A stretch of 64,000 nt of DNA, from contig QCGH01000001.1 of the NCBI GenBank assembly GCA_003280005.1, forward strand, positions 1 to 64,000, given 5' to 3'. The stretch is from Pelagibacteraceae bacterium AG-365-D07 (GTDB lineage: Bacteria; Pseudomonadota; Alphaproteobacteria; Pelagibacterales; Pelagibacteraceae). Under the pieces are notes generated by a model. That model saw nothing but the letters and a program-made list of their open reading frames with translations. It made no database searches and was not told the DNA's origin. The position numbers were made by a program, and so were the translations under genes. Numbering within the stretch: position 1 is the stretch's first letter; every line of letters starts with the position of its first letter. This document shows, piece after piece, positions 1-64,000 of this stretch.

Positions 1-475
1 GATTAAAACTATAAAATTTTTCATTTATCAATTGTCTCTTAACTTTCTTAGTAAAGTTTTTCCACATCAGCCTATCTAAAAACTCTGGCGCAGGAGCAAT
101 ACCAATAAATGCATGAATATTTTTTTTAAAAGATCTAAATAGATTTAATCCTATCCACCCTCCCATACTTGATCCAACTAAAATTAATTTTTTTTGTTTA
201 ATTTTTTTCCTGATTATATTTTCAGCGTCTTTGGTCCAACTTGTGATTGTACCATCCTCGAACTTTCCATATGATTTCCCATGGCCAGAATATTCTAATG
301 CTAAAAATCCTATTTTATTTTCTTTACAAAACTTGAATAATGCTTTTGGTTTATCCCCTTCCAAATCCGATTTAAAACCATGCAAAAAAACAATGTAAAT
401 ATCACTAGTGGAAGAATTGAATAAATATCTTATTTTTTTATTTTTAGAAATTTTAAAAAATTTAAATTTTGACAT
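1..475 (-). CDS. Alpha/beta hydrolase, 3' end outside window
   Basis: The reading frame starts at the ATG complementary to 473-475 and runs off the left edge, leaving about 158 N-terminal residues. An early strand followed by LHGF resembles the oxyanion-hole region of alpha/beta hydrolases. The nucleophile elbow GSSMGG fits G-x-S-x-G, so the middle Ser is the expected nucleophile; the acid and His would lie beyond the edge. There is no signal peptide, so it is probably cytosolic. The arrangement recalls ABHD10-type small esterases or thioesterases, but substrate cannot be read from this fragment. It is divergently oriented to the glycosyltransferase that follows, with a 41-bp spacer. Confidence 0.8.
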   Translation of the reverse strand, partial: MSKFKFFKISKNKKIRYLFNSSTSDIYIVFLHGFKSDLEGDKPKALFKFCKENKIGFLALEYSGHGKSYGKFEDGTITSWTKDAENIIRKKIKQKKLILVGSSMGGWIGLNLFRSFKKNIHAFIGIAPAPEFLDRLMWKNFTKKVKRQLINEKFYSFN

Positions 476-516
476 AAATTTTACAGATAACTTATGATAT
501 TATTATAAGTAAATAA
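476..516. promoter_or_regulatory. Divergent intergenic spacer with inverted repeat
   Basis: This short spacer separates two divergent genes and must hold both promoters. It contains an interrupted inverted repeat, ACTTAT (490-495) and ATAAGT (505-510), around an AT-rich centre with TATGAT/TATTAT-like -10 candidates. No clear -35 box is visible. A regulator site is possible, but inverted repeats arise often by chance in DNA this AT-rich. Confidence 0.25.
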
Positions 517-1671
517 ATGCCATCAAAAATAAAAGTTTTGCAAGTTATACCTAAGCTTGGATATGGAGGCGCAGAAACAGGCTGTTATGATATTGCACAT
601 TATCTTTATGAAAAAGATTGTGTATCCTACATAGTTACAAGTGGTGGAGATTTACTAAAGTATGTTGATAGAAAAAAAGTTAAAGTAATTAGGTTACCAG
701 TTCATAGTAAAAATCCTATATTAATTTTTATTAATTCTATAATTTTAACTTTTATTATTTTTTTTCTAAATATTAATATAGTACACGCCAGAAGCAGAGC
801 TCCAGCTTGGTCTTGTTATATAGCAACAAAGATTACCAGAAGAAACTTTGTAACAACATTTCATGGAACTTATAACTTTAAAGGTAAATTAAAAAAATTC
901 TATAATTCGATTATGGTTAGATCGAAATTAATAATTGCAGGATCTAATTTTATATTCTCTCATATTAAAGAAAATTATTCAGAATTTATTGATTTAAAAA
1001 AAAAATTATTAGTAATTTTTAGGGGTATCAATGTTGACTATTTTGACCAGACATCAACAATTGAAAGTGATGAAATAAAATTAAAAAAAAAATGGGAAAT
1101 TCAAGATAACAGAAAAGTAATTTTAATGCCCGGAAGACTTACATCTTGGAAAGGGCAAGAATTATTTATAGAAGCAATTAACTTGGTCAATATTGAACTT
1201 GGATATGAAGCTTTCTATGCAATTATTTTAGGAAGTGAGCAAGGAAGGGATTTATATAAAAAAAAACTTGTCCGTTTAAGTGAACAATATCGAATGTCAA
1301 AACAACTAAAATTTATAGATAATTGTAAAAATATGGCTTTAGCTTATAAGATTTCAGATATAATTATTTCGGCATCAATAGAACCAGAAGCTTTTGGAAG
1401 AGTTGCAGTGGAGGCTCAATCAATGCAAAAAATAATTATTGCAAGTAATATTGGAGGCTCAAATGAAACCATAATTAATGAAAAAACTGGTTTTTTATTT
1501 GATGCTGGTGATGCAAAATCTTTGAGCAAAAAAATTATGAGAATATTAAGTATGGATGAAACTTTGTTAAAAAGTATAGGCAATGAGGGTAGAAAAAACG
1601 TTATTAAAAAATTTAATGTTGAAAAAATGTGTTTTTCTACTTATTCAGAGTATAAAAAACTAATTAATTAA
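517..1671 (+). CDS. GT4-family glycosyltransferase
   Basis: A 384-residue GT-B fold transferase. The N-terminus (VLQVIPKLGYGGAE) carries the glycine-rich loop typical of GT4 enzymes. The C-terminal half has PGRLTSWKGQ and, near residues 285-300, an E-P-E-A-F-G-R-V-A-V-E-A stretch that matches the EX7E nucleotide-sugar binding motif. It likely transfers a sugar from an NDP donor onto a cell-envelope glycan; donor and acceptor are unknown. No membrane segment is needed for the fold, though residues 65-85 are very hydrophobic. The stop codon overlaps the thrS start (TAATG), so it is probably co-transcribed with the translation genes. Confidence 0.85.
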   Translation: MPSKIKVLQVIPKLGYGGAETGCYDIAHYLYEKDCVSYIVTSGGDLLKYVDRKKVKVIRLPVHSKNPILIFINSIILTFIIFFLNINIVHARSRAPAWSCYIATKITRRNFVTTFHGTYNFKGKLKKFYNSIMVRSKLIIAGSNFIFSHIKENYSEFIDLKKKLLVIFRGINVDYFDQTSTIESDEIKLKKKWEIQDNRKVILMPGRLTSWKGQELFIEAINLVNIELGYEAFYAIILGSEQGRDLYKKKLVRLSEQYRMSKQLKFIDNCKNMALAYKISDIIISASIEPEAFGRVAVEAQSMQKIIIASNIGGSNETIINEKTGFLFDAGDAKSLSKKIMRILSMDETLLKSIGNEGRKNVIKKFNVEKMCFSTYSEYKKLIN

Positions 1672-3587
1672 TGTTAAATATAACTCTACCAGACGGAAAT
1701 AAACTTAACTTTGAAAAAAAAGTTACAGGTACAGAAGTTGCTAAAAAGATTAGTAAATCGCTCTCTAAAGATGCTTTATTGATAAGTATTGATGGCAAGT
1801 TGAAAGATCTTAATACGGTCATAGATAAAGATTGTTCTGTAAAAATATTTACTTCAAAAGATAAAGAGGGACTAGAAACAATAAGGCATGACACTGCACA
1901 TGTTTTAGCTATGGCTGTTCAAGAATTATTCCCAGGGACTCAAGTTACAATTGGGCCCGTTATAGAAGATGGTTTTTATTATGATTTTGCTAGAAAAGAA
2001 CCATTCACAGATGATGATTTAAATAAAATTGAAAATAAAATGAAAGAAATTATTCAACGTGATGAAAAAACGACTAGGGAAGTTTGGCCCAGAAAAAAAG
2101 CTATTGAGCATTTTAAAAAAATTGGTGAAACTTATAAAGCAGAAATTATAAAAACTATTCCGGAAGGTGAAGAAGTTTCAATCTACTTTCATGGAAAATG
2201 GCATGATCTCTGTAGAGGTCCACACTTAACATCAACAGGTAAAATTGGAAAGTTTTTCAAACTCACAAAAGTATCTGGTGCTTATTGGAGGGGAGACTCT
2301 AGCAACGAGATGCTACAGAGAGTATATGGCACAAGTTGGTCAACTCAAAAGGACTTAGACGATTACCTTAAAAGAATTGAGGAAGCCGAAAAACGCGATC
2401 ATAGAAAATTAGGAAAAATAATGGATCTTTTTCATTTTAGAGAGGAAAGTCCAGGAGCAGTTTTTTGGCATGAAAAGGGATGGGCGCTATTTCAAAAACT
2501 TGTTTCCTACATGAGATTTAAACAAGATCAAGCAGGTTATAAAGAAATAAATACCCCCGAAATACTAGATAGATCACTCTGGGAAAAATCTGGACACTGG
2601 GAAAAGTTTGGAGCAAATATGTATACCTCTGAAACACCAGATCAAAAAATTTTTGCTATCAAACCAATGAATTGCCCAGGTTGTGTTCAAGTATTTAATC
2701 AAGGTTTAAAAAGTTATAGAGATTTGCCATTTAAAATGTCTGAATTTGGAAAAGTTCATAGATATGAGCCATCAGGTGCTTTACATGGACTTTTAAGGGT
2801 ACGAGCCTTTACACAAGATGATGCACATATTTTTTGTACAGAAAATCAAATTACAGAGGAGTGCGTCTCAGTAACAAATTTAATTTTAGAAATTTATAAA
2901 GATTTGGGATTTGAAAATGTAATCCTTAAGTATTCAGACAGACCAGATTTAAGAGTAGGAGATGATGCTGTTTGGGATAAATCTGAAGCTGCATTGATTA
3001 AAGCAGTAGAAGCTTCAAAACTAGAATATAGTATTAATAAAGGAGAGGGTGCTTTTTATGGTCCAAAAATAGAATTTGTTTTAAGAGATGCAATTGGAAG
3101 AGATTGGCAATGTGGAACTTTACAGGTTGACTTAAATTTACCTGGAAGGTTAGGTGCAAGTTATGTAGATAAAGATGGGTCAAAAAAAATACCTGTCATG
3201 CTTCATAGAGCTTTATTTGGTTCACTTGAAAGATTTATAGGTATACTAATTGAAAATTATGCTGGTAAATTACCCTTCTGGATTTCACCATTACAAACCG
3301 TTATAATACCAGTATCTGAAGATTTTAATGATTATGCCATATCAGTACATAAAAAAATTAAAAATTCTGGTATTTCATGTGATATAGATTTAAAAAATCA
3401 TAATTTAAATTACAAAATTCGTGAACATTCAAACGCAAAAGTACCGATGTTATTGATTTGTGGAAAAAAAGAAGTTGACTCTAATGCTGTAACTATTAGA
3501 AGATTGGACTCAAATAAACAAGAAAATATGTTAATTGAAGAATTTATAAAAAAATATACTGCTTTAAACAAAGCTCCATCAATTTAG
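1671..3587 (+). CDS. thrS: Threonyl-tRNA synthetase
   Basis: A class II aminoacyl-tRNA synthetase of 638 residues, the normal length. An N-terminal TGS domain is followed by the editing domain with HDTAHVLA, then the catalytic core with MNCPG and the YEPSGALHGLLRVR motif 2 region, FTQDDAHIF, and motif 3 near LHRALFGSLERF. The C-terminal anticodon-binding domain is complete. In the usual MNCPGH sequence the His is Cys here. It starts at ATG overlapping the previous stop and leads the conserved order thrS-infC-rpmI-rplT-pheS-pheT. Confidence 0.97.
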   Translation: MLNITLPDGNKLNFEKKVTGTEVAKKISKSLSKDALLISIDGKLKDLNTVIDKDCSVKIFTSKDKEGLETIRHDTAHVLAMAVQELFPGTQVTIGPVIEDGFYYDFARKEPFTDDDLNKIENKMKEIIQRDEKTTREVWPRKKAIEHFKKIGETYKAEIIKTIPEGEEVSIYFHGKWHDLCRGPHLTSTGKIGKFFKLTKVSGAYWRGDSSNEMLQRVYGTSWSTQKDLDDYLKRIEEAEKRDHRKLGKIMDLFHFREESPGAVFWHEKGWALFQKLVSYMRFKQDQAGYKEINTPEILDRSLWEKSGHWEKFGANMYTSETPDQKIFAIKPMNCPGCVQVFNQGLKSYRDLPFKMSEFGKVHRYEPSGALHGLLRVRAFTQDDAHIFCTENQITEECVSVTNLILEIYKDLGFENVILKYSDRPDLRVGDDAVWDKSEAALIKAVEASKLEYSINKGEGAFYGPKIEFVLRDAIGRDWQCGTLQVDLNLPGRLGASYVDKDGSKKIPVMLHRALFGSLERFIGILIENYAGKLPFWISPLQTVIIPVSEDFNDYAISVHKKIKNSGISCDIDLKNHNLNYKIREHSNAKVPMLLICGKKEVDSNAVTIRRLDSNKQENMLIEEFIKKYTALNKAPSI

Positions 3588-4132
3588 TGCCAGATTTCAA
3601 ACACAACTTTTTTCAAAGAAAAAATAAATCTTTTGGACCAAGATATAATAGGAGAATTAATTCCTCAGAAGTTCAAGTTATTGATAGTCAAGGAGAAAAC
3701 TTAGGAATACTAAATTTACAAGACGCAATAACTAAAGCTAAAAATGAGGGGTTAGATCTGATAGAAATTTCTCCTAACGCTAAACCCCCAGTTTGTAAAA
3801 TAATGGACATTGGTAAATATAAGTATGATCAACAAAAAAAGGCAAATAAAGCAAAAAAAAATCAAAAAAAAATAGAGTTGAAGGAAATTAAACTAAGGCC
3901 TGTAACTGAAGTTCACGATTACTCTTTTAAAATTAAAAATGCGCAGAAGTTTTTGTCAAAAGGTGACAAGGTGAAATTCACTATAAAATTTAAAGGTAGA
4001 GAACTACAACATAAAAATCTTGGAAATGAGTTAATGGATAAAATCAAAGCAGATATGGAAAACATTGGAAAAGTAGAATTACAGCCAAAATTCGATGGAA
4101 AACAAATGATTATGGTGGTTCAGCCTATATAA
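3587..4132 (+). CDS. infC: Translation initiation factor IF-3
   Basis: IF-3 of 181 residues, with an N-terminal domain (residues about 22-90, including NLGILNLQDAITKAKNEGLDLIEISPNAKPP in register with the family), a lysine-rich linker, and a C-terminal domain ending PKFDGKQMIMVVQP. It binds the 30S subunit and checks the start codon. The start is GTG overlapping the thrS stop (TAGTG). That differs from the AUU start that lets E. coli infC autoregulate, so initiation-dependent feedback would have to work differently or be absent here. Confidence 0.96.
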   Translation: MPDFKHNFFQRKNKSFGPRYNRRINSSEVQVIDSQGENLGILNLQDAITKAKNEGLDLIEISPNAKPPVCKIMDIGKYKYDQQKKANKAKKNQKKIELKEIKLRPVTEVHDYSFKIKNAQKFLSKGDKVKFTIKFKGRELQHKNLGNELMDKIKADMENIGKVELQPKFDGKQMIMVVQPI

Positions 4133-4139
4133 ATATTCA

Positions 4140-4170
4140 GGTTGTAAAAAAGTGAGTATTTTGTATAACC
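4140..4170 (+). promoter_or_regulatory. Stem-loop upstream of rpmI-rplT
   Basis: GGTTGTA (4140-4146) can pair with TATAACC (4164-4170) over seven positions, one a G-U pair, with a 17-nt loop. It lies 12 nt before rpmI, in the only untranslated gap of this operon. In several bacteria L20 represses its own operon through the infC-rpmI leader, so the placement is suggestive. The stem is short and has no comparative support here. Confidence 0.3.
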
Positions 4171-4182
4171 CGAAAAAATATT

Positions 4183-4389
4183 ATGCCTAAATTAAAAACA
4201 AAAAGCTCAGCAAAAAAAAGATTTAAAATTACATCTAAGGGTAAGGTGATTATGCCTCAAGCTGGCAAAAGGCATGGTATGATTAAAAGGACTAATTCAC
4301 AAATTAGAAAACAAAGAGGTACTACTATAATGTCAAAACAAGATAGTAAGATTGTAAAATCGTATATGCCTTATAATTTAAGAGGATAA
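4183..4389 (+). CDS. rpmI: 50S ribosomal protein L35
   Basis: A 68-residue very basic protein beginning [15 protein letters not shown], the hallmark start of L35, with the [18 protein letters not shown] central region. Length is normal. It precedes rplT by a single base, as in most bacteria, and is part of the large-subunit assembly set. Confidence 0.96.
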
Positions 4390-4390
4390 T

Positions 4391-4747
4391 ATGGCTAGAG
4401 TAAAAAGAGGAGTAACTAGCAGAGCTAAACATAAAAAGGTATTTAAAGCTGTAAAAGGTCAATATGGTAGAAGAAAAAATACTATTAGAGCAGCAAGGCA
4501 GGCCATGGAAAAGGCAATGCAGTATGCATACAGAGATAGAAGAAATAAAAAAAGAGATTTTAAATCTTTGTGGATACAAAGAATCAACGCTGGTGTCAGA
4601 AGTGAGGGACTAACTTACTCTAAATTTATCAATGGATTATCCAAGTCAGGCATTAAGTTAGATAGAAAAATTTTGGCTGAAATTGCATATGAAAATCCAC
4701 AGGCCTTTAAAACAATTGTAAAAAAAGCACAAGCAGCACTTAATTAA
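4391..4747 (+). CDS. rplT: 50S ribosomal protein L20
   Basis: A 118-residue protein starting [19 protein letters not shown], with [18 protein letters not shown] and [21 protein letters not shown], all typical of L20. It binds 23S rRNA early in 50S assembly and often autoregulates the rpmI-rplT transcript. A Shine-Dalgarno-like AGAGGATA precedes the ATG, one of the clearer ribosome binding sites in the window. The 47-bp spacer to pheS shows no convincing terminator. Confidence 0.97.
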
Positions 4748-4794
4748 ATAATCTTCGCTATTGTTTTTCTTCGTTTAAGAAATAATCTGTACAA

Positions 4795-5862
4795 ATGTCA
4801 GAATTTGAAAAAAAAATCATAGCTTTTAAAGAAAAGATAAAAAATTCTAAAAATCAAAAAGAACTGTTTTCGATTAGTTCAGAAATTTTTGGCAAAAATG
4901 GAATAATTAATTCTGAGTTTAAAAAACTAGGATCTATACCTGTTGAAGAAAAAAAAATTTTTGCCGCGAGTATAAATAAATTTAAGCAAGAGTTATCTGA
5001 TATTTATAAAGCTAAAGTTAATAAGATATTAGACAAAGATATTATTGAAAAAGTTCAAAAAGAGAAAATTGACATAACTTTACCTGAAAAAGAATTTAAA
5101 ATTGGCAAAGTTCATCCAGTATCACAGGTAATTGATGAAATTTCCTGTATTTTTTCAGAAATAGGTTTTTCTGTTGAGGAAGGACCTGATGTGGAAAATG
5201 AATATAATAATTTTACAGCACTTAACACCCCCGAAAATCATCCTGCAAAAGATATGCATGATACATTTTATTTAGATGAGGATATGAAAACATTGTTGAG
5301 AACACATACATCCCCAGTTCAAGTGCGGACAATGCTTAAGGGTAAACCGCCATTTAAAATTATTGCCCCAGGAAGAACATATAGAAGTGACAGTGACCAA
5401 ACCCACACACCTATGTTTCATCAATTAGAGGGCCTTCATATTGATAAAGATATAACCATGGGCCACCTTAAAGGTTGCCTTAATTATTTTATTAAAGAAT
5501 TTTTTGAAGTAGAAAAAATTAAAATGAGATTTAGACCAAGTCATTTCCCATTCACAGAGCCATCGGCAGAAGTAGATATAGGTTATAGAATGGAAAATAA
5601 TAAAATTATAATTGGGGAGGGAGACAAATGGCTTGAAATACTAGGATGTGGAATGGTTCATCCAAATGTTTTAAAAAATTGTAAAGTTGACCCAAGTAAA
5701 TTTCAAGGCTTCGCTTTTGGTATAGGTATAGATAGATTGGCCATGTTAAAATATGGTATTAATGATTTAAGATCTTTTTTTGAATGTGATTATAGATGGT
5801 TAAATCATTATGGTTTTGATCCTTTAGATGTTCCAACTAACTATCGAGGTCTAAGTAGATGA
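4795..5862 (+). CDS. pheS: Phenylalanyl-tRNA synthetase alpha subunit
   Basis: A 355-residue class II synthetase subunit. The N-terminal coiled-coil arm (residues about 1-90) leads to the catalytic core with HPVSQV, the [10 protein letters not shown] region, [22 protein letters not shown] (motif 2) and [16 protein letters not shown] (motif 3). It charges tRNA-Phe as an alpha2beta2 enzyme with PheT. Its stop overlaps the pheT start (ATGA), indicating translational coupling. It is slightly long for the family but otherwise ordinary. Confidence 0.97.
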
Positions 5863-8240
5863 AGTTCACAAAGGATTGGTTAAATGATCACTTAAAAACA
5901 AATAAAAGTGAAAATCAAATTATTGAGAAATTAAATCGAATTGGCCTAGAGGTTGAAAAAGTTGATCCTATTAAGAACGAATTAAGTGATTTTGTGGTGG
6001 CAAAAATTATTAGAGCAAACAAGCATCCAAATGCAGATAGGCTTAAGTTATGTGATGTTGATATTGGAGGAAAGGAAAATATAAAAGTTGTTTGTGGAGC
6101 TCCCAATGCTCATGATGGTTTGTTGACTATATATGCACCACCTGGATCAATAATTCCAAAAAATGGAATGAAATTAGAGGTATCAAAAATTAGGGGAGAG
6201 ACCTCGCATGGAATGCTTTGTTCCGAGTCTGAATTAAAATTATCTAATGAGTCTGAGGGCATTATTGAATTAGGTCAAAAATTTAATAGCAGTATTGGAA
6301 AGCCGTATTTTAATAAAAAATCCAATAACAACGTTATAGAATTATCTATTACACCTAATAGACCTGATTGTTTGGGTATAAGAGGGATTGCAAGAGATTT
6401 ATTCGCAAGTGGTTATGGTGATCTAAAAGAAATTAAAAAAGTAAAATTTAAGAAAACTTTCAAACATAATTTTAAGGTAAAAATAGAAAAAAATAAAAAT
6501 CAAGCCTGTTCAATCTTTGGTAGTTGTTTGATTAAAAATATAAAAAATAAAGAGAGTCCAAGTTGGTTAAAAGAGAGAATTTTAGCATTAGGTTTGAGAC
6601 CAATCTCAGCTGTAGTCGACGTTACAAATTATGTAATGTTTGATTTAAATAGACCTCTTCACGCATACGATCTAGATAAAATAAAAAATTCAATTTCAGT
6701 AAGAAATTCAAAAAAAGGTGAAACATTCAAAGCCCTTGATAATAAAACTTATACTCTAAATGAAAATATGTGCGTAATAGCCGATGATGAAGGTCCTCTA
6801 GGTTTAGGAGGAATTATTGGTGGAGAAAGATCAGGAACTGAATTAGTTTCTAAAAATATATTAATTGAAGCTGCTTATTTTGATCCTGGTGTCACCAGAA
6901 AAACTGCAAAAATATTAGAAATAAATAGTGATGCAAAATTTAGATTTGAAAGAGGAATTGATCCCCAATCAGTTAAGGAAGGACTTACAATGGCTTCTAA
7001 ATTAATAATTGAGATATGTGGAGGAGAAGTTTCAAATTTTGATATTCAAGAAACAATAAAATTTAAAAAAAAAATTATTAAATTTGATCCAAAATTAGTG
7101 TCCAGAACCATCGGTATAAATGTCAAAGAAAAAAATATTATGAACATTCTCAATAAACTGGGATTTGAAACCAAAAAAAAAGTTAAAAATATCGAAATAA
7201 AAGTTCCATCATGGAGACCAGATATATTTGGTGAGATTGATCTAGTTGAAGAAGTTATAAGAATATTAGGTTTTGAAAATGTTAAATCTATTGAACCAGA
7301 AAAAGTTAGAACAAAACCAACATTAAATTTTTACCAAAAACATTTTCATTTAGCTCAGCGTTCAGTTGCATCTAAAGGTTATTATGAAACTATAACTTGG
7401 TCTTTTAGCGATGAAAAAATAAATGATAGTTTTAGAGAAAATTTTGAAACTACAAGAATTATTAATCCTATTAGTTCAGATTTGGGAGTATTGAGAAATT
7501 CTTTGTATCCAAATTTGATTTATTATATGGAGAAAAACTTAAATAGGGGTTTTGGCGATCAATCTCTTTTTGAAATTGGTCCAGTATTTACTGGTAACAA
7601 ACCTGGAAATCAGATTACAGTGGTATGCGGAATTAAAAAACAACTTTATGATGAGGAAGATTATAAAAGAGATAATCATTTAGATGTATTCGAAATAAAG
7701 AAAGATCTTATGCAAACATTAGTTGAACTAGGTATAGATAAAGAGGAAATTTTAATTGAGGACAAATCTCCATCTTATTATCATCCTGGAATCTCAGGTT
7801 CAATTTCATCTAAAGATGGTAAACATTTATTTGCTTATTTTGGCCAGATCCATCCAAAAATAACACTAGAGTCCTATGGTTTTGAAATTTTCTTAGAAAA
7901 TTTAGTAAATTTTAAAAGTCATAATAAAAAAAGTAAAGAAAGCTTGTTATTATCAGATTTCCAAAAGTCAGATAGAGACTTTGCTTTTTTAGTAAATAAA
8001 GACACAAAAGCTCAACTTTTAGTTGATGCAATTAAAATAACAGATAAATCATTAATCAAAAATATTAAAATATTTGATGTTTATGAAGGAGGGAATATTC
8101 CTTCAGATAAAAAATCTATTGCAATTAAAGTTACAATTCAATCTGATCATAAAACTCTAAATGAAAGTGATTTATCAAATATCTCAAATAGAATTATCAA
8201 ATCAGTTGAAGAACACACTGATGCAAAATTAAGATCTTAA
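5859..8240 (+). CDS. pheT: Phenylalanyl-tRNA synthetase beta subunit
   Basis: A 793-residue protein with the full PheT domain order: an N-terminal tRNA-binding (EMAP/OB) domain around residues 40-150, B3/B4 editing domains with the TPNRPDCLG signature, the B5 domain with [16 protein letters not shown], a synthetase-like core, and a C-terminal ferredoxin-fold anticodon-binding domain ([13 protein letters not shown] onward). It forms the heterotetramer with PheS. The stop overlaps the ATG of lepA by one base. Confidence 0.97.
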
Positions 8241-10048
8241 TGGACAGCATCAATAATATTAGAAATTTTGCAATAATAGCTCATATAGATCATGGTAAAT
8301 CTACTATAGCAGATAGAATTATTCATAAGTGTGGTGGACTTACAGATAGAGAGATGAAAGCTCAAGTTTTAGACTCAATGGATATAGAGAGAGAAAGAGG
8401 AATTACAATTAAGGCTCAAACAGTAAAACTAACTTATAAATCAAAAAATGGAAATGAATACATTTTAAATATTATTGATACACCAGGACATGTTGATTTT
8501 AGTTACGAGGTGAGTAGATCATTATATGCTTGTGAAGGTTCAATTCTAATAGTCGATAGCACTCAAGGGGTGGAGGCGCAAACACTTGCAAATGTTTATC
8601 AGGCTCTAGATATGAATCATGAAATAATACCTATATTAAATAAGATTGATCTTCCTGCTTCTGATTTAGATCGTACCTCAAAGCAAATAGAAGATGTAAT
8701 TGGAATAGATACAAACAACGCTATTCCATGTTCAGGAAAAACTGGTGAAGGAATAGATGATATACTAGAAGCCATAGTTAATAATCTTCCAGCCCCAAAA
8801 GGTGACAAAAATAATAAATTAAAATGTTTATTGGTTGATAGCTGGTATGATACTTATTTGGGTGTTGTTACTTTAGTAAGAGTTATTGATGGTAAAATAA
8901 ACAAAAATATGAAGATAAAAATGATGTCAACTAATCAAGAATATATAGTTGAAAAAGTTGGAGTATTTACACCAAAACCTAGAGATATAAATGAACTAAA
9001 TTCAGGAGAAATCGGCTTTATAATTACAGGAATAAAAAACCTTTCTGACACTAAAGTCGGTGATACGATTTGTGAAGCAGATAAACCATTAGAAAAAACT
9101 TTACCTGGATTTAAGCCAAGTAAACCAGTTGTATTTTGTGGATTATTTCCTGTTGATAGTTCCGACTATCAAAAGCTGAAAGATGGACTTGCTAAACTAC
9201 AACTAAATGATGCTAGTTTTTCATTTGAAGCAGAATCATCCTCTGCATTAGGATTAGGATTTAGATGTGGTTTTTTAGGTTTGTTGCATTTGGAGATTAT
9301 TACAGAAAGACTAGAAAGAGAATTCGATATTAACTTAATTACAACTACGCCAGGTGTTGTATATAAAGTTCACCTAAATAATGAAAAAATAATTGATTTA
9401 CAGAATCCATCCAGTCTTCCTGACCCCACCCTAATAAAAATTATTGAAGAACCATGGATTAAGGCAACTATAATAACACCCGATGAATATCTTGGTTCTA
9501 TTATTAAACTATGTCAAAACAAACGGGGTATACAAACTAATTTAAGTTATTCAGGAAATAGAGCAGTTTTAAATTATGAAATTCCATTAAATGAAGTTGT
9601 TTTTGATTTTAATGACAGACTTAAATCTATGACAAGTGGCTATGCAAGTTTTGATTACGAAATATTAGGTCATAGGGTTGGAGATTTGGTAAAACTCTCA
9701 ATTCTTGTAAATGCAGAATCTGTAGATGCTTTGGCCATGATGGTACATAAAGATTTTGCACAAAGTATAGGAAGAGATGTTTGTGAAAAATTAAAAGACT
9801 TAATTCCAAGACATAATTTTATGATACCGATTCAAGCTGCTATTGGGGGAAAGATTATAGCTAGAGAAACAATAAAAGGATTTAAAAAAGATGTGTTAAC
9901 AAAAATTCATGGAGGTGGTGCGCGAGACAGAAAAAGAAAACTTCTTGATAAACAAAAAAAAGGAAAAGTAAGAGCAAAACAATTTGGTAAAGTTGAGATA
10001 CCCCAAGAAGCTTTTATTGGAGTATTAAAAATATCTAAGGAAAACTAA
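8240..10048 (+). CDS. lepA: Elongation factor 4 (LepA) GTPase
   Basis: A 602-residue translational GTPase. G1 (AHIDHGKST), G2/G3 ([19 protein letters not shown]), G4 (NKID) and the G5-region SGKTGEGI are present, followed by domain II, the EF-G-like domains and the LepA-specific C-terminal domain ending in a basic tail. LepA acts on the ribosome in initiation, biogenesis or back-translocation under stress. It closes the translation gene block; the next gene on this strand begins two bases later but has an unrelated function. Confidence 0.97.
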
Positions 10049-10049
10049 A

Positions 10050-10862
10050 ATGATTTATGATTGTTTTTCGTATTGGGATGAGGATCTCCTTCTGGATTTA
10101 AGATTACATACACTTGATAAATTTGTAGATTATTTTGTTGTTGTTGAGGGAAATAAAACTTGGCAAAATAATCATAAGGAATTTAGATTTGATATTAATA
10201 TGTTTTCTAAGTTCAAAGAAAAAATTATTTATGTTAGGGTAGATGATTTACCCGATGGTCAGAATCCCTATTTAAGAGAAAATCATCAAAGAAATTCTAT
10301 ATCTAGAGGTTTAAAAAAAGCATCTGAAAATGACATAGTGATAATTTCAGATCTTGACGAAATTCCAAATCCTGAAGTGATAAAAAATTTTAATAAGAAA
10401 ATGAGATTTGCGGTTTTTGAACAAAAACATTTTTATTATAAATTTAATTTACAAAGTAAAAATCACCCTCTTTGGTATGGGAGTAGGATTTGTTTACTTA
10501 AATATATGAAATCACCTCAATGGCTAAGAGATTTAAAATTTAAAAAAAGACCTTTTTGGAGAATAGATAAATTTAGATTAAATAATATTATATCCAATGG
10601 AGGATGGCATTTCTGCAATTTGAAAAGCATAGATAAGCTTAAATACAAATATGAAAATCTTTGTGAAACAAATGATCCTATAATATTTAAAGAAAAAATT
10701 GACAAAAAGTATTTAAACCTAAAGAGTATTGAAGAGATGATTGAAAATAGAAAGGATATTATAGGGCGAGATGATGAATTTTATAAAGTTGATATTGATA
10801 ATTCATTTCCCAAGTTTATTATTGATAACAAAGATAAATTTACAGATTGGATTGTAACATAA
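10050..10862 (+). CDS. GT17-family glycosyltransferase
   Basis: A 270-residue protein whose N-terminus (YDCFSYWDEDLLLDLRLHTLD) and VVEGNKTWQNN match the GT17 family, named for the beta-1,4-N-acetylglucosaminyltransferase of N-glycans and also found in bacterial polysaccharide clusters. IISDLDEIPNP near residue 108 supplies a DxD-like metal and nucleotide-sugar motif. No signal peptide or membrane span is visible. It opens the surface-sugar cluster and sits against lepA with a one-base gap. The acceptor is unknown; O-antigen or other envelope glycan modification is the likely role. Confidence 0.82.
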   Translation: MIYDCFSYWDEDLLLDLRLHTLDKFVDYFVVVEGNKTWQNNHKEFRFDINMFSKFKEKIIYVRVDDLPDGQNPYLRENHQRNSISRGLKKASENDIVIISDLDEIPNPEVIKNFNKKMRFAVFEQKHFYYKFNLQSKNHPLWYGSRICLLKYMKSPQWLRDLKFKKRPFWRIDKFRLNNIISNGGWHFCNLKSIDKLKYKYENLCETNDPIIFKEKIDKKYLNLKSIEEMIENRKDIIGRDDEFYKVDIDNSFPKFIIDNKDKFTDWIVT

Positions 10863-10868
10863 ACCTTT

Positions 10869-12503
10869 ATGAAAAAAGATAGAAAATTAGAATTTGTCGA
10901 AAAAGAAAATAATCCTTTTGAAGATTTAAGAGGAAAAATATCAAATTATAAGTTATCAGAGAAAATTAACTTAGTAGCCACAATAACTTCAAAAAGTAAT
11001 ACATTAAGATCGAATCATTATCACCCTATACAACAACAAAAATGCTTATTGATCGAAGGTCAGTATGTAAGTATTTATAAGGACTTAAAAAAACCAAATG
11101 CGCCTAAAATTACCCATCTTATAAATAAAGGAGATCTTGTAATAACTGAGCCAATGGTGGCACATACAATGGTATTTAGAAAAGATTCAATATTTTTAAA
11201 TTTGGTTAATGGTGAAAGAGAACATAAGAATTATGGAAAAACTCATACAATACCATTCGAATTGATTAATAAAAAAGAAAAAGAGTTTCTATTTAAAAAC
11301 TATAAAGATAAGTGCAGAGTTTGTGGAAAAAGTGAGTTTTTAAGGTGTATTTCTCTAGGATACCAACCTTTTGCAAATAATTTTGCAAGTAGTCCAAAAG
11401 ATCAAGAAAAATATCCTTTAGAAGTAAATGTTTGTAAAAATTGTAGAAATGGACAACTTTCAATTCTGCCAAATTTTAAAAAAATATTTAGTAAATATTT
11501 ATATAAATCATCAATAAGCGCTATTTTTAAAAAACATTTTGAGAATGCTGCAAAAAAATATGTGAAATTTTTTAATATAAAAAAAAATGATTTCATAATT
11601 GATATAGGTAGTAATGATGGAATAGGCTTAATACCATTTAAAAAAATGGGTTTTAAAAATATTCTTGGTATTGAGCCAGCGAATAATTTAGTTAAGGAAA
11701 CTAGAAAAATAGGGATCAAAACAATAAATAAATTTTTTAATGAAAAAATAATTTCTGATATCAAATCTAAAGCAAAGTTAATAATGGCATCAAATGTTTT
11801 TGCCCATGCTGATAATCTTCATGAAGCAATAAAAACAATGAAACAAATATTAAAACCAAATGGTAAAATCATAATAGAGGTTCAATATTTTCCTAAAATG
11901 TTAAAAAATTGTACATTCGATAATATATATCATGAGCATGTAAATTATTGGTCATTATATGCGTTAAATAAATTTTGCAACTTAAACGATCTCAAAATAT
12001 TTAAAGTTGAAGAAATTGATACTCACGGGGGTTCTATTAGGGTTTATATAACTAAAGAAAAAAAATTTAAAATTGAGAATTCAGTAAGTAAAATTTTAAA
12101 TAATGAAAAAAGTATTGGTATTTTGGATGATAAAATATTTTTAAACTATGGAAAAAAAATTCGAGATTTAAATAATAATTTGAAAGCAAATTTAAATAAA
12201 TTAAATAAAAAATATAAATTAGTTGCAGGATATGGAGCTCCAGCCAAAGCAAGTACAGTAATTAACTTTGCAGGTATAAATAAGCAACATATTAAATTTA
12301 TTATAGATGATAATAAATTAAAGAAAAATAAATTTATTCCGGGTACAAAGATCAAAATTGTCTCCAAAAACAATATTAAAAAAGTAGATTGTATAGTTGT
12401 TTTCGCTTGGAACTTTTATTCGGACATAAAAAAAAATAACTCCGATATAGGAAAAAAATTTATAAGTATTAGAGATTTGTATAAAAAAGACTTAAAAATC
12501 TAA
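10869..12503 (+). CDS. Cupin / sugar C-methyltransferase fusion protein
   Basis: A 544-residue fusion. Residues 1-135 look like a cupin of the WxcM/FdtA sugar-isomerase type (HYHP near 50-53, then VAHTMVF near 98-103). A zinc-ribbon with Cys149, Cys152, Cys189 and Cys192 follows, then a Rossmann SAM-methyltransferase core (IDIGSNDG at 245-252, HEHVNYW) and a C-terminal domain with GYGAPAKAST, which is the NovU/TylC3-type C-methyltransferase layout. It would modify an NDP-sugar for a surface glycan. The methyltransferase alone is normally about 400 residues, so the cupin is an added module. Its 3' end overlaps the convergent gene by 12 bp. Confidence 0.82.
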   Translation: MKKDRKLEFVEKENNPFEDLRGKISNYKLSEKINLVATITSKSNTLRSNHYHPIQQQKCLLIEGQYVSIYKDLKKPNAPKITHLINKGDLVITEPMVAHTMVFRKDSIFLNLVNGEREHKNYGKTHTIPFELINKKEKEFLFKNYKDKCRVCGKSEFLRCISLGYQPFANNFASSPKDQEKYPLEVNVCKNCRNGQLSILPNFKKIFSKYLYKSSISAIFKKHFENAAKKYVKFFNIKKNDFIIDIGSNDGIGLIPFKKMGFKNILGIEPANNLVKETRKIGIKTINKFFNEKIISDIKSKAKLIMASNVFAHADNLHEAIKTMKQILKPNGKIIIEVQYFPKMLKNCTFDNIYHEHVNYWSLYALNKFCNLNDLKIFKVEEIDTHGGSIRVYITKEKKFKIENSVSKILNNEKSIGILDDKIFLNYGKKIRDLNNNLKANLNKLNKKYKLVAGYGAPAKASTVINFAGINKQHIKFIIDDNKLKKNKFIPGTKIKIVSKNNIKKVDCIVVFAWNFYSDIKKNNSDIGKKFISIRDLYKKDLKI

Positions 12504-13304
12504 GTTTTTTAAATCAATGGTTATTTCTTCTTTGTTAATAGGATCTAAATTAGCTTTAACTTTTTTATAATTTAAATTTAATAAGTTACTTATATTTCTA
12601 AATACATCACATTTAAAATTAGGACTTTCTATTTCTATAACTTGGGTACTGGCTTTACAAAAAATTATATTTGTAAGTCCAGCACCATGATTACCCACTA
12701 TAACTTGTGCATTATTAAAAATTTTAATTTGCTCTTCAAAACTTAATTTTGTTAACTGAACAACCTCAAATCCAAGATTTTTTAAGTGAGCACAAACTGC
12801 TTGATTATTTGATAATTTATTATGTCTAAATTTTGAGTCTGATCTATCTATAAATATTTTTTTAAAATTTTTCGTATCACTATTATTTTTATGTAGAAAT
12901 ATTTTTTGTATTTCTAGCAATATATTTTTATCTACATTAGCTACTGTAACAAGTTGATGACGATTCAATTTCCAATAAGGATGTGCAGGAATTGTAAATT
13001 TGTCGGCATATAAATGCCTAATTTTACTACCATCAATCAGTTTTTCATTTGGGATATTAAAATATGTGAAGGTAGTTTTTTGAAATTCTTTGTTAATATT
13101 TGGGGCCAAAATTGCATCAAAAATTCTTAATTCTTTATATTTTTTCGATATAATTAATTTTGGAATTATATCAAGTAGCCAATGTCCATAATTTTCAATT
13201 CCAGGAATACCTTGCACCAAAGACAAGACATTTCCATAGATTTTTTTTTGTATAAATTTTCTAGTTCCTGTTTTTAGTATTTTGTTTTTATTAACATCCA
13301 CCAA
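12492..13304 (-). CDS. GT61-family glycosyltransferase, intact 3' part
   Basis: The 270-residue frame from a TTG complementary to 13302-13304 contains the GT61 (DUF563) signatures: NYGHWLLDIIPKL near residue 38, VGNHGAGLTNIIF near 200 and a conserved end. These enzymes transfer sugars in capsule or O-antigen synthesis. The frame stays open upstream to 13550 with family-like sequence (NKARVYSDLSQNVAF) but contains no ATG or GTG there. TTG is therefore probably not the true start; the original start appears to be the GTG at 13574-13576, separated by a one-base disruption. Confidence 0.7.
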   Translation of the reverse strand: MVDVNKNKILKTGTRKFIQKKIYGNVLSLVQGIPGIENYGHWLLDIIPKLIISKKYKELRIFDAILAPNINKEFQKTTFTYFNIPNEKLIDGSKIRHLYADKFTIPAHPYWKLNRHQLVTVANVDKNILLEIQKIFLHKNNSDTKNFKKIFIDRSDSKFRHNKLSNNQAVCAHLKNLGFEVVQLTKLSFEEQIKIFNNAQVIVGNHGAGLTNIIFCKASTQVIEIESPNFKCDVFRNISNLLNLNYKKVKANLDPINKEEITIDLKNLDF

Positions 13305-13576
13305 AGTGTTGTCTTCTAGTTGAATAGAAAGCTTTTCATAAATCTCTTTGTCTTTGATAAACGCTACATTTTGGGAAAGGTCACTATAAACACGAGCTTT
13401 ATTAATCTCATATATTTCGTATTCTTTAGTACTTTTCTCATTAATTTTAACTTTTATTAACTTAATATTTTTAAAAATATTATTTTGTATTGGATAAAGT
13501 TTACCGTAAATCAGATCAAAAATTAACTTAACTAGTGTGAAATAAATTTTTTAAATATACTATTTATTGAAGACAC
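13305..13576 (-). pseudogene. Frameshifted 5' portion of the GT61 gene
   Basis: A GTG overlapping the stop of the upstream aminotransferase gene begins a 14-codon frame that ends at TAG (complement of 13532-13534). Adding one base to the run of six A (complement of 13547-13552) joins it without interruption to the GT61 frame, giving a gene of about 360 codons, the usual GT61 size. The stop-start overlap also matches the style of neighbouring genes. A sequencing or assembly error, a real inactivation, or slippage in the homopolymer are all possible. Confidence 0.55.
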
Positions 13577-14688
13577 TATATTAATTTTTTATTTCTTCCT
13601 ATTACCTTAAATAAATATTCAATCTGATTTTTAGTAATTCCAGGGTAAAAAGGGAGTGATAATATTTTTTTAGATATATCGTTTGTGACTTTCAAATTTG
13701 AATTTTTAAATTTTTTATAAACTTTTTGTAAATGTATTGGAATTTCATAATGAATTTGCGTCTCAATATTTTTTTCTTTTAATTTTTTTAACAGCAAATT
13801 TCTTTTTTTTACAATAATTGGATATAGGTGATAAACATTTTCTGAATTTGGGCGCTCAAGTATTCTTTTTATTCCCATCGTATCACACTTTTTATTATAA
13901 ACTTTTGCTAAATCTTTTCTTAAATCATTATTTTTTTTCAGACTTTTAATTTTTAAATTTAGAAATGCAGCTTGTACCTCGTCCATCCTAGAATTATAAC
14001 CTACAACTTTGTGATCTTTATCTTTAAAGTTAGTACTTCCATAGTTAGCAATCTGTGTACATTTAAAGATCATTTTTTTTGAATTTGTAATAATTGCTCC
14101 ACCATCACCTATTGATCCTAAATTCTTACTGGGGTAAAAACTCATGCAACCTATATCTCCAAAATTTCCAACTATTTTATTTTTATACTTAGCCAAATGT
14201 GCTTGAGCAATATCTTCAATTATAAATAAATTATTTTTCTTTGCAAATTTACATATGTGTGTCATTTCACAAGGATTTCCATACAGATGAGTAACAATTA
14301 TTGCTTTAGTTTTTTTAGTTAATTTTTTTGACAATAATTTTTCATTCATTTGAAAATATTTGTCATCAATATCAACGAAAACAGGTTTGCAATCATTTAG
14401 CGATATTGCATAGGCTGAAGATATCCAAGTATTTGATGTAGTCAAAATTTCATCTCCTTTTTTTAAACCTAAGGCTTTAATAGCAACAATCAATGCATCG
14501 GTACCGGAATTTATAGTTAAACAAAATTTAGATTTAAAAATTTTGGAAATTTTCTTTTCTAACATTTTATTATATTTGGATTTTATAAAAGAATTTTTTT
14601 CATATATTTCTTTAAGGAATTTAAAATATTTTTTCTTAAATGGTTTATTTATTTTATTTAAATCTACAAACTTAATTTTTTTAATCAT
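13576..14688 (-). CDS. DegT/DnrJ/EryC1/StrS sugar aminotransferase
   Basis: A 370-residue PLP-dependent fold-type I enzyme. NSGTDALIVAIKALGLKKGDE near residue 59 binds PLP phosphate; IIEDIAQAHLA holds the conserved Asp; SFYPSKNLGSIGDGGAI carries the Schiff-base Lys; YNSRMDEVQAAFL follows. It would aminate a keto-sugar nucleotide, most simply the 4-keto product of the dehydratase two genes upstream. The start overlaps the formyltransferase stop by 8 bp, so the three genes form one leftward operon. Confidence 0.92.
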   Translation of the reverse strand: MIKKIKFVDLNKINKPFKKKYFKFLKEIYEKNSFIKSKYNKMLEKKISKIFKSKFCLTINSGTDALIVAIKALGLKKGDEILTTSNTWISSAYAISLNDCKPVFVDIDDKYFQMNEKLLSKKLTKKTKAIIVTHLYGNPCEMTHICKFAKKNNLFIIEDIAQAHLAKYKNKIVGNFGDIGCMSFYPSKNLGSIGDGGAIITNSKKMIFKCTQIANYGSTNFKDKDHKVVGYNSRMDEVQAAFLNLKIKSLKKNNDLRKDLAKVYNKKCDTMGIKRILERPNSENVYHLYPIIVKKRNLLLKKLKEKNIETQIHYEIPIHLQKVYKKFKNSNLKVTNDISKKILSLPFYPGITKNQIEYLFKVIGRNKKLI

Positions 14689-15604
14689 TTAATAATGTAT
14701 CTCTTGTACTTTTAATAATACTAGAGGGTTTTAGTACTTTATTTTTAAAATAAATTTTCTTTAATGTAATAACACCATCAGAGCACAAACAATCAACATC
14801 TCCATTTTTATATATTTTTACTATTCTTCCAGGTATAATACCTTCAAATATAGTTCTTTTGTTAATTTTAGATTCTAGAACTACCAATTTTTTTTCTCTC
14901 AAAAAACAAAATGCTCCAAAATCTTTATCTTTACAAGCTCTTATTAAGTTGTGCACATCCTTCCTTTTATTAAAAAAATTAATCATGCTATCCTCAGGAT
15001 TCCTTGAACAATTCCAGGTTTCTTTATTTTGATTGTTTTTTTTTAAATTAATTTTATTTCTAAGATAGTTAAAAACTATTTTAGAAATATCGTTTTTTAA
15101 AAATTTACCTATCTTTGATTTAACACTTTGATAATTGTCTTTACTAACTATTTTTATTTTTTTTCTTTTAATAATCTTACCAGAATCTAATTTTGGGACT
15201 ACTTGATGGATTGTAATATATATTGATTTTCTTCCCATTAAAATAGCCCAATTAATACTTGCCCTACCTTTTTGTTTTGGAAGTTTACCATGATGAATAT
15301 TTATATATTTTGATAATTTTATTAATTTTTTATCTAATATTTTATTAAATGTAGAAATTATGACAGCATCAGGTTTTATCTTTTTAATAAAATTATAAAT
15401 TTGAAATTTATTGTCCGATTTTAAAATATTAATATTTTTATTTAAGTTTATTGAACTTAAATTTGATTTATAAAATTTATTTTTGCCAGGTAAAATTATT
15501 CCTCTAACATCAAAAGATTTATTTTTTTTAAAACTTTCAGCAGAATACTTACCCATAAATCCATAGGCAAAAATTATTATAGATATTTTATTACTTGTTT
15601 GCAC
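14681..15604 (-). CDS. Sugar N-formyltransferase-like protein
   Basis: A 307-residue member of the formyltransferase fold. INIHHGKLPKQKGRASINWAI contains the active-site His and the loop that contacts 10-formyl-tetrahydrofolate; H-Q-V-V-P-K-L-D-S-G-K is the region of the catalytic Asp. A small C-terminal domain follows (GIIPGRIVKIYKNGDVDCLCSDG), as in Fmt and ArnA. Placement beside an aminotransferase and an NDP-sugar dehydratase argues for formylation of an amino-sugar nucleotide, not Met-tRNA, since a true fmt is at 29659. Precise sugar is unknown. Confidence 0.8.
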   Translation of the reverse strand: MQTSNKISIIIFAYGFMGKYSAESFKKNKSFDVRGIILPGKNKFYKSNLSSINLNKNINILKSDNKFQIYNFIKKIKPDAVIISTFNKILDKKLIKLSKYINIHHGKLPKQKGRASINWAILMGRKSIYITIHQVVPKLDSGKIIKRKKIKIVSKDNYQSVKSKIGKFLKNDISKIVFNYLRNKINLKKNNQNKETWNCSRNPEDSMINFFNKRKDVHNLIRACKDKDFGAFCFLREKKLVVLESKINKRTIFEGIIPGRIVKIYKNGDVDCLCSDGVITLKKIYFKNKVLKPSSIIKSTRDTLLND

Positions 15605-16640
15605 TTATTTTGTTATATTTTAATACTCTACTAATACCTTCATAAATTGAAACCGAAGGATTATAGCCTGTATGCATTATTGCTTTATTTATATTCGGGC
15701 ATCTTCTTTTTGGTTCGTCAGCTGGATAGTTTTTCGGATAATCTATTAACTTAAATTTATTTTTTTTATTTAATATTTTATTAAAAACTTTTACAAGATT
15801 AATCATGCTTATTTCATTTTTTTGATTTCCAATATTATAAATTTCACCAACTCTTCCTAAAAATATAATTTTTAAAAAACCGGAAATAGCGTCTGTAATA
15901 TAACAAAAAGTTCTAGTCTGTTTCCCGTTACCATGAATCAATATTTTATCATTACTAATAATTTTATTTATTATATTTGGTATAACTCTATAGTCTTTCT
16001 TATTCATTAATGGACCAAAAACATTAAAAGGTCTTATAATTTTAATATTACATTTAAAATAATTTTTATAAATATAGCAAAGTGTTTCACCAACACGTTT
16101 TCCCTCATCATAGCAAGACCTAGGTCCAAAAGAATTCACATTACCGTAGTAAGTTTCTTTTGTTGGAATATTTTTTTTGTCAGGGTTGCCATAAATCTCG
16201 CTTGAACTAAAAAAAATAAATTCTGATTTATTTTTAAGGGTATTTTTTAAAAGATTTTCTACTCCAATATATGATACTGATAAAGTCTCTAGAGGGTATT
16301 TTTTGTAAATAAAAGGGCTAGCAATACCTGCCAAAAAAATAATTTTATCATATTTTTTTTTTATTTGGATTTTTGAAACATCACCTTTATAAAATTTTAT
16401 AAATTTATTTTTTTTAAATAAATCGAGCTGTGTTTTCGAAGATATAAAATTGTCATAACAGTCTACTCTCAACTTTATTTTACTTTCATTTATAATGGTA
16501 TTAAATACTTCAACAAAATATTTTCCTAAAAAACCATTCGCTCCTACTAATAGTATTTTTTTATTTTGGATTCTTTTTTTACAATTATTTATCGAAGATA
16601 CTATTTCTTTTATATCATTTTTGTAAAAGTTTTTAGACAT
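15591..16640 (-). CDS. UXS-like NDP-sugar epimerase/dehydratase family protein
   Basis: A 349-residue extended short-chain dehydrogenase. LLVGANGFLGKYF binds NAD; FFSSSEIYG carries the Ser/Thr-Glu pair; S-C-Y-D-E-G-K-R is the YxxxK catalytic pair in the context characteristic of UDP-glucuronate decarboxylases (GNVNSFGPRSCYDEGKR). FNVFGP and the downstream substrate loops are intact. It likely makes UDP-xylose or a UDP-4-keto pentose. With the aminotransferase and formyltransferase it resembles the ArnA/ArnB reactions spread over separate genes. Confidence 0.85.
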   Translation of the reverse strand: MSKNFYKNDIKEIVSSINNCKKRIQNKKILLVGANGFLGKYFVEVFNTIINESKIKLRVDCYDNFISSKTQLDLFKKNKFIKFYKGDVSKIQIKKKYDKIIFLAGIASPFIYKKYPLETLSVSYIGVENLLKNTLKNKSEFIFFSSSEIYGNPDKKNIPTKETYYGNVNSFGPRSCYDEGKRVGETLCYIYKNYFKCNIKIIRPFNVFGPLMNKKDYRVIPNIINKIISNDKILIHGNGKQTRTFCYITDAISGFLKIIFLGRVGEIYNIGNQKNEISMINLVKVFNKILNKKNKFKLIDYPKNYPADEPKRRCPNINKAIMHTGYNPSVSIYEGISRVLKYNKISANK

Positions 16641-16731
16641 ATGGAGTTTATTAAATAAAAATTTTATAAAATAAACAAATAAATTTAAAAATAAAATAAA
16701 ATCCTTATAAAATACTAATATTTAAATAATT

Positions 16732-17538
16732 ATGAAAAAATTAAAAATTTTCTGCGTTACAAATGAGCAGAGAAAATATCTTGAAAATTTGCCTATAATT
16801 TTAGCTGGAGTAGGGAAAAAAAAATTTTCTAAAAAATATATATCTTGTTTAAAAGGAAAAAATATTCAAAAAAAAGAGCAGTATTATTCTGAGTTAACAT
16901 TTCACTATTGGTATTGGAAAAATAAACTTAAAAATGAAAACGAAAATACTTGGATAGGATTTTCTCAAAAAAGAAGATTCTGGATAAAAAATAATAGAAG
17001 AATAAAAACATTATCGGACTTAAGAAAAAATATTTTACACAAAGCACCAAATTATTGGGAAAAATATGAGAGTATAATTTGCAAACCTATATTTGTTCAA
17101 AATCCAAAAAAAATGAAATTGTTAAAAAGGGGTTGGAAAAATATTTTAATGGATCCAAGCGTACTTATAAATGAAAAGAAAAGAAATATAGAACTTCAAT
17201 TTGATATGCACCATGGTTACAAAATTTTGGAGAAATCTATAGATTACTTGAAACAAGAAGACAAATTAAAATTTAGAAAGTTTATAAAGACAGAAACTAA
17301 ATTTAATCCTCACATAATGTTTATCTCAAAAAAAAAGATTTTAAATAAATGGTTTGAAGATTTGTTTTCATGGTTATTTAAGTGTGAAAAAAAATTTGGT
17401 ACGAAGACCCTTAAAGGTTATGATCAAAAGAGGTTATATGCTTATTTAGCAGAAAGATATTTATCTTATTGGTTCAAAAAAAATACAAAATACTTAGAAT
17501 ATAATTGGACCTTTTTTGAAAAAAAAAATGAAATTTAA
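16732..17538 (+). CDS. DUF4422-like glycan biosynthesis protein
   Basis: A 268-residue basic protein with features seen in DUF4422 capsular polysaccharide proteins: SELTFHYWYWKN near residue 53, TWIGFSQKRRFW near 70, FDMHHG near 145, and HIMFISKKKILNKWFEDLFSWLF followed by KRLYAYLAERYLSYWF. These proteins are thought to be glycosyltransferases, but few are characterised. No signal peptide or span is seen. The 3' end overlaps the next start. The match is by motif reading only and the sequence is strongly AT-driven (Lys, Asn, Ile). Confidence 0.6.
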   Translation: MKKLKIFCVTNEQRKYLENLPIILAGVGKKKFSKKYISCLKGKNIQKKEQYYSELTFHYWYWKNKLKNENENTWIGFSQKRRFWIKNNRRIKTLSDLRKNILHKAPNYWEKYESIICKPIFVQNPKKMKLLKRGWKNILMDPSVLINEKKRNIELQFDMHHGYKILEKSIDYLKQEDKLKFRKFIKTETKFNPHIMFISKKKILNKWFEDLFSWLFKCEKKFGTKTLKGYDQKRLYAYLAERYLSYWFKKNTKYLEYNWTFFEKKNEI

Positions 17539-18382
17539 AACTTTTTTTAATATCTACTTTAGACACAGAATTAATAAAGCAAATTTAATTTTGAAGTTAT
17601 ATTTATACGTTAATGTTTTAATTAGATATGTAATAAATTTATTTTACTTCGAAAAAAAAATTAATTTTGATAAGTCTATAAAAGATTATAAAAATTTATA
17701 CGGGAAAGATATCAATTATCTATTTGAATATTTTAACTCAGATAAAGGATTAAACTTTATAGATCAGTATCCTGAACCTTTTAAAAGGAGAAAAAACAAA
17801 AATAAAATTCAAGCACATGGATATTCAGCAATTTACCAGAAGTTTTTTGAACCTTTAAAAAATAAAAGTATAAATATTTTAGAATTAGGTTCATTTTATG
17901 GAAATGCTTCTGCCGCAATGTTTTTTTATTTTAAAAATGCACGAATTTATGGTGCAGACATAAATCCAGATATGTTTAAGTATAGGTCTGAAAGAATTAA
18001 AACTTTGTATGTTAATTCCTCCTCAAGAAATTCTATAGATTATAATATAATTAAAAAAAATATTTCTTTTAACATAATAATAGAAGATGCAAGTCATATG
18101 CTAAAAGATCAAATTATTTCTTTATTTATGCTTTTTAAATCTTTAGAGCCAGGTGGATTGTTTATTATTGAAGAAATAGATTTCCCAGAAAAACGTAAAG
18201 ATATGAGAATCAACCAAAAAGCTCCAGATTTAAAAACTATACTTAACAGTATTCTATTGAATAAGGATTTTAATACAGAGTATATTTCTTCTAAAGAAAA
18301 GAAATATTTCCTAGAAAATTTCAATTCAATCGAATTTTTTAAAGGAAATATTAATGAAATGGCAATTATTAGAAAAAAATAA
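17528..18382 (+). CDS. Class I SAM-dependent methyltransferase
   Basis: Starting at the ATG at 17528 (an in-frame TTG lies four codons earlier) the protein has 284 residues. ILELGSFYGNASAAMFFYF is motif I, IYGADINPDMFK supplies the acidic residue after strand 2, and IIIEDASHMLKDQIISLFMLFKSLEPGGLFIIEEID covers the strand 4-5 region. This layout is that of TylF/MycE-type O-methyltransferases acting on sugars or small acceptors. The N-terminal 45 residues include a hydrophobic stretch. It is the last gene of the surface-sugar cluster before tRNA-Ser. Confidence 0.78.
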   Translation: MKFKTFFNIYFRHRINKANLILKLYLYVNVLIRYVINLFYFEKKINFDKSIKDYKNLYGKDINYLFEYFNSDKGLNFIDQYPEPFKRRKNKNKIQAHGYSAIYQKFFEPLKNKSINILELGSFYGNASAAMFFYFKNARIYGADINPDMFKYRSERIKTLYVNSSSRNSIDYNIIKKNISFNIIIEDASHMLKDQIISLFMLFKSLEPGGLFIIEEIDFPEKRKDMRINQKAPDLKTILNSILLNKDFNTEYISSKEKKYFLENFNSIEFFKGNINEMAIIRKK

Positions 18383-18398
18383 CTGTAAAAAATAAAAT

Positions 18399-18488
18399 GG
18401 AGAGATGGCCGAGTGGTTTAAGGCGCACGCTTGGAGAGCGTGTATAGGGGCAACTCTATCGTGGGTTCGAATCCCACTCTCTCCGCCA
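18399..18488 (+). tRNA. tRNA-Ser (GGA)
   Basis: A complete type II tRNA: acceptor GGAGAGA/TCTCTCC, an anticodon loop TTGGAGA giving GGA, a long variable arm characteristic of serine tRNAs, T loop TTCGAAT, discriminator G and encoded CCA. It reads UCC and UCU. It stands at the end of the surface-sugar cluster, 162 bp before gyrB; the spacer 18489-18650 shows only T-rich tracts and no structure I can support. Confidence 0.96.
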
Positions 18489-18641
18489 CTAAATTTTTGA
18501 AAAATTTATATAAAAGCTTAAATATTAAAAAGTAATTAATTTTTTTTTTTTTCATCAAATTAGCATTGATAATCAACATTAATTAAGACCGACAAAACCT
18601 TGAGAGTTTGTGAAAAAATAAAAAAATGTTATAAAAATTAA

Positions 18642-20702
<2,061 letters not shown>

Positions 20703-21983
20703 ATGGAGTTTTTAAATAATTCTAAAAATTATTCATTAAATAGAAAAACCTATATTAATCTTAGGTGGATAGCGATATTCGGTCAATTTGCTTCAGTAAA
20801 TTTAGCTTCATTTATATTGAATTATGAATTTGCATTTATTAAAGCAAATATTGTTATTTTAATAGGAGCAATAAGCAATATTTATTTAATAAGTTTTTAT
20901 GTAAAAAACTTATTATCAAACAGAACAGCTTTTAATTTTTTAGTAATTGATATTATTCAATTAACCCTTCTTTTGTATTTTACTGGAGGAATTTTAAATC
21001 CATTTGTAATATTTATAATTATACCAAGTGTCTTTGCATCTTTAAGTTTAGAAAAAGTTACTAATTATTTATTAATTTTAATCACACTAATTAGTATTTT
21101 CTTCCTAACTTTTTTCTACCAAGATACTTCTTTGCCTTTTCCCAAAAGGTCGTTAATTGATAAGAATTTTTACTTTTCAATTCCTATCTCACTTAGTATT
21201 GGTTTATTTTTTTTAAATTATTTTGCTATTACATTTGGACAAGAGGCAAGTTTAAGAAAAGACGCACTGGATAAAATTCAACAATTAATAGCGAAAGAAC
21301 ATGAATTAGTTTCTTTAGGAGGCCAAGCAGCTGCTGCAGCTCATTCGTTGGCTACACCGCTATCTACAATAAAATTAATTACTCAAGAATTATCAAAAAC
21401 TCTTAAAGGCAATAGAGATATTGAAAAGGATATTGTCTTATTAACTGATCAAGTTGAAAGATGTAATCAAATATTAAAAAAACTTTCAATTAACCCAGAC
21501 ATAGATGATGAATTTATTGAATATGAACTTACTCTTTCTAATTATATCAATGAGATAATTAGATCATTTCAAAGTATTAGTAAAAAAAAATTTTTTTTCC
21601 AAAATAAACAAGATACAAATCCGGTGAAATTTAAAAGATCGATTGAAATAATTTATGGATTAAGAAATTTTATTGGAAATGCAAATAAATTTGCTAAAGA
21701 AAAAATATTTATAACCGCTAATTCAGATAGTGAAATCACAGAAGTAATTATAGAGGATGACGGAGACGGTTTTCCTAAAGATATTTTAGATAAAATAGGA
21801 GAACCATATATTAGAACTAAAGGAAAAAATAATAATAAATCAGGATTAGGTTTAGGAATCTTCATAGGTGGAACTCTTTTAGAGAGAAACTATGCGAAAG
21901 TAATATGTAGAAATTCATTAACTAGAAATGGAGCTGAAGTTATAATTAAATGGAAAAATAAAGATTTAAAAACTTTAATTTAA
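20703..21983 (+). CDS. regB: RegB/PrrB-type redox sensor histidine kinase
   Basis: A 426-residue membrane kinase. Five or six transmembrane segments fill residues about 20-180 and include TGGILNPF, the quinone-binding GGxxNPF motif of RegB. The H box is [14 protein letters not shown], and a conserved Cys follows in [14 protein letters not shown], the position of the redox-active Cys in RegB. N ([13 protein letters not shown]), G1 (EDDGDGFP) and G2 (GLGLGIF) boxes complete the ATPase. RegB senses quinone-pool state and phosphorylates RegA; no regA is in this window. It begins on the base after the gyrB stop and converges with cobT. Confidence 0.87.
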
Positions 21984-23774
21984 TTCTTTCTTATTTTTAA
22001 ATAGATTACTTAGTTCGCTGATCATTACATCTCCAAGTTCCTGAACATCTGTTATTTTGATAGCTCTATTATAGTATCTAGATACATCATGACCAATACC
22101 AATTGCTAATATTTCTATATCCTTTTTGTTTTCAACTAGTTTAACTACTTTTTTTAAATGTTTTTCTAAATAGTCACCAGAATTCACAGAAAGTGTTGAG
22201 TCATCTACTGGTGCGCCATCTGATATTACCATTAAAATTTTCCTTTCCTCTTTTCTTTTTTTTAATCTGCTGTATGCCCACATTATCGCTTCTCCATCAA
22301 TGTTTTCTTTAAGTATTCCTTCTTTAAGCATAAGGCCTAAATTTTTTTTTGATTGACGCCAATGGCTATCAGCACTTTTATAAATAATGTGTCTTAAATC
22401 ATTAAGACGACCAGGATTTTTTATTTTTCCTTTTTTGTTCCATTCCTCTCTTGATTTTCCTCCTTTCCAGTTTTTTGTTGTAAATCCAAGGATTTCAACT
22501 TTTACTGAACATCTTTCCAAAGTTCTTGACAGAATGTCTGCACAAAGTGCTGCTATTGTTATTGGTCTTCCTCTCATTGAGCCAGAATTATCGATTAATA
22601 AAGTCACAACGGTATCTTTAAATTCTAGATCTTTTTCTTTTTTAAACGATAAAGAGTTATACGGATCTATAATAATTCTTGGTAATTTTGAGCTATCTAA
22701 TAAACCTTCCTCCAAGTCAAAATTCCATGAACGGTTTTGTTTTGCCATAAGTTGTCTTTGAAGTTTATTTGCCAACTTTATAATTAAATCTTTAAAGTTA
22801 ATTAATTGTTGGTCAAGATTCTTTCTTAATTTTAATATTTCTTGTTCCTCTTCTAAATTTTCAGCTTTTTCAATTTCATCAAATTCTTTAGTAAAAATTT
22901 TATATTCCTTATCACTTATTGTAGAGTTAAGTTTTTGAATGATATTTTCGGAGCTTTGTTTGTCACTTTCAGTGTCAAAAAGTTTCTCCTCCATCCTAAA
23001 TTCATTTACATCCAAATCTGTTTCAGACATAGACTGATTTTCACTCTCATCTTGCTCTTGATTTTCGTTTGTTTCATTATTTGTGTCTGATCCTTCAGTG
23101 CTATCTTGGTTATTTTCATTTTGATTTTCCTCATTTTTTTGTTCTTCATCTTTTTCTAAAAAATCCAATTCATTTAAAATTTCAATGAATTTTGAACTAT
23201 AGAGATCTTGATTTTCTAAATTGTTTCTTAAATAGTTTAAATGTTTTCCAAAAGTTTTTTTGAATTCATCTTCCCAAAAACTTAAAATTTTTTCACACAA
23301 AATATTTGGTTTTATATCAAAAAAATTTTTTAGCATATAAATTTCAAATGCCTCAGTAATTGTAGTATCTTCTTTTGATTTAAGCTGGTCTTTCCTTTTA
23401 AAATTAATTAAATATTTATAATTATCTATTAAATTTTTATTAATACCTTGCAACATCTTACTGCCAAGTTTTTCATATCTTATTTTTTCCGAAACATCAT
23501 ATAAGGACTTTAGTGTAGGTTTGCTAGGTAAATTTTTTAAATATATTTTTTTGTTTGAAAATTTTCTTTTTAATGCCTCAGAGTCTGTTTCAGCCCTAAA
23601 CTTTAAAAAATCATATTTATTATTTAAGTTATCCAACTCAAAAAAGTTATAATTTTTTGAACTGCTATTTTTTTCTTCAAGTTTAGTATTTTTAACAAAA
23701 TCCTCTGAGATTACTTTAACTGTTGAAATTAAAGCCTGCTTGAATTTTTCTTTTAGATTTTCGTCTTTTTTCAT
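21975..23774 (-). CDS. cobT: CobT-like cobaltochelatase subunit, VWA protein
   Basis: A 599-residue protein: an alpha-helical N-terminal half, a very acidic Glu/Asn/Gln-rich linker around residues 210-250, and a C-terminal von Willebrand A domain with the MIDAS sequence [14 protein letters not shown] and a conserved Asp in ISDGAP. This is the CobT layout, which pairs with the AAA+ CobS ring to drive metal insertion by CobN. CobS is immediately upstream, one base apart. No CobN or other corrin gene is in the window, so the partner chelatase is unproven. Confidence 0.9.
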
Positions 23775-24749
23775 CTATATTTGAATATTTACCAAGGACT
23801 CTGGTAAATCTTCTCCAAAACATCTTTGATAATACTCAGCTATAGTATTCTTTTCTACATCATCACATTTATTTAAAAAAGTAACTCTAAATGAATAACC
23901 TATATCTTTAAAAATCTGACTATTCTCAGCCCAATGAATAACAGTTCTTGGACTCATAACTGTAGAAATATCACCAGCCATAAAACCTCTTCTAGTTAAA
24001 GCGGCAACCTTAATCATATTAGAAATAATTTCTTTCCCTTTAGCATTATTCATAGTTTTATTTTTTGATAAAATAATTTCCATTTCTTTTTCAAGTTCTA
24101 GATAGTTAAGTGTTGTAACAATATTCCATCTATCCATTTGTCCTTGGTTAATTTGTTGAGTTCCATGGTAAAGACCACTTGTATCTCCCAATCCAATTGT
24201 ATTTGATGTAGCAAATAATCTAAAATATTTATTTTGTTTTAAAACTTTATTCTTGTCTAATAAAGTAAAACTTCCTTCTGACTCTAGTACTCTTTGGATT
24301 ACAAACATTACATCAGGTCTACCTGCATCATATTCATCAAAAACTAGAGCTACTGGATTTTGTATAGACCATGGTAAAATACCTTCTTTAAACTCTGTAA
24401 TTTGTTTTCCTTCCTTAATTACAATTGCATCTTTGCCTATTAAATCTATCCTACTTATATGACTGTCTAAGTTTACTCTAATACAAGGCCAATTTAATCT
24501 TGCAGCAATTTGTTCTATGTGAGTTGATTTACCTGTCCCATGATATCCCTGAACTAATACTCTTTTGTTAAACGCAAAGCCAGATAAAATTGCTAGTGTT
24601 GTATCTCTATCAAATTTATACCCCTTATCAATTTCAGGAACAAACTCGTTCTTTTTAGAAAAACCTTCTATTTCCATATTACTATCTATTCCAAAACTTT
24701 GTCTTACAGAGAGTTTTATATCAGGTATTATATTAATATTTGGTATCAA
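23775..24749 (-). CDS. cobS: CobS-like AAA+ ATPase
   Basis: A 324-residue MoxR-class AAA+ protein. Walker A is QGYHGTGKSTHIEQ, Walker B is ALVFDEYDAG, sensor 1 is LFATSNT, and the arginine finger region lies near MSPRTVIHWAEN. The N-terminal segment with EGFSKKNEFVPEIDKGYKFD matches CobS. It forms a hexameric ring with CobT. The start overlaps the J-domain gene by 17 bp, so the three are one operon. Confidence 0.93.
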   Translation of the reverse strand: MIPNINIIPDIKLSVRQSFGIDSNMEIEGFSKKNEFVPEIDKGYKFDRDTTLAILSGFAFNKRVLVQGYHGTGKSTHIEQIAARLNWPCIRVNLDSHISRIDLIGKDAIVIKEGKQITEFKEGILPWSIQNPVALVFDEYDAGRPDVMFVIQRVLESEGSFTLLDKNKVLKQNKYFRLFATSNTIGLGDTSGLYHGTQQINQGQMDRWNIVTTLNYLELEKEMEIILSKNKTMNNAKGKEIISNMIKVAALTRRGFMAGDISTVMSPRTVIHWAENSQIFKDIGYSFRVTFLNKCDDVEKNTIAEYYQRCFGEDLPESLVNIQI

Positions 24750-25266
24750 GAGTTCCTCTATATGTATTTTTTAATTGAGTATAGGCCAATGTTATTATTT
24801 TAAGTTTTTCTTCAAATTTTTTATTTCCTGAATTCATATCAGGGTGAAATTTTTTAACAAGCTTTTTAAATTTTTCTTGAATTTTTTTCCACTCCACTCC
24901 AGCAGGTATTTTAAGAATACCGAAAGCCTGAATGTCCTCACTATTAAATTTAAATCTTTTGGCGCAATCTAGACCATGATTAATTTTAAATTTCTGATTT
25001 TCGTCTTTAAGTGCATTATTCCATAAAACTTTGAAAAAATTGTCTGGTGAATTAAAATTTTGTGTAGGCTTATGCCATAGCATATCAGACTTGATAAAAT
25101 CTAAAACTTGCTGATCGCTCATCCCAGCAAAGTAATTCCAATTCTTGTTAAATTCCTTGATATGCTCTAGGCAGAGCATCTTATGCTTTTTGCTATTATC
25201 TTTTTCGACTGGAGCTTTAAACTCACCTACATTATTACAATTTTTCCATTCACAAATTGTTTTCAT
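24733..25266 (-). CDS. DnaJ-domain protein upstream of cobS
   Basis: A 177-residue protein with a C-terminal J domain: GVEWKKIQEKFKKLVKKFHPDMN contains the essential HPD tripeptide, and FEEKLKIITLAYTQLKNTY is helix IV. The N-terminal half begins CEWKNC and has a third Cys in MLCLEH, hinting at a small zinc site. A J-domain protein just upstream of cobS-cobT is a common alphaproteobacterial arrangement. It may recruit DnaK to the CobS/CobT machine. It diverges from bolA over only 25 bp. Confidence 0.85.
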   Translation of the reverse strand: MKTICEWKNCNNVGEFKAPVEKDNSKKHKMLCLEHIKEFNKNWNYFAGMSDQQVLDFIKSDMLWHKPTQNFNSPDNFFKVLWNNALKDENQKFKINHGLDCAKRFKFNSEDIQAFGILKIPAGVEWKKIQEKFKKLVKKFHPDMNSGNKKFEEKLKIITLAYTQLKNTYRGTLDTKY

Positions 25267-25291
25267 AATAATTTAATCTATAATATTTTAT

Positions 25292-25552
25292 ATGGATATA
25301 GAAAATTTAATTAAAAATATCAAAGTAAAATTATTAAAAAACACATCTATTAATCATGTACAAATAGAAGATAAAACTTATCTTCATTTAAAGCATTCTT
25401 CTCACCAGAAAAATAAGTTTCATGTTAAATTAACCATCGAATCAGATTATTTAAAAAAAATGAGCAAGTTAGAGGCATCTAAAAAAATACATAAAATTAT
25501 AGAATATGAAATTAAAAATTTTATTCACTCAATTCAGATTTTAATTAAATAA
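25292..25552 (+). CDS. BolA family protein
   Basis: An 86-residue protein with the BolA fold pattern: an N-terminal helix, a strand with INHVQIEDKTYLH, then HFHVKL-like KFHVKLTIES and a C-terminal helix ending HSIQILIK. BolA proteins pair with monothiol glutaredoxins in iron-sulfur trafficking. The usual invasive His/Cys ligand pattern is only partly visible (HSSHQKNKFH). Its 3' end overlaps the convergent aroB by 12 bp. Confidence 0.85.
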   Translation: MDIENLIKNIKVKLLKNTSINHVQIEDKTYLHLKHSSHQKNKFHVKLTIESDYLKKMSKLEASKKIHKIIEYEIKNFIHSIQILIK

Positions 25553-26638
25553 ATTTAATTTAATAAAATTTCTAACTTCTGAAGGATTAAGTTGATTTTT
25601 TAAATTATATCTACCTATTTTTTTTAATGTAATAAAATTTATTTTTTTTGATGTATTTTTTTTATCTACAGTCATATAACGTACAATTTTATCTATATCT
25701 TTTTTATTAAAAAATTTTTTTAAATTATCAAATTTTAATTTCGATAGATGTTCTATTATTATTTGATACTCTTCATTATTTAATGTTTTTAATTTTTTAC
25801 TTAATTTTGTAGCAGATAAAATACCATAAAGGACCGCCTCTCCATGATTTAATTTTTTTGAGTAATTCAATGAAGCTTCATATGCATGACCAAATGTATG
25901 GCCAAAATTTAAACTTTTTCTTAAATTGCTTTCTCTTTCATCTAATTCAATAATTTCCTTTTTTATTTTGCAACTCTCTAAAATTGCCTTCTCAATAAAT
26001 TTTTTTTTTAATTTTAAAATATTGCTTAGATTATTATTTAAAAAATGAAATAATCTTTTATTGTTAATTAGCGAATGTTTTAATATTTCAGCATATCCGC
26101 AAATTATTTCTCTACGAGGTAAACTTTTAAGAAATATTGTATCAGAAACTACTAAGTCTGGTTGGTAAAATGAACCAATTAAATTTTTACCGAATTTGTT
26201 ATTAACACCAGTCTTTCCACCTATAGAAGAGTCAACTTGGGATAATAGAGTTGTTGGAATATTAATAAATTTAAGACCTCTTTTATAAATACTTGCAGCA
26301 AAACTAGATACATCTCCAGCAATACCACCCCCTATACAAATTATTGCATCATTTCTTGTAAAATTATTTTTAAACAACATTTCAAGAATTAAGTTTATAT
26401 ATTTAAAATTTTTATTTTTTTCCGATGCATTAAAAGATAATAATAATTTTTTGTTGTGATGGTATCTAGATTTTATTTTTTTAAAAATATTTTTAGGAAC
26501 ATTTTTATCAACGACTATTAATGATTTTTGAAAATTTATTTTTTCCTTTTTCAAAATTTTTGGTAGTTTAATTACAATATTGTTTCCAATATAAATATTA
26601 TATCGTTTACTCTTCGTATTAATTGGAAGGATTTTCAT
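25541..26638 (-). CDS. aroB: 3-Dehydroquinate synthase
   Basis: A 365-residue enzyme from the ATG complementary to 26636-26638; a TTG three codons upstream is a less likely start. GGGIAGDVSSFAAS and NIPTTLLSQVDSSIGGKTGVN hold the NAD and active-site motifs, GYAEILKH and NFGHTFGHAYE give the zinc ligands, and HGEAVLYGI follows. It converts DAHP to 3-dehydroquinate in the shikimate pathway. Its start lies within the end of aroK, as is typical for this pair. Confidence 0.96.
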   Translation of the reverse strand: MKILPINTKSKRYNIYIGNNIVIKLPKILKKEKINFQKSLIVVDKNVPKNIFKKIKSRYHHNKKLLLSFNASEKNKNFKYINLILEMLFKNNFTRNDAIICIGGGIAGDVSSFAASIYKRGLKFINIPTTLLSQVDSSIGGKTGVNNKFGKNLIGSFYQPDLVVSDTIFLKSLPRREIICGYAEILKHSLINNKRLFHFLNNNLSNILKLKKKFIEKAILESCKIKKEIIELDERESNLRKSLNFGHTFGHAYEASLNYSKKLNHGEAVLYGILSATKLSKKLKTLNNEEYQIIIEHLSKLKFDNLKKFFNKKDIDKIVRYMTVDKKNTSKKINFITLKKIGRYNLKNQLNPSEVRNFIKLNLFN

Positions 26639-27140
26639 TATTAACAATTTTAATTATTTTATTTATAATTTCATTTTTACTTTTATTATCACATTTTACT
26701 TTAAAATCTGACGATTTATAGAAGTTAACTCTTTTTTTATAAAGATCAGTTAAATTTTTATTGGTCATTTTCAAAGCTAACGGTCTTCTGTTATTCTTTT
26801 TAATTCTGGTTAAAATAGTTTTAATTTTCCAATTTAACCAAATAGAGATACTGTTTCTTTTAATCTTTCTTCGAATTCTATCATTTGCAAAAGCTCCACC
26901 ACCAATTGAAATCACAGCCTTATTTCTTTCCAAATAAAATAAAGTAACTTTTTCCTCAATTTTTCTAAAATATTCCTCACCTCTACTTTTGAAAATATCA
27001 GTTATTTTTTCATTCTCAGAAACTTCAATTTTAGTGTCAATATCAATGAATTGATATTTTAATTTTTTAGCCAATTTAAAACCAATGGTAGTTTTACCTG
27101 CGGCCATCATTCCAATTAATACTATATTTTTTTTTATCAT
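26619..27140 (-). CDS. aroK: Shikimate kinase
   Basis: A 173-residue P-loop kinase. GMMAAGKTTIG is the Walker A, FIDIDTKIE with the Asp binds shikimate, FRKIEEKV and SIGGGAF complete the substrate site, and NRRPLAL is the lid region. It phosphorylates shikimate for aromatic amino acid synthesis and is coupled to aroB by a 20-bp overlap. Nothing is unusual. Confidence 0.96.
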   Translation of the reverse strand: MIKKNIVLIGMMAAGKTTIGFKLAKKLKYQFIDIDTKIEVSENEKITDIFKSRGEEYFRKIEEKVTLFYLERNKAVISIGGGAFANDRIRRKIKRNSISIWLNWKIKTILTRIKKNNRRPLALKMTNKNLTDLYKKRVNFYKSSDFKVKCDNKSKNEIINKIIKIVNNENPSN

Positions 27141-27195
27141 TTATTAATATTGAAAAAACATAAATATGTCTTATTTCTAAAATAAATAAACATTT

Positions 27196-27381
27196 ATGGA
27201 ATTTCAAAGAAAAAATAATAACTCAATTATTGGCAAGTTACGAGGCCCCTTATTAAAAGTTTTATTTATTGTGTTAGTCTTAGTAGGCTTTATTTATGCT
27301 TTAGGGTCAATAGATTTTCCTGCTCCAAATAAGAAAATTGAAAAAATTATACCCAATGAGAACTTTAAAATTGTTAAATAA
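27196..27381 (+). CDS. Small single-span membrane protein
   Basis: A 61-residue protein with a basic N-terminus and one hydrophobic segment (residues about 18-40, LLKVLFIVLVLVGFIYALG), then a short exposed tail. It is probably an inner-membrane protein with N-in topology. It diverges from aroK over 55 bp and its 3' end overlaps the following secreted protein gene by 26 bp, which implies coupling. I do not recognise a family. Confidence 0.65.
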   Translation: MEFQRKNNNSIIGKLRGPLLKVLFIVLVLVGFIYALGSIDFPAPNKKIEKIIPNENFKIVK

Positions 27382-29119
27382 AAAAAAGGCCTTATTTTTT
27401 TCATTTTTCATTTTTCTTAACTATTCTTTTGCAGAAGAGCCTGTTGATATATGGAATATCGATAAATCAAAAACAAAGGACACCGTCGAAAATACCGAAA
27501 TTAATAAATCAGCATCAGAGGAAATTTCTGAAGATAGTGTATCTGTTTATGATTTAAATAATAATGACAACAGTCAAAGTCAAATTCTTCTTGAAAGTAA
27601 TCTTGAAGACAAAGTATCTCTTTATGGACTATATGATCCTGATGAAAATAATTTATCTATAGAAATGTGGAATAAATCAGAGGGCAATGAGATAAAAAAA
27701 ATATTTGATAAAATTCTATCAAAGGATTTATCCCAGGATGCCCTTGATATACTTGAAATAGCACTTCTAACAAATTCAAACACTCCTTTCAAAAATATAA
27801 CAAAAGAAGAGTTTTATAATTTTCAAAAGAAATTCTTAATAAAAAAAAATGATTTAGATTTAATAAAAAAGTTCTTAGAAAAAAATCCTGATTATTATTT
27901 AAAAGATGATTTAATTAATTATTATTCTAATTATTACCTAGCAGAAGCTAATATTGAAAAAAGCTGCGAAATATTTGAGTCTATTAGTGAAACAAATCTT
28001 AAGGATGATTATGCATCAAAGCTGAAAATTTATTGTTTAGTAAATTCAAATAAAATAGATCAAGCTTTAATGATTTATGATTTAAAAAAAGAAATAGGTT
28101 TCAAGGATAGTTTTTTTGAAAACAAAATATTTAAGCTGATTGGATTTGAAGAAGAGAGTAATAAAATTTCAGATAAAAATTTGTTAGAATTACATTTATC
28201 TCATAGAGCAGTTGAAAATTTTGAATACATCCCCAATGAAAATACATCTAATGAAATATGGAAATATTTGGCTTCAGCAAATCTTCTAGAAGAAGTAGAA
28301 AATATTGATCTAGAGGATATTGAAAAAATTAATTTAATTGAAAAGGCAGTTCATGATGGCAACTACAATGAGAATGATTTATTTAATTTATACACAAGAT
28401 ATCAATTTAACTTTAATCAACTTTTATCAGCTAAAGAAAATTATAAAACTTTAGATAAATCTGGCCAAAAAGCACTTATTTATCAAAAAATGCTTTTGAC
28501 AATTGAGCCAAATGAAAAGTTATATTTGGCTAGATTGTTAAAAAATTTATTTGAGTCTGAAAATATTGGTAATGCTTTTTATAAAAAACTATCAAGTATA
28601 TTATTAACAATTGATGAGGATAAAATAACATCAGATTTAATGACATTTTATCAAGAAAATATAATTAGTGAAGAAACAGAAATAAAAAAAATAAAATTTA
28701 ATAATAAGATTATTCACCAATCGAAATTGTTAAATTATTTCGTAGAAAAAAACGATATTTCTAAAATTGAGAAAGAAACAAATGATTTATTGAAAAATAT
28801 TTTGAAAGATAAAAAATATATAATAACAACAAATGATGAAATACTTCTGGAGTCGTTGAAATATGATGGGGTCAAAATTTCAAAAAAATACTTGGATAGA
28901 TATTCATCTACAGCCAATATACCTCCAGATATGCAAGCCAAAATCAACGATAGAGATTTAGGTCTAGTTTTATTGAGAATAGTTGAAATTATCGGCGAAG
29001 ATAAACTAAAAAACCTTGGTTCCGAAACTTTGAATTTTATATTAATAACATTAAATCAGCTAGACCTTGATACAATTCGGGATAAAATTATTTTAAAAAC
29101 TTTGCCAATAAGGGTATAA
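27356..29119 (+). CDS. Secreted helical-repeat protein of unknown function
   Basis: From the ATG at 27356 (an in-frame TTG lies at 27338) the protein has 587 residues. The start MRTLKLLNKKKALFFSFFIFLNYSFAEE is a good Sec signal peptide with cleavage after SFA. The rest is acidic, mostly alpha-helical and free of further membrane spans, with leucine-spaced helices reminiscent of TPR or HEAT repeats but without a clean consensus. It is likely periplasmic. It follows a small membrane protein with overlapping frames and precedes def. I do not recognise the family. Confidence 0.75.
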   Translation: MRTLKLLNKKKALFFSFFIFLNYSFAEEPVDIWNIDKSKTKDTVENTEINKSASEEISEDSVSVYDLNNNDNSQSQILLESNLEDKVSLYGLYDPDENNLSIEMWNKSEGNEIKKIFDKILSKDLSQDALDILEIALLTNSNTPFKNITKEEFYNFQKKFLIKKNDLDLIKKFLEKNPDYYLKDDLINYYSNYYLAEANIEKSCEIFESISETNLKDDYASKLKIYCLVNSNKIDQALMIYDLKKEIGFKDSFFENKIFKLIGFEEESNKISDKNLLELHLSHRAVENFEYIPNENTSNEIWKYLASANLLEEVENIDLEDIEKINLIEKAVHDGNYNENDLFNLYTRYQFNFNQLLSAKENYKTLDKSGQKALIYQKMLLTIEPNEKLYLARLLKNLFESENIGNAFYKKLSSILLTIDEDKITSDLMTFYQENIISEETEIKKIKFNNKIIHQSKLLNYFVEKNDISKIEKETNDLLKNILKDKKYIITTNDEILLESLKYDGVKISKKYLDRYSSTANIPPDMQAKINDRDLGLVLLRIVEIIGEDKLKNLGSETLNFILITLNQLDLDTIRDKIILKTLPIRV

Positions 29120-29130
29120 ACTAATAAATT

Positions 29131-29655
29131 ATGGCTATAAAAAAAATTTTAACTGAGCCCAATAAAATTTTGCGTCAGGTATCTAAATCAGTCGAGAAAG
29201 TTACAAAAGAAGAGCAGTTATTGATGGATGATATGCTGGAAACAATGTATCACGCAAATGGAATTGGATTGGCGGCTATACAAATTGGTATTCCAAAAAG
29301 AATAATTGTTATGGATATTTCCAAAGGTGATGAAAAGAAAAATCCAATGTATTTTGTAAATCCTATAATTAATAATAAAAATAAAGAATTATCAACATAC
29401 GAGGAAGGATGTTTGTCAGTGCCTAATCAATTCGCAGAGGTTGATAGACCAGCTACATGCGAAGTCGAATACTTAGATTATAGTGGAGCAAAAAAATTAT
29501 TAAAAGCTACTGGATTATTAGCAACATGCATACAACATGAAATGGATCATTTAGAAGGAATATTATTTATTGATTATCTCTCAAAATTAAAAAAATCAAT
29601 GATAATTAAAAAATTATCTAAGCAGAAAAAAAGTTCTGAAACCTTAGTGATTTAA
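29131..29655 (+). CDS. def: Peptide deformylase
   Basis: A 174-residue metalloenzyme with the three family motifs: GIGLAAIQIG (motif 1, Gln), EEGCLSVP (motif 2, metal Cys) and QHEMDHLEG (motif 3, HExxH). It removes the formyl group from nascent proteins. It is co-oriented with fmt three bases downstream, pairing formylation and deformylation. Confidence 0.97.
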   Translation: MAIKKILTEPNKILRQVSKSVEKVTKEEQLLMDDMLETMYHANGIGLAAIQIGIPKRIIVMDISKGDEKKNPMYFVNPIINNKNKELSTYEEGCLSVPNQFAEVDRPATCEVEYLDYSGAKKLLKATGLLATCIQHEMDHLEGILFIDYLSKLKKSMIIKKLSKQKKSSETLVI

Positions 29656-29658
29656 TTC

Positions 29659-30588
29659 ATGCAAAAAAAAATTGGTTTTATGGGAACGCCAAATTTCGCT
29701 GTTCCAATTCTTAAAAATATTTATCAAAATGGTTATGAAGTATCTGTTGTATATACTCAACCACCTAGTAAATCGAATAGAGGACAAAAGTTAAAAAAAT
29801 CTCCAATACAATCATTTGCTGAAACAATTAACTTTAACGTAAGAACTCCTGATAATTTAAAAAATAATAAATCTGAATGTGAATATTTCAAAAATTTAGA
29901 ATTAGACCTAGTAATTATAGTTGCCTATGGAATAATAATTCCAAAAGAATTCTTATCATTAAGTAAAGAGGGTTTTATTAATCTTCATGCATCAATACTG
30001 CCAAAATGGAGAGGTGCTGCGCCAATTCAACGATCAATAATGAGTCAAAATAAAGAAACTGGTATTAGCGTAATGAGAATAAACGAAAAATTAGATGAAG
30101 GTGATATTTCACACATATTTAAAATTAATATAGAGGAAAATGAAAATGCTGAAAGTTTGAGCGAAAAACTTTCAGCATTGGCATCTGAAAAAATTTCAGA
30201 GGTAATCGATAGCATTATTGATAAAGAAGCAGAATTTAAACCTCAAGACCATTCCAAAGCAACATATGCAAAAAAAATAGATAAAACTGAGGGTTTAATT
30301 GATTGGAATGATAAAGCTGAAAATATCATTGGGAAAATAAATGGATTGTTTCCATATCCTGGTGGGTATTTTGTTTATAAGGGAGAAAGATATAAAATTT
30401 TAAAAGCACAAATATCTTTCAATAAAGATCAACCAGGAAAAGTTCTATCAAATAACCTTGAAATTAGCTGTGGGGAAAATTCAATTAAAATTTTAGAAAT
30501 ACAGCGTGAAGGAAAAAAACCACAAAATATTAGTCAGTTTATACTTGGTTCTCAAATAGAAAAAGGAACCAATTTATTTAATGTTTAG
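29659..30588 (+). CDS. fmt: Methionyl-tRNA formyltransferase
   Basis: A 309-residue enzyme. KIGFMGTPNFAVPIL opens the Rossmann-like domain; VVAYGIIIPKE, INLHASILPKWRGAAPIQRSI (with the catalytic Asn/His) and DEGDI (catalytic Asp) follow, then the C-terminal OB domain. It formylates Met-tRNA-fMet using 10-formyl-THF. The stop overlaps truA by 8 bp. Confidence 0.97.
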   Translation: MQKKIGFMGTPNFAVPILKNIYQNGYEVSVVYTQPPSKSNRGQKLKKSPIQSFAETINFNVRTPDNLKNNKSECEYFKNLELDLVIIVAYGIIIPKEFLSLSKEGFINLHASILPKWRGAAPIQRSIMSQNKETGISVMRINEKLDEGDISHIFKINIEENENAESLSEKLSALASEKISEVIDSIIDKEAEFKPQDHSKATYAKKIDKTEGLIDWNDKAENIIGKINGLFPYPGGYFVYKGERYKILKAQISFNKDQPGKVLSNNLEISCGENSIKILEIQREGKKPQNISQFILGSQIEKGTNLFNV

Positions 30589-31321
30589 ATATCAGATTAT
30601 AGTTGAATACGATGGAACAAACCATTCTGGATGGCAATCACAAAAAAATGCAAAATCAATCCAAAGAGAGATTGAAAAAATTTTGTCTAAAATCTTAAAA
30701 ATTGAAGTTAATATAAATGGTTCAGGAAGAACTGATGCTGGAGTTCATTCAAAAAATCAATCAGCACATTTTGATTATAAAAAATTAATACTTAATAAAT
30801 ATAAATTAATTGCTTCAGTAAATTATTTTTTAAATAAAAAAAATATATCAATAAAAAAAATTATTAGAAAAAATATTACTTTTCATGCAAGATATTCTGC
30901 AAAAGAAAGAGAATATGAATATATTATTCTCAACCGGGATGCACCTCCCATATTAGATAAAAATAAAGTCTGGCATCTAAGATCTAGGCTAGACATTAAA
31001 CTATTAAAAAAAGCAGCAAAGAAACTAATTGGGACTCATAACTTTAATGCATTTAGGTCTTCTAATTGTCAGGCTAAATCTCCGATAAGAACTTTAAAAG
31101 TAATAAAAATTTCTAAGAAAAAAGAAAAAATAATTTTTGTATTAAGATCAAAGTCATTTCTAAGAAATCAGGTAAGATCAATAATTGGGTGTTTGAAATA
31201 TGTAGGTGAAAAAAAATGGACAGTTAAAGATTTAGAAAAAGTTCTTAAGTCTAAAAACAGAAATAATTGTGCTCCACCAGCCCCTGCACAAGGATTATAT
31301 TTATCTAAGATTATTTATTAA
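30581..31321 (+). CDS. truA: tRNA pseudouridine(38-40) synthase
   Basis: A 246-residue TruA. The catalytic Asp is in NGSGRTDAGVHS, preceded by the YDGTNHSGWQSQ strand and followed by YRYIIL-like EYEYIIL and the conserved FLRNQVRSIIG. It modifies positions 38-40 of tRNAs. The gene ends 11 bp inside the convergent SET-domain gene. Confidence 0.96.
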   Translation: MFRYQIIVEYDGTNHSGWQSQKNAKSIQREIEKILSKILKIEVNINGSGRTDAGVHSKNQSAHFDYKKLILNKYKLIASVNYFLNKKNISIKKIIRKNITFHARYSAKEREYEYIILNRDAPPILDKNKVWHLRSRLDIKLLKKAAKKLIGTHNFNAFRSSNCQAKSPIRTLKVIKISKKKEKIIFVLRSKSFLRNQVRSIIGCLKYVGEKKWTVKDLEKVLKSKNRNNCAPPAPAQGLYLSKIIY

Positions 31322-31769
31322 GTCCAAGAGATTTTTTAATTCTCCACCGCGAGGCTTGTTTTACAATATATCCACAACAGTTTTTTGAATTACATTTACA
31401 TGGATAATCTTTAAAATCTTCATCAAAGCTAAAACCATAATCATATGATAGCTCCTCGCCTTTTTTAATATCTTTAATTGACTCAATCCATAATTTTAAA
31501 CCTTTTCCAACTACTTCACAATTTGGATTGCAAGAATGATTTATAAGTCTTGCTGTATTAAAATTGAAATCTCCATCTAAATCATATCTTTTATTAATTT
31601 CAAAAAGGTAAATTCTCTTTGAGTTGTCAAATTTAGGGTTAATTTCACTCTCTTTCTTAGATATTAATTTTCCCTTGTAATAGATTATTCTCGTACCTTT
31701 TTTAATATCTTTAGCCGCGATTAATCCTTTATTATCAATATTTGATTTTTTAATTTTATATAATGCCAT
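31311..31769 (-). CDS. SET-domain protein lysine methyltransferase
   Basis: A 152-residue compact SET protein. The N-terminal strand GLIAAKDIKKGTRIIYYKG, the pseudoknot RLINHSCNPNC with the SAM-binding NHS, and GEELSYDYGF are the SET motifs; a post-SET zinc motif CKCNSKNCCG follows. It should transfer methyl groups from SAM to a protein lysine; the target is unknown. The upstream neighbour on the same strand is a histone-deacetylase-family hydrolase 30 bp away. Confidence 0.88.
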   Translation of the reverse strand: MALYKIKKSNIDNKGLIAAKDIKKGTRIIYYKGKLISKKESEINPKFDNSKRIYLFEINKRYDLDGDFNFNTARLINHSCNPNCEVVGKGLKLWIESIKDIKKGEELSYDYGFSFDEDFKDYPCKCNSKNCCGYIVKQASRWRIKKSLGLNK

Positions 31770-31799
31770 TAAGTCTATTTATGTTAATTTATCAGAAAC

Positions 31800-32723
31800 T
31801 CAATTGAATTCTAAAAGTGCGTTAACATGTTCATTTGCACTTTCAGCAAGAGCTTTAAGGTCATAGCCACCCTCAAGAATAGATACTACTTTACCATTAC
31901 AATAATCTTTAGTGGTTTCCAAAACTCTTCTGGTTATCTCATAATAGTCTTTAGATTCCAAATTTAACTGACATAAGGGATCATCTTTGTGAGCGTCAAA
32001 ACCTGCAGACATTAACACAAATTCAGGCTGAAATTCTTTTAGTCTTTTAAGCATATGTTCGTATGCATCAAAATATTCTCTGGAATTCGTACCCGCAGAT
32101 AGTGGAATATTCAAAGCATTATTATGATCTCCTTTTTCATATTCGGTCCCACCACCTGGATAGTATGGATATTGATGCAAGCTTGAGAAAAAAACATTCC
32201 TATTTGACTTGACTATGTCATAAGTTCCATTTCCAAAGTGGCAATCCCAATCAATTACTGCAACTCTTTTGTATTTATATTTTGAAATTAAATAATTTGC
32301 AGCTACACCAATATTGTTTATTACACAGAAACCCATAGCTTTACCTTTTTCAGCGTGATGGCCAGGGGGTCTTGTAACACAATGAGCAGCTTCAAATTCT
32401 TTGTTTTCAACACCATCAATAGCAGCAATTATTGAACCAACCGCATCGAAGGTTGCATCTTTGCTGCCAGGCGAAACAACTGTATCACCATCTAAAAATA
32501 CTAATCCTTTTTCAGGAAAAGAGCTTTCAACTGCATCTACATAACTAGACGAATGTGCTTGTTTTATAATATTTTTGTCAAAGTTAATTGGATTTTTCCA
32601 AACTAATTTTTTATTTTTTTTTAATGTTTCAAGTATTGAAGTAACTCTTGAGATGCTCTCAGGATGTCCAGAGCCAGTATTGTGATTTAAAGAAGATTTA
32701 GAGGTGATTACTGCTGTTCTCAT
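31800..32723 (-). CDS. Histone deacetylase superfamily hydrolase
   Basis: A 307-residue zinc hydrolase of the HDAC/AcuC/acetylpolyamine amidohydrolase superfamily. RPPGHHAEKGKAMGFCVINN holds the catalytic His pair, DWDCHFGNGT the zinc Asp and His, and LMSAGFDAHKDDPL the second zinc Asp; LEGGYD precedes the C-terminus. It could deacetylate proteins, polyamines or other amides. The start overlaps the dapE stop by one base, and a SET methyltransferase follows. Confidence 0.9.
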   Translation of the reverse strand: MRTAVITSKSSLNHNTGSGHPESISRVTSILETLKKNKKLVWKNPINFDKNIIKQAHSSSYVDAVESSFPEKGLVFLDGDTVVSPGSKDATFDAVGSIIAAIDGVENKEFEAAHCVTRPPGHHAEKGKAMGFCVINNIGVAANYLISKYKYKRVAVIDWDCHFGNGTYDIVKSNRNVFFSSLHQYPYYPGGGTEYEKGDHNNALNIPLSAGTNSREYFDAYEHMLKRLKEFQPEFVLMSAGFDAHKDDPLCQLNLESKDYYEITRRVLETTKDYCNGKVVSILEGGYDLKALAESANEHVNALLEFN

Positions 32724-33862
32724 TAAAAATAATTCTCTAAAATTTTATAATATATTTTAGTCAATTTTTTCAAATCTGAAATTGGCGATCTCTCATCGAC
32801 CATATGAATAGTAGTATTTCTTAATCCTAGCTCTAATCTCGGGATTGAACCCAAAAATCTACTATCGCTTGTACCACCTCTACAATTTAATTTAGCTGAG
32901 ATGCCTGTAACTCTTTTAACAATTTTTTTAACCATATAAATTTCTTTATTTGGCTTGGTATAAAAGGCTTCACCACTAACTCTATATTCTATTTTTGCTT
33001 TACATTTTTCTTTCTTGGCAACTGTATTAATGATCTTGCTTAGTTTTTTCTTAAGAGAAGATGATTTATGTTTAGAATTAAATCTAACATTAAATTTTGC
33101 ACTAGCAGATTGAGGCACTACATTTTCCGACAAATTATCTACATTCATTTTAGTAAATTCCAAATTAGATGGTGGCATAAATTTAGTACCGTTATCCAAA
33201 GACGAACTTTTCAATTTTGATATTACTTTAGCTAACGTTGTGCAAGGATTGATATAAGACCCAGCAAATGCCGAGTGTCCACTTTTTCCATATACTGTTA
33301 CAATTCCATTCATAGATCCACGTCTTCCAATTCTTATTTCATCACCAATTGATCTGTTTGAGGATGGCTCTCCTACTACAGAAAAATCTATTTTTTCACC
33401 TCTTTTTCTGAGATATTTCATAACAGCTGGACATCCATAGCCTGTGGTTTCTTCGTCAGCTGAAATAATAATTGAAATTGATCCTTTAAATTTTTTGTTC
33501 TTAATAAAACTGCTAACAGCACTTATCCAACAAGCCACACCACCTTTCATATCTTGGGAACCTCTTCCATTTAAATAACCTTTTCTAACTACAGCTTTAA
33601 AGGGAGGAATTTTCCAATTGTTAAGATTTGCAACTACGTCAGTATGTCCTAAGAAATTTATATGAGGTTTTGATTTACCAAACCTGGCATATAAATTAAG
33701 GGCTGGTTTTGGTCCAGTTCCTTTTGATTTAATAATTGTACATTTAAAACCAATAGCAATAAGTTTTCTTGATAAGAATTTCATTATACCCTTATCTTCA
33801 GTTTTAATTGTTGGAAATCTTATTAGCTCTTGAGCTAATTTTATTTCATTGTAGGTTTTCAT
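32723..33862 (-). CDS. dapE: Succinyl-diaminopimelate desuccinylase
   Basis: A 379-residue M20-family dizinc hydrolase. FLGHTDVV gives the first zinc His and Asp, GRGSQDMKGG the bridging Asp, SADEETTGYG the catalytic Glu pair, and GRRGSMNGIV plus the GKSGHSAFA dimerisation domain follow. It releases LL-diaminopimelate for lysine and peptidoglycan. It is next to dapD on the same strand, three bases apart. Confidence 0.94.
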   Translation of the reverse strand: MKTYNEIKLAQELIRFPTIKTEDKGIMKFLSRKLIAIGFKCTIIKSKGTGPKPALNLYARFGKSKPHINFLGHTDVVANLNNWKIPPFKAVVRKGYLNGRGSQDMKGGVACWISAVSSFIKNKKFKGSISIIISADEETTGYGCPAVMKYLRKRGEKIDFSVVGEPSSNRSIGDEIRIGRRGSMNGIVTVYGKSGHSAFAGSYINPCTTLAKVISKLKSSSLDNGTKFMPPSNLEFTKMNVDNLSENVVPQSASAKFNVRFNSKHKSSSLKKKLSKIINTVAKKEKCKAKIEYRVSGEAFYTKPNKEIYMVKKIVKRVTGISAKLNCRGGTSDSRFLGSIPRLELGLRNTTIHMVDERSPISDLKKLTKIYYKILENYF

Positions 33863-33865
33863 TAA

Positions 33866-34696
33866 TTAATCTCTCAAAAGATCATTAACAGATGTTTTTG
33901 ATCTTGTTTTTTCATCAACTTGTTTAATGATTACTGCACAGCTTAACGATGGTGCTGATGGATTATTTTTATCAGGTAAAGAGCCCGGTACAACTACTGA
34001 GTATGGAGGAATTTTACCATAAGTAATTTCACCTGTCGCACGGTTTACAATTTTAGTGCTTTGTGTGATTAGCATGCCCATACTTAGTACTGAGCCTTCT
34101 CCAACTATCACACCTTCCACAACTTCCGACATTGCCCCAACAAAAACATTATCTTCAATTATTGTTGGTAATGCTTGAGCGGGTTCCAAAACTCCTCCAA
34201 TCCCAGAACCTGCAGAAATATGACAATTTTTTCCAATCTGACAACAACTTCCTGCACGACTAAACGTATCCATCATAGTCCCTTCGTCAATGTAAGCGCC
34301 TATGTTTACATAGCAGGGCATGAGAACTGCATTTTTACCAACGAACGATCCTTTTCTTACTGGTGAATTAGGCACCATTCTAAAACCAGCTTTTTCATGA
34401 TCTCCTTTTGTCCATCCAGCTGTTTTTCCTTTAAGCAGATGTGCCTTATCGTACCAACTACTATAAGGACCATTTAAATTTTCCATTGGGTACATTCTAA
34501 AACTTAACATAATAGCTTTTTTAAGATGTTGATGAGTAACCCATTCACCATTGATTTTTTCAGCTACTCTTGCTTTTCCACTGTCCAAATCATCAATAAT
34601 TTGATTAACAGCATCTTTTAAAGACTTATCTGAATTTTGGTTCACTTGGTCTTTGTTTTCCCAAGCATCATTTATAATTTTTTTTATATCGCTCAT
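33866..34696 (-). CDS. dapD: Tetrahydrodipicolinate N-succinyltransferase
   Basis: A 276-residue left-handed beta-helix transferase. The N-terminal helical domain leads to hexapeptide repeats with IGAYIDEGTMMDTFSRAGSC and SGIGGVLEPAQALPTIIEDN, which are the DapD active-site strands. It uses succinyl-CoA to make the substrate that becomes DapE substrate after transamination. Length and motifs are ordinary. Confidence 0.95.
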   Translation of the reverse strand: MSDIKKIINDAWENKDQVNQNSDKSLKDAVNQIIDDLDSGKARVAEKINGEWVTHQHLKKAIMLSFRMYPMENLNGPYSSWYDKAHLLKGKTAGWTKGDHEKAGFRMVPNSPVRKGSFVGKNAVLMPCYVNIGAYIDEGTMMDTFSRAGSCCQIGKNCHISAGSGIGGVLEPAQALPTIIEDNVFVGAMSEVVEGVIVGEGSVLSMGMLITQSTKIVNRATGEITYGKIPPYSVVVPGSLPDKNNPSAPSLSCAVIIKQVDEKTRSKTSVNDLLRD

Positions 34697-34700
34697 AATT

Positions 34701-35390
34701 TTATTGTTCTTTTAATAACCTTATTTTTTTTAAAAATAAAGCAAGATTATCAATCCGATAATCTACTACATCTTTATATTTATCAATATCATTTATTGGC
34801 TCATCATTACTAAACCAAACTTTGATCATATCTTTTGCTGTCTCAGATGTGAGATTTTTACAAATATCCTCTACATAAACAGTTTCAGCATTTGCTGGTA
34901 TTTGAAATTTATCACATAATAATTTAAGAGATTCAGCATTTGGTTTTGGTTTAAAGTTAAAATCTACAATATCCATTACTTTTCCTTCAAATAAATCATC
35001 TATTCCTATTTTTTTCATACAATTCATTGCATGCTCTCTACTGCCATTAGTTGCACAGTATGCTTTTAGATTAAGTTTTAATAATTCATCTCGAAGCTCA
35101 ACATCTTTTTCAAGACAATCATAATTTATTGTGTGAACATATTTCAAAAATTCATGGGCATTAACTTTATCTGGGTGATTAATTAAAAGTCCATTTAATG
35201 AGGTATCATGTTTATAAAAATAGTCAGACTGAATTTCTTTTGCTTTAATTTTATCAATTCCAAGCTTGAGCGCTATAAATTCTGTCATTCTAGCTGATAC
35301 CTGGCCAAATAATGTTTTTAGGTACTTAGGGTGATATACACAACCGTCCATATCAAGAATTAGATATTTTACTTTTTTAAGATCTTTCAT
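34701..35390 (-). CDS. HAD-superfamily pyrimidine 5'-nucleotidase-like hydrolase
   Basis: A 229-residue HAD hydrolase. Motif I is LILDMDGCVYH with both catalytic Asp residues; motif II is the CATNGS Ser/Thr strand; motif III Lys is in FNFKPKPNAE; motif IV is VYVEDICKN. The cap and the DxDxCLY-like motif fit the Ssm1/Phm8 class of nucleotidases. It lies between dapD and argB and shares a four-base stop-start overlap with argB, but has no obvious link to either pathway. Confidence 0.87.
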   Translation of the reverse strand: MKDLKKVKYLILDMDGCVYHPKYLKTLFGQVSARMTEFIALKLGIDKIKAKEIQSDYFYKHDTSLNGLLINHPDKVNAHEFLKYVHTINYDCLEKDVELRDELLKLNLKAYCATNGSREHAMNCMKKIGIDDLFEGKVMDIVDFNFKPKPNAESLKLLCDKFQIPANAETVYVEDICKNLTSETAKDMIKVWFSNDEPINDIDKYKDVVDYRIDNLALFLKKIRLLKEQ

Positions 35391-36232
35391 TTTCTAATTA
35401 AAGTTCCTGCACCCTTATCGGAAAAAATTTCAAATAAAATTGAATGAGGTTTTCTTCCATCAACAATCACTACTCCCGTGACTCCATTATTTACAGCGTC
35501 AAGGCATGTATTAATTTTTGGTATCATACCTCCGGTTATGGTCTCATCTTTAATCATTTGTAAGATTTCTGAGGATGAAACTTCCTCTATAAGTTTTTTA
35601 TTTTTATCTAACACGCCTTCTATATTTGTCATTAAAATCAATCTTCTTGCCTTCAAAGATTTGGCTATAGCACCTGCTGCCGTATCTCCATTTATATTAT
35701 ACGTTTGATTATCTTTTAAGCCCAAAGGAGAGATAATAGGGACTAAATTTTTTTCTAATATATTATTAATTATATCATTATTAATTTTATTTGGTTTTCC
35801 AACAAATCCAAGTTCTTCAGATTCTTGAACAACTTCTATAACATTATTTTCCTTAGTATGAATTGAAACTGCCTCTGTATTTTTTTCTTTTAATGAATTA
35901 ACAATATCTTTATTGAAGTCAATTAAGACATCTTCTACTACATTTATAATTTTTTCATCAGTAACCCTTAGACCTTGTATAAATTTAGATTGAATATTTG
36001 ACTTGTCCAACTCTCTTTTAATTCTTGGTCCGCCTCCGTGAATTACTACAATTGATAAGCCTAATTTATTTAATACACTTATATCTTTGATAAAATTGTT
36101 GAATATATTTCTATCTATAAAAACATTTCCTCCATATTTAATAACTATTAAGTCGTTTTTATATTTATCAATATATTTATTTACTTCATTGATGGAGGGT
36201 CCATCTATTGGAAGCAAATCTTTTGTGTTCAT
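35387..36232 (-). CDS. argB: Acetylglutamate kinase
   Basis: A 281-residue amino acid kinase. IKYGGNVF is the phosphate-binding Lys-Gly-Gly strand, VIHGGGPRIKREL binds substrate, GLRVTDEK follows, and NGDTAAGAIAKSL with GGMIPKINTCLDAV complete the site. It phosphorylates N-acetylglutamate in arginine synthesis. The usual GLSGKDG-type segment after the N-K-D-I-V helix reads SIHTKEN here, a departure from the family. Confidence 0.94.
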   Translation of the reverse strand: MNTKDLLPIDGPSINEVNKYIDKYKNDLIVIKYGGNVFIDRNIFNNFIKDISVLNKLGLSIVVIHGGGPRIKRELDKSNIQSKFIQGLRVTDEKIINVVEDVLIDFNKDIVNSLKEKNTEAVSIHTKENNVIEVVQESEELGFVGKPNKINNDIINNILEKNLVPIISPLGLKDNQTYNINGDTAAGAIAKSLKARRLILMTNIEGVLDKNKKLIEEVSSSEILQMIKDETITGGMIPKINTCLDAVNNGVTGVVIVDGRKPHSILFEIFSDKGAGTLIRK

Positions 36233-36234
36233 TT

Positions 36235-37920
36235 TTATACTTGAGTTTTAACAGTTGTCTTCCTCATGATAACAACTTGTTGCATCATTGTGAAAATGTT
36301 GTTGAAAGTCCAATATATTACCAAACCACTAGGAAATGGAGCTAATATTACAGTTAAAAATAAAGGAAAGAACATGAAAATTTTAGCTTGAATAGGATCT
36401 GGTGGAGCGGGGTTTAGTTTTTGTTGTAGATACATAGTAAGACCCATTAAACAAGGCCATGCTCCAATAATTAAAAAGTTTGGCACATCAAATGGAATTA
36501 ATCCAAAAGCATTAAATATACTTGTGGGGTCTCTTTCGCTTAAGTCATTTATCCATCCAAAGAATGGCTGGTGTCTCATCTCGATTGTCACAAATAACAT
36601 TTTATAAATAGCAAAGAAGAAAGGGATTTGAAGTAGTATTGGGAAGCAACCACTTAAAGGGTTTACTTTTTCTCTTCGATATAACGCCATCATTTCTTGT
36701 TGGAGTTTTACCTTATCTTCTTTGTGTAGCTCTTTTAATCTTGCCATTTCTGGCTGTAATAATTTCATACGTGCCATTGACTTAAATGACATATTTGCAA
36801 GTGGAAAGAATGCAATCCTAATACAAATTGTTATCAAAATAATTGCTATCCCAAAGTTTCCTGAAAACTCAAAAAAATAATCTATTGCAAAGAATAAAGG
36901 TTTAACTAACCAGTAAAACCAGCCCCAATCAATTACTAAGTCAAACTTGCTTATATTTTGATTTTCGGCATAGCCATCAATAATATCAACCTCTTTTGCT
37001 GCAACTATAACTTTAAAATTGTTTGATTTAGTTTCGTTGGCACCAACTGTGGTTGGTTTATTCTCTATAAAACTTGCTTTAAATTTATTTTTATAATCAA
37101 AATCTGCTCTAAAAGATTTATTTTCTTCAGGTATAATACTCGCTACCCAATATTTATCTACAATTGCAACATATCCTTCCTCAGCATTTTTTGAATATGA
37201 TTTTTCCTCTATATCGTCATAATCTTCTTCAACTAAACTTCCATCAAATACGCCAAGAAGACCTTCGTGAAGTATATAAAAATTAGTTACTTCTGGAGCA
37301 GTGTTTCTTATCACCTGTCCGTAAGGATAAAAATTATAAGTCTTTTCAGAATTGTTAGTTATTTTTTGTTCAACGTTAAATAAAAACTTATCATCTAATT
37401 TTATAATCTTTTCAAAAATAATATTATTATCGTTAGTCCATTTTAACTTTATCGGAGTACTTGGCGTAAGCTTATTGTTGCCTTCAATTTTCCAAATTGT
37501 CTTATTATTAGGGGTTTCAATTTCATTATTATTAATAGCCCATCCAGAATCTATATAATAACCGGTTTTAATTTCTTTTGGATTTAATAAAGTTACTTTT
37601 TCATTTCCATTAACTGTTGTTGTATAATTTTTAAAAGTAAGATCATCAATGACCGCCCCATTTAAGGAAATTGACCCAATTATATTTTCATTTTCAAAAA
37701 ATATCCTTTCACTTTCATTAATTGCACTCTCTCTGGTTATTACTTTTATCTCTTCATTTTCTATTAATTTTGGAGCATCTTCGTTTTGAGTTATTTCGTT
37801 TTTTTCTTTTTCTAATTTAGCTTCATTTACTTCTTGAGGGCTCGGTGCAAAAAATAAACCCCAGAGCACAATAATAGCGGCACTTAATGAAACTGCGGCT
37901 AATGTATTTTTTAAATCCAT
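36235..37920 (-). CDS. yidC: Membrane protein insertase YidC
   Basis: A 561-residue Oxa1/YidC insertase. A first transmembrane helix (residues 5-24) precedes a large periplasmic beta-sandwich domain (about 60-330), then the conserved five-helix core with W-G-W-F-Y-W, SFKSMARMKLLQPEMARLKE, a cytoplasmic coiled-coil loop and GCFPILLQIPFFFAIYKML. It inserts membrane proteins with or without SecYEG. It is in the conserved rpmH-rnpA-yidD-yidC order; argB follows where engB often stands. Confidence 0.97.
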   Translation of the reverse strand: MDLKNTLAAVSLSAAIIVLWGLFFAPSPQEVNEAKLEKEKNEITQNEDAPKLIENEEIKVITRESAINESERIFFENENIIGSISLNGAVIDDLTFKNYTTTVNGNEKVTLLNPKEIKTGYYIDSGWAINNNEIETPNNKTIWKIEGNNKLTPSTPIKLKWTNDNNIIFEKIIKLDDKFLFNVEQKITNNSEKTYNFYPYGQVIRNTAPEVTNFYILHEGLLGVFDGSLVEEDYDDIEEKSYSKNAEEGYVAIVDKYWVASIIPEENKSFRADFDYKNKFKASFIENKPTTVGANETKSNNFKVIVAAKEVDIIDGYAENQNISKFDLVIDWGWFYWLVKPLFFAIDYFFEFSGNFGIAIILITICIRIAFFPLANMSFKSMARMKLLQPEMARLKELHKEDKVKLQQEMMALYRREKVNPLSGCFPILLQIPFFFAIYKMLFVTIEMRHQPFFGWINDLSERDPTSIFNAFGLIPFDVPNFLIIGAWPCLMGLTMYLQQKLNPAPPDPIQAKIFMFFPLFLTVILAPFPSGLVIYWTFNNIFTMMQQVVIMRKTTVKTQV

Positions 37921-38144
37921 TAATTTTTACCTTTCTTAACGGGGTCATATCCATGTCCTCCAAGAGGATGACAAGATAAAATTCTTTTTGAGCCTTTTAT
38001 AGTACCTTTAACGACTCCATATTCGTTTAAGCAATCTATAAAATATTCTGAACAGGTTGGTAAATATCTGCAACTTTGACCAAGAACAGGGGATAGAATT
38101 AATTTATAAATTTTTATTAGATAAATTAGTATATTTTTAATCAT
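37920..38144 (-). CDS. yidD: Membrane protein insertion efficiency factor YidD
   Basis: A 74-residue protein with the YidD signatures: an amphipathic N-terminal helix with LIKIYKLILSPVLGQSCRYLPTCSEY, and the end LSCHPLGGHGYDPV. Its Cys-containing motif is complete. It aids membrane insertion alongside YidC and overlaps both rnpA and yidC by a few bases. Confidence 0.95.
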   Translation of the reverse strand: MIKNILIYLIKIYKLILSPVLGQSCRYLPTCSEYFIDCLNEYGVVKGTIKGSKRILSCHPLGGHGYDPVKKGKN

Positions 38145-38482
38145 CTTACTTTTGTTAAATCCTTAAATATTGAGTCTTTTATCATTTTATAATTAGCATC
38201 ATAGATATTTTTCTTTGCAATAAACAAATATGAATAATTTAAGTTCATATTTATAGATTTTACAGCGTCATTAATAATATTTCTTAATCTTCTTTTAATT
38301 TTATTTCGTTTTACTGCATTACCTATTTTTTTCTTTGCTACAAAACTAATATTAAGAAGTTTATTATTTTTTGAAGAAAGTTTTCTAAAAAAAATCGTTG
38401 AATAAGGATTTGAAATTTTTTTCCCATTCAATAAATTTTTAAAATCCTCACTCTTTGAAAGACTTGAGATTTTACTCTTCAT
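38141..38482 (-). CDS. rnpA: Ribonuclease P protein component
   Basis: A 113-residue basic protein. SLSKSEDFKNLL at the start and the RNR motif region (GNAVKRNKIKRRLRNI) are diagnostic of RnpA, which binds the RNase P RNA for tRNA 5' maturation. The initiating ATG overlaps the rpmH stop by one base (TAATG). Confidence 0.95.
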   Translation of the reverse strand: MKSKISSLSKSEDFKNLLNGKKISNPYSTIFFRKLSSKNNKLLNISFVAKKKIGNAVKRNKIKRRLRNIINDAVKSINMNLNYSYLFIAKKNIYDANYKMIKDSIFKDLTKVR

Positions 38483-38616
38483 TAAACCGAAAGTTTTTTT
38501 CTACCTTTTTTTCTTCTGTTTTTCAGAACTTTTTGTCTTTTTTTCGTAGACATTCTAGATCTAAAACCATGTTTTCTTTTTCTTTTTACTCTACTTGGAT
38601 GCCAGGTTCTTTTCAT
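38482..38616 (-). CDS. rpmH: 50S ribosomal protein L34
   Basis: A 44-residue very basic protein starting [20 protein letters not shown], with [23 protein letters not shown] to the end, which is L34. It reads from the ATG complementary to 38614-38616 to TAA at 38482-38484 and leads the rpmH-rnpA-yidD-yidC operon. It is too short for many gene finders. Confidence 0.97.
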
Positions 38617-38698
38617 AGGTTATTATATTATTGTTAAAATTTCGTTCTTATAGAAAATAAAACTATATAAGTACAGGTATTTTTAATAAATTATCCCT

Positions 38699-39415
38699 AT
38701 GAACAATACAAAAAATATAAAAATATTTATAGGAATTACATACATTTTGATAATTTTTATTTTTTTATGGTTTTTTTTTAAAAATTTTTCAATTAATGAT
38801 TTTACCAGTTTTGAGATAATTAAGAACAATAGAAGTATTTTAGAGAATATAAAAAATAAAAATATTTTATTATCTAGTCTAATATTTTATTTGGCTACTA
38901 TAATCTGGGTCTTGCTTCTTGGTTTCGGATCACCAATATTTCTGGTTGGAGGATTTATTTTTGGAAAATGGCTAGGCACTTTTCTAGTTGTATTTGGTTT
39001 ATCTACAGGTGCAACATTATTATATATTTTAGCTAATTTCTTTTTCAAAAAAATAATAGAAGAGCAATTTTCTAAAAAATTTGAAAATTTAACCATAAAG
39101 TTTAAAAGAAATGAATTTATTTTTTTTCTTATCTACAGATTTGTTGGCGGTATACCATTTTTTTTGTCAAATATTTTGCCTACTTTATTTAACATTAAAA
39201 TAAAAAATTTCTTTTTTGGATCTGTTCTTGGAATGGCTCCACAACTTTTTGTAGGGGTATCTCTAGGGGCAGGACTTAATAAAATACTAGAGGAAAATAA
39301 TGAACCACCTTCTTTTTACGATTTAATATTTACTCCTGATATTTATATACCAATCTTAGCATTAATATTTTTAATTTTTATTGCCTTTTTTTTAAAAAGA
39401 ATTTTTTATAAGTGA
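38699..39415 (+). CDS. TVP38/TMEM64 (SNARE-associated) family membrane protein
   Basis: A 238-residue polytopic protein with about five or six hydrophobic spans. The central GSPIFLVGGFIFGKWLGTFLVVFGLSTGATLLYILANFF and RFVGGIPFFLSNILPTLFNI followed by FFGSVLGMAPQLFVGVSLGAGL match the DedA-like TVP38 domain. Such proteins may transport or scramble lipids. It diverges from rpmH over 82 bp and converges with the next gene, overlapping by 10 bp. Confidence 0.87.
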   Translation: MNNTKNIKIFIGITYILIIFIFLWFFFKNFSINDFTSFEIIKNNRSILENIKNKNILLSSLIFYLATIIWVLLLGFGSPIFLVGGFIFGKWLGTFLVVFGLSTGATLLYILANFFFKKIIEEQFSKKFENLTIKFKRNEFIFFLIYRFVGGIPFFLSNILPTLFNIKIKNFFFGSVLGMAPQLFVGVSLGAGLNKILEENNEPPSFYDLIFTPDIYIPILALIFLIFIAFFLKRIFYK

Positions 39416-40605
39416 CCTCTGATAAAAAAACTTAAAGTTTTATAAGGTATTCTGTAACCTGGGAATGAAGCAATATCGCCAGTCAATGCAGTTTTGGGAT
39501 TCCAACCAAAGCAAAATATTATGAATAGAAATACAAAAATTTTCTTACTCATCTTATTTAAAAAGTTGTTTTTTATATTTTGATTTAAATAAATATATTG
39601 ATTTTTAAACAAGTAGAAAAAAAATATTGCAGTGAAAACGTAACTTATATTTACCCATCTTCCCCAATCGTATCCTATAGCAAATATTATAATTACTGGT
39701 AACAAAGAAATAATTGCTGGATAAAACAAACTTGAAAAATTTTTCAAAAAAATAATATTTTTGTTTATTAAAATTGAGTTCTTAAATAAAATAAATATTG
39801 GACCAAATCCTATAAGAAAAATCATTATATATCTGAATACTCTTTCAAATGTGTATGCATCAATCGGATTTAGTTGGTCAAGAATTGTTGACTTTGATTT
39901 TAATAAAGCACAAGACATGTAGCATGTTTCGCCAAACTCATTTTTTAAAATATTGCTCATCAAATCATGGTTTTCAGAAGTAATTGGGTTGAAAGCTATA
40001 TAAAACGCAACAATAATACCTGGTATAAAAAGAAATATAATTTTGAAAAAATCAAAATTAATTTTTGAAATTTTATTTTCGATTAACTCGATTAAAAAAA
40101 TTAATGGAAGATAAAAAACAACAGGCTCCCATACCAAAACAGCTAATATTAAAAATAATATAAAGGAGATTTTTTTAAAGTATTTTATTTTCGGAACAAA
40201 TAAGTACGCAATGTAAAGAGAGAATACAATAATTTCCTTTCTTGCAAGAACTTCTATTTCTGCAATGGGATATAGAATAAATATAGGTGCAAATATAGCT
40301 AATAAAGTTAAACGATTATGCTTTATATCTTTTAGAAAATTAAATAGTAAAATAAAATAAATTGAACACGAAATAATTTGTAAAATATATATTATCCATC
40401 TTAAATTTTGATCAAAAGTTCTAGATAAAAAGATAGCAATTTGTCCAATTATACCTCGCTTTGTGAAACCACCCTCGTAGTTAATCAGCCATTCTGAGAT
40501 TGTGGAGTCATTTGGAACAGGATATTTTAAGTATAGAAAAAAATATGAAAAAAATAACAATGAAATTAAATACAAGAATAATTTAAAATTAATATTTTGA
40601 CTCAT
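39406..40605 (-). CDS. Polytopic membrane protein, possibly polysaccharide-related
   Basis: A 399-residue protein with roughly ten hydrophobic segments spread over its length and few extended soluble regions. An early loop has SEWLINYEGGFTKRGIIGQ and a later one carries a charged Glu-Val-Leu-Ala-Arg-Lys stretch. The topology resembles polysaccharide polymerases or GT-C-like proteins, but I see no diagnostic motif. It overlaps the nucleotide-sugar dehydratase-like gene by 17 bp, so the two are probably one unit working on envelope glycans. Function is not assigned. Confidence 0.7.
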   Translation of the reverse strand: MSQNINFKLFLYLISLLFFSYFFLYLKYPVPNDSTISEWLINYEGGFTKRGIIGQIAIFLSRTFDQNLRWIIYILQIISCSIYFILLFNFLKDIKHNRLTLLAIFAPIFILYPIAEIEVLARKEIIVFSLYIAYLFVPKIKYFKKISFILFLILAVLVWEPVVFYLPLIFLIELIENKISKINFDFFKIIFLFIPGIIVAFYIAFNPITSENHDLMSNILKNEFGETCYMSCALLKSKSTILDQLNPIDAYTFERVFRYIMIFLIGFGPIFILFKNSILINKNIIFLKNFSSLFYPAIISLLPVIIIFAIGYDWGRWVNISYVFTAIFFFYLFKNQYIYLNQNIKNNFLNKMSKKIFVFLFIIFCFGWNPKTALTGDIASFPGYRIPYKTLSFFIRGHL

Positions 40606-41554
40606 TTAAATAATATTTTATTAGTTTATAAATAATCTTCTTTCCATAAACTTTATACTTATAGTTAATATTGTTTGATATAAAAGTTTTTTTTGAATTT
40701 GATTTTTTTATATTAAAGTCATTTGGTCTTATATATTTTTTGTTCATAAATACGAATTTGCGGTAGTCTAAATCAAAAAATTTAAATGCAAATTCTAACA
40801 TTTTTTTAGCTGAAAAAATTTTTTGATTTGAAAGTAAAAAGTCTTGAGGTTTTTTTTGTAAAAAATGAAGCATATATTTAATTTGTTCTTCACACCAATT
40901 CCATTCCCTAGATATATTTAAATTACCAAAATAAGTTTTTTTTCTATACTTATATGCATCTATTGCTGCTAAACACATCTTCGGTATCAGAAAATACTTT
41001 TCTCTGTAAATTGACTCAGTGTTAAATATAATTGCGTTGTATGCTTTTAGGTTATATTTTTCTCTAAATTCTTTAGTTAAGTTAAAAGATAATAATTTAG
41101 ATCTTCCATAAGGACTAATAGGCTTCTTTTTTGAGCCTATGTCCAGTTTTTTATTTGTTTTCGCAAATATTTCACAACTATTTGCATTTAAAAATTTACA
41201 ATTAATCTTTCTAAATCTAATATTTTCAAGAAAATTTTTACAACCAACATAATTGCTCAAATATGTTTCTCTTGGTTTTTGAAAAGATAAACCTGGAGAA
41301 CTTAACCCAGCAAAATAATATATAAAATTTGGTTTATATTTTTTTAAAATAAGATCAATTTTCTTGGGTTTTAAAACATCTAATTTAATAATTTTAATAT
41401 ATTTATTTTTAGTACTAAATTTTTTTTTTGTTTTTTTAATATTTCTTGTTGTAATTATTACTTTCACTTTCTTTTTAATTAATTGGAGAGCTAATGTAAT
41501 ACCAAATTGGCCCGATCCACCTACTATAATCGAAGTTTTATTTATTGAGGACAT
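40589..41554 (-). CDS. GDP-mannose 4,6-dehydratase-like SDR protein
   Basis: A 321-residue extended SDR. IIVGGSGQFGITLALQL is the NAD(P) loop; YYFAGLSSPGLSF, ANSCEIFA (Ser/Thr and Glu) and SPYGRSK (YxxxK) give the active site; FNTESIYRE and REWNW match the GMD family end, where the usual H-E-S/P-R-R-G-x-x-F-V becomes NTESIYREKYF. It would act on an NDP-hexose. The next gene on the strand is the membrane protein; tRNA-Thr lies 130 bp upstream. Confidence 0.8.
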   Translation of the reverse strand: MSSINKTSIIVGGSGQFGITLALQLIKKKVKVIITTRNIKKTKKKFSTKNKYIKIIKLDVLKPKKIDLILKKYKPNFIYYFAGLSSPGLSFQKPRETYLSNYVGCKNFLENIRFRKINCKFLNANSCEIFAKTNKKLDIGSKKKPISPYGRSKLLSFNLTKEFREKYNLKAYNAIIFNTESIYREKYFLIPKMCLAAIDAYKYRKKTYFGNLNISREWNWCEEQIKYMLHFLQKKPQDFLLSNQKIFSAKKMLEFAFKFFDLDYRKFVFMNKKYIRPNDFNIKKSNSKKTFISNNINYKYKVYGKKIIYKLIKYYLNESKY

Positions 41555-41683
41555 TTTTTATTATGAATAAAAAAAATATTATTTTTTTCACTAACTTACA
41601 ACGAAAAAGGGAATAGTAGCGTATTTTTAAGAATATTAAATAATTTAGGATTTTTGAATAAGATATAATTTATTTGTTTATTT

Positions 41684-41757
41684 TGGTGCCCCGACCCAGA
41701 ATTGAACTGGAAACTGATCCTTACCATAGATCTGTTATACCATTTAACTATCAGGGC
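41684..41757 (-). tRNA. tRNA-Thr (GGT)
   Basis: On the minus strand: acceptor GCCCTGA/TCGGGGC (one T-G pair), D stem GTTA/TAAC with loop AATGGTA, anticodon stem GATCT/GGATC with loop ATGGTAA giving GGT, T stem with loop TTCAATT, discriminator A and encoded CCA. Position 32 is A, which is uncommon. It reads ACC and ACU. The surrounding spacer 41555-41840 holds nothing else I can support. Confidence 0.88.
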
Positions 41758-41840
41758 ATTTTATCAACAATATTGTATAAAACTCAATTTGACAAACTTC
41801 CACCTTAATTTATAAGTAATTTTAGTTTTAGGTAATTGTC

Positions 41841-42140
41841 ATGAAAATTTATACAAAAATAATTTTAGATAAAAATAATAAAATTTTAGAAGAAGAATTC
41901 TTTGAATATTCGGGTCCCTTGACGTTGGCAGGAATTCATTACACTTATGGCGCCAATAAAAATGCAAAACTTATGGAAAAGCAAGCGAAAAAAGAAAGAA
42001 GACTTGCTGAGAAGCGTGCAAAAAAACAAGCCAAAGCTCAAGAAAAAGGTTTAGTTGAAAAAGTTAATAAAGAAGATCAGTCGCTTCCTTTAGATACAGT
42101 AATCACACTAGACCATTTAACAAATCCAGATAAAAAATAG
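41841..42140 (+). CDS. Hypothetical protein with basic helical middle
   Basis: A 99-residue protein. The first 45 residues look folded (KIYTKIILDKNNKILEEEFFEY, then GPLTLAGIHYTYG), the middle is a Lys/Ala/Glu helix (about 46-72) that could be coiled coil or nucleic-acid binding, and the tail is acidic. There is no signal or span. It precedes a small basic gene and dcd. I do not recognise the family. Confidence 0.6.
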   Translation: MKIYTKIILDKNNKILEEEFFEYSGPLTLAGIHYTYGANKNAKLMEKQAKKERRLAEKRAKKQAKAQEKGLVEKVNKEDQSLPLDTVITLDHLTNPDKK

Positions 42141-42147
42141 TTAGATA

Positions 42148-42261
42148 ATGAAAAAAAAAAGAAAGCCCTCAAAGCTTGATCTTGAGTATGCTTTAAAAAA
42201 AAATCTAAAAAAAAGAAAAATTTTACAAAAAAAAATATCAAAGAAAAATGATACTAAATGA
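42148..42261 (+). CDS. Very small basic protein overlapping dcd
   Basis: A 37-codon frame from ATG 42148 to TGA 42259-42261, starting MKKKRKPSKLDLEYALKKN. Sixteen of 37 residues are Lys or Arg. It begins 8 bases after the preceding stop and overlaps the dcd start by 14 bp, so it fills the only gap in this run of genes. The spacing supports it being translated, but Lys codons are expected by chance in poly-A rich DNA. Confidence 0.4.
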   Translation: MKKKRKPSKLDLEYALKKNLKKRKILQKKISKKNDTK

Positions 42262-42799
42262 TAAACAAATAACCAAGCTTGCTAAGGAAAATCAAATGAT
42301 AGATCCTTTTGTAAACAAAAGTGTATCAAAAGGTATAAGTCATGGGCTAAACTCATTCGGATATGATCTTAGATGTGGATCTGAGTTTAAAATATTTACT
42401 AATATAATGGGTGCTACCGCAGATCCAAAAAATTTTAGCGAGGACAATTTTATAACAGTAAATGGAGAAGATTCTATTTTAATCCCACCAAATTCATTTG
42501 CATTAGCCAGTAGTCTTGAATATTTTAAAATGCCTAGGAATATTACAGGACTAGTTACAGCAAAATCTACATATGCAAGGTGTGGGTTAGGAACTCCACC
42601 TACAGTTCTTGAAGCTGGATGGCATGGAAATTTAGTTCTTGAATTTTCAAATCATACAAGCAATTCTATAAAGTTATACGCAAATAGTGGAGCAGCTCAA
42701 ATTTTATTTTTCCAAGGAGAGCAACCAGAAATATCGTATGCAGATAGAGAAGGAAAATACCAAGGTCAGACTGGTATAACTCTAGCAAAGTCAAAATAA
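42248..42799 (+). CDS. dcd: dCTP deaminase
   Basis: A 183-residue trimeric deaminase of the dUTPase fold. GLNSFGYDLRCGSEF, TAKSTYARCGL (with the conserved Ser-x-x-Ala-Arg) and TVLEAGWHGNLVLEF (catalytic Glu) are present, ending AQILFFQG and a nucleotide-binding tail with YQGQTGITLAK. It converts dCTP to dUTP. It ends three bases before murA. Confidence 0.95.
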   Translation: MILNDKQITKLAKENQMIDPFVNKSVSKGISHGLNSFGYDLRCGSEFKIFTNIMGATADPKNFSEDNFITVNGEDSILIPPNSFALASSLEYFKMPRNITGLVTAKSTYARCGLGTPPTVLEAGWHGNLVLEFSNHTSNSIKLYANSGAAQILFFQGEQPEISYADREGKYQGQTGITLAKSK

Positions 42800-42802
42800 A
42801 AA

Positions 42803-44071
42803 ATGAAAAGATTTATAATAAAAGGCCCTAATAAAGCTATTAAGGGTGAAGTAGAAATAAGTGGTGCAAAAAATTCATGCCTGCCACTAATGGCTGCATC
42901 GATTTTATTTAAAAACAAAGTGACCTTAAACAATGTTCCTTTTGTAAAAGATATATTTACAATGAAAGATCTTTTAGTTTCCTTAGGTGCGAATGTAAAA
43001 TATTCAGAAGTAAATAAAAAAATGACAATTATAAATAAACAAAATCATAAATTAGTAGTTCCTTATAATCTTGTTTCAACAATGAGAGCTGGCGTCTTAA
43101 CTATGGGTCCATTATTATCTAGATATCCAAAGAAAGAAATAAAAGTTGCCTTAGGTGGCGGTTGTGCTTTAGGAGTCAGAGATACTAATTGGCACCTAGC
43201 AGGTTTTAAAAGCCTAGGTGCAAAAAATAACTTACATAAAGGATATGTAAATATATCCAGCCAAAAAGGTTTAAATGGAAATAATTATAAATTTCCAAAA
43301 GTTACAGTTACAGGAACTTCAAATTTAATAATGGCATCTATATTTGCAAAAGGAACTCACTTTATAAAAAATATTTCTATTGAGCCAGAAGTCATTGATC
43401 TAATTAATTTTTTAAATAATTCAGGCGCAAAAATTAAATTCTTAGGAAAAAGATCAATTAAAATTACAGGTATCAAAGAACTAATAAACGGAAGCCATAC
43501 GATTATTGGAGATAGAATTGAGGCATTTAGCTATTTATGTGTTGGCGCAATAACAAATGGAAAAATTAAAATTAATAATATTAATCCAAACCACCTTAGA
43601 TCCGAAATTATGACTTTAAAAAAAATTGGTTATACAATTGATACTAATATCAATTCAATAAAAATAAACTCGGGAAAAAAATTAAAACCAGTAAATCTAA
43701 AAACAGGACCGTTTCCAAATTTTGCAACAGACAATATGCCTTTAGTAATGGCAGTATTGACAAAGATTCCAGGCAAAAGTGAAATTGAAGAGACAATATT
43801 TTCCAACAGATTTATGGCAGCCCCTGAACTTAATAGAATGGGAGCAAAGATAAGTATAAAAAAAAATAAGGCAATAATTATTGGTCAAAAAAAACTTATT
43901 TCAGCAGATTGTATTTCCTCAGATTTAAGAACAACTTTTTCAATTATTCTTGGAGCAATTACAGCAGAAGGTTCATCAACAATTTCAAGAATTTATCATG
44001 GTTTAAGAGGATACTATAATCTTGAAGCAAAACTTAAGAAAATTGGAGTTAAAATAGTTTCAAAAAATTAG
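42803..44071 (+). CDS. murA: UDP-N-acetylglucosamine 1-carboxyvinyltransferase
   Basis: A 422-residue EPSP-synthase-fold enzyme. EISGAKNSCLPLMAASIL, TMRAGVLTMGPLL and GGGCALGVRDTNWHLAGF (with the PEP-binding Cys) mark the active site, and FATDNMPLVMAVLT and NRFMAAPELNRMGA lie in the C-terminal half. It catalyses the first committed step of peptidoglycan synthesis. The Cys loop deviates from the usual IGxRPVDLH by reading LGVRDTNWH. Confidence 0.95.
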   Translation: MKRFIIKGPNKAIKGEVEISGAKNSCLPLMAASILFKNKVTLNNVPFVKDIFTMKDLLVSLGANVKYSEVNKKMTIINKQNHKLVVPYNLVSTMRAGVLTMGPLLSRYPKKEIKVALGGGCALGVRDTNWHLAGFKSLGAKNNLHKGYVNISSQKGLNGNNYKFPKVTVTGTSNLIMASIFAKGTHFIKNISIEPEVIDLINFLNNSGAKIKFLGKRSIKITGIKELINGSHTIIGDRIEAFSYLCVGAITNGKIKINNINPNHLRSEIMTLKKIGYTIDTNINSIKINSGKKLKPVNLKTGPFPNFATDNMPLVMAVLTKIPGKSEIEETIFSNRFMAAPELNRMGAKISIKKNKAIIIGQKKLISADCISSDLRTTFSIILGAITAEGSSTISRIYHGLRGYYNLEAKLKKIGVKIVSKN

Positions 44072-44470
44072 ATGGCAGAGAAATTTCTTAAAAAAATTAT
44101 ATCTCAAAATGAAGAGGATCTTAGAGTAATTTCAGCCCTTTGTTCAGAGTCAAAAATAAAACAAGCAGACATCAGGTATTTAAAAGATAATAAAATTTTT
44201 TTAGTATCGTTGGAAAGAAAAAATAAAGAAAAAAATAACGAAAATGAAAGGATAAAGAGTATATTAAAATTTGAATTTATTGACAAATCTCAATCCAAAA
44301 ATATTAATCAAGACAATGTAGATAATATTTTAGAGTTACTAGCTATAGATTTATTTAAAAAAGAAAATAATTACGAAATAGTCCTTTTATTTTCAAACAA
44401 TGGAATTATAAACCTTCTATGTGAGGTAATTGAAATAACCCTAGAGGATGTAAAAATTATAAATGATTAG
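44072..44470 (+). CDS. DUF2948 family protein
   Basis: A 132-residue cytosolic protein with ISQNEEDLRVISALCSESKIKQADIRYL, the pattern of DUF2948, a family usually sited between murA and hisD in alphaproteobacteria, as here. The middle is Lys/Asn-rich and the end is predicted strand. Biochemical role is unknown. It overlaps hisD by 8 bp. Confidence 0.8.
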   Translation: MAEKFLKKIISQNEEDLRVISALCSESKIKQADIRYLKDNKIFLVSLERKNKEKNNENERIKSILKFEFIDKSQSKNINQDNVDNILELLAIDLFKKENNYEIVLLFSNNGIINLLCEVIEITLEDVKIIND

Positions 44471-45731
44471 AGTATTAAACTGCAGAAACAAAAACTATAA
44501 AAGAAAATTAGTTCATTTTCTTGAAATTAGAAGATTAAGTAAGTCAATCGACACCTCAATCGTTCCAAAAATATTAAAAGATATAAAAAAAAATAAATTA
44601 AAAGCTGTAATTAAATATGAAAAAAAATTTACTAAAAATAGCAAAATAGTAGCCTCAAAAAAAGAGGTAAACCAATCAATAAGAAAACTAGATCCAAAAA
44701 TAAAAGAAGCTATAGATTTTTCATATTCTAGGATATTTAAATTTCATTTTATGCAAAAACCTAAAGATATTAGATACATAGATAATTTTAAAAACAAAAT
44801 AGAATACAAACATATACCAATCGAAAAAATTGGCCTGTATTGCCCAAATAATTTACCATCAAGCATGTTAATGACGGGTGTTCTTGCAAAAATTGCTAAG
44901 GTAAAAAAAATCATTGTAACTACACCCAGATTTAAGGGAAAGCTAAATCCAGCAGTAATGTATGCAGCAAAAAAGTGTGGAGTATCTAAGATAATAACAA
45001 TTGGGGGAGCTCAAGCAATTGGTTATTTAACATACATAGAAAAGGTAAATAAAATAATTGGTCCAGGCTCCGATTATGTAACTGCAGCTAAAAGGTATGT
45101 CTCTAGTCTGGTAGCAAAAGAGTCTATGGAAGCAGGACCAAGTGAAATTTTAGTTCTTGCTGATAACAAAACAAATATTAATCAAATTGGAACCAGTCTT
45201 GTTTCACAAGCAGAGCATGGTTATGAGAGCCAAAGTATATTAGTAACTAAATATGAAGAAATAATTAATAAAGTAAAAAAAAATATAAATTTTAATTTAA
45301 AAAATTTATCAAGAAAAAAAATTGCTACAAAAAGTTTAAAAAAACATGGCCTAATTATTTTATGCCAGAATGATAAACAAATTATAGAAATAATTAATGA
45401 GATAGCACCGGAACATATTGAAATATCCGTATCTAATTATAAAAAATATATTAAGAATATAATTAATGCAGGTTCAATTTGTATTGGACCCTATACACCT
45501 ATGGTTGCGACTGACTATGGATTATCAATGACAAACCATGTGCTTCCAACAAAAGGTTCAGCTAAATTTTCCTCAGGACTAAATCTAGGCGAATATTATA
45601 AAAAAATAAGTTACGTTACACTTACAAAAAAATTTGTTGCAAAAACTGGAAAATTTGGGATAACACTCGGGAATTTTGAAGGTTTGACTGGTCACGCTGA
45701 ATCAATCAAATCAAGAATGAGGAGAAAATAG
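44463..45731 (+). CDS. hisD: Histidinol dehydrogenase
   Basis: A 422-residue NAD- and zinc-dependent enzyme catalysing the last two steps of histidine synthesis. IGLYCPNN, ITIGGAQAIGYL, AGPSEILVLAD, SQAEHGYESQSILV (zinc Gln and His), APEHIEI and TNHVLPTKGSAKFSSGLN are recognisable. Several usually fixed segments differ: GPGN reads GPGS, the ID-M-x-AGPSE lead reads ESMEAGPSE, and GDYGAGPNH reads TDYGLSMTNH. It precedes infA by one base. Confidence 0.93.
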   Translation: MIRVLNCRNKNYKRKLVHFLEIRRLSKSIDTSIVPKILKDIKKNKLKAVIKYEKKFTKNSKIVASKKEVNQSIRKLDPKIKEAIDFSYSRIFKFHFMQKPKDIRYIDNFKNKIEYKHIPIEKIGLYCPNNLPSSMLMTGVLAKIAKVKKIIVTTPRFKGKLNPAVMYAAKKCGVSKIITIGGAQAIGYLTYIEKVNKIIGPGSDYVTAAKRYVSSLVAKESMEAGPSEILVLADNKTNINQIGTSLVSQAEHGYESQSILVTKYEEIINKVKKNINFNLKNLSRKKIATKSLKKHGLIILCQNDKQIIEIINEIAPEHIEISVSNYKKYIKNIINAGSICIGPYTPMVATDYGLSMTNHVLPTKGSAKFSSGLNLGEYYKKISYVTLTKKFVAKTGKFGITLGNFEGLTGHAESIKSRMRRK

Positions 45732-45732
45732 A

Positions 45733-45954
45733 TTGGCAAAAGAAGATGGAATTTTAGAGTATAGAGGCAAAATTTTAAAGGCTTTGCCAAATGCCATGTT
45801 TGAAGTTTTGTTAATTGAAAATGGACATAAAGTAATAGGTTATACAGCTGGTAAATTAAAAAAAGGAAGAATTCGTTTACTAGAGGGTGATGAAGTGCTT
45901 TGCTCAGTAAGTCCATATGATTTAGCACGTTGTAGGATAACCTGGAGATATTAA
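45733..45954 (+). CDS. infA: Translation initiation factor IF-1
   Basis: A 73-residue OB-fold protein starting at TTG (MAKEDGILEYRGKILKALPNAMF), with GHKVIGYTAGKLKKGRIRLLEGDEV and PYDLARCRITWRY at the end. Length and sequence are standard for IF-1. The stop is two bases from tRNA-Phe, so the tRNA is probably processed from the same transcript. Confidence 0.96.
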   Translation: MAKEDGILEYRGKILKALPNAMFEVLLIENGHKVIGYTAGKLKKGRIRLLEGDEVLCSVSPYDLARCRITWRY

Positions 45955-45956
45955 AT

Positions 45957-46031
45957 GGCCTTGTAGCTCAGTAGTAGAGCAGTACCCTGAAAAGGTATGT
46001 GTCGTTTGTGCGATTCAAACCAAGGCCACCA
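45957..46031 (+). tRNA. tRNA-Phe (GAA)
   Basis: Acceptor GGCCTTG/CAAGGCC, D stem GCTC/GAGC, anticodon stem GTACC/GGTAT with loop CTGAAAA giving GAA, T stem GTTTG/CAAAC, discriminator A and encoded CCA. Two positions are odd: the D loop AGTAGTA has only one G where G18-G19 is normal, and the T loop TGCGATT has G at position 55 where U is near-universal. G18 normally pairs with pseudouridine 55. Confidence 0.92.
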
Positions 46032-46097
46032 CTCAAAAAAGTATGTGTCATTAAATAACTTCTTGAACTAATTTTAAAAATGCTTTAACAAGCCTTC

Positions 46098-46114
46098 AAG
46101 CTAAATTTTAGCTT
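46098..46114 (+). terminator. Weak stem-loop between tRNA-Phe and cspA
   Basis: AAGCTA (46098-46103) pairs with TAGCTT (46109-46114) around AATTT, followed by TAATAATAA, not a clean U tract. It could end the infA-tRNA transcript or be part of the cold-shock gene leader, which lies 29 bases downstream. Confidence 0.3.
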
Positions 46115-46142
46115 TAATAATAACAACGAGGAAAGAGTACAA

Positions 46143-46352
46143 ATGAGTCTAAAAGGTAAAATAAAATGGTACAATAGCAAAAAGGGCTATGGTTTCATTG
46201 AACGTGAAGATAAAGAAAAAGATGTGTTCGTGCATGCGAGCGCAGTAAGAGATGCAGGATTAAAATTCTTGAATGAAGGTGATGAACTCACTTTTGATGT
46301 AGAGGATGCTGATAAAGGTCCTGCGGCTGTTAACTTACAGAAAACGTCGTAA
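46143..46352 (+). CDS. cspA: Cold-shock domain protein
   Basis: A 69-residue single cold-shock domain. KGKIKWYNSKKGYGFIE holds RNP1 (KGYGFIE) and DVFVHASAV is RNP2. It binds single-stranded RNA or DNA as a chaperone. A GAGGAAAG sequence before the ATG is a fairly strong ribosome binding site. Unlike most genes here it has spacers of more than 100 bp on both sides, consistent with its own transcript. Confidence 0.95.
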   Translation: MSLKGKIKWYNSKKGYGFIEREDKEKDVFVHASAVRDAGLKFLNEGDELTFDVEDADKGPAAVNLQKTS

Positions 46353-46370
46353 ATCTTAATCATCAACATT

Positions 46371-46421
46371 ATTGTATAGGGATATATTAGTAAAAATTTA
46401 CTAATTCTATTCCTATACAAT
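46371..46421 (+). terminator. Long imperfect hairpin after cspA
   Basis: ATTGTATAGG (46371-46380) pairs perfectly with CCTATACAAT (46412-46421), and an inner TTAGTAAA/TTTACTAA pair closes near the centre, giving about 20 paired positions with a small internal bulge. It starts 19 bases past the cspA stop. It is symmetrical enough to work in either direction; no long U tract follows, so it may act as a terminator, an RNA-stability element or a regulatory structure. Confidence 0.5.
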
Positions 46422-46511
46422 TCAGTCTTGATATTTCAAATTTTAGTGATATCTAAACACTTATGATTAAAAACATTAGTACATTTAGACAAACTAACAG
46501 ACATATTCATC

Positions 46512-46527
46512 ATGGCTGCAAGGCCAT
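46512..46527 (+). terminator. Short GC hairpin upstream of tRNA-His
   Basis: ATGGC (46512-46516) and GCCAT (46523-46527) flank TGCAAG, followed by TTATTAAT. It is a locally GC-richer stem in a 190-bp gene-free stretch and may be a weak terminator. The rest of 46422-46613 shows only AT-rich sequence with possible promoter elements. Confidence 0.3.
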
Positions 46528-46613
46528 TTATTAATCATTTTAAAATTTAAATTAAACCAAAAATAATATAAAAATAGAAAGGATAACTAATATAGGTTAT
46601 ATTATCGACACAT

Positions 46614-46685
46614 GCCCGATTGGTGTAGTGGTTAGCACGAGTCTCTGTGGAAGACTAGGGTCCTTTTCAATTAAGGAATCGGGTA
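46614..46685 (+). tRNA. tRNA-His (GTG)
   Basis: Acceptor GCCCGAT/ATCGGGT (a G1-U72 pair), D stem GTGT/GCAC, anticodon stem AGTCT/AGACT with loop CTGTGGA giving GTG, a four-base variable loop, T stem TCCTT/AAGGA with loop TTCAATT. The discriminator is A73, not C73, and CCA is not encoded. A73 with no encoded G-1 is a known alphaproteobacterial departure from other bacteria. It lies 43 bp before hisS. Confidence 0.93.
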
Positions 46686-46728
46686 CCGATAAATGTAATG
46701 TGGCGAAATTTATAAATGTTATTAATTT

Positions 46729-48132
46729 ATGAGTAATAATAAAAAAATACCTAAGTTACCAATTGGTTTCACCGATATTTCTGGAACTGATTTTGAAATT
46801 AAGAAAAAAGTAATTAAAACTTTAGAGGATAATTTTATAAATTATGGCTTTGCGCCTTTAGAACAATCAACGTTCGAAATAAGTGAAAATATTGGTAGTT
46901 TTATAGCTGACGATCCCGAAAATCCCATGGCAGATGTTTATACATTTGAGGATTCTAAAGAGTCTATTACTTATCGTTATGATATGACTGCTGGATTGGC
47001 TCGTTCATATGCAGCTTCATATTTAGATCTGCCATCAATCTATAAGAGGTACAGTGTAGGCGATGTTGCGAGGCGCGAGAAGCCACAAAAAAAAATTAGA
47101 TTAAAATCATTTACGCAAGCAGATTGCGATATAATTGGAAATGTTGAAAAACCAAAGGCCAATGCAGAGTTATGTAATCTTATTGCGGATTCTCTTCAAA
47201 AATTAAATTTTTCAAAAGATGAATTCAAAATATGTATAAGTAACAGAAAAATAATAGAAGGTCTTATAAATGAACTTAAAATAACTAATGAAAAACAAAA
47301 ATTAGCAGTATTTAGAGCAATAGATAAAGTTAGTAATCCAAATATTGGTATAGCTGGAGTTAAAGATCTATTAGGTAGCGAAAGACGAGATAAGTCTGGC
47401 GCAGTTACAAAAGGAGCTAATCTTTCCAGAGATCAAATTCAGCAAATAATCGGCTGTTTAGACATTAAAGATTTTAAAAAATTAAGTACTGTTTTAAAGA
47501 ATCCTCTATCTAGAGAGGGAATAGAAGAAACCAATAAACTATTTGAAATTCTTAACTATGGTAAATATTTAGATCAAATAAATTTTTCAATCGAAAAAGT
47601 TCGGGCAATAAATTATTATTCTGGTTGGCTGGTTGAAACTGAAATTAATTTACCAAATTTTGGAAATGGTCTCTCGGTCTGTTCAGGGGGAGAATATGCA
47701 AACCTTATTGGTTCATTTAAAGGTCCATCCACACCCATGCCAGGTGTAGGTATAAGTTTTGGCGTGACAAGAATATCTGCGATTTTATCTGAAATAAAAA
47801 AGTTGGAAATTGAAGAAAAAAATCCTGTTTTGGTCTGTGTTATGGATAAAAAATATTTAGCTAAATATTATGAAATTTTAGATGAAATGAGATCAAACAG
47901 AATTAGTTCTGAAATATTTCTTAATCCAGATAAAAATATGGGAAAACAACTAACTTATGCTTCAAAACGTAAAAACTCAGTGGCGGTTATATGTGGTGAA
48001 AATGAATTTAAAGATGAAACAGTTACATTAAAAAACCTATTAGCAGTAAAAGGGGATAAAAATCTTCAAGTTACTGTCCCAAGAAAAGATTTAATTAATG
48101 AAGTCAGAAAAATTATATCCAAAAATAATTAA
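46729..48132 (+). CDS. hisS: Histidyl-tRNA synthetase
   Basis: A 467-residue class II synthetase. Motif 1 and SITYRYDMTAGLARSYA, motif 2 VGDVARREKPQ, and VRAINYYSGWLVETEI and CSGGEYANLIGSF (motif 3 region) are in order, then an anticodon-binding domain. Departures from the usual HisRS are notable: RGLDYYTG reads RAINYYSG and GGRYD reads GGEYAN. These may relate to the A73 tRNA-His just upstream. It overlaps hisZ by 35 bp. Confidence 0.92.
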   Translation: MSNNKKIPKLPIGFTDISGTDFEIKKKVIKTLEDNFINYGFAPLEQSTFEISENIGSFIADDPENPMADVYTFEDSKESITYRYDMTAGLARSYAASYLDLPSIYKRYSVGDVARREKPQKKIRLKSFTQADCDIIGNVEKPKANAELCNLIADSLQKLNFSKDEFKICISNRKIIEGLINELKITNEKQKLAVFRAIDKVSNPNIGIAGVKDLLGSERRDKSGAVTKGANLSRDQIQQIIGCLDIKDFKKLSTVLKNPLSREGIEETNKLFEILNYGKYLDQINFSIEKVRAINYYSGWLVETEINLPNFGNGLSVCSGGEYANLIGSFKGPSTPMPGVGISFGVTRISAILSEIKKLEIEEKNPVLVCVMDKKYLAKYYEILDEMRSNRISSEIFLNPDKNMGKQLTYASKRKNSVAVICGENEFKDETVTLKNLLAVKGDKNLQVTVPRKDLINEVRKIISKNN

Positions 48133-49120
48133 TTTTATTAAATCAAAAGGATTTAAAGAGTTAAGCCTTAATCCTGTTATTAATATTAAATATATTAGAG
48201 ATGAAAAATTAAAAAAATATCTTTTTACTTTCAAAGATAATAAAACAAATACAACTTTTGCATTAAGACCGGATCTAAGCTTGATGAGTTTAATTGAGTT
48301 TTCAAAAACAAAAAATAAACAAAAAAGTAAAATCTTTTATTCTGGGGAGTCTTACAGAAAAAATAAAAATATAAACTCACAGATTGGATTTGAAATTTAT
48401 AATTCTAATAAAAAAGAAGACGAAACAGAAATTATAAATATTAGTGCTAAAATATTTGAAAATGTTATTGGAAAAAAAGGAGATATCAGCTTGGGGAATA
48501 TTGAACTGTTCTATTCAATTATTAGACAATTAGGACTACCAAAGAGATGGGAAGAGCGTTTAATTTTTTCAAGATATAACAAGAAATATTTTAAAGAAAT
48601 CTTGGAAAGACTTGAAACAAATAAATCCTTAGACGAAAACATAGAATTAGATAAAAAATTTTATATAAAAATGAAAAAATTTGATCCTAATCATATAATA
48701 GCAAATAGAACTGTAAAAGAAATATTAGAACGTTTTGAGGAAAAAATTTATTTTCAACCAAAACCATTAAATGGAAAAAGAAGTGTCAAAATCATAAAAG
48801 AATTTTTAAAAATTAAATGTCCTATTGAAAAAGCACCTTTAATTTTAAGTAATTTTTTTAAAAAAAATAAATTAAATATTCATATTTCAAAAGATTATTT
48901 TCCTATTAAAAAAAATAAAATTGGAAATCTTATCGTAAAATATAATAGTGCCGAGGTACCTGAAGTTGAAATATACGATGGCTTAGTATTCTCGATAAGA
49001 ACAAAAAAATCAAAAAATAACAATAGATCTATAATAGGAGGAACATTTAATTCGCTTAGCGATTCATTGGGCTTAAGAAAAATTAACGCCACTGGATCAG
49101 CAATTTATCTTAACAAATGA
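48098..49120 (+). CDS. hisZ: ATP phosphoribosyltransferase regulatory subunit
   Basis: A 340-residue HisRS-like protein lacking aminoacylation motifs, the pattern of HisZ. FALRPDLSLMSLIEFS and IFYSGESYRKN align with the synthetase core, and YDGLVFSIRTKK with IIGGTFNSL sits near the end. HisZ activates short-form HisG, which is encoded immediately downstream with a four-base overlap. Confidence 0.87.
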   Translation: MKSEKLYPKIINFIKSKGFKELSLNPVINIKYIRDEKLKKYLFTFKDNKTNTTFALRPDLSLMSLIEFSKTKNKQKSKIFYSGESYRKNKNINSQIGFEIYNSNKKEDETEIINISAKIFENVIGKKGDISLGNIELFYSIIRQLGLPKRWEERLIFSRYNKKYFKEILERLETNKSLDENIELDKKFYIKMKKFDPNHIIANRTVKEILERFEEKIYFQPKPLNGKRSVKIIKEFLKIKCPIEKAPLILSNFFKKNKLNIHISKDYFPIKKNKIGNLIVKYNSAEVPEVEIYDGLVFSIRTKKSKNNNRSIIGGTFNSLSDSLGLRKINATGSAIYLNK

Positions 49121-49800
49121 CAAGACAGGTAATAGTAAGTTTAGTTAGCAAGGGCAGGCTTCGCAAAGAGTCGCTCAATATTTTTAAAAGGAAAAAAATA
49201 CTTATTAAATCTGAAAAAGGTGAAAGAGATTTAATTGGATATGGGAAATACAAAAATATTCCTATAAAATTCTTGTTTCAACATGCAAGAGAATGTATAG
49301 ATGCATTATCTAATAATGCAGCCGATATCGCCATATCAGGAAAAGATTTATTATTAAACACAGAAATAGAAATACAAAAAAAAATAAAAATTTATAAAAA
49401 TTTAAATTTTGGATATGCATCATTAAAAATATTTTGTGATCATCATTGGATAGATTGTAACAGTCTGCTAGATGTTTCAGAAATAGCTACAGAAATGTTT
49501 AAGAAGTATAAGGAACCTATGAAGTGTGGAACAAAATATACTAGAATAGTAGATAATTTTTTTGAAGAAAAAAATGTTAAAAATGTAACTACAATTGTTT
49601 CCAATGGCGCAACAGAAGGCATGATACGACAAAATGCGAGTTCATTAGTGGCAGATATATCAAGTTCAGGCAGAACCGCTATGGCCAATAATTTAAAAGA
49701 AGTTGCAAATATAATGGAATCATCTGCTGTTTTAATGGCTTCAAAAAAATCACAAAATAACAAAGAAGTAAAAAAAATCCTTAAATTACTTTCCAAGTAA
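49117..49800 (+). CDS. hisG: ATP phosphoribosyltransferase, short form
   Basis: A 227-residue HisG without the C-terminal regulatory domain. LVSKGRLRKESLNIF, AADIAISGKDLLL and the PRPP loop region NGATEGMIRQNASSLVADISSSGRT are present. It catalyses the first step of histidine synthesis and needs HisZ. It ends 15 bp inside the convergent gene that begins the island. Confidence 0.93.
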   Translation: MTRQVIVSLVSKGRLRKESLNIFKRKKILIKSEKGERDLIGYGKYKNIPIKFLFQHARECIDALSNNAADIAISGKDLLLNTEIEIQKKIKIYKNLNFGYASLKIFCDHHWIDCNSLLDVSEIATEMFKKYKEPMKCGTKYTRIVDNFFEEKNVKNVTTIVSNGATEGMIRQNASSLVADISSSGRTAMANNLKEVANIMESSAVLMASKKSQNNKEVKKILKLLSK

Positions 49801-50250
49801 CTTTTTTTGACGCTCTCTATATTCTCTATCTCTTCTTCTTTTCTCTTCTAAAAGAAAATCATCCTTTAAGATTTTTTTATATCTATCTTTTTGCATTTTT
49901 CTTTTCTGATTAATTGACATTAAATCTCTGAGTCTTTTGGCTTTACTTCTATTTCTTAATTCTTGCTCGGAGATTATTTTTTTTTCAAATTTAGATATGC
50001 TTTCAGTTGTAGAATGTTTATATACCTTATGAAGTGGTTTTTTATTTCCAGAATAATAAAATTTTAATCCAGATCTTTCCGTTTCTGGCCTTGTTAATTT
50101 TTTTTTTTTGTTATTTTTTCCCTCACCTCTAAAATCTTTTTTTGTCCAATGTCGTGGCGAATTATCTATTATTTTTTGAATTTCTCCATTTGATCTAATT
50201 TTATGCTGATTTTTACCTTTCGGATTTGAATAATTATTTTCTTTCATCAT
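49786..50250 (-). CDS. Highly charged hypothetical protein
   Basis: A 154-residue protein with very high Lys, Arg and Glu content. The N-terminal half is low in hydrophobic residues and contains PRHWTKKDFRGEG; the C-terminal half (about 85-154) is a long charged helix, FLLEEKRRRDREYRERQKK, probably coiled coil. It overlaps the upstream gene by 17 bp, so the two are co-translated. No family is recognised; nucleic-acid or ribosome binding would fit the charge. Confidence 0.6.
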   Translation of the reverse strand: MMKENNYSNPKGKNQHKIRSNGEIQKIIDNSPRHWTKKDFRGEGKNNKKKKLTRPETERSGLKFYYSGNKKPLHKVYKHSTTESISKFEKKIISEQELRNRSKAKRLRDLMSINQKRKMQKDRYKKILKDDFLLEEKRRRDREYRERQKKLLGK

Positions 50251-50911
50251 TTATTAATTGAGTTGCCTTAGCAAAAATTAAAGATTTATCATCTTTTTCT
50301 AATATTTTGGTTAATCTTTTCTTGAGTTTAATTTTTCCTTCTTTTTTTGGATTTTGAGCTATATTTTTTGAAGTCTCTCTAAGTTTTTCAATGACAATAT
50401 TTTTTGCTTCTTTTATTGTTCTAAATTTTCTTGGACCTAATGAACCAATATTTAACCTTTTTTTATAATTATATGCGCTTACGGATGTAAATTTATTTCC
50501 TTTACTAGTTAAATAATCTTTCTCATTTAATAAATCTGCAAATTCTGAGTCAGTTAATTTGTCATTTAATAATCTCAATTCTTTAAATTTTTTGTCAGTC
50601 ATTCTATTGGGAAATAATTTTTTTATAGCGATATCGTATTTTTTTAACATGATAGATAAATTATCTTTACTATATGCCTGATCTTCCTGAATAATTTCCC
50701 CATCTTTCTCTACTTTAAGTTTAATAGTATATCTTCCAGATCCTGTTTTTCCATACTCGAATATATTTAATCCAGGGCAATCTTTAAGTTTTTTTTTAAT
50801 CTTTATTACTTCGGTAGAATTAATTGTTTCATGTTGAGGTGGTGTCCCAAGAGGTTTGTGTGTTTTAAAAGAACCATATTGATTTTTACTTTTAAATCTA
50901 GGCTTATCCAT
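50234..50911 (-). CDS. Hypothetical protein with recombinase-type HTH-like segment
   Basis: Taking the ATG complementary to 50909-50911 gives 225 residues; an upstream ATG would add 35 residues of unlikely sequence. The middle has RYTIKLKVEKDGEIIQEDQAY, a small beta region. Around residues 125-160, DSEFADLLNEKDYLTSKGNKFT followed by a basic helix resembles the ADxLNxxGxxTxxGxxF segment of serine recombinases, but no catalytic domain is present. The C-terminus is basic and helical. It may bind DNA; the resemblance is by eye. Confidence 0.55.
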   Translation of the reverse strand: MDKPRFKSKNQYGSFKTHKPLGTPPQHETINSTEVIKIKKKLKDCPGLNIFEYGKTGSGRYTIKLKVEKDGEIIQEDQAYSKDNLSIMLKKYDIAIKKLFPNRMTDKKFKELRLLNDKLTDSEFADLLNEKDYLTSKGNKFTSVSAYNYKKRLNIGSLGPRKFRTIKEAKNIVIEKLRETSKNIAQNPKKEGKIKLKKRLTKILEKDDKSLIFAKATQLINDERK

Positions 50912-51151
50912 TTTAAATTTTAACCTATTACTAAAATGAAGTCGAGAATTTCTAAAATATAGGAGAAAGATGCTTTCGTACTCGCTAAACTCAAATAAAA
51001 ACCATCTTAGGTACAACCTTTATAATCACAGTCGATTCTTCTTTAGTATAAATGTTTATCTTTAATAAACTAGGTTCTTCTCAAGCCTGAAAAAAGAAAA
51101 AGAAATTTGAATACTATTGATTAATTAACTTTAGTTAAATATTAAGTAATT

Positions 51152-51838
51152 ATGAAATGGAATAAAAAATATAATTATCCAAAATCATTCAGAAGTATAA
51201 TTAATGGCATGAGGTATTATTCCATTGATAATGAAAAACTTCCAAGTTGTACTGAAATTTTAGAGTTTACTAAACCCGAAAAAGATAAAGAAGCTTTACG
51301 TAGATGGCAAGCAGATGTTGGCAAAGAGGAGAGTCAGAGAATATCAAATGAAGCAACTTCACGTGGCTCAGCTATGCACAAAATATTAGAAAATTTTTTA
51401 ACAAATCGTTTAAATGGAGATTTATTGGAAAAAGATGATTTAGCTGAAAAAATGGCTAATGAAATAATTGAACATGGAATTAAAGAAAAATTTACAGAGA
51501 TATATGGTGTGGAAGCAACTCTCTGGTATCCACAAAAATTTTCAGGAACTTGTGATGCTGTAGGTATTTATTCAGGAGCAGAAGCTATTTTGGATTTCAA
51601 GAATAGTCGATCCCCCAAAAAAAAAGAGTGGATAACTTCATATCTACTCCAGGTGGCCCTATATTCCCTTGCTCATAATAAAGTTTTTAACTCAAATATT
51701 ACTAAAGGTGTAATTTTGATGTGTTCAACAGATTTGACCTTTCAAAAATTTGAAGTGGAAGGACAAGAGTTTATAAAACTACAGGAAGATGCTATGAAAA
51801 GGGTAGACCTTTTCTATGAGATGGTTTCTAAGAGATAG
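51152..51838 (+). CDS. PD-(D/E)XK exonuclease, MGME1/RecB-like
   Basis: A 228-residue nuclease. RGSAMHKILENFL supplies the motif I His, SGTCDAVG the Asp, AILDFKNSRSP the Asp-x-Lys, and WITSYLLQVALYSLAHN the Gln-x-x-x-Tyr motif, in the order of the RecB-like/Cas4/MGME1 fold. Single-stranded DNA end trimming is the usual activity. No iron-sulfur cysteines of Cas4 are present and no CRISPR genes are near. It stands alone on this strand, converging with the small gene of the left operon by 11 bp. Confidence 0.83.
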   Translation: MKWNKKYNYPKSFRSIINGMRYYSIDNEKLPSCTEILEFTKPEKDKEALRRWQADVGKEESQRISNEATSRGSAMHKILENFLTNRLNGDLLEKDDLAEKMANEIIEHGIKEKFTEIYGVEATLWYPQKFSGTCDAVGIYSGAEAILDFKNSRSPKKKEWITSYLLQVALYSLAHNKVFNSNITKGVILMCSTDLTFQKFEVEGQEFIKLQEDAMKRVDLFYEMVSKR

Positions 51839-52019
51839 TTTTTTCTTTTACAATGTTTCCTAAGTCTTCGGTATGTCTAATATTGGGATTATTATTAGAT
51901 GAATATATTTTAAGCTCATTATTATTTGTTTTAATCAAAACTAAATATTTAGCTCCTGGTTTCTCCATTTTCTGTTCTTGGATTTCTATTTCTATTTTTT
52001 TTGAATTAATTATCGTCAT
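51828..52019 (-). CDS. Small protein at the end of the exonuclease operon
   Basis: A 63-residue protein, MTIINSKKIEIEIQEQKMEK at the start. It has strand-like segments (KYLVLIKTNNNELKIYSS) and no membrane span. Its ATG overlaps the exonuclease stop as ATGA, which supports real translation as the third gene of the leftward operon. No family is recognised. Confidence 0.6.
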   Translation of the reverse strand: MTIINSKKIEIEIQEQKMEKPGAKYLVLIKTNNNELKIYSSNNNPNIRHTEDLGNIVKEKTIS

Positions 52020-53479
52020 AGATATTTTTCATGGTCCTCAGACATTTTTTCTAAATGACTATTAATTAATTCAACTTTTTTTAATTTTTCTTTGTCATGT
52101 TTTTCTTGAACTCTGATTTCGTCAATTCTTAAAAATTGAGAAGGTATCGTAGGATAACTTTCATTATTAGTTGAAAGTAGTCTTTGACTTATACCTTTTC
52201 TAATTCTTTTATAGTCTTTATCAGCAAAAGCTTCTTTACCATATTCATCAATCAAAATTAATTCAGATAGATGTTTTAAATCTTCATCACCATCGAAGTT
52301 TTGAGCAATTCTTTGTTTTTCTTCCATTTTATTTGCTATGACAAAGTCATTCATATATCTTTGAGTGTCTTTTGAAGGTTTTAAAGCAAATATTTTTTCC
52401 TCAGGTTTTAGTTTTGTTTGATCTAAACTTTTTTCTTCAAATTTATCTTTTAATATTACATTTATCTTTGTTGCAATCTCAGATCTATTTTTAATTATAT
52501 AGTCAGCTCTTTTTTCAAGTTCATCTTTACCAATAGCTGAATATTCATCTTGTATACTTTGTACCCATTTTTCTTCAGGTTTTAAAATTAAAGGAAGTCT
52601 ATTTGATTTTATAGTTCTCATTTTTACCGGTGTTGCAAAAAGAAGTTTTGATAATTCTTGATTACTCTTACCTTCAAATATATCTTTCGGATCATGCTTT
52701 AGATCAAAAGCAAGTATATATCCAGCATAGAAACTATGTTCAGTTAAAAAACAACATGCAAACTGTCTTGTTTTAGAGAAAAAGGTTTCAGTTGTATAAA
52801 AATATTTTAGATTTTTTATGTAAGGTAAAACATCTTTTTTGTTAATAAATTGTAAATTTTTATTAAAAAGTTCACTATCATTTTTTTTTAAATACTCAGT
52901 TAAATTTTTTAAACCAAGTGTATCATCCTTGGCTGTGTGGCTATCTTTAATAGGAAAACCATTCATCGCACATAAAGAAGCTAGTTTAAAAATTTTATGA
53001 TTTTTTTTATTGATGTCAGTCTTTAATATATTTGGATTATAATATTCCATGTTCCTTGCAAGAGGAAGCGTATCCATTTGGCAAGCATTTGTAGAGAATA
53101 ACCATGGGAAGCTATATAAATTTGAAAACCATGTATGAGAAGTTAATAGGAAGTCAAAATTAAACCCTGCATAAGCATTAAATTTAACGTGACCTTTGTT
53201 TTTCCATTTTGTAAATGTTTCACTGAGTTTTTTTGCAATACCGTGATTACTATAAGTATGTTTTTCTTTGTCATAAATATCATATGGATTTAAGCCATTT
53301 ACTAATAAGGCATCACACTCATATGATCTAGAAATTCTAGGTCGAGCAAATAAATCAATACTATCAACAATTTTTAAATCTTTATCTCTTACAAGTATTG
53401 CGGAATAAGAGAGCAAATCTGCGTTTATATGTGATCCTGATGTTGTTTCAGCATCTAAGTAACAAGTAAATTGTTCCAT
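52016..53479 (-). CDS. sbcB: Exodeoxyribonuclease I family (DEDDh) exonuclease
   Basis: A 487-residue protein of ExoI length. CYLDAETTS carries the Asp-x-Glu of ExoI; GLNPYDI resembles the ITGITPQ segment; FNAYAGFNFDFLLTSHTWF has the third Asp; SHTAKDDTLGLKNL has the His and final Asp. The C-terminal half would be the SH3-like and helical domains that make ExoI processive on 3' single-stranded ends. It overlaps the regulator-like gene upstream by one base. Distance from E. coli SbcB is large, so substrate details are uncertain. Confidence 0.83.
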   Translation of the reverse strand: MEQFTCYLDAETTSGSHINADLLSYSAILVRDKDLKIVDSIDLFARPRISRSYECDALLVNGLNPYDIYDKEKHTYSNHGIAKKLSETFTKWKNKGHVKFNAYAGFNFDFLLTSHTWFSNLYSFPWLFSTNACQMDTLPLARNMEYYNPNILKTDINKKNHKIFKLASLCAMNGFPIKDSHTAKDDTLGLKNLTEYLKKNDSELFNKNLQFINKKDVLPYIKNLKYFYTTETFFSKTRQFACCFLTEHSFYAGYILAFDLKHDPKDIFEGKSNQELSKLLFATPVKMRTIKSNRLPLILKPEEKWVQSIQDEYSAIGKDELEKRADYIIKNRSEIATKINVILKDKFEEKSLDQTKLKPEEKIFALKPSKDTQRYMNDFVIANKMEEKQRIAQNFDGDEDLKHLSELILIDEYGKEAFADKDYKRIRKGISQRLLSTNNESYPTIPSQFLRIDEIRVQEKHDKEKLKKVELINSHLEKMSEDHEKYL

Positions 53480-54963
53480 TAAGCTATCTCCTTTTTATTT
53501 TGGTCAAAAAATAAATCAAATTCAGGTATTTCTTTTTCATCGAACAAGTCATTTTTATCCATTGATTCATAAAAATTATTTTTTGTTCTTAAATCATTAT
53601 TTTCGAGAAGTTCATTTGCAAAACTAGATTTCCATTTTACCTTTCCAACAATAGTTAAGGCGTCGATGTTAACAGTTATTGGTCGATATTTTTGATTATC
53701 ACTAATAATACTTACCATAACTTTTTGATTTTTATCTTTTTGAACTTTTTTACCAAAATAGAAATCTTCTTGTGATTCTTCTAGATTAATTATTGGTTTT
53801 AACTTCTCAACAAGCAAAGGATTTCCAATACCATATTTTTGGACTAATTCATCAACCTGAAATAAACTAACTTTATCTATACCTTTTGCAAAAACTTTAT
53901 TGATATCTTTTTCAGCCTCCTCTTGCACAAACTCAGGTATTTCATAGTCTCCTTGGTATGTATAATTAAATTGCAATCTTCTTACTGCAAATTTTTCTCC
54001 GAGTTTGTTTTTTTTTGAAAAATCTGGAATTGTAATTGCATAAACACCATCTTTAAATCGATAAGAGCTGTTCTTAGGTGATTTATTATCTTTTAAAGAT
54101 CGATAACTTGGATGTTCATGTATCAATACTTTGTCATTTACCTCAAAACTACCTTTCATATTTTCGTCATCTATAACCAACATAAATAAATTATTTATGT
54201 CAGATATCTTCAGTTCATCTCTTAAAAAACTTTTTGAAAACAACATATCTTCATAATTACTAGAGCCGATTAATGTTGGGGTTACAACTTTTATTTTTTT
54301 ATAATCATCAGGAGCAAGAAATTCTTTCATAAAAATTTTTCGTAGACGTTCTATAATTGGATAGAAGTTTTTTAAATTTTGTATTAACTTTTCATATTGT
54401 TTAAATTTTTTTGTTGGAAGTTCATTCTGTAAGTTTTCTTGATCTGACTCTTCTATATAATTATATGCATCTGAAAAGGAAATTCTTAGATAGTTTTCAA
54501 CATAATTTTCATTATAATTATTATTTTGATCCATGTTACCTAATCTAATTAAATTTAGAGCGTGCAATTCAAGAGCTGGTATTATAAGTTTATTTTTTAT
54601 ATCTTGATTTCTGCAATTAGAAATAATTTCATAAAAATTTTTACTTTGGTCATACCAAAGTCTATCTTTATTTTTTTTAACATATTCTAAGGATTTTTTC
54701 TTATTTCTTACTTTTTTTAAGTTTTTTAAATATAGAGATGAAAAAGCTGCATTAAGAAACAAGTATGAAAATTCACGAGGAAATTGCTCTTCTTTGTACC
54801 TATAAACGTAATGATCAAAAGAGGATCCCCGATTATAAACCATCAAATTACTGCAGTTAGACCTGCTCATGCCGCACTCTTTAAGAATTTTTTCTAGTAA
54901 TTCACGGTTTTTAGTTTTTTCACTAATTGAACGTATAACTTTGTTTAATTTATTTAAATCCAT
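53479..54963 (-). CDS. S24/LexA-fold-like protein without catalytic dyad
   Basis: A 494-residue protein and first gene of the leftward operon. Residues about 1-215 are helical and unrecognised. Residues about 258-332 resemble the S24 peptidase/phage-repressor C-terminal domain: a DDENM...NDKVLI segment where G-D-S-M and G-D are expected, DGVYAITI, and FAVRRLQF for the usual VKRL. A late DALTIVGKVKW fits the family's closing strand. The Ser position is Asn268 and the Lys position Arg328 or Arg329, so self-cleavage is not expected. A repressor or structural homologue is inferred. An operator-like palindrome lies just upstream. Confidence 0.6.
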   Translation of the reverse strand: MDLNKLNKVIRSISEKTKNRELLEKILKECGMSRSNCSNLMVYNRGSSFDHYVYRYKEEQFPREFSYLFLNAAFSSLYLKNLKKVRNKKKSLEYVKKNKDRLWYDQSKNFYEIISNCRNQDIKNKLIIPALELHALNLIRLGNMDQNNNYNENYVENYLRISFSDAYNYIEESDQENLQNELPTKKFKQYEKLIQNLKNFYPIIERLRKIFMKEFLAPDDYKKIKVVTPTLIGSSNYEDMLFSKSFLRDELKISDINNLFMLVIDDENMKGSFEVNDKVLIHEHPSYRSLKDNKSPKNSSYRFKDGVYAITIPDFSKKNKLGEKFAVRRLQFNYTYQGDYEIPEFVQEEAEKDINKVFAKGIDKVSLFQVDELVQKYGIGNPLLVEKLKPIINLEESQEDFYFGKKVQKDKNQKVMVSIISDNQKYRPITVNIDALTIVGKVKWKSSFANELLENNDLRTKNNFYESMDKNDLFDEKEIPEFDLFFDQNKKEIA

Positions 54964-54977
54964 GATTCTTTATATAT

Positions 54978-54991
54978 ACTGTTTATACAGT
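54978..54991. promoter_or_regulatory. 14-bp palindromic operator candidate
   Basis: ACTGTTTATACAGT reads ACTGT, four bases, ACAGT, with perfect arms. It overlaps the -10 box of the leftward promoter, so a bound protein would block that transcript. The sequence ACAG(C)GTGTAAAAA recurs at the rightward promoter (from 55027), suggesting one regulator acts on both. The obvious candidate is the S24-like protein encoded next to it. It is not the alphaproteobacterial LexA box. Confidence 0.55.
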
Positions 54992-55009
54992 GTAAAAAAA
55001 AAATGTCAA
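54982..55009 (-). promoter_or_regulatory. Leftward sigma70 promoter
   Basis: On the minus strand, TTGACA (complement of 55004-55009), a 16-bp spacer containing ten consecutive T, then TATAAA (complement of 54982-54987). It would start transcription about 13 bases before the S24-like gene. Both boxes are at or near consensus, which is unusual in this genome. Confidence 0.6.
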
Positions 55010-55023
55010 ATCAAAAATAACTG

Positions 55024-55052
55024 TTGACAGCGTGTAAAAATGACTATATTAT
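55024..55052 (+). promoter_or_regulatory. Rightward sigma70 promoter
   Basis: TTGACA at 55024-55029, an exact 17-bp spacer, and TATTAT at 55047-55052. The -35 box is inside CTGTTGACAG, a second ACAG-containing site. Transcription would begin near 55059, practically on the ATG at 55060. Its strength suggests that repression is needed to keep the operon off. Confidence 0.65.
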
Positions 55053-55351
55053 TAGTATTATGATAAATAAAATAATTAGTTTGCTGAATAAGAGGGAGAT
55101 CCTTTCTTCTCTACTTTCTGTCAAAACTCCTTCTGGAAAAAAAACTAATTGTTTACCTTTCATAAGCGCTCTCAAAAAGGGGGACGAAGTAATGTCTGGG
55201 TTATTATCCTTTCTCGCTAGTCTTAACCAGGCAATACAGCTGATAATCTTTGAAGTTATCTTTCCTTTTAAGAAAATCAGAGTTCCCCTTAGAAGGGAAT
55301 ATCATGCAATAAATCATAACTTTAATAAAAAAATAAATATAGGAGGTCAAA
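55053..55351 (+). other. Atypical leader segment before the WGR gene
   Basis: About 300 bases between the rightward promoter and the WGR gene. Base usage is less AT-extreme than the surroundings, with runs such as AGGGAGATCC, CTCAAAAAGGGGGACG and a hairpin TTCCC/GGGAA near 55285-55301. It could be an untranslated regulatory leader or structured RNA, or contain the weak reading frame listed separately. Confidence 0.4.
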
Positions 55352-55368
55352 ATGAAAAAATATTTTGA
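55060..55368 (+). CDS. Doubtful 102-residue frame in the leader
   Basis: From ATG 55060 the frame MINKIISLLNKREILSSLLS runs 102 codons and ends 17 bases inside the WGR gene. It uses codons rare in this genome (CTC, CTT, GGG, CCC, AGG) and shows no recognisable motif; residues about 44-66 are hydrophobic. If translated, the mRNA would be nearly leaderless. It may equally be a chance frame in a non-coding leader. Confidence 0.3.
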   Translation: MINKIISLLNKREILSSLLSVKTPSGKKTNCLPFISALKKGDEVMSGLLSFLASLNQAIQLIIFEVIFPFKKIRVPLRREYHAINHNFNKKINIGGQNEKIF

Positions 55369-55561
55369 ATTTAAAAACGAAGTTTCAAATAAATTCTGGG
55401 AAATATCACAAAAAGGTATTTTAGTAAAAGTTGTTTTTGGAAGAATTGGAATTCAAAATCCACAGGAACAAATCAAAGAATTTTTAAATGAGCAGGAGGC
55501 AAAAAAATTTGCTGATAAGAAAATAAGAGAAAAAATCAACAAAGGATACATTCAACATTAG
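55352..55561 (+). CDS. Stand-alone WGR-domain protein
   Basis: A 69-residue protein. FEFKNEVSNKFWEISQKGILVKVVFGRIGIQNPQEQIKEF is the WGR pattern (here FGRIG replaces WGRxG), and the helix EQEAKKFADKKIREKINKGY closes the domain. WGR domains bind DNA ends or nucleic acids in PARP1-type enzymes and in bacterial proteins such as MolR. Here the domain is the whole protein. AGGAGG five bases before the ATG is a strong ribosome binding site. Confidence 0.82.
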   Translation: MKKYFEFKNEVSNKFWEISQKGILVKVVFGRIGIQNPQEQIKEFLNEQEAKKFADKKIREKINKGYIQH

Positions 55562-55562
55562 T

Positions 55563-55868
55563 ATGCAAAGTAAATATAGAAATATTTTAAAAGAAAGATT
55601 GGTTTTTTATAAAATTTGGAAAAATGATTGGGATTTATATTTCTTTCATAAATCAATATCTGAAAAAGCTAAAAAAAAATATTACTCAGAGAGAAAATTT
55701 TTAAAATTATTGCTTTTTATTTATTTTCTACCTTTGAAAATATTTAAATATATAGAAGATTCTAGAGATGCTCATATTTATAATAAAGGAGTAACTTTAA
55801 TGAAAGTAATTCAAGATGAATTAGATGAAACAAAAAAAATAAACCAATCAAGGGAGGAAAATGAATAA
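55563..55868 (+). CDS. Hypothetical protein with one hydrophobic segment
   Basis: A 101-residue protein. A basic first half contains FHKSISEKAKKKYYSERKF, followed by a hydrophobic stretch (LLLFIYFLPLKIF, about residues 48-60) too short or borderline for a full membrane span, then an acidic helical tail. It starts one base after the WGR stop and overlaps the ATPase-protease start by 8 bp. No family is recognised. Confidence 0.6.
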   Translation: MQSKYRNILKERLVFYKIWKNDWDLYFFHKSISEKAKKKYYSERKFLKLLLFIYFLPLKIFKYIEDSRDAHIYNKGVTLMKVIQDELDETKKINQSREENE

Positions 55869-57450
55869 TATTTCAAAATTAAAAGATTTGCTTTTAGAGC
55901 TAAAAGAAGTCAGTCAAGCAGAATACATAAAAAGTGTAGAGAGTGCAGTTACCACCGCCTGGGGTGAAGAAGTTTGGGATCACGATAAATTAAGTAGAGA
56001 TTGTCTACAAAATATGGTTGATGGTTGTGTGGAAGCTAACATTGGGATAGATAAAATTAAAATCAAAACAGAAGATGACCAAATCAAAGTACACGCACCA
56101 AATGAGTACTCATTAGAGAGACTATATTATATAGGTTCCACTAAATCAGAAAAATCCTACAGACAAATTGGTGCTCATGGTGAAGGAATTAAGAAATGTT
56201 TTTCAGATTTAGCAAGAATAGGAATTTTCAATCCTATCTTGTTATCTGGTGATAAAGCTTTAATTATTACTGTTGGTAAAGAGGTGCCAGAAACAGAATT
56301 AAGACCATTAGTTTATAATTATTTTAAAATTAATAAAATTGATGGGAATTATTTAATTATAAATACAATTGATAAAAAGTTAAAAAAAAGTTTTCAATTT
56401 GGTTTGAGAAACTTTTTTTATTCAAAGAATCCAGTCATAGGTGAGGTTCTTCATTCGTATAACGATATTACAATTTATAAATCTACAGAAAAAAATGGAT
56501 ATGGATTTTACAAGGGTTTAAAAAGAGTTGATATTAAAGGAATACCCGTTGTTATCTCAATTGATAAGGCTTATAGCGCTTTAGAGAAGAAAACAAAGAT
56601 AGATCGTGACCGACAAGCATTCGATACAAAGTTACAAAGTACATTTTTTTCAATATTCGCAAGATCTGGTTTTTATTATAACGATCTACCCGGAAATGTT
56701 GCCATTAGATATATTTTAGAAAATTCTAAAGATATATGGTCTACTGGACATTTATTGTTAAGTGCAATTGCATCATATTCATATGGAAGATTAAAAGATG
56801 ATAAGTATTTAAAAGAACTATTTAAAGAAGGTTTTTATGCTGAGTCGAGGTGGACTTGGAGTAGAGAGATTTCCTATAATGATTGGTTTTCTACTAAAGT
56901 TCAAAACTGGATAAGACAAAAAACAAATAAAGAAAAAAAGAATAAAAAGCTACTGCCAGCATATTTTACAAATTTTGGTGTTGAATCTGCTCTAGATAAA
57001 TTCATAAAAAATAAGAAAGCGGCTGAAAAAAGAATTAAAAATAAAAAAACAATGGAATTAACTACAAGAGAAAAGAAAGCTATTAATTTTTGTTTTGATG
57101 CCGCAAAGAGTATTAGTCCAAGTTTTTCAAAATTATTTTCAGGGGATGAATATGATGATCCTTTGTACGAGGTAAAATTTAGAACTATAACTTGTAAAGA
57201 TATTTTAGGAGAATTAAAAAATTCGTCAGATCATAATTCAAAATTGATTTATTTACACAAAACTTTATTTAACGAATCATTTGGCAAGATGATGTCTGTA
57301 TTTTTACATGAACTATCACATACCTTAGGTCATGATGATGGATCAAGAGAGTTTAGTGACTCACTTACTGTATTAATACAAAAGTGCATTGATAATAATA
57401 AGAGTGTTCAAAAATATTCTAAACAATGGTCGCATTTAATAAAAAACTAA
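55861..57450 (+). CDS. GHKL-type ATPase with C-terminal zincin motif
   Basis: A 529-residue protein. Residues about 44-115 read as a GHKL ATPase: RDCLQNMVDGC as the N box (Asn51, Asp54) and IGSTKSEKSYRQIGAHGEGIKK as the ATP lid (GxxGxG at 104-109). The DxGxG box between them is not obvious, which weakens ATPase prediction. The far C-terminus has HELSHTLGHDD (His483, Glu484, His487, Gly490, Asp493), a HExxHxxGxxD metzincin-type zinc site. The middle is unassigned. GAGGAAA precedes the ATG. A nucleotide-gated protease is inferred. Confidence 0.7.
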   Translation: MNNISKLKDLLLELKEVSQAEYIKSVESAVTTAWGEEVWDHDKLSRDCLQNMVDGCVEANIGIDKIKIKTEDDQIKVHAPNEYSLERLYYIGSTKSEKSYRQIGAHGEGIKKCFSDLARIGIFNPILLSGDKALIITVGKEVPETELRPLVYNYFKINKIDGNYLIINTIDKKLKKSFQFGLRNFFYSKNPVIGEVLHSYNDITIYKSTEKNGYGFYKGLKRVDIKGIPVVISIDKAYSALEKKTKIDRDRQAFDTKLQSTFFSIFARSGFYYNDLPGNVAIRYILENSKDIWSTGHLLLSAIASYSYGRLKDDKYLKELFKEGFYAESRWTWSREISYNDWFSTKVQNWIRQKTNKEKKNKKLLPAYFTNFGVESALDKFIKNKKAAEKRIKNKKTMELTTREKKAINFCFDAAKSISPSFSKLFSGDEYDDPLYEVKFRTITCKDILGELKNSSDHNSKLIYLHKTLFNESFGKMMSVFLHELSHTLGHDDGSREFSDSLTVLIQKCIDNNKSVQKYSKQWSHLIKN

Positions 57451-57466
57451 CTTATAAAGGAGAAAT

Positions 57467-58603
57467 ATGACAACGATTCTATCATTTGCAGTAATTATTT
57501 TGGTTTTAATTTTAGGAGGTCTAATTTTTTATATATTAAAAAATAAAAAAAACCAAGAAGGTATAGATCTTAATAGTCCCGAAATTATTAAACTAGATAG
57601 TCAAATTAATAATCTTGAAAATACAATAACTGTGAAAGACGATTATATTGAACAACTAAAAAAAGATAAAGAAATCTTAGTACAAAATTCAAAAAACGCA
57701 GATTCTTATAAAGAGGTGTCTGATAAAAGTTTTCAGGAATATACTTCTTTAGTTCAAGAGTATAGAAATTTTCATGAAAAGCTCGTTGGAAATGTTAAAT
57801 ACCAAGGGGAATACAATGAAAAAAAATTACAAAGATTACTTGAAAAAAATGGACTAGTTAAAGATCAAGATTTTACTGTTAGAGAGGGACAAATTAATAA
57901 AGACCCAGTTACAGGATTAAGCAAAAGAGTAAATCCTGATTTTATAATTACCCTTCCTGAAGAAAATAGTATTGTTATTGACTGCAAGGTTTCACTTAAA
58001 AACTTCGAGGATTTTGCTAATGAAAAAGATCCTAAACTTAGAAGTGCACATATAAATAAACATTTAGCATCAGTTAGGGATCACATCAAAAGTCTTGCCA
58101 AAAAAAATTATACTAAATTATATAATTTGAAGTCATTTCAATATGTAATTATGTTTATGCCATTTGATACATGTTATTTGTCTGCAATTGAGTATGACAA
58201 GGAATTGCTAGATTTTGCTGCAGAAAATAAGGTTATTTTAGCAGGCCCAATATCAATAATGGCTTTAATTGCAAATGTTACAAGTCTAAAAAATCAACAC
58301 AAACAAATTTCAATTGTTGATAATGTTGTAAAAGATGCTGAGGCAGTATGGGATAAATACACAGTTGTAAGAAACAATATTAAAACATTATTTTCTAGTT
58401 TTAAGACACATAGAAATGCCTTAGAGAGTTTAATTAATAGTACCTATGGTAAAAAGAGCGGGCTTGAGAACTTGATTGTGAAATTAAAAGATGATCATGG
58501 CCTAGAAGGCGGTTCCAAACTTCATTCTACAACAGAGGATGAAAAAATTGTTCCTGATTTAGAAGATGCCGAAGATAAAAAGATAAAAAGTATTGTGAAT
58601 TAA
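57467..58603 (+). CDS. rmuC: DNA recombination protein RmuC
   Basis: A 378-residue RmuC. One N-terminal membrane helix (residues 5-24), a coiled coil (about 35-105), and the RmuC core with VNPDFIITLPEENSIVIDCKVSLKNFEDF, which carries the PD-(D/E)XK-like Asp-x-Lys, then YVIMFMPFDTCY. RmuC limits recombination at inverted repeats. AAAGGAG precedes the ATG by six bases. It ends the rightward operon, 58 bp before the thioredoxin gene. Confidence 0.92.
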   Translation: MTTILSFAVIILVLILGGLIFYILKNKKNQEGIDLNSPEIIKLDSQINNLENTITVKDDYIEQLKKDKEILVQNSKNADSYKEVSDKSFQEYTSLVQEYRNFHEKLVGNVKYQGEYNEKKLQRLLEKNGLVKDQDFTVREGQINKDPVTGLSKRVNPDFIITLPEENSIVIDCKVSLKNFEDFANEKDPKLRSAHINKHLASVRDHIKSLAKKNYTKLYNLKSFQYVIMFMPFDTCYLSAIEYDKELLDFAAENKVILAGPISIMALIANVTSLKNQHKQISIVDNVVKDAEAVWDKYTVVRNNIKTLFSSFKTHRNALESLINSTYGKKSGLENLIVKLKDDHGLEGGSKLHSTTEDEKIVPDLEDAEDKKIKSIVN

Positions 58604-58661
58604 ATAATATTATTTTGTTTTATCTATTGATTTTCAATTATAAAAAATTTATATAATCCTT

Positions 58662-59032
58662 ATGGCAGTTCATGAAGTAACAGATGATAATTTTGAAGAA
58701 AGGGTAATGAAAAACACCAAGGACGTTCTAATTAGAATGACCGCCGAATGGTGTGGTTGATTGCCCCCTAACTTTTCGTTAGGGGGAATTTAAACGGCCC
58801 ATGTAAAACTCTCGCTCCAATAGTTTCTAAAATTTCTGATATGTCAGAGATGTCAAATATTGAATTTCTGGTTCTAGATATCGATTCTAATCCAAACAGC
58901 CCGATAAGAGGAGAATTTATGGTTCGTGGGATACCTGCATGTTTTTATGTAAGAGCAGGCAAAGTTATTTCATCTAAAATTGGCATGACAACCGAAAGTG
59001 ATTTCTTAGCTTGGATTAACTCAAATAAATAA
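58662..59032 (+). CDS. trxA: Thioredoxin interrupted by a 41-nt gap at its active site
   Basis: Codons 58662-58757 encode 32 residues ending AEWCG; the next codon is TGA. From CCA at 58799 the frame resumes as PCKTLAPI and continues 77 codons to TAA, including the cis-Pro loop GIPAC and a normal C-terminal helix. Joined, it is a 109-residue thioredoxin with intact WCGPCK. The buried Asp that lies six residues before the first active-site Cys in E. coli is Arg here. folC follows convergently, as in many alphaproteobacteria where trxA neighbours folC and accD. Expression needs bypassing, RNA removal of the gap, or the gene is broken. Confidence 0.8.
58758..58798 (+). other. 41-nt non-coding gap with GC hairpin, bypass candidate
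   Basis: The gap begins with TGA right after GGT (Gly) and ends with GGC (Gly). CCCCCTAAC (58764-58772) pairs perfectly with GTTAGGGGG (58778-58786) around TTTTC. AGGGGG lies nine bases before GGC and could act as a Shine-Dalgarno-like element. GGU and GGC are both read by tRNA-Gly(GCC). Forty-one is not a multiple of three, and both shifted frames through the gap contain stops. Confidence 0.7.
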
Positions 59033-60289
59033 TTAGTTCTTACTTAATACATTCCCTACATGATACAAACTTCCAAAAACACAAATTGTCTTCGCTTTAT
59101 TTGAATTTAACTTCTTAAAAGCTTCTTGGATACTTTTTGCTTTATCAACAGAATGTCCATTTTTAATAGCAATTATTTTAAGATCTTCAGCCGTACACGA
59201 ATTTGGCTCACTATCAATATTCATAGTTATTATTTTTTTAAATATACCTTGAAAATTCTTTAAAAATTGTGAAGGCATTTTATTTTTTTGCATAGCCCAG
59301 ATCCCGTAAATAGGCCCCTTCAAAGTCTTTAGGTAATTATATAAGTTTTGTGCTGAAGCATTAGAATGAGCACCATCTAAAAGGAGAGCTTCATTTTTGT
59401 TTAGATATTTTCTTAGTTTGCCTTTTTTAATATATTCTAATCGTCCTTCGAATTTAATTTTAGGTATAGTTTTTGTAATTATTTTTAATTTTATATTTAA
59501 GTCTAATGCAATTTTGATTGCTAAACCTAGATTATCAATTAATCCTTTGCTGTGAATATAATTAGAATTAATTTTAATTAAATTTTTATTATCCTTGTAA
59601 AATAACTTTTTCTTTTTACTAATTATTTTCCAAGAAGAGGGGTAAGTAATATTACTCTTATTCTTTTTAAGTATTTTTTTTACTATCCTTAAAACTTTTG
59701 GCTTCTGTTTTCCTATATAAATATTTGTATTATTGCTCATATACCCAACTTTTTGTCTACAAATTTCATTAATAGTTTTAGGATAAACCCACTCAAGATG
59801 CTGCTTGTTTAAATTTGTACATATCTGTATAAAAGGCTTATCCCATACTCGGGATGCATCTCCCTTGAACAGAAGTCCCGCCTCCTGCAAAGAAAAATCA
59901 GCATTTTCTTTTGAGGCTGCTAAGATATGAACTAAAGTTAAAACCTCAAATAAGCTAAGTTTAATTTTGAGTTTTGAGATTTTTTTTTCATATTTTTTAA
60001 TTTCTTTTAGAGAAATAAATCTATTTTTTAACCAGAAACGAGTTCGTAAATCATAAAGATGAGGTGAAAAGTTAGCAGTTGCAGTATTGCCATTTGCTTC
60101 AAGGAAATATTGGAGCGCTTTAATACAAGTGAACTTGCCATCGCTACCTATTATGTTTATTGGCCTTTTTAATTTTAAATGTGGTGAATTTAAAAGAAAT
60201 AAAGCTTTTTTAACTCTAGATAAACCCAATGAAATACTTCTACTATATTTTTTTTGTAGGTTTTTATAATAGATTTCAGAGTTAATCAT
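59033..60289 (-). CDS. folC: Folylpolyglutamate/dihydrofolate synthase
   Basis: A 418-residue Mur-ligase-fold enzyme. PINIIGSDGKFTCIKAL stands where the GTNGKGS P-loop is expected, FEGRLEYI matches the PGRLE motif, and LLLDGAHSNASAQNL matches DGAHNP. HLYDLRTRFWLKN resembles HL..~ERI. It adds glutamates to folates and may make dihydrofolate. The P-loop departure (GSDGKFT) is notable and could affect ATP binding. It lies next to accD in the conserved trp block. Confidence 0.85.
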   Translation of the reverse strand: MINSEIYYKNLQKKYSRSISLGLSRVKKALFLLNSPHLKLKRPINIIGSDGKFTCIKALQYFLEANGNTATANFSPHLYDLRTRFWLKNRFISLKEIKKYEKKISKLKIKLSLFEVLTLVHILAASKENADFSLQEAGLLFKGDASRVWDKPFIQICTNLNKQHLEWVYPKTINEICRQKVGYMSNNTNIYIGKQKPKVLRIVKKILKKNKSNITYPSSWKIISKKKKLFYKDNKNLIKINSNYIHSKGLIDNLGLAIKIALDLNIKLKIITKTIPKIKFEGRLEYIKKGKLRKYLNKNEALLLDGAHSNASAQNLYNYLKTLKGPIYGIWAMQKNKMPSQFLKNFQGIFKKIITMNIDSEPNSCTAEDLKIIAIKNGHSVDKAKSIQEAFKKLNSNKAKTICVFGSLYHVGNVLSKN

Positions 60290-60307
60290 AACTGATTAAC
60301 CGTATTT

Positions 60308-61243
60308 TTATGATGCCTCTTTAGTTTGTATGCTAAGTTCTGAAGTTTGTTCATTATTTTCTGAATTTACTTTAGAATTTGTCTTTAGCAATAAAGATAA
60401 TAATAAACCTATTTCTTTTGCTAGATCTTTTCTATCTGCAATACGATCAATCATTCCATGTTTAAGGCAAAAATCTGCAGTTTGAAAATCTGGCGGCAAT
60501 TCCTCCTTGACGGTCGCTTGGACAACCCGCCGACCACTAAACGCAATAAGACAATCTTTATTTTCTGCTATTTGTACATCCCCGAGCATTGCCATAGATG
60601 CGGTCACCCCACCTGCTACAGGATTCGAATATACTACAAAATATGGAAGACCATTAGATTTAAGTTCATTAATTGCTAAAGTAACTTTTGTCATTCCAGA
60701 AAGTGCAACTAAACTCTCATACATCCGGGCTCCACCAGACGCACATACATTTACAAATGGTTGTTTATTTTTTATACAATGATCTATAGCATAAATTATT
60801 GCTTCAGTTTCACTTGCCCCAAGACTGCCACCGATGAAATCAAAATTTGATGCAGCTACAGTTGTATTTATTCCATTCATTTTTCCTGTTGCAACTAAAA
60901 TTGCACAATCTTGTTTTGTTTTTTTTCTAGCTTCCTTCAATCTATCTTTATAAGACTTTGTATCCGTCCAGGACAATGGATCGTCTTTAACAATAGGTGT
61001 CTTTAAAATTTCATAATTACCATCGTCAAATAGCATCCCAAATCTTTGAAGAGGATTGATTCTATGATGATGGTTACATGATGGGCAAACAAATAAATTT
61101 TTTTCAAGGTCTTTTTTCATAATAGGCTGACCATGACAAGAAATCCAAGGACTATTTTCTCTTTCAGATCTACTAGGAAATTTTTTGTTAAGATTTTCTT
61201 TTATACTTTCACCAAACTTTTTGATTCTGTTTATCCAATTCAT
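60308..61243 (-). CDS. accD: Acetyl-CoA carboxylase carboxyltransferase beta subunit
   Basis: A 311-residue crotonase-fold subunit with the N-terminal zinc ribbon region (WISCHGQPIMKKDL, then VCPSCNHHHRI); one of the four usual Cys is missing from the first knuckle. The core has FIGGSLGASE, ASGGARMYES, GGVTASMAMLGD and FSGRRVV, close to the family. With AccA it transfers carboxyl to acetyl-CoA, starting fatty acid synthesis. It sits between trpA and folC as in many alphaproteobacteria. Confidence 0.93.
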   Translation of the reverse strand: MNWINRIKKFGESIKENLNKKFPSRSERENSPWISCHGQPIMKKDLEKNLFVCPSCNHHHRINPLQRFGMLFDDGNYEILKTPIVKDDPLSWTDTKSYKDRLKEARKKTKQDCAILVATGKMNGINTTVAASNFDFIGGSLGASETEAIIYAIDHCIKNKQPFVNVCASGGARMYESLVALSGMTKVTLAINELKSNGLPYFVVYSNPVAGGVTASMAMLGDVQIAENKDCLIAFSGRRVVQATVKEELPPDFQTADFCLKHGMIDRIADRKDLAKEIGLLLSLLLKTNSKVNSENNEQTSELSIQTKEAS

Positions 61244-61246
61244 GAT

Positions 61247-62050
61247 CTATTTAATTTTATTTTTTAACTTTAATGTCAGTTTATATAAATTTTTGGCAGG
61301 ATTAAGATTTTTTTTAATAGAATCTGTTATATTTCTACATAAATTTGATCCACAAACCAATCCTTGAGCTGATTTTAGGCTAGATATGTTGTTTTCTGTA
61401 ATACCAAATCCAATGATATAATATTTAGATTTATCAATCGATTTTACATAATTGTATCTTTTTAAAATATCTTTTGAACTAACCTTTAGTCTGCCTCCAG
61501 TTGTAGATAGCATTGAAATAATATACACAAGCTCATGACTATGCTTTACTATCTCTTTTAAACGATCCTTTTTTGTAGTAGGGCTTACTAATTGAATAAA
61601 ACAGATAGAGTTTTTCTCACATTTTTCTGAAAATTTTTTATTTAATGGCCACGGTAAATCAACAATAATTAATCCCGAAACAAGATTTTTTTTACAATCT
61701 TTTATAAATTTATTCTCTCCATATTGAAATACAGTTTGGTAGTATAACATTAAGATTACAGGTTTTTCTTTATTTTTATTTTTAAATTTCTTAACCGATT
61801 TAAAAAGATTTTTGTTTTTAAAACCATTTGACAATGATCTATAAGAAGAATCTTGTATAGCTGGACCATCACCTATGGGACAATTAAATGGTATACCCAA
61901 TTCCAGCAAATCAATATTTTGAGATATAGAATTTAGTATTTTAATTGATTGATTTAAATTAGGGTCACCTAATACCGTATACGATATGAGTGCTGGTCTT
62001 TTTTGTTTTTTACATTCCTCAAATGTTTTTTTAATTAATAAGTTTGTCAA
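61247..62050 (-). CDS. trpA: Tryptophan synthase alpha subunit
   Basis: A 267-residue TIM barrel. PALISYTVLGDP opens it; LLELGIPFNCPIGDGPAIQDSSYRSL keeps the catalytic Glu (in LELG) and Asp (in GDGP), but the usual PFSDP reads PFNCP. VILMLYYQTVFQYG and LVSPTTKKDRL are family-like; the STTGGRLK loop replaces GVTGA. It would cleave indole-glycerol phosphate. The stop-start overlap with trpB (ATGA) fits the synthase complex. Confidence 0.9.
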   Translation of the reverse strand: MTNLLIKKTFEECKKQKRPALISYTVLGDPNLNQSIKILNSISQNIDLLELGIPFNCPIGDGPAIQDSSYRSLSNGFKNKNLFKSVKKFKNKNKEKPVILMLYYQTVFQYGENKFIKDCKKNLVSGLIIVDLPWPLNKKFSEKCEKNSICFIQLVSPTTKKDRLKEIVKHSHELVYIISMLSTTGGRLKVSSKDILKRYNYVKSIDKSKYYIIGFGITENNISSLKSAQGLVCGSNLCRNITDSIKKNLNPAKNLYKLTLKLKNKIK

Positions 62051-63276
62051 ATTTTAACTCCTAATTTTTCTGCTATTATTCCAAAATCTTTCATCGCATT
62101 TCCACAAATAAGAGTAATAATTTTATCTGTCTTCTTCATTTTTGGAGCAATTTTACAAACATGGGCTAGAGCATGAGAGGGCTCTAGAGATGCTTGAATT
62201 CCTTCTAATCTTGAACAAAGTTTAAAAGCTTCCAATGTTTCCTCATCGCTAGGTGCAACATATGTTGCTCTTTTTTGTTGTTTTAACCATGAATGGATCG
62301 CTGAGCAGCCGGGATAATCCAAACCCGCACTAACCGATTCTGTATCAGCAATTTGAAAATTTTTATCTTGCATTACATATTGAGCTGCTCCATGTAAAAT
62401 TCCAAGTTTTGAACCATATGTTAATGGAGCTGCATGTTTATTTTTAAATTTTTTTGGTCCTCCAGCCTCGCAACCAATTAATCTGCATCCACTATCAATC
62501 ATATGCATCCAGAACCCAAGACTCGAGCTACCGCCACCAACGGCTGCCACAAGACTCAGGTTCTTTGGAATTCTTCCGAATTCATCTTGAACTTGTTTTT
62601 TTAGCTCTTTTGAAATTACAGACTGGGCGTACGCACAGATCCGAGTATAAATACTTGGGCCCACACTCGATCCTACTGCGAGGTGAACCTTGTCACAGTT
62701 AGCTACAAAATATCTAATGCTTTCGGAGACAGCGTCAACTAATTGTCGTGACCCACTTTTAACTACGTGTATTTCAGCACCTAGCAACCTCATTCTCATA
62801 GAGTTTGGAGCTTGCCGTAAATAATCTTTTTCACCCTGAAAAATTATAGCCTTGAGTCCTGTTGCTGCTGCAGCCATCGCTAAACCTGAGCCCGCCATCC
62901 CTGCTCCAGTGTCCCCAACCACTACCTTTTTATTTGTGTATTTGGCAATTAAACAGTGTAGCAAAGCATTGTTGAGCTTATGACTTTGAGAGTTGGCCAT
63001 TGCTTCATGTTTTGCATATATTTGGGCGCCACCTAAATGTTTAGATAAATTATTTAGTTTAAGAAATGGAGTAGGTCTTCCAATAAATTTGGCATACATC
63101 TCATCTCTTTCTTTTAGAAATTTTTTATTTTTTCTTAATTTTTCAAAAGCATTAGAAAGATCTTCAAGAGGTTGAAAAAGTGTTTCTGGTATATAGGATG
63201 AACCAAATACTTTGCCCCAATATCCATTCTCATCACACTGATCGTATAAAGGAATACCTTTTTTTATTTTAATCAT
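62047..63276 (-). CDS. trpB: Tryptophan synthase beta subunit, divergent
   Basis: A 409-residue PLP enzyme. SQSHKLNNALLH holds the Schiff-base Lys100, GGGSSSLGFW binds phosphate, and SAGLDYPGCSAIHSWL and EPSHALAH close it. Family-invariant HTGAHKINN reads NSQSHKLNN, and GDTGAGMAGSG stands for AETGAGQHGVA, so the catalytic Glu (Glu109 in Salmonella) is Asp122 here. Gene order trpF-trpB-trpA is standard. It likely keeps beta-replacement chemistry, but altered activity or substrate is possible. Confidence 0.88.
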   Translation of the reverse strand: MIKIKKGIPLYDQCDENGYWGKVFGSSYIPETLFQPLEDLSNAFEKLRKNKKFLKERDEMYAKFIGRPTPFLKLNNLSKHLGGAQIYAKHEAMANSQSHKLNNALLHCLIAKYTNKKVVVGDTGAGMAGSGLAMAAAATGLKAIIFQGEKDYLRQAPNSMRMRLLGAEIHVVKSGSRQLVDAVSESIRYFVANCDKVHLAVGSSVGPSIYTRICAYAQSVISKELKKQVQDEFGRIPKNLSLVAAVGGGSSSLGFWMHMIDSGCRLIGCEAGGPKKFKNKHAAPLTYGSKLGILHGAAQYVMQDKNFQIADTESVSAGLDYPGCSAIHSWLKQQKRATYVAPSDEETLEAFKLCSRLEGIQASLEPSHALAHVCKIAPKMKKTDKIITLICGNAMKDFGIIAEKLGVKI

Positions 63277-63901
63277 GTTTTTTTATATTTGAATTAACTA
63301 TATTTAACAATTTATCAATTTTTTTTAAATCCTTTTTACCATTTTCATCTTCTAAAGCTCCCGAAATATCAATCATATAGTTTGAGCCTTTTAAATTGTA
63401 TATATCCTCGATTTGTATGTTACCAGCAATCATCTTATTTAATGAGTCAGGCACATCTTTTAAAAGATTATGATCAAAACTTTCTGATTTATGGTAACCT
63501 TTACTATCAAAAAGTATTATATCTGATATCTCAGAATAATCTTTATATTTTTCTACATCCTGTAAATCTGAAACTGTGATAGCCGAAATTATTTTAATTT
63601 TATACTTCTTTTTAATTTCTATAGTCCGCTCTGGAGTTACATCATAAAGCTGATAATAATCAAAATTTAAGTCTTTAATTTTTTCTAAAATTTCGTTGGT
63701 TGGAGAAACAAGAACGCTAGTAAAATTTATTTGTTTTTTGTTAACATTGATCAATTCTTTTAATTTTTGAAATTCAACATATCTTTTACTTTTTTCATAA
63801 TTTACAATAAAACCAATAAATTTTGGTGGGTAAGAGTGATTTAAAATATATTTCAAAGTTTTAGAATCTGAGACCCCACAAATTTTGACATCTTTGATCA
63901 T
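63269..63901 (-). CDS. trpF: Phosphoribosylanthranilate isomerase
   Basis: A 210-residue TIM barrel. VKICGVSDSKTL is the family start with the catalytic Cys; KFIGFIVNYEKSKRYV and SVLVSPTNEILEKIKDLNFDYYQLYD follow where FVN...VQLHG is usual; the phosphate region and MIDISGALEDENGKKDLKKID end it. The catalytic Asp strand reads IILFDSKGYHKSESFDH. It isomerises PRA to CdRP in tryptophan synthesis. It overlaps trpB by 8 bp and pyrF by 4 bp. Confidence 0.87.
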   Translation of the reverse strand: MIKDVKICGVSDSKTLKYILNHSYPPKFIGFIVNYEKSKRYVEFQKLKELINVNKKQINFTSVLVSPTNEILEKIKDLNFDYYQLYDVTPERTIEIKKKYKIKIISAITVSDLQDVEKYKDYSEISDIILFDSKGYHKSESFDHNLLKDVPDSLNKMIAGNIQIEDIYNLKGSNYMIDISGALEDENGKKDLKKIDKLLNIVNSNIKKHD

Positions 63902-64000
63902 TGATTTAAATGATCAATTAACTTTTTCAAATTTCTTTTAACATTGTGTCGAGTTAAAGATCTTCCAATTACGATTGCATCAGCGTTATATTTAAATAAC
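63898..64000 (-). CDS. pyrF: Orotidine 5'-phosphate decarboxylase, C-terminal end only
   Basis: The last 33 codons of a gene that enters from the right edge. YNADAIVIGRSLT matches the phosphate-binding end of PyrF barrels, followed by a short basic helix and TGA overlapping the trpF start. PyrF next to trpF is common in alphaproteobacteria. The rest lies outside the window. Confidence 0.75.
   Translation of the reverse strand, partial: LFKYNADAIVIGRSLTRHNVKRNLKKLIDHLNQ

Follow-up and report, generated by a model that had tools for sequence, protein, structure and literature searches.

A thioredoxin gene (trxA) of the SAR11 group is interrupted inside its active site, between the codons for Gly32 and Pro33, by a hairpin insert that opens with an in-frame stop codon, and an insert with the same stem occupies the same codon in a second SAR11 genome. 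Because both halves of the gene have been kept intact by selection despite the stop-containing hairpin, the cell most likely skips it. We regard a ribosomal hop over the hairpin during translation as the best explanation and probably the mechanism at work.

Results

The window (the whole 64,000-nucleotide stretch of DNA analyzed) belongs to a 1.05-Mb assembly of 31 contigs with an estimated completeness of 85%. Its interrupted trxA lies at positions 58662–59032 of the forward strand, and both sequence and coordinates match the initial annotation exactly (Table 1). The GGT-TGA junction, the 9-bp stem with a five-base loop, the GGC-CCA junction and the 77 open codons reported there are all present, in the order GGT TGATTG CCCCCTAAC TTTTC GTTAGGGGG AATTTAAAC GGC CCA. 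The accompanying claim that skipping 41 nt restores the WCGPCK motif and a thioredoxin of 109 residues also holds, as Pfam recognizes the joined protein as a full thioredoxin (PF00085, E 3e-21). With up to three mismatches allowed, the window contains no other copy of the stem (0 expected, 100 shuffles), and the local RNA fold at the insert is stronger than that of 195 of 200 shuffles (z = −2.1).

Table 1. Coordinates of the interrupted trxA, its neighbors and the two infA genes compared.
Feature	Position	Strand	Remarks
infA of the window, uninterrupted	45733..45954	+	comparison site for the AG-439-A02 infA insert
rmuC, upstream neighbor of trxA	57467..58603	+	PF02646, E 1.5e-50
trxA 5' half, codons 1–32, ending E-W-C-G	58662..58757	+	ORF; PF00085 match on the 5' half alone; dN/dS 0.25 vs AG-439-A02
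Putative take-off codon GGT	58755-58757	+	last codon of the 5' half
In-frame TGA stop immediately following the take-off codon	58758..58760	+	TAA in AG-439-A02
Perfect 9-bp hairpin, CCCCCTAAC, loop TTTTC, GTTAGGGGG	58764..58786	+	arms 58764-58772 / 58778-58786
3' flank AATTTAAAC and putative landing codon GGC (58796-58798)	58787..58798	+	AAATTTTTAAAA and GGT in AG-439-A02
trxA 3' half, P-C-K..., 77 open codons and stop	58799..59032	+	dN/dS 0.16 vs AG-439-A02
folC	59033..60289	-	trx-folC-accD order common to relatives
infA of AG-439-A02 with same-stem hairpin	L096 17895-18180	-	start looks like CTG; TTG at the aligned place in the window's infA

Relatives in the genus and the order likewise have trx adjoining folC and accD, and this shared order identifies the window gene as the orthologous trxA rather than a stray copy. 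No second canonical trxA, which the annotation had considered grounds for refutation if the skipped peptide were also absent, was found in the window assembly (85% complete) or in the second genome; the sole other thioredoxin-family match in the window assembly is a membrane-anchored TlpA-like protein. The gene is contiguous and free of stops in 52 of 60 other relatives searched (the remaining eight had no match), as it is in each of the 98 other genomes of the genus with a match at 1e-20. Among uninterrupted thioredoxins, the closest (57%) is that of genome G607, which provides the empty site TGTGGTCCATGT, in which GGT is followed immediately by CCA.

Thioredoxin genes vary widely within the genus. 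Many intact ones at the trx-folC locus (L039–L053) are without the usual D26/W28 before the active site, so the changes at canonical residues of the window protein (D26, W28 and the T77 region) are not signs of decay. In one relative (G015, L051 near 2974-3420), the thioredoxin has repeated TVSTTEAPKEE units as its C-terminal tail. Elsewhere around the locus, accD and the trp genes (L037, L038, L057; 60308-63901 in the window) seem to come in two highly distinct types, with exchange between lineages: in G004 and G005, trx and folC are equally similar to those of the window, yet accD is 56% versus 41% identical, and AG-439-A02 has a divergent type. Beside rmuC, the window holds three long ORFs (52016-57450; 487, 494 and 529 aa) with weak Pfam matches or none (Peptidase_S24 for one).

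A scan of GTDB genomes identified the second carrier, AG-439-A02, a SAR11 (Pelagibacteraceae) single cell whose nearest-relative set is identical to that of the window assembly (the same genus set). An independent single-cell genome thus has, at the same codon, the gap that the annotation suggested looking for in relatives. The AG-439-A02 thioredoxin is 79% identical to the window's, with a match 43 nt too long, and its gene reads GGT TAATTA CCCCCTAAC TTTT GTTAGGGGG AAATTTTTAAAA GGT CCA. The two inserts, known from these two genomes only (one fragmented assembly and one SAG), differ in the stop codon (TGA versus TAA), the landing codon (GGC versus GGT) and the gap length (41 versus 43 nt), the loop of AG-439-A02 being one base shorter and its 3' flank three bases longer. 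The stem is identical at 18 of 18 positions, so the hairpin is conserved as expected and the anticipated covariation is absent, there being no compensatory change between two identical stems. Were the stem to change as fast as synonymous sites (pS 0.47), about half of these 18 bases should differ, yet all are the same.

Over the 109 joined codons there are no stops or indels and mostly third-position changes, with dN/dS of 0.18 at a dS of 0.74. Purifying selection, another check proposed at the outset, is detected in both the 5' half (dS 0.55, Fisher p 0.016) and the 3' half (dS 0.82, Fisher p 4e-8; dN/dS in Table 1), and the downstream half has not decayed. Codons 33–46, which lie ahead of any possible restart in the window gene, show four silent changes and one amino-acid change. 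By this comparison the insert is evidently old and conserved at the same codon in both genomes, with each half of the gene selected in its own frame. The comparative evidence argues well for one continuous thioredoxin from which the gap is absent. Genes near trx are 27% to 73% identical between the two genomes, versus 79% for trx, and inheritance of the insert may include gene transfer; since the divergence measured is that accumulated from a common insert-bearing ancestor, a transfer would leave the argument unaltered.

A hairpin scan of AG-439-A02 revealed a second interrupted gene, infA (encoding IF-1), which is split by CTAGCCCCTAAC-TCTTTTAGG-GTTAGGGGCTAG. The sequence runs ...VLQ GGG GGC TAG, hairpin, ...TTT GGA GAT AAT..., at a site where relatives have VLQ-GGN-GAT. 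This is the only infA found in the AG-439-A02 genome; the joined IF-1 is 96% identical to its nearest relative over all 71 residues, and infA is whole in the 47 other genomes with a match. The trx and infA hairpins of AG-439-A02 share 8-nt arms (CCCCTAAC/GTTAGGGG). A whole-genome search for the stem pattern in both genomes returned only trx (in both) and infA (in AG-439-A02), so the window genome carries one insert and AG-439-A02 carries two. Identical 8-nt arms in two genes are hard to obtain by chance, which suggests that the elements are probably related. The infA gap is 51 or 54 nt and in frame, so that readthrough of the single TAG would instead give a 17-residue insertion, and the take-off is ambiguous because the stop follows GGC, but the matched pair would be GGG/GGA. 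Since this insert occurs in one genome only, it may be a recent lesion or reflect an amplification artefact.

The rest of the window genome contains no further copy of the complete insert, apart from one 15-nt chance match. Among 397 order-level and 399 genus-level genomes, as far as inspected, the stem was found in no gene beyond the window's own, and same-stem hairpins occurred in three genomes only (G323, G383 and G457). Those of G323 and G383 are intergenic terminators: the CCCCTAAC/GTTAGGGG hairpins, flanked by A and T, separate convergent transport genes (L070, L071 at 1501) and are apparently bidirectional. The hairpin of G457 (L282) has the loop of the G323 hairpin (L071) read from the other strand. 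Viral contigs gave 18 stem matches, none in a Gly-stop setting in the flanks examined, and viral thioredoxins are at most 42% identical. A strong-hairpin scan of about 0.46 Mb in each of the two genomes detected no other hairpin-split gene; the intergenic strong hairpins resemble ordinary terminators and the others are in frame inside ORFs. A cross-comparison for further split genes also found none, and this method is a weak test because it missed infA as well. In the window, an apparent fmt (methionyl-tRNA formyltransferase) contains a perfect 14-bp inverted repeat (30145-30179) in frame, leaving the ORF unbroken.

Two other identities for the trxA insert were considered and rejected. CCTAAC/GTTAGG resembles the inner core boxes of an integron attC site, but the insert is far too short and the outer bases are wrong. 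An intrinsic terminator does not fit an insert that lies inside a conserved gene and is followed by AATTTAAAC, the same-stem terminators of G383 and G323 being located between genes.

Discussion

In the mechanism that we propose, the ribosome would arrive at the Gly codon GGU while a stop codon occupies the A site and the strong hairpin lies just ahead. The peptidyl-tRNA-Gly would then leave the take-off codon, pass the gap (41 nt in the window, 43 nt in AG-439-A02) and re-pair with a Gly codon that the same tRNA can read (GGC or GGU, respectively). Decoding would resume at CCA, yielding a single unbroken thioredoxin whose WCGPCK site is intact. tRNA-Gly(GCC) reads both GGT and GGC, so the suggestion that one tRNA-Gly could serve both codons agrees with the GGT/GGC and GGT/GGT pairs of the two trx genes; between the species, the landing codon differs only within this pair, as re-pairing requires. 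No tRNA-Gly gene was present within the stretches scanned. In infA the pair would be GGG or GGC to GGA. A stop directly follows Gly in all three cases (GGT-TGA, GGT-TAA and GGC-TAG), and gaps of 41, 43 and 54 nt are all shorter than the 56 nt up to which sliding is highly processive (PMC11194080).

The bypass reading of the initial annotation is supported by the same insert and by selection in AG-439-A02, and we infer that the skipping is ribosomal rather than achieved by RNA removal. The latter, our main rival explanation, holds that a tiny intron-like hairpin element is cut from the mRNA and the ends religated, so that ribosomes never meet the insert. It accommodates every DNA-level fact equally well, including the conserved stem, the free length and the selection acting on each half. 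With GG at either border, the exact point of cutting is left open, and in the window sequence weak pairing extends beyond the stem in the direction of the borders. We nevertheless consider it unlikely: we know of no bacterial pathway that precisely removes a 38-51 nt mRNA hairpin, the insert is too short for a self-splicing intron, and a stop directly after Gly and codon-matched borders are unneeded for RNA removal but expected for bypassing. It is quite unlikely that trxA is simply broken, a pseudogene created by a recent or ancestral hairpin insertion with another protein doing the job. A second trxA could sit in the part of the genome missing from the 85% complete assembly, and some canonical residues have changed; similar residues are changed in intact genus relatives, however, and dN/dS of 0.18 over a dS of 0.74, with the insert in both lineages and no stops or indels, excludes neutral decay unless separate recent insertions entered at the same codon. 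The two inserts have diverged like old sequence, which argues against such entries.

Thioredoxin fragments are known to complement, and AG-439-A02 has a GTG in frame with the 3' half, so the halves might be made as separate chains that assemble non-covalently. This is very unlikely, as the GTG frame of AG-439-A02 is not conserved, and in the window gene no ATG, GTG or TTG is in frame from the stop in the frame of the 3' half (58769) up to codon 47, although the protein sequence of codons 33–46 is conserved. Excision of the hairpin at the DNA level in part of the population is highly improbable: both assemblies, one of them from a single cell, carry the insert, and no excised allele of these lineages was seen. 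Recoding at the stop itself, by frameshift, readthrough or selenocysteine with the hairpin as stimulator, is scarcely credible. A TGA with a stem after it is reminiscent of a bacterial SECIS, and AG-439-A02 is open in one shifted frame. But AG-439-A02 has TAA and frame 0 soon meets another stop in both species, so neither readthrough nor selenocysteine can restore the protein, and we reject a selenoprotein. Gaps of 41 and 43 nt differ modulo 3 and need different shifts, the window needing two; a single programmed frameshift is thereby refuted as the common mechanism.

Ribosome bypassing, our preferred reading, follows the pattern of T4 gene 60, in which a Gly take-off codon with a stop in the A site and a hairpin close ahead is paired with a Gly landing codon (PMC5009743). 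The likeness extends to an out-of-frame gap of similar length (50 nt in gene 60) inserted within an otherwise intact gene. The differences are that trx is a bacterial housekeeping gene and that its hairpin lies wholly inside the gap. The take-off stem-loop of gene 60 includes its codon; in trx the strong pairing begins 6 nt past the take-off codon, and weak pairing extends to the codon in the window sequence only. The KKYK nascent-peptide signal is absent from MAVHEVTDDNFEERVMKNTKDVLIRMTAEWCG, where some other peptide signal is possible. The AGGGGG tract, put forward as a Shine-Dalgarno-like aid, is indeed present, but it belongs to the stem, and its spacing from the landing codon varies (9 nt in the window and 12 nt in AG-439-A02, versus 6 nt in gene 60, where its role is modest). 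Because the peptide motif and this spacing differ, we describe the trx case as working like gene 60 and do not file it under the gene 60 type, which those stimulators define. Of the two, bypassing is proven for gene 60 only.

Mitochondrial byp elements of Magnusiomyces capitatus and Saprochaete are likewise short inserts that occur in more than one gene per genome and are tolerated in essential genes; the SAR11 case differs in being bacterial, in having one or two copies per genome versus 81, and in placing stop codons in the A site. A candidate bypass in the terminase of Streptomyces phage Hau3 was also predicted from sequence, with the gap next to a slow codon, but it concerns a phage gene, is UUA-based and has a much shorter gap. 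The view that a byp in a bacterial cellular gene would be new overlooked Prevotella loescheii plaA, for which a 29-nt hop has been reported. That single case, unlike the two species and two genes of SAR11, is unconfirmed; it is the sole bacterial report and was not followed up. Counterparts of bypassing have long been expected (PMC5009743). Our search of a literature library found no paper linking Pelagibacter and translational bypassing.

Taken together, the data are best read as a small family of byp-like inserts over which ribosomes would hop, as in T4 gene 60. The trx insert was probably acquired as a mobile or duplicated element whose entry doubled the 3-nt Gly codon, since GGT...GGT in AG-439-A02 is still a perfect repeat and the empty site of G607 is GGT-CCA. 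Firm proof of efficient bypassing is confined to one phage gene and some yeast mitochondria, and SAR11 trx is the best-supported candidate in a bacterial cellular gene known to us. With the trx gap in two natural variants and another gene interrupted as well, there is a ready comparative system for determining which elements are needed. Should RNA removal prove correct, it would represent a novel form of mRNA processing in bacteria, at least as new as bypassing. Automated annotation would call such interrupted genes broken. We tentatively suggest, as a reading that could well prove wrong, that SAR11 bacteria harbor a mobile hairpin family that inserts at Gly codons of housekeeping genes (trxA and infA), duplicates the codon and is neutralized by ribosome bypassing; such a family would be a bacterial counterpart of the mitochondrial byp elements, long kept and possibly regulatory.
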